Assembly: GCA_016928995.1 (NCBI GenBank) | Contig: JAFGJS010000029.1 | Location: 1 to 10,734 of the forward strand | DNA: 10,734 nt | Source: Candidatus Sumerlaeota bacterium | GTDB lineage: Bacteria > Sumerlaeota > Sumerlaeia > JAFGJS01 | Direction: 5' to 3' | Part shown: in pieces, positions 1-10,734 of the stretch | Numbering within the stretch: the stretch's first letter is position 1 | Layout of the letters: every line of letters begins with the position of its first letter | The notes under the pieces: generated by a model | The model's database searches: none | What the model was told of the DNA's origin: nothing | The model's input: only the letters and a program-made list of their open reading frames with translations | Position numbers and translations under genes: made by a program

Positions 1-879
1 AACGTTAAAAAACTGCGATTCCGGAGGCAAGAAAAACCACCTTAAAAAATCGATTTTTTGTCTAGACAGAGGGGACAAGCTCATATCGATAATCCAGGCT
101 TGGTCGATCAAACCTGGAAACTGGATGACTGAATAAGGTAGATACCAATAACCCTCATCCGCGAAACCGGCGCCGCGCGAATCCTGAACGATGATCTGCT
201 TCGCGGCGTCATCGTATCCCACAGCCAAAACAGCGTGCCCCGTCCCATTCGAAGGTATGCTCGCGACCGAGCCGTGGATGGGATCGTTGGTATTGATTTC
301 ACAATAGCAACGAGTGAGCCAGAAACCGAATACGATCGGCCGCTTGGCGCGTAAGGCTGAGCGCCAGTTGTTGATATCCCTGACATACAGTATGTTGCGA
401 TAGCAATAACTGCCCATGGCGGCATCGTAGATGATTCGGTTGTTCTTTGCGGCTCGATTCGCCTCGAGGGTTGGCTTGCGCATGGCATTTTCAATAGAGA
501 TTGGATATGGATGATATTCAAATGGGCAGATTCCCTTGGAAGATGCTACATTCAAACCTTTTCTAATCATCACCGAGCCCAGATCGCGTTTCGACTTTCT
601 GGCGTGATAGTAGTGATGCAGAACAGACAGACGCTGGGTTTCGTCTTCAATTTCTTCGTTGTCCAGAATTTCAATGCATGTTGTAATTGCGCATGACACG
701 CAACAGTGTACGTCGCTATCGCCATCCAACTGGTTCCTAATCCCAAATGGAGATGGCATCCAGTCATTCCGGGAAGAGGGCACAGGATCGAAGCCCAAGA
801 CCTGCGGTACGAATGGATAGTCCCGGCCATCGAATGTGGCGGGCTTGTAGCCTGAATTCCACCGTGCATCAACAGACAT
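1..879 (-). CDS. Papain-like (C1-type) cysteine peptidase, 3'-truncated by window edge
   Basis: The frame is open from an ATG at 879 to base 1 (293 residues) with no stop, so the C-terminus lies outside the window. The C1 peptidase layout is recognisable: the oxyanion-hole Gln is about residue 50 (IRNQLDG), the likely nucleophile is Cys60 in HCCVSCA, the His is about 215 in GHAVLAVGYDD, and a segment at 231-250 (VQDSRGAGFADEGYWY) aligns with the family's N-S-W-G...GY motif. The third catalytic residue is therefore Asp233 instead of the usual Asn, and the conserved Trp is Arg. No signal peptide is visible. The ATG at 879 is the first in frame after a TGA at 940-942, and an AGGAGG lies 12 nt upstream. 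Codon use is more AT-rich than in the operon at 1423-5822, so it may be acquired. Family assignment is fairly secure. Substrate, location and activity are not known. Confidence 0.72.
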   Translation of the reverse strand, partial: MSVDARWNSGYKPATFDGRDYPFVPQVLGFDPVPSSRNDWMPSPFGIRNQLDGDSDVHCCVSCAITTCIEILDNEEIEDETQRLSVLHHYYHARKSKRDLGSVMIRKGLNVASSKGICPFEYHPYPISIENAMRKPTLEANRAAKNNRIIYDAAMGSYCYRNILYVRDINNWRSALRAKRPIVFGFWLTRCYCEINTNDPIHGSVASIPSNGTGHAVLAVGYDDAAKQIIVQDSRGAGFADEGYWYLPYSVIQFPGLIDQAWIIDMSLSPLSRQKIDFLRWFFLPPESQFFNV

Positions 880-886
880 GGCTGGA

Positions 887-1116
887 TTATTCCTCCTTGT
901 TGGGATTGATGTAAACCGTCTGGCGAAGGTTGGCGCGGATCAGGATGCAAATCCCTTGACGGTTGTGAAGGTTTCCAGCAAATTGATGACTTCGTCTTCC
1001 TTGACGAATGTATCCTCGTCGGAACGAGTGATATCGGAGGCGTCACCAGCGGCATCCTCAAAAATGTGGCAATGGAAAAGCATGATGTGCCGTTCTTGTC
1101 GGATGAGTATCAGCAT
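887..1116 (-). CDS. Small unknown ORF upstream of the peptidase, apparently frameshifted
   Basis: From ATG 1116 one frame reads 58 residues and stops at TGA 940-942; it is acidic in the middle (SDEDTFVKEDEV). A second frame, shifted by one base, is open across 960-890 and reads GICILIRANLRQTVYINP, then ends at TAA 887-889, only 7 nt before the peptidase ATG. Its last codons contain the peptidase's AGGAGG. Joining the frames near 952-960 gives a ~76-residue protein with ordinary operon spacing. That makes a one-base loss, a sequencing error or a programmed shift more plausible than a chance TGA. I recognise no family. It could be a small partner or inhibitor of the peptidase, but only position suggests that. 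No convincing Shine-Dalgarno precedes ATG 1116; the in-frame ATG at 1083 is an alternative start. Confidence 0.33.
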
Positions 1117-1422
1117 CGTGATTGCTTACGTCGTGATTGATAACTTTTACTTTTATCATCACTTATATAATCTCTGAATGGATTTGTTGTCAATACTAAT
1201 CGAAGGTAAATTAATTAGGTGTAAATGGGAGAAAACGCATCATACTTGATTTTGTCGCATTATCGTTCTTCAAGCCTTAATGTAATACCGAACCAAAGTT
1301 CATCCTGTTCTTTCATTTCACTTGACCAAGTTTAGGTTTATGGGGACTCTTGGGCTGTGATCGGCACGCCAGTGATAATCCTGAGCGGCTGAATTTCCAG
1401 AGCAACGACGCCATAAACGATC
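1117..1422. other. AT-rich intergenic spacer between divergent transcription units
   Basis: Apart from the minus-strand promoter at 1164-1193, I see no gene, RNA or strong inverted repeat here. The five-gene plus-strand cluster must be transcribed from this spacer, but no convincing promoter can be picked. TTGACC at 1322-1327 lacks a matching -10 at normal distance. The composition is clearly more AT-rich than the genes to the right. Confidence 0.5.
1164..1193 (-). promoter_or_regulatory. Sigma70-like promoter for the small ORF and peptidase
   Basis: On the minus strand a perfect TTGACA (1188-1193) is followed after 17 nt by TTATAT (1165-1170), or after 18 nt by TATATA (1164-1169). Transcription would start near 1157, about 40 nt before the small ORF's ATG. 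The hexamers and spacing are close to consensus; function is inferred. Confidence 0.55.
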
Positions 1423-2898
1423 ATGTCATCCGATCCATTGAATGCATCCGCGCAGATGCAAACCGCTGCAACCGAGGACAGTTCGAGTCACAGGATCCGT
1501 ACAGAAAGCATTTTTTTATTTTGCTTTCTGATGTTGTTGGGGCTTTGTGTGCTGCAGCCGTCGATTCATGGGCACGACGGCATCCTGAACACGGTCTTCC
1601 TGCGCTCGCTCTGGTTCGACCATGATCTGAACTTTACCAATGAATACGCCTATTACGACCAACTGACCGGCGGATCGTTTGAACTGGCCGAAATTCCGAG
1701 GCATCCGGATACCGGCCTGCCGATGAACTTTTACGGTGTTGGCGCCGCGTGCCTATGGGCGCCGTTCTATGCGGCCGGTCAGTGGATCAAGGAACTATTA
1801 AATCCGCAGGAGATGGCGAGTTCGTATCTGCTGCCTGGAACCGGGCCGGCCGAGGCATGGTTCATCAGCCTCGGCACATTGTTCTGGGCCACGCTGGGGC
1901 TGGCCTTGCTCTATGCCATGCTGCGGCGGCGCTTCGGACGCGGAGCGGCGCTGTTCGCCATCGCTTTGATCCTGCTGGCCTCTCCGCTCCCCTTCTATAT
2001 CTACTTCCACCCGTCGATGTCGCACGGCTGCGCGTTTTTCGCCGCGGCGCTGTTGATGTATGGCTGGCACGGACGCGACGAAGGCCCTCTGGGATATTGG
2101 CGCTGGGGGCTGGTCGGCGTGGCCGGGGGACTGCTGGCGATGATCCGCTTTCAGGATGCAGCGCTGCTGCTCCTCCCGGCCTTAGGCGAATTGCAGCGGC
2201 TGATCGAATCACGCAAGGAACAATCGCCCCTTCGCCAACTCGCCGCTCAAACGCCATCATACGCACTCTGCATCGCAGCCGCATTGCTGGCCTTCCTCCC
2301 GCAGATGCTGACCTGGAAGGCGCTGCAGGGAAGTCCGTTCTCCGGACCCGCGTATTACATGTCCATCGACTCGCTCGATTTGACGCGCCCCGTGCACTTT
2401 TTTCAAATCTTCTTCAGCGCGAATCACGGCTTGCTCTACTGGCATCCCGCGCTGACGCTGGCCGTTATCGCCCTGGCGATGCAATGGCGCGTGGAGCCAT
2501 TCCGCCGCCTGCCGCTCATCGCCGCGCTCATCGCCCACGCCTGGATCATCGCCTGTTGGGACCATTGGTGGGCGGGAGCCTCTTTCGGTCACCGCATGTT
2601 TATCTCGATCCTGCCGCTGCTGGCCCCGGGACTAGCCGCGCTCTACGATGCGGCCAAGCCGGCCATCCGCCGGACGCTGGTCGCGCTGCTGCTGATCGCC
2701 GCAATATGGAACGCCGGCCTGATCGTGCAATACGGAATGGCCATGATTCCACGCGAAGAACCAGTCTCCTATCGCCAGATGCTCGAAAATCAGTTCCAGC
2801 GCCTGCCGAGTTTTCTATGGACAAAAGCGGGGGGCATGCTATTGAAGAAATTGCCTGAATCGCACAACGCCGCTGATCAAACCAATGAGGTGCCATGA
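1423..2898 (+). CDS. Multi-pass GT-C-like membrane glycosyltransferase / uncharacterised integral membrane protein
   Basis: This 491-residue protein has a hydrophilic N-terminus of ~27 residues followed by about 10-11 hydrophobic segments (roughly 28-47, 146-168, 173-192, 200-215, 226-241, 244-258, 279-299, 341-354, 362-378, 391-409 and 416-438). The first extramembrane loop carries FDHDLNFTNEY (65-75), the place where GT-C glycosyltransferases keep acidic catalytic residues. The segments LLYWHPAL (337-344) and WWAGASFGHRMF (382-393) resemble conserved loops of large uncharacterised GT39-like membrane protein families. It probably moves a lipid-linked sugar to an acceptor on the outer face of the membrane; donor and acceptor cannot be read from sequence. 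A TAA at 1414-1416 fixes the upstream limit of the frame. There is no clear ribosome site at ATG 1423, and ATG 1453 is an alternative. Its stop overlaps the next gene's start. Confidence 0.7.
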   Translation: MSSDPLNASAQMQTAATEDSSSHRIRTESIFLFCFLMLLGLCVLQPSIHGHDGILNTVFLRSLWFDHDLNFTNEYAYYDQLTGGSFELAEIPRHPDTGLPMNFYGVGAACLWAPFYAAGQWIKELLNPQEMASSYLLPGTGPAEAWFISLGTLFWATLGLALLYAMLRRRFGRGAALFAIALILLASPLPFYIYFHPSMSHGCAFFAAALLMYGWHGRDEGPLGYWRWGLVGVAGGLLAMIRFQDAALLLLPALGELQRLIESRKEQSPLRQLAAQTPSYALCIAAALLAFLPQMLTWKALQGSPFSGPAYYMSIDSLDLTRPVHFFQIFFSANHGLLYWHPALTLAVIALAMQWRVEPFRRLPLIAALIAHAWIIACWDHWWAGASFGHRMFISILPLLAPGLAALYDAAKPAIRRTLVALLLIAAIWNAGLIVQYGMAMIPREEPVSYRQMLENQFQRLPSFLWTKAGGMLLKKLPESHNAADQTNEVP

Positions 2899-3452
2899 TG
2901 AAACGCGCTTGCCTGATGCTGCTACTCCTGACCGCAGGAATCGTAACTTTGTCAACAGGTTGCAGCAAAGTGGATTATGGGATCATCTGGGATCCCGACA
3001 CTTCGATCAATATCGTCCGCCCATCGTCGAGTTGGCCGGGAGAATTCGAACTCACTCCAGCGCAACAACGTCTGCTGGAGGCGCACGGGCAGCCCAGCCT
3101 GGAGCGAATCTGGTATGATCCGGCTGGCGAAGTGAAGCGGTATGTGGAAGTGCGGGACCAGCTTGATGTCAAGACACCGGCCGACTTCAAGCGTTCATGG
3201 ATCTATCTGGATCTCGACAAAGAGTACGAATTCGTCAGTCCAACGAATTACATCGCCCACCCGTTGACGGATAAAATCAAAACCCTCTGCCGGTATGGCG
3301 ATCCTCAGGATTTCGGCGACGGAAAATTGCAGGACGTGCCGTTCATCGAATGGGTGTATTACAATCGTGGAGAGCGTTACAAGTTTGATGAAAACGGCGC
3401 GCTGCTCATTAAGGAAACCTTTCAACCGCTGCATAACTTTATACCGTATTGA
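2895..3452 (+). CDS. Small lipoprotein, unknown function
   Basis: 185 residues beginning with a textbook lipoprotein signal: MMKR, a hydrophobic run (residues 7-19) and the lipobox L-S-T-G-C with Cys23 as the lipidated residue. Mature protein residues are D/E- and aromatic-rich (SWPGEF 46-51, WIYLDLDKEY around 102-111, FIEWVYYNRGERY around 150-162). The C-terminal half, WVYYNRGERYKFDENGALL, resembles short two-stranded repeats of outer-membrane-associated lipoproteins, but I do not recognise a named family. The start overlaps the membrane protein's TGA in an ATGA arrangement, and a GAGGTG lies just upstream, so translation is probably coupled. ATG 2898 is an equally possible start. The pairing suggests that the two proteins act together at the envelope. 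Confidence 0.72.
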   Translation: MMKRACLMLLLLTAGIVTLSTGCSKVDYGIIWDPDTSINIVRPSSSWPGEFELTPAQQRLLEAHGQPSLERIWYDPAGEVKRYVEVRDQLDVKTPADFKRSWIYLDLDKEYEFVSPTNYIAHPLTDKIKTLCRYGDPQDFGDGKLQDVPFIEWVYYNRGERYKFDENGALLIKETFQPLHNFIPY

Positions 3453-3475
3453 TCGGAATATAGACGAGTTAGACC

Positions 3476-4018
3476 ATGCCCCTTCATCCAGATTTTGAAG
3501 AGATATTGTTCTCGCGGGAGATCGTAGAGCAGCGCGTGCACGAACTCGGAGCCGCCATCACGAAGGACTATGCCGGGCGCAATCTGCTGCTCGTGGGAAT
3601 CCTGCGAGGCGCGATGCTGTTCATGGCCGATCTGGCCCGGGCGATCGACCTGCCCCTCGAAATGGACATGATCGAGGCCAAAAGCTACAACGGAACCGAA
3701 TCGACCGGGCAAGTGCGAATCACGAAAGATGTGGAGACTTCGCTGGCCGGCCGCGACGTGCTGCTGGTGGAAGACATCTACGACACCGGGCGCACCTTGC
3801 GGGAAATCGTCGCACTGATGCGCGTGCGCAATCCGAACTCCGTGGAGGTCTGCTGCCTGCTCGAAAAACCGGATCGCCGCGTGATCGAAGTCCCCGTGAA
3901 ATATACCGGATTCACCATTGCGGATAAGTTCGTCGTCGGATATGGTCTCGACTATAACGAACGCTACCGGAATATCCAGGACATCGGCGTGCTCAAAAAA
4001 GAAATCTACAGCGAATAG
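3476..4018 (+). CDS. hpt: Hypoxanthine phosphoribosyltransferase
   Basis: Converts hypoxanthine (and often guanine) plus PRPP to IMP/GMP in cytoplasmic purine salvage. All family landmarks are present at normal length (180 residues). These are the pyrophosphate loop LRGA (43-46), the flexible-loop motif with Ser70-Tyr71 after MIEAK, and the PRPP-binding signature VLLVEDIYDTGRTL (95-108) with the two acidic residues. The base-binding region starts with Lys131 in EKPDRR, and DKFVVGYGLDYNERYRN spans 150-166. ATG 3476 follows the lipoprotein stop by 23 nt with only a weak ribosome site. Position inside an envelope-type cluster suggests that it feeds GTP for GDP-sugars, but this is inference. Bacterial hpt is often found next to tilS and ftsH; neither is here. 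Confidence 0.95.
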   Translation: MPLHPDFEEILFSREIVEQRVHELGAAITKDYAGRNLLLVGILRGAMLFMADLARAIDLPLEMDMIEAKSYNGTESTGQVRITKDVETSLAGRDVLLVEDIYDTGRTLREIVALMRVRNPNSVEVCCLLEKPDRRVIEVPVKYTGFTIADKFVVGYGLDYNERYRNIQDIGVLKKEIYSE

Positions 4019-4029
4019 CGGCCGGAATT

Positions 4030-4995
4030 TTGAACATACTCATCACAGGCTATTGCGGTTTCGTCGGGCCTTACGCGGCCCAGACATGGCTGGACAACGG
4101 GCAGCAGGTCTTCGGCTCGACCTTCCTGGACATGCGCGAACGCTGCGCCATTTTCCACGGCATCGACGCACGCGTGGAATGGCGGTCCTGCGACATCACC
4201 GATCCCGCCGCCTGCCGTGAATTGATCGCCTGGAGCCGGCCGGATCGCGTGATCCACCTCGCGGCGCAGAGCCACATCCCGACGTCGATCCAGCAACCGG
4301 AACTCACCCGCAAGATCAACGTCGAGGGCACGCGCAACCTGCTCGACGCCATCCGCGAAGTCTCTGGCGATGCTCCCCCGCGCGTGCTGCTGGCTGGTTC
4401 GGCGTTGCAATACGGAACCGTGCCGCCGGAAGCCTTGCCGGTGACGGAAGCAACGCCCCTGCATCCGGAAAATCCTTACGCCGAATCGAAAAATGAACAA
4501 GAGCGCGTCGCTTTGGACTCGGAATTGCCGGTTTATTTCGCGCGCCCGTTCAACCATTTCGGACCGGGCCAGCGCACGGGATTTGTGGCGTCGGACTTCG
4601 CCCGGCAAATCGCCCGCATCAAACTCGGCAAACAGGAGTCTGTGCTGCGCGTAGGAAACCTGGAGCCCTGGCGGGATTTCCTCGACGTACGCGACGTGAT
4701 TCGCGCATACATGGATATTCTGGAGCGCGGCAAGGCTCGCACACCGTACAACATCGCATCGAACTCCGAAATCCAAATGCGGCAAATCCTCGAAATCCTG
4801 GCCGAATGCGCAGAAGTGCAGCCCAAGGTTGAAACAGATCCGCAGCTCTACCGCGAGACGAAACATCTGCATTTTCGCGGGAGTTACGAACGCCTTCACA
4901 CAGACACGGGCTGGCGTCCGCAAATCCCGATCCGCCAGACCTTGCGCGACGTGCTCCAATTCTGGCTGAATGACGAAACTGACGGGGGGCGATAA
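4030..4995 (+). CDS. rmd: NAD(P)-dependent SDR, probably GDP-4-dehydro-6-deoxy-D-mannose reductase (GDP-D-rhamnose synthesis)
   Basis: Extended short-chain dehydrogenase/reductase of 321 residues. The Rossmann motif is GYCGFVG at 7-13. Ser124 lies in GSALQYG, and the catalytic Tyr150 and Lys154 lie in NPYAESK. RPFNHFGPGQ (172-181), GFVASDFARQIA (184-195) and LEPWRDFLDVRDV (211-223) are the combination I associate with Rmd-type reductases rather than with UDP-glucose epimerases. Rmd reduces the 4-keto group of GDP-4-keto-6-deoxy-mannose to give GDP-D-rhamnose for surface glycans. The partner dehydratase Gmd is not in this window. The start is TTG 4030: it gives the canonical N-terminus MNILITG, and no ATG fits. 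The gene starts 11 nt after hpt and ends one base into mazG. SDR membership is near certain; the exact substrate is less so. Confidence 0.82.
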   Translation: MNILITGYCGFVGPYAAQTWLDNGQQVFGSTFLDMRERCAIFHGIDARVEWRSCDITDPAACRELIAWSRPDRVIHLAAQSHIPTSIQQPELTRKINVEGTRNLLDAIREVSGDAPPRVLLAGSALQYGTVPPEALPVTEATPLHPENPYAESKNEQERVALDSELPVYFARPFNHFGPGQRTGFVASDFARQIARIKLGKQESVLRVGNLEPWRDFLDVRDVIRAYMDILERGKARTPYNIASNSEIQMRQILEILAECAEVQPKVETDPQLYRETKHLHFRGSYERLHTDTGWRPQIPIRQTLRDVLQFWLNDETDGGR

Positions 4996-5822
4996 TGAAT
5001 CCCAATTTGGAAAAAGTGCAGGTCATCGAAGACCCCTTCCGGCGCCTGGTGGCGATCATGGAGATTCTGCGCGGCCCTGGCGGCTGTCCCTGGGATCGGG
5101 AGCAGACGCATGAAACGCTGCTCCCCTACCTGATTGAAGAAGCCTACGAAGTGCAGGAGGACGTGCTCGCCGGAAAGATGGATAGCGTGAAGGGCGAGCT
5201 CGGCGACGTCGCGTTGCAAATCGTATTTCATGCCACGGTGGCCAAGGAAGCCGGCCGTTTCGACATCGACGACGTGATGAACTCCATCTGCGAAAAAATG
5301 ATCCGACGGCATCCGCACATCTTCAGCGACGGCGACGCGAAAGACTCGGCGCAGGTCGTGCAAAAATGGGAGCAGATCAAGCAGCAGGAAAAAGCGGAGC
5401 GCGGCGAACAGCCCAACGAGCACGTCTCGCTGCTCGATGGCGTACCCGAATCATTGCCGGCCTTGCAGCGCGCCCAACGCCTGCAGGATCGCGCCGCCGA
5501 GGTAGGCTTTGACTGGGATGACATTGAACAGGTATGGGAAAAGGTCGAAGAGGAAATGGAGGAACTGCGGCAAGATTTCACCGCGAAGAACGAAGCGGAA
5601 ACGCTGGACGAAATCGGCGATCTCATCTTCGCCCTGGTGAACCTTGCGCGCTTCAAGGGAGTCTGGGCCGAAATGCTGGCCGGCAAAACCTGCCAGAAAT
5701 TCATCTCACGCTTCCAGTACATCGAGGAATACGCGCGCAAGCATCATCGCCACTTGAATGAAATGAGCCTCGAAGAGATGGACGCCATCTGGGAAAAAGC
5801 GAAAAGCAAGGAACAGCCTTAA
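4995..5822 (+). CDS. mazG: Nucleoside triphosphate pyrophosphohydrolase MazG
   Basis: Hydrolyses NTPs and dNTPs, including non-canonical ones, to NMP and PPi in the cytoplasm. The protein has 275 residues, the usual length of two-domain MazG. The N-terminal domain starts with the classic GGCPWDREQTHETLLPYLIEEAYE (29-52) and carries the metal ligands EEAYE (48-52) and ELGD (68-71). The second domain carries EEEMEEL (185-191) and DEIGD (205-209), followed by LIFALVNLARF and an RF-x-YIEEYAR segment (239-248). The linker at ~120-155 contains the typical SLLDGVPESLPAL. ATG 4995 shares a base with the rmd stop and has a G-rich ribosome site just upstream, so it is translationally coupled. It is the last gene of the rightward cluster. 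Confidence 0.95.
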   Translation: MNPNLEKVQVIEDPFRRLVAIMEILRGPGGCPWDREQTHETLLPYLIEEAYEVQEDVLAGKMDSVKGELGDVALQIVFHATVAKEAGRFDIDDVMNSICEKMIRRHPHIFSDGDAKDSAQVVQKWEQIKQQEKAERGEQPNEHVSLLDGVPESLPALQRAQRLQDRAAEVGFDWDDIEQVWEKVEEEMEELRQDFTAKNEAETLDEIGDLIFALVNLARFKGVWAEMLAGKTCQKFISRFQYIEEYARKHHRHLNEMSLEEMDAIWEKAKSKEQP

Positions 5823-5850
5823 TCAGCCTTCAGCGGCGGAAGAAGGCTGA
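5823..5850. terminator. Perfect 9-bp hairpin at the convergent mazG / glycosyltransferase junction
   Basis: TCAGCCTTC (5823-5831) and GAAGGCTGA (5842-5850) are exact reverse complements around a 10-nt loop. The left arm begins at the first base after the mazG stop and contains the opposing gene's stop codon. No T-run follows on either strand, so it is not a classical intrinsic terminator. With no spacer between the two genes, it is the only candidate to end or protect both transcripts. Confidence 0.4.
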
Positions 5851-7037
5851 GGACGCCGGCTTTCGCAATAAAAGACATAGAACGTATAAATGATCATGCA
5901 AAGCAACGCGCCCAAAAAATACAGCAGGCGCAACAATATCGAAAGGCTCAGCAGCGAAGCAAACGCCAGCACAGCGCAAAGCAGGTAAGTGCCAAGGCAA
6001 ATCGCCAGCACACGCATATGGCTCATCCCGCAGATCATCAATCGCTGATAAAGATGCTCCCGGTGCGCCTGCAGCACGTTCTTCCCCTCGCGCAGCCGTT
6101 TGATCAAGGTATAAGTCACATCATAAGTGAACGGCAGCGTCAGCGTGATGAAGATCAGCAACGGCAGCCGCCCCACGACCAGGCTGTCGCTGAACGCCAA
6201 AGCCTCGAACGCAATGATGAATCCCAAAAAATGACTGCCGCAGTCGCCCATGAAGATCTTCGCCTTTGGGCGCAGGTTAAAGAAGAGGAAACCGCCGATT
6301 GAGCCGATGAGCAGCAATTGGCACAATCCAAAATGCGATTTTAAATACTGGGGGAATAATTCCCGAAGCAGAACATTGTCGAAATACTCACGGATGTCAT
6401 GGCCGATCAAATAGTCCCGAAACGGAATATTATAGATGATCAGCAGAACGCTCGACAGCGCAAAGGCGCTGAATACGCCCGCCTTTCCATTCATGCCATC
6501 CATGAAGTTGAACGCGTTGACAAAGCACACAATCCAGCAGAAAGCGATCGCCCAAAAAAGCAATCGTGAATAAGCCAATTCAAAATAGACTTTATCCCGC
6601 AGCCAAACCAATGCGATGATCGCTCCACAAAATTGCCCGATAAACTTGGGAATCGGCTTCAAGTTTTTCAGATCATCCCATAACCCTACGATATAAAAGA
6701 CAACGCCGCCGCATGCCGCCGCGATGATAAATTCGGGGCCGCGTTGCAGCATCAAAAGATAAATTTCAATCGTGCTCATCGCCGCCAGAGCATCCGGCGA
6801 TGTTGAGGACTCAGGTGAGATCCAATAAGAATATCCAAACCATGCCAGCGCCATGAGAGGAAGCGAAGCGATGCCGATGCCGCCGATGCGCGGCGTGGGA
6901 ATGGTATGCGAGGAGCGATGATCCGGATGCGCCTTCAGGTCGAAATGATTCGCCACATGAATGCTAATCCACGTCAGCGCCAGCGATGCCGCGAAGCCGA
7001 TCAGAAGAACCATCACGGGATGTTGAAGCCAGTTCAT
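5823..7037 (-). CDS. Undecaprenyl-phosphate sugar-1-phosphate transferase, WecA/TagO/MraY superfamily
   Basis: Integral membrane enzyme that transfers a sugar-1-phosphate (often GlcNAc-1-P) from a UDP-sugar to undecaprenyl phosphate, the first step of many surface polysaccharides. The 404-residue protein has about 10-11 membrane segments and all the superfamily signatures. These are DHRSSHTIPTPRIGG (39-53), the Mg-binding Asp pair in GLWDDLKNLKP (118-128), NAFNFMDGMNG (174-184), MGDCGSHFLGF (263-273), and the cytoplasmic sugar-recognition loop AHREHLYQRL (324-333). That HREHLYQR loop points to the WecA/WbpL-like branch rather than to MraY. An insertion at ~205-235 between membrane segments (RDYLIGHDIREYFDNVL) is longer than I expect. 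The C-terminus overlaps the junction hairpin. It may provide the lipid carrier for glycans built with the neighbouring rmd and GT-C genes; this is inference. Confidence 0.88.
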   Translation of the reverse strand: MNWLQHPVMVLLIGFAASLALTWISIHVANHFDLKAHPDHRSSHTIPTPRIGGIGIASLPLMALAWFGYSYWISPESSTSPDALAAMSTIEIYLLMLQRGPEFIIAAACGGVVFYIVGLWDDLKNLKPIPKFIGQFCGAIIALVWLRDKVYFELAYSRLLFWAIAFCWIVCFVNAFNFMDGMNGKAGVFSAFALSSVLLIIYNIPFRDYLIGHDIREYFDNVLLRELFPQYLKSHFGLCQLLLIGSIGGFLFFNLRPKAKIFMGDCGSHFLGFIIAFEALAFSDSLVVGRLPLLIFITLTLPFTYDVTYTLIKRLREGKNVLQAHREHLYQRLMICGMSHMRVLAICLGTYLLCAVLAFASLLSLSILLRLLYFLGALLCMIIYTFYVFYCESRRPQPSSAAEG

Positions 7038-7089
7038 GCCGCCATCCGTCGCGCAAATTAAGCGTCAATGCAGCATGATTAGCAGTTCA

Positions 7090-7118
7090 AGTATAGGCTG
7101 TCCAGTCCGTTGTGCCGA
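7090..7118 (-). promoter_or_regulatory. Possible promoter for the WecA-like gene
   Basis: On the minus strand TCGGCA (7113-7118, 4/6 match) and TATACT (7090-7095, 5/6 match) are separated by exactly 17 nt, about 50 nt before the ATG at 7037. The -35 box lies within a small GCCGAT-CTC-ATCGGC palindrome (7114-7128), which could be an operator or just a stem. A plausible but unproven site. Confidence 0.3.
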
Positions 7119-7134
7119 TCTCATCGGCTAATCA

Positions 7135-7168
7135 CAATGCGCAATTGATCATTGCCAATTGCGCATTG
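7135..7168. terminator. Perfect 13-bp inverted repeat downstream of the secreted-protein gene
   Basis: CAATGCGCAATTG (7135-7147) and CAATTGCGCATTG (7156-7168) are exact reverse complements around an 8-nt loop. The arm sequence continues as a partial repeat (CGAATTG, 7169-7175). It lies 25 nt past the stop of the minus-strand gene at 7194 and could end its transcript, although no T-run follows. The AATTGCG repetition also fits a small dispersed intergenic repeat. Confidence 0.45.
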
Positions 7169-7193
7169 CGAATTGTCAGGGAGGGCAACATCC

Positions 7194-8372
7194 TCATTCA
7201 TCCCGATCATCGTCTCCGGATTCGGAATCGCGGAAGCGGTCGCTGAAGAGTGATTGCTTTGAATTTGGAACGCTCGGCGTCTCCTGCTCGCGATGTTCAA
7301 TGTGCACATCAATACGCCCTTCCCGCGGTCGATCCCAATTGTCGTCATCGTGATAGCTCGCCTGCGGACCTCGACGACGAGCGGCGTAATTCACCCTGAC
7401 CTCGTAAATCTTCGCCTTGTCATTCAGGATTTCAATAATCAGGCGTCCATCGCAATACTGCGCATCGCCGTGGTTGACGCGAAACTTCGTCCAGTGCGTG
7501 TCCTTATGAATGTCCGCGGCGGGCCAGCCAAAACGGTCGGTCTCATCGCCCACCGGCTCCAGCGCGTCATCCGCGCGCGTTCTGTTCAAATACACGCGGC
7601 CATACGCTCGATGATCGCCTGGATCGTCGTTCCAGCGCACCTCGACCGACTCGACGTAGCCGCGATCGATTCCCAGCGAAAGCGTCGGATCCTGATACGG
7701 ACGTATCGTGCGATCCACGGAATACCGGCGCGAATAAGGCTTTACGCCATCTGGTTCATGCGCGACTGGAGGCTCCGGCCGACTGGGACGATTGGCGTAT
7801 TCCACGCGAAAGCGATAGACCCATGCATCGTCATCGACGATCTGCAGATAAAGCCGCCCGTCGCAATAAATCGGCGTTTCAGCGTTAAACTCCGACCAAT
7901 TCCCCTTCTTGCTAATGTCCGCGGCGCCCTGCCCATGCTGCTTGGCATCGGGTTTCTCTGGACGCAGCATGTTTTCATTGCGTGGTGAGTTCACATACAC
8001 ACGACCGCCAGCTTCGTTGTGGTCGCCGATGCGATCATGCCAATAAACCTTCACGCTACGGATATATCCTCGCTGCACCTTGAATTCATGATCGCGCGTA
8101 CTATCGGACAATTTGCGGTTCACCTGATAATCGCGAATCTCCCCTTTTTCAAACGGCCCCTTGTACGGACGATCCGGCTCATCAGTCTCGAAATGATGCG
8201 AAGGGCCGTAATCAGGCTCCACTACAATGCTGCGTCCTTGGGATTTGGCTTGTTCGCTCGCCTCGTTTGTCTTATCGGACGCTTTCGACTTCACAGGTTC
8301 GGCGTGAGATGGCATCTGCGCGCTCGCCAATGCCGCGCAAGCCACAAGAATGCTCAGTGTATGTTTCCACAT
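7194..8372 (-). CDS. Secreted protein with two tandem copies of an unrecognised ~100-residue domain
   Basis: 392 residues. The N-terminus is a signal peptide: WKH, a hydrophobic run TLSILVACAALASA, and possible cleavage after ASA (18) or SHA (24). A charged linker (25-90) follows. Then come two homologous domains at about 93-193 and 228-330. Shared landmarks are RGY-(I/V)-x-SV-x-V-x-W (101-111 and 237-247), GDH-x-GRVY-(V/L)-N (116-128 and 252-263, one copy with an extra Gly), ADI-x-K-x-x-W (151-159 and 286-294), and YCDGRL (169-174 and 306-311) followed by a strand ending VEYA/VNYA. Each copy has a single Cys at the matching position (170, 307). The pattern suggests a beta-sandwich, but I recognise no family. 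The tail (335-392) is hydrophilic and D/R-rich. An AAGGAG sits 10 nt before the ATG. Probably periplasmic, extracellular or surface-bound. Confidence 0.72.
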   Translation of the reverse strand: MWKHTLSILVACAALASAQMPSHAEPVKSKASDKTNEASEQAKSQGRSIVVEPDYGPSHHFETDEPDRPYKGPFEKGEIRDYQVNRKLSDSTRDHEFKVQRGYIRSVKVYWHDRIGDHNEAGGRVYVNSPRNENMLRPEKPDAKQHGQGAADISKKGNWSEFNAETPIYCDGRLYLQIVDDDAWVYRFRVEYANRPSRPEPPVAHEPDGVKPYSRRYSVDRTIRPYQDPTLSLGIDRGYVESVEVRWNDDPGDHRAYGRVYLNRTRADDALEPVGDETDRFGWPAADIHKDTHWTKFRVNHGDAQYCDGRLIIEILNDKAKIYEVRVNYAARRRGPQASYHDDDNWDRPREGRIDVHIEHREQETPSVPNSKQSLFSDRFRDSESGDDDRDE

Positions 8373-8387
8373 GGCTGGATTCTCCTT
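8369..8387 (-). promoter_or_regulatory. Ribosome binding site and start context shared with the peptidase gene
   Basis: Reading on the minus strand, AAGGAG is followed by AATCCAGCCATGT spanning the start codon. The same 13 bases AATCCAGCCATGT occur at the peptidase start (876-888), also shortly after an AAGGAGG. The ribosome site decides the 8372 start. The identity between the two genes may be chance or a shared leader. Confidence 0.5.
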
Positions 8388-8618
8388 TTCATCATCGCAT
8401 TCCGCTGAAGAGCGCCTGTCGCTTAATGAGAGTTCTGATCGGTTGTGATGTTACAATACGGCGGCTCTTTATTTCACATGCGTCAATTAACCTAACCCCA
8501 AAAACCGCGCCAACGCAATGATATTCCCCGTGTGTTTCGGATGATAGGCGCAAAGTGCTTGCCAATTACGCCCCTCCCTGTCAGATTGACCACATTCAAC
8601 TCATCAATGTAGAACGCT

Positions 8619-9572
8619 ATGGACACGCAAAACAAAACGCCCGTCTCGGTGCAACGCTGTCACACCTATCGCCCGCCGGACCTGGATTCCGCGCTGGAAC
8701 GGCTGCTCGCGCCGCTGGGCGGCATCGAGGCCTACGTGCAACCCGGACAGCGCGTGCTGCTCAAGCCCAACTGGGTCGCCGCCCGTCCGGTCGAATACGC
8801 CTGCAACACCCACCCGGAACTGCTCAAAGCCGTGACGCGACTCGTGCGCCGCGCCGGAGGCGAGGCCATGATCGGCGACAGCCCCGGCATCGGCAGCGTA
8901 CAGAAGGTCGCGGAGAAACTTAGCTTGCTCGACTGGCTGCGAACGGAGAACGTGCCGCTGATCGAGTTCAACGCCGCCGTCGCACGCGAATCAACGCACG
9001 GCCACTGCCAGCTCAAGCTCGCCAACGAAGCACTCGACGCGGATGTGCTGATCAACCTGCCCAAGCTCAAAACACACCAGCAGCTCGTGATGACCGGCGC
9101 GGTGAAAAACCTGTTCGGCTGCGTGAAAGGCCGTCACAAGGCCTGGCTGCATTACGCCATGGGCCATCGCGAGGACGACTTCGCCGCCATGCTGATCGAC
9201 AACATGCTCGCGCTCAAGCCCGCCCTGACCATCATGGACGGCGTCACCGGCCTCCAGCGCGGCGGGCCGATCAACGGCGAACCGGTCGAGCTGGGCCTGC
9301 TGCTGGCCGGCACGGACTGCGTCGCCATTGATCGCGTGATGTACGAAATTTGCGGCGTGGATCCGCAACTCGTCTTCGTCCATCGCGCCGCCGAACGCAT
9401 CGGCGCGGGTGTGCATCAACTGGAACAGATCGACATCCTCGGCGAGCCGCTCAGCGGCATCGGCCTCCCGCCGATCATCCTGCCGCCGGTGCTGATTCCC
9501 ATCTCCTTCTCCCTGCGACACATCCTGCGCGGCCTCTGGCGCCAATTCCGCCATTTCTGGCTGCATATATAA
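8619..9572 (+). CDS. DUF362-family protein without a ferredoxin domain
   Basis: 317 residues showing the DUF362 hallmarks: LLKPNWV (47-53), NTHPELLKAV (63-72), GDSPG (86-90), and DVLINLPKLKTHQQLVMTGAVKNLFGCVKG (142-171). These are followed by a DGVTGLQRGGPINGEPVELGLLLAGTDCVAID stretch (207-238) and VMYEICGVDP (240-249). Many relatives carry a C-terminal 4Fe-4S domain; here there are no CxxCxxC motifs, and the protein instead ends in a hydrophobic, Pro-rich then basic tail (281-317) that could sit on the membrane. Biochemical function of the family is not established. ATG 8619 has no Shine-Dalgarno in front, and upstream DNA (8373-8618) shows no clear promoter. TTGACC at 8586-8591 would make the message nearly leaderless. 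It is divergent from the secreted-protein gene. Confidence 0.78.
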   Translation: MDTQNKTPVSVQRCHTYRPPDLDSALERLLAPLGGIEAYVQPGQRVLLKPNWVAARPVEYACNTHPELLKAVTRLVRRAGGEAMIGDSPGIGSVQKVAEKLSLLDWLRTENVPLIEFNAAVARESTHGHCQLKLANEALDADVLINLPKLKTHQQLVMTGAVKNLFGCVKGRHKAWLHYAMGHREDDFAAMLIDNMLALKPALTIMDGVTGLQRGGPINGEPVELGLLLAGTDCVAIDRVMYEICGVDPQLVFVHRAAERIGAGVHQLEQIDILGEPLSGIGLPPIILPPVLIPISFSLRHILRGLWRQFRHFWLHI

Positions 9573-9590
9573 AGGAACTTCTAATATTCA

Positions 9591-9682
9591 ACGCAAAGAA
9601 GCAAAGGCGCAAAGAACCGAAATTTTATCTAATGTAAATGCAATGATTGAACTCTTTGTGCGCTCTGAGCCTTCGTGTGAGA
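9591..9682. repeat. Degenerate CGCAAAG-type intergenic repeat pair
   Basis: The left arm is a run of related units (CGCAAAG at 9592-9598, GCAAAGGCGCAAAG at 9601-9614). The right arm (9654-9682, CTTTGTGCG then GAGCCTTCGTGTGAG) is its loose inverted counterpart, about 40 nt away. From memory, repeats of this kind flank small GxxExxY-type genes in many environmental bacteria; no such gene is between or beside the arms here. It looks like a solitary or decayed unit. Confidence 0.45.
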
Positions 9683-9736
9683 ATTTCAATGATTAAAGGT
9701 AGCCATAAGGGCATCACTCGCTCTGTTGATAATCCC

Positions 9737-9832
9737 TCTCGTACTCGTACTCGATTTTATCTCTATCGCGCCCGTTTGGAAATCACATTCATTCTCATCC
9801 TCGTTCTCGAACAAATCGTGATACTCGATAAC
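9737..9832. repeat. Low-complexity CTCGTA/CTCGTT hexamer-like tract
   Basis: Short imperfect units built on CTCG recur: CTCGTACTCGTACTCG (9738-9753), CTCATCCTCGTTCTCG (9794-9809) and ACTCGATAACG near the end. On the minus strand this is purine-rich and reads as acidic E/D/N stretches, but frames are interrupted. I see no gene in it. It extends the repeat-rich nature of 9573-9990. Confidence 0.4.
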
Positions 9833-9990
9833 GTCTTTAATGCGGAGGTTAACTCCAGAAACTCAGCAAACATTTTTTGGCGTTGATCGACGTTGCTCGA
9901 GCGCAGCAATTTCGCTTGAGCGTTTAAGGAGCAGGAAGTTTGCGGCATCATGTTCTCCTGGTCTGATCATACATATTTGGGCTTAACTTA
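9833..9990. other. AT-rich spacer with no supported gene
   Basis: The only open frame of note (minus strand, starting at 9951) has two start ATGs but no ribosome site. It resembles nothing I know and runs into the repetitive tract. A short GGAG-GTTAA-CTCC palindrome (9844-9856) and TTGCTCGAGCGCAGCAA (9893-9909) are minor stems. The left boundary of the IS110-like element probably lies in or just after this stretch, but IS110 elements lack the terminal repeats that would mark it. Confidence 0.35.
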
Positions 9991-10000
9991 GTGCCATTCT

Positions 10001-10105
10001 TGTGTGTTTTAATGCATAAGATCGTTTGAAAGGCAGATCCTCCCGCGGGTAAATTTGTGGGTGTTTTCGCCAAAACACACAGCTCACCCACAGGAGGATG
10101 GTCCA
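10001..10105 (+). ncRNA. Candidate structured leader of an IS110-family element, possibly bridge-RNA-like
   Basis: The stretch immediately 5' of the transposase-like start is rich in complementary segments. ATCCTCC (10037-10043) pairs with GGAGGAT (10093-10099). TGTGGGTG (10056-10063) pairs with CACCCACA (10085-10092). GTGTTTT (10061-10067) pairs with AAAACAC (10072-10078). A competing 10-nt perfect match joins TGTGTGTTTT (10001-10010) to AAAACACACA (10072-10081). IS110-group elements are known to encode a bridge RNA in their left non-coding end, so position and structure fit. Its limits, promoter and guide loops cannot be set by eye. Confidence 0.35.
10037..10099 (+). promoter_or_regulatory. 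Stem that hides the transposase ribosome binding site
   Basis: The strong AGGAGG (10092-10097), 8 nt before ATG 10106, is the right arm of the outer stem formed with ATCCTCC (10037-10043). A second 8-bp stem lies directly beneath it. If this folds in the message, ribosome access would be low. Such sequestration is known for several insertion sequences as protection against read-through expression. Confidence 0.4.
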
Positions 10106-10174
10106 ATGAATATTGGAACTCAATATTACTCAATCGGCATGGATGTCCACAAGAAGATTCTTTACTTCCGATAA
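10106..10174 (+). pseudogene. IS110-family transposase, N-terminal fragment only
   Basis: ATG 10106, with an ideal Shine-Dalgarno, reads MNIGTQYYSIGMDVHKKILYF and stops one codon later (TAA 10172-10174). The Y-x-S-I-G-M-D-V-H-K-K pattern is the start of the RuvC-like DEDD domain of IS110-family transposases, and its Asp is the first catalytic acid. An intact enzyme would have well over 300 residues, so nearly everything is missing. The rest is replaced by the 3' part of an Rhs gene on the other strand. Together with the structured leader, it marks the surviving left flank of an element. The identification rests on a short motif. Confidence 0.55.
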
Positions 10175-10734
10175 AACGCTATCAGTTAATCCATCAGGAA
10201 TTCTATTGCGACCATTGATCGAGATTTTAACCTTGTCACCAATATTATTGACTCCTCTTACTGCGTCTTCCCCTGCTTGTCCTACTCTTACAGGACCAGC
10301 CCCACCATGGACAGGTGGACTTGCCCCTCCACTAACAGAAGGACTTGAAGCCTTAAATAAGCCCCCCATTTTTGCGACTTTGAGCGCCCCAAACACAAAT
10401 CCGGCGGCTTCCAGCACATCTCCCCCAACCTGGAACGCCGTCGTGTACCACGGCTGGATGTCGTAATTCACCGAAGCATACGCCGTCTGCTGGCCGATGC
10501 TCAGCGGTGAAGTGCCCACGGAAATCATGCCGAAGGCGATATGCCCAAACCAGTTCTCTGGTAAGGCATGGCCCCACCAGTCTAACACAAAATCGCGCAG
10601 CTCGCCTGCTGTGCCTAAACCGAAAAACCATTCGCCTGACGGCCCCCAGCCCAGGGGATCGCCAAAATTGATCGGATCGCCGTTGCAGTATTCGTACCAA
10701 TTCAATCCGCCGTTGAAACCGACAGGATCCGCAC
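10130..10734 (-). CDS. Rhs-family polymorphic toxin, C-terminal part, toxin domain cut short
   Basis: The frame is open from the window end (200 residues) to TGA 10130-10132. It starts inside the Rhs core end motif: DPVGFNGGLNWYEYCNGDP, then INFGDPLGW, the usual junction after which each Rhs protein carries a variable C-terminal toxin. A pre-toxin region follows with hydrophobic helices, then a Gly/Pro-rich linker. The last domain reads VGQAGEDAVRGVNNIG...GRNRIPDGLTDSVLSEVKN. I take this for a restriction-endonuclease-fold toxin in which Asp of PDG and E-x-K of SEVK would be the metal-binding core. Homologues, as I recall them, continue for some 40-50 residues; here the chain ends in NLLVDIHAD, encoded antisense to the IS110 start. 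No immunity gene follows. The toxin is probably inactive. Confidence 0.75.
   Translation of the reverse strand, partial: ADPVGFNGGLNWYEYCNGDPINFGDPLGWGPSGEWFFGLGTAGELRDFVLDWWGHALPENWFGHIAFGMISVGTSPLSIGQQTAYASVNYDIQPWYTTAFQVGGDVLEAAGFVFGALKVAKMGGLFKASSPSVSGGASPPVHGGAGPVRVGQAGEDAVRGVNNIGDKVKISINGRNRIPDGLTDSVLSEVKNLLVDIHAD

What the first reader, a model, noticed from the sequence alone, without database searches (positions are those of the whole stretch)
10130..10175. Rhs toxin gene whose 3' end is fused antisense to an IS110 transposase start
The minus strand encodes an Rhs nuclease-like domain up to SEVKN; the plus strand across the same bases encodes MDVHKKILYF. Both look genuine on their own side, so the junction lies within about 10150-10165, where the two share sequence. 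This suggests an insertion followed by deletion, which removed the toxin's C-terminus, the expected immunity gene and almost all of the transposase. The alternative is that RNA-guided IS110 recombination created the junction.
Basis: partly seen in the sequence, partly recalled or inferred. Interest (0 to 1): 0.6.

Follow-up and report, generated by a model that had tools for sequence, protein, structure and literature searches.

The report
Truncated Rhs gene abutting IS110 remnant
Near the end of a metagenome contig, a bacterial Rhs toxin gene is cut off halfway through its nuclease domain and joined, back to front, to the first 17 codons of an IS110 transposase gene; this is probably ordinary rearrangement debris from a mobile element, not a new mechanism.

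Summary
On the minus strand an Rhs protein enters a Tox-REase-7 nuclease domain and leaves it right after SEVKN, at 47 of 84 profile positions. A full homologue from the same phylum runs about 55 residues further. On the plus strand an IS110-type start, with a Shine-Dalgarno and ATG at 10106, reads up to HKK at 10156. A degenerate GMDVHKK pattern hit only two of 386 genomes; the other hit starts an IS110 transposase. The two homologies meet at about 10156/10157, so the tail LLVDIHAD is antisense IS110. One deletion running from inside the IS110 ORF into the Rhs 3' end explains this arrangement. Loss of an immunity gene is inferred, not shown. Bridge-RNA recombination is disfavoured, because the break lies about 17 codons inside the transposase, not at an element end. 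A chimeric join cannot be excluded: no intact IS110 or second copy is in the draft genome, no reads were available, and the contig ends 577 bases later inside the Rhs gene.

The parts
10157..10734 (-). 3' part of an Rhs-family toxin gene; its 5' part lies beyond the contig end
   Evidence: TIGR03696 Rhs core at residues 1-28; PF15649 at residues 151-193
10154..10282 (-). First half of a Tox-REase-7 nuclease domain (profile 1-47 of 84), ending after SEVKN
   Evidence: hmmscan; alignment with the complete domain in L064
10130..10156 (-). Chance tail LLVDIHAD plus stop: the antisense strand of the IS110 start, read in frame from Rhs
   Evidence: ORF listing; homology to Tox-REase-7 stops before it
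10106..10156 (+). First 17 codons of an IS110-family transposase (MNIGTQYYSIGMDVHKK)
   Evidence: Motif, position and start context; pattern test in 386 genomes with the only other hit an IS110
10092..10097 (+). Shine-Dalgarno AGGAGG of the IS110 ORF, in the 3' arm of a predicted hairpin with 10036-10043
   Evidence: sequence; fold, z -2.1
10001..10105 (+). Putative IS110 left-end leader (place of a possible bridge RNA); inverted pair 10001-10010 / 10072-10081
   Evidence: the repeat finder, shuffle test of that chosen pair 0 of 2000, fold; left limit inferred
9980..10002 (+). Motif also found at C83 and, as a variant, C56 of this genome and in four other genomes of the phylum, in some cases just after the stop of transposase-like reading frames (IS4-like, by eye); possible insertion target

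Best explanation
This is a rearrangement scar. An IS110 element lay downstream of an Rhs toxin gene, in the opposite orientation. A deletion, probably illegitimate or with a few bases of microhomology, removed everything from about codon 18 of the transposase through the right end of the element, the intervening DNA and the last half of the toxin's nuclease domain. What is left is the IS110 left end with 17 codons, joined to a toxin gene that now reads 8 chance codons and stops. The truncated toxin is probably inactive. The two truncations and their meeting point are shown; the deletion, its order, the inactivity and the loss of an immunity gene are inferred.
For: The Tox-REase-7 match stops at 47 of 84, while homologues from the same phylum and elsewhere continue 50 or more residues past E[VI]KN. 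IS110-type start with Shine-Dalgarno; GMDVHKK is otherwise found only in an IS110 among 386 genomes. After HKK the reading ILYFR* does not follow the IS110s seen (TIAYC, TVVWC, NWVIT). After EVKN the reading LLVDIHAD does not follow the toxins seen (VKTLS, VNKQG). Both homologies end at the same base. The orientation needs one deletion only. There are no Ns at the junction.
Against: No intact IS110 in the draft, no second copy of the leader and no immunity gene or toxin remainder was found to show the parent structures. The contig stops 577 bases past the junction, in an Rhs gene, a kind that assemblers find hard. Only a short piece identifies the IS110.
Confidence: 0.66

Rival explanations
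1. The junction is a chimera made in library preparation or assembly of the metagenome; the two loci are not neighbours in any cell.
For: The window is a whole contig of a 161-contig draft. One break joins two unrelated pieces 577 bases from a contig end. Neither piece occurs elsewhere in the genome to test it.
Against: A de Bruijn assembler needs shared words of about 21 bases or more (general knowledge), and by homology the two sides share at most a few bases at the break; there are no scaffold Ns. The order fits a simple deletion.
Confidence: 0.25
2. IS110 bridge-RNA-guided recombination made the junction directly.
For: An IS110 start and a leader that folds somewhat better than shuffles are present.
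Against: IS110 recombination centres on a core at the ends of the element, outside the recombinase gene (PMC11208160). This break is inside the gene, about 50 bases after the start codon.
Confidence: 0.03
3. The plus-strand MDVHKK is chance and there is no IS110; the Rhs gene simply has a diverged short end.
For: The piece is 17-22 aa and matches no profile by itself, and no DNA relative of the leader was found.
Against: By base counting, the chance expectation of the codon pattern in the genomes searched is well below one, and the only other hit is an IS110 at the same place in its protein. Shine-Dalgarno and start are well placed.
Confidence: 0.06

Closest known systems
IS110 family (PF01548/PF02371 recombinase with bridge RNA, e.g. 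IS621)
   Same: N-terminal (Y)xIGMDVHKK motif just after a good start; structured leader ahead of the ORF
   Different: Only 17 codons remain; right end, catalytic residues beyond the first motif and the C-terminal domain are missing
Rhs polymorphic toxins with a Tox-REase-7 (PF15649) C-terminal nuclease
   Same: End of the Rhs core, then a GQAGEDAV...IPDGL...EVKN half domain
   Different: Domain ends at 47 of 84; the remaining 37 or so positions are missing and no recognisable immunity gene lies next to it

Membership tests
Rhs polymorphic toxin, Tox-REase-7 | Rhs-associated core domain | tested here: inconclusive
   TIGR03696 positions 48-75 of 76, E 1.1e-6, 29.1 bits against a cut-off of 32.5; the rest of the core lies beyond the contig end, so the match is cut
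Rhs polymorphic toxin, Tox-REase-7 | Complete C-terminal toxin domain | tested here: not met
   PF15649 1-47 of 84, below the cut-off; the homologue L064 is complete
Rhs polymorphic toxin, Tox-REase-7 | Adjacent immunity gene | tested here: inconclusive
   No minus-strand ORF longer than 62 aa lies wholly between 9573 and 10133; the small ones overlap repeats or the leader; no immunity family search was run on them
IS110 | N-terminal DEDD/RuvC motif with the first Asp (GMDVHKK) | tested here: met
   Motif and pattern specificity
IS110 | Full PF01548 and PF02371 domains | tested here: not met
   Only 17 codons; no PF01548 match over the cut-off in the whole draft genome
IS110 | Left-end bridge RNA with guides matching donor and target | tested here: inconclusive
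   10-nt complement of 10001-10010 at 10072-10081, but no match to the left flank beyond 4 nt; no Rfam hit

The most novel reading that the evidence does not exclude
IS110 elements lie beside the 3' ends of other Rhs toxins as well and repeatedly shuffle or inactivate toxin tips in this phylum.
Probability: 0.03. Interest if true: 0.5.

Novelty: new member of a known kind. Interest (0 to 1): 0.12.

Why it matters
It documents the decay of a polymorphic toxin by a mobile-element-associated rearrangement in a poorly sampled phylum, and warns annotators that the toxin's last eight residues and the IS110 'start' come from one joint. Little depends on it beyond that.

Tried and rejected
DNA searches for the leader and start in plasmids, phages, 40 genomes of the phylum and 386 wider genomes gave nothing real; the weak hits showed no IS110 start on inspection. 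Leader 20-mer and degenerate IS110-start patterns in viral contigs: none. The 22-aa piece was too short for the search for related loci and matched nothing in plasmids. Rhs tail in plasmids: none. Rhs protein elsewhere in the phylum: none at E 1e-5. The 27-base junction in viral contigs: none. Test whether IS110s of the phylum sit at the 9980-10002 motif: none do.

Full report
Setting. The window is contig 71, complete, of a draft genome of 4.55 Mb in 161 contigs, estimated 92% complete. It is the only genome held for its family and order, in a phylum with 40 genomes held. The contig ends at 10734 inside an open reading frame on the minus strand.

The toxin side. The minus-strand frame 10732-10130 starts with the end of an Rhs-associated core and continues into Tox-REase-7 (PF15649). 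The match covers profile positions 1-47 of 84 and scores 23.3 bits, under the cut-off of 25, as a half domain would. The best homologue in the phylum, L064, reads GDAGEKAV...RIPDFL...GEVKNVKTLSLTAQIRDD... and has 55 residues after EVKN; ours reads GQAGEDAV...RIPDGL...SEVKN and then LLVDIHAD and stop. A second homologue, L065, also continues. The toxin domain is therefore cut after EVKN, base 10157. The aligner scattered a few tail residues among L064's C-terminal half; I do not count these as homology. The retained half holds the PD and ExK elements expected of this fold, but the missing part should prevent a stable domain; that is inference.

The IS110 side. ATG 10106 has AGGAGG eight bases upstream and begins MNIGTQYYSIGMDVHKKILYFR*. 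The fragment is too short for profile searches. As a test of the motif, the degenerate codon pattern for GMDVHKK was searched in 386 genomes: two hits, this window and G228, where it starts an IS110-type transposase with similar spacing (MQQINQKEFKDQEFYIGMDVHKKNWVITLRN). That locus was recognised as IS110 by its sequence and length, not by a profile. IS110s of this phylum found by profile start similarly. The residues ILYF do not resemble what follows HKK in these, and they are exactly the antisense of EVKN. The IS110 side thus ends at about 10156. A few bases of uncertainty remain because the lost sequences are unknown.

Mechanism. In left to right order an IS110 on the plus strand, followed by the end of a toxin gene on the minus strand, would give this structure after one deletion from about codon 18 of the transposase into the toxin domain. 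Polymorphic toxins typically have a linked immunity gene (PMC3482391), so one may have been lost; nothing here shows it. IS110 recombination takes place at core sequences outside the recombinase gene and is scarless (PMC11208160), so a joint at codon 17 is not its expected product. I give about one in four to a laboratory or assembly chimera. The pieces share too little sequence for a usual graph error, but the draft offers no second copy, reads were not available, and the contig breaks soon after.

Left limit of the IS110 piece. Bases 9980-10002 match C83 exactly over 23 bases. Variants of this motif occur in C56 and in four more genomes of the phylum, in some cases directly after the stop of transposase-like frames and often near contig ends. 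The name IS4-like was judged by eye, not by a profile. If the IS110 left end starts after CT at 9999-10000, then 10001-10010 (TGTGTGTTTT) would be the donor's right side, and its exact complement lies at 10072-10081 in the leader (0 of 2000 shuffles). However, the pair was chosen after it was seen, and the same bases also pair with a nearer partner in the fold. I treat this as a hint only. The leader pairs its Shine-Dalgarno with 10036-10043 in the predicted fold.

Verdict. The most likely cause is ordinary, a deletion scar between a mobile element and a toxin gene, with a substantial chance of artefact.

Noticed in passing
window 9575-9708: A dispersed repeat of about 130 bases (AACGCAAAGACGCARAGRCGCAAAGAACCGAA...AATGCAATGATTGAAATCTTTGTGCGC) with about 15 copies at 73-86% identity in this genome; no marked RNA fold.
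   Followed up: partly
window 9738-9811: A second dispersed repeat family (CTCGTACTCGTACTCGATTTTATC... and GGAAATCACAYTCGTTCTCGTCCTCGTTCTCG), about 20 places, its two halves sometimes found in opposed orientation to each other.
   Followed up: partly
window 9980-10002; L022-L040: CTTAACTTAGTGCCATTC-like motif shared over several genomes of the phylum, followed by variable GGGACWGTCCCC-like bases; in some loci it follows the stop of transposase-like frames, in others no transposase was recognised.
   Followed up: partly
L063 1453-2524: An IS110-type transposase in G228 split over two reading frames (1453-1986 and 1901-2524); frameshift or decay.
   Followed up: no
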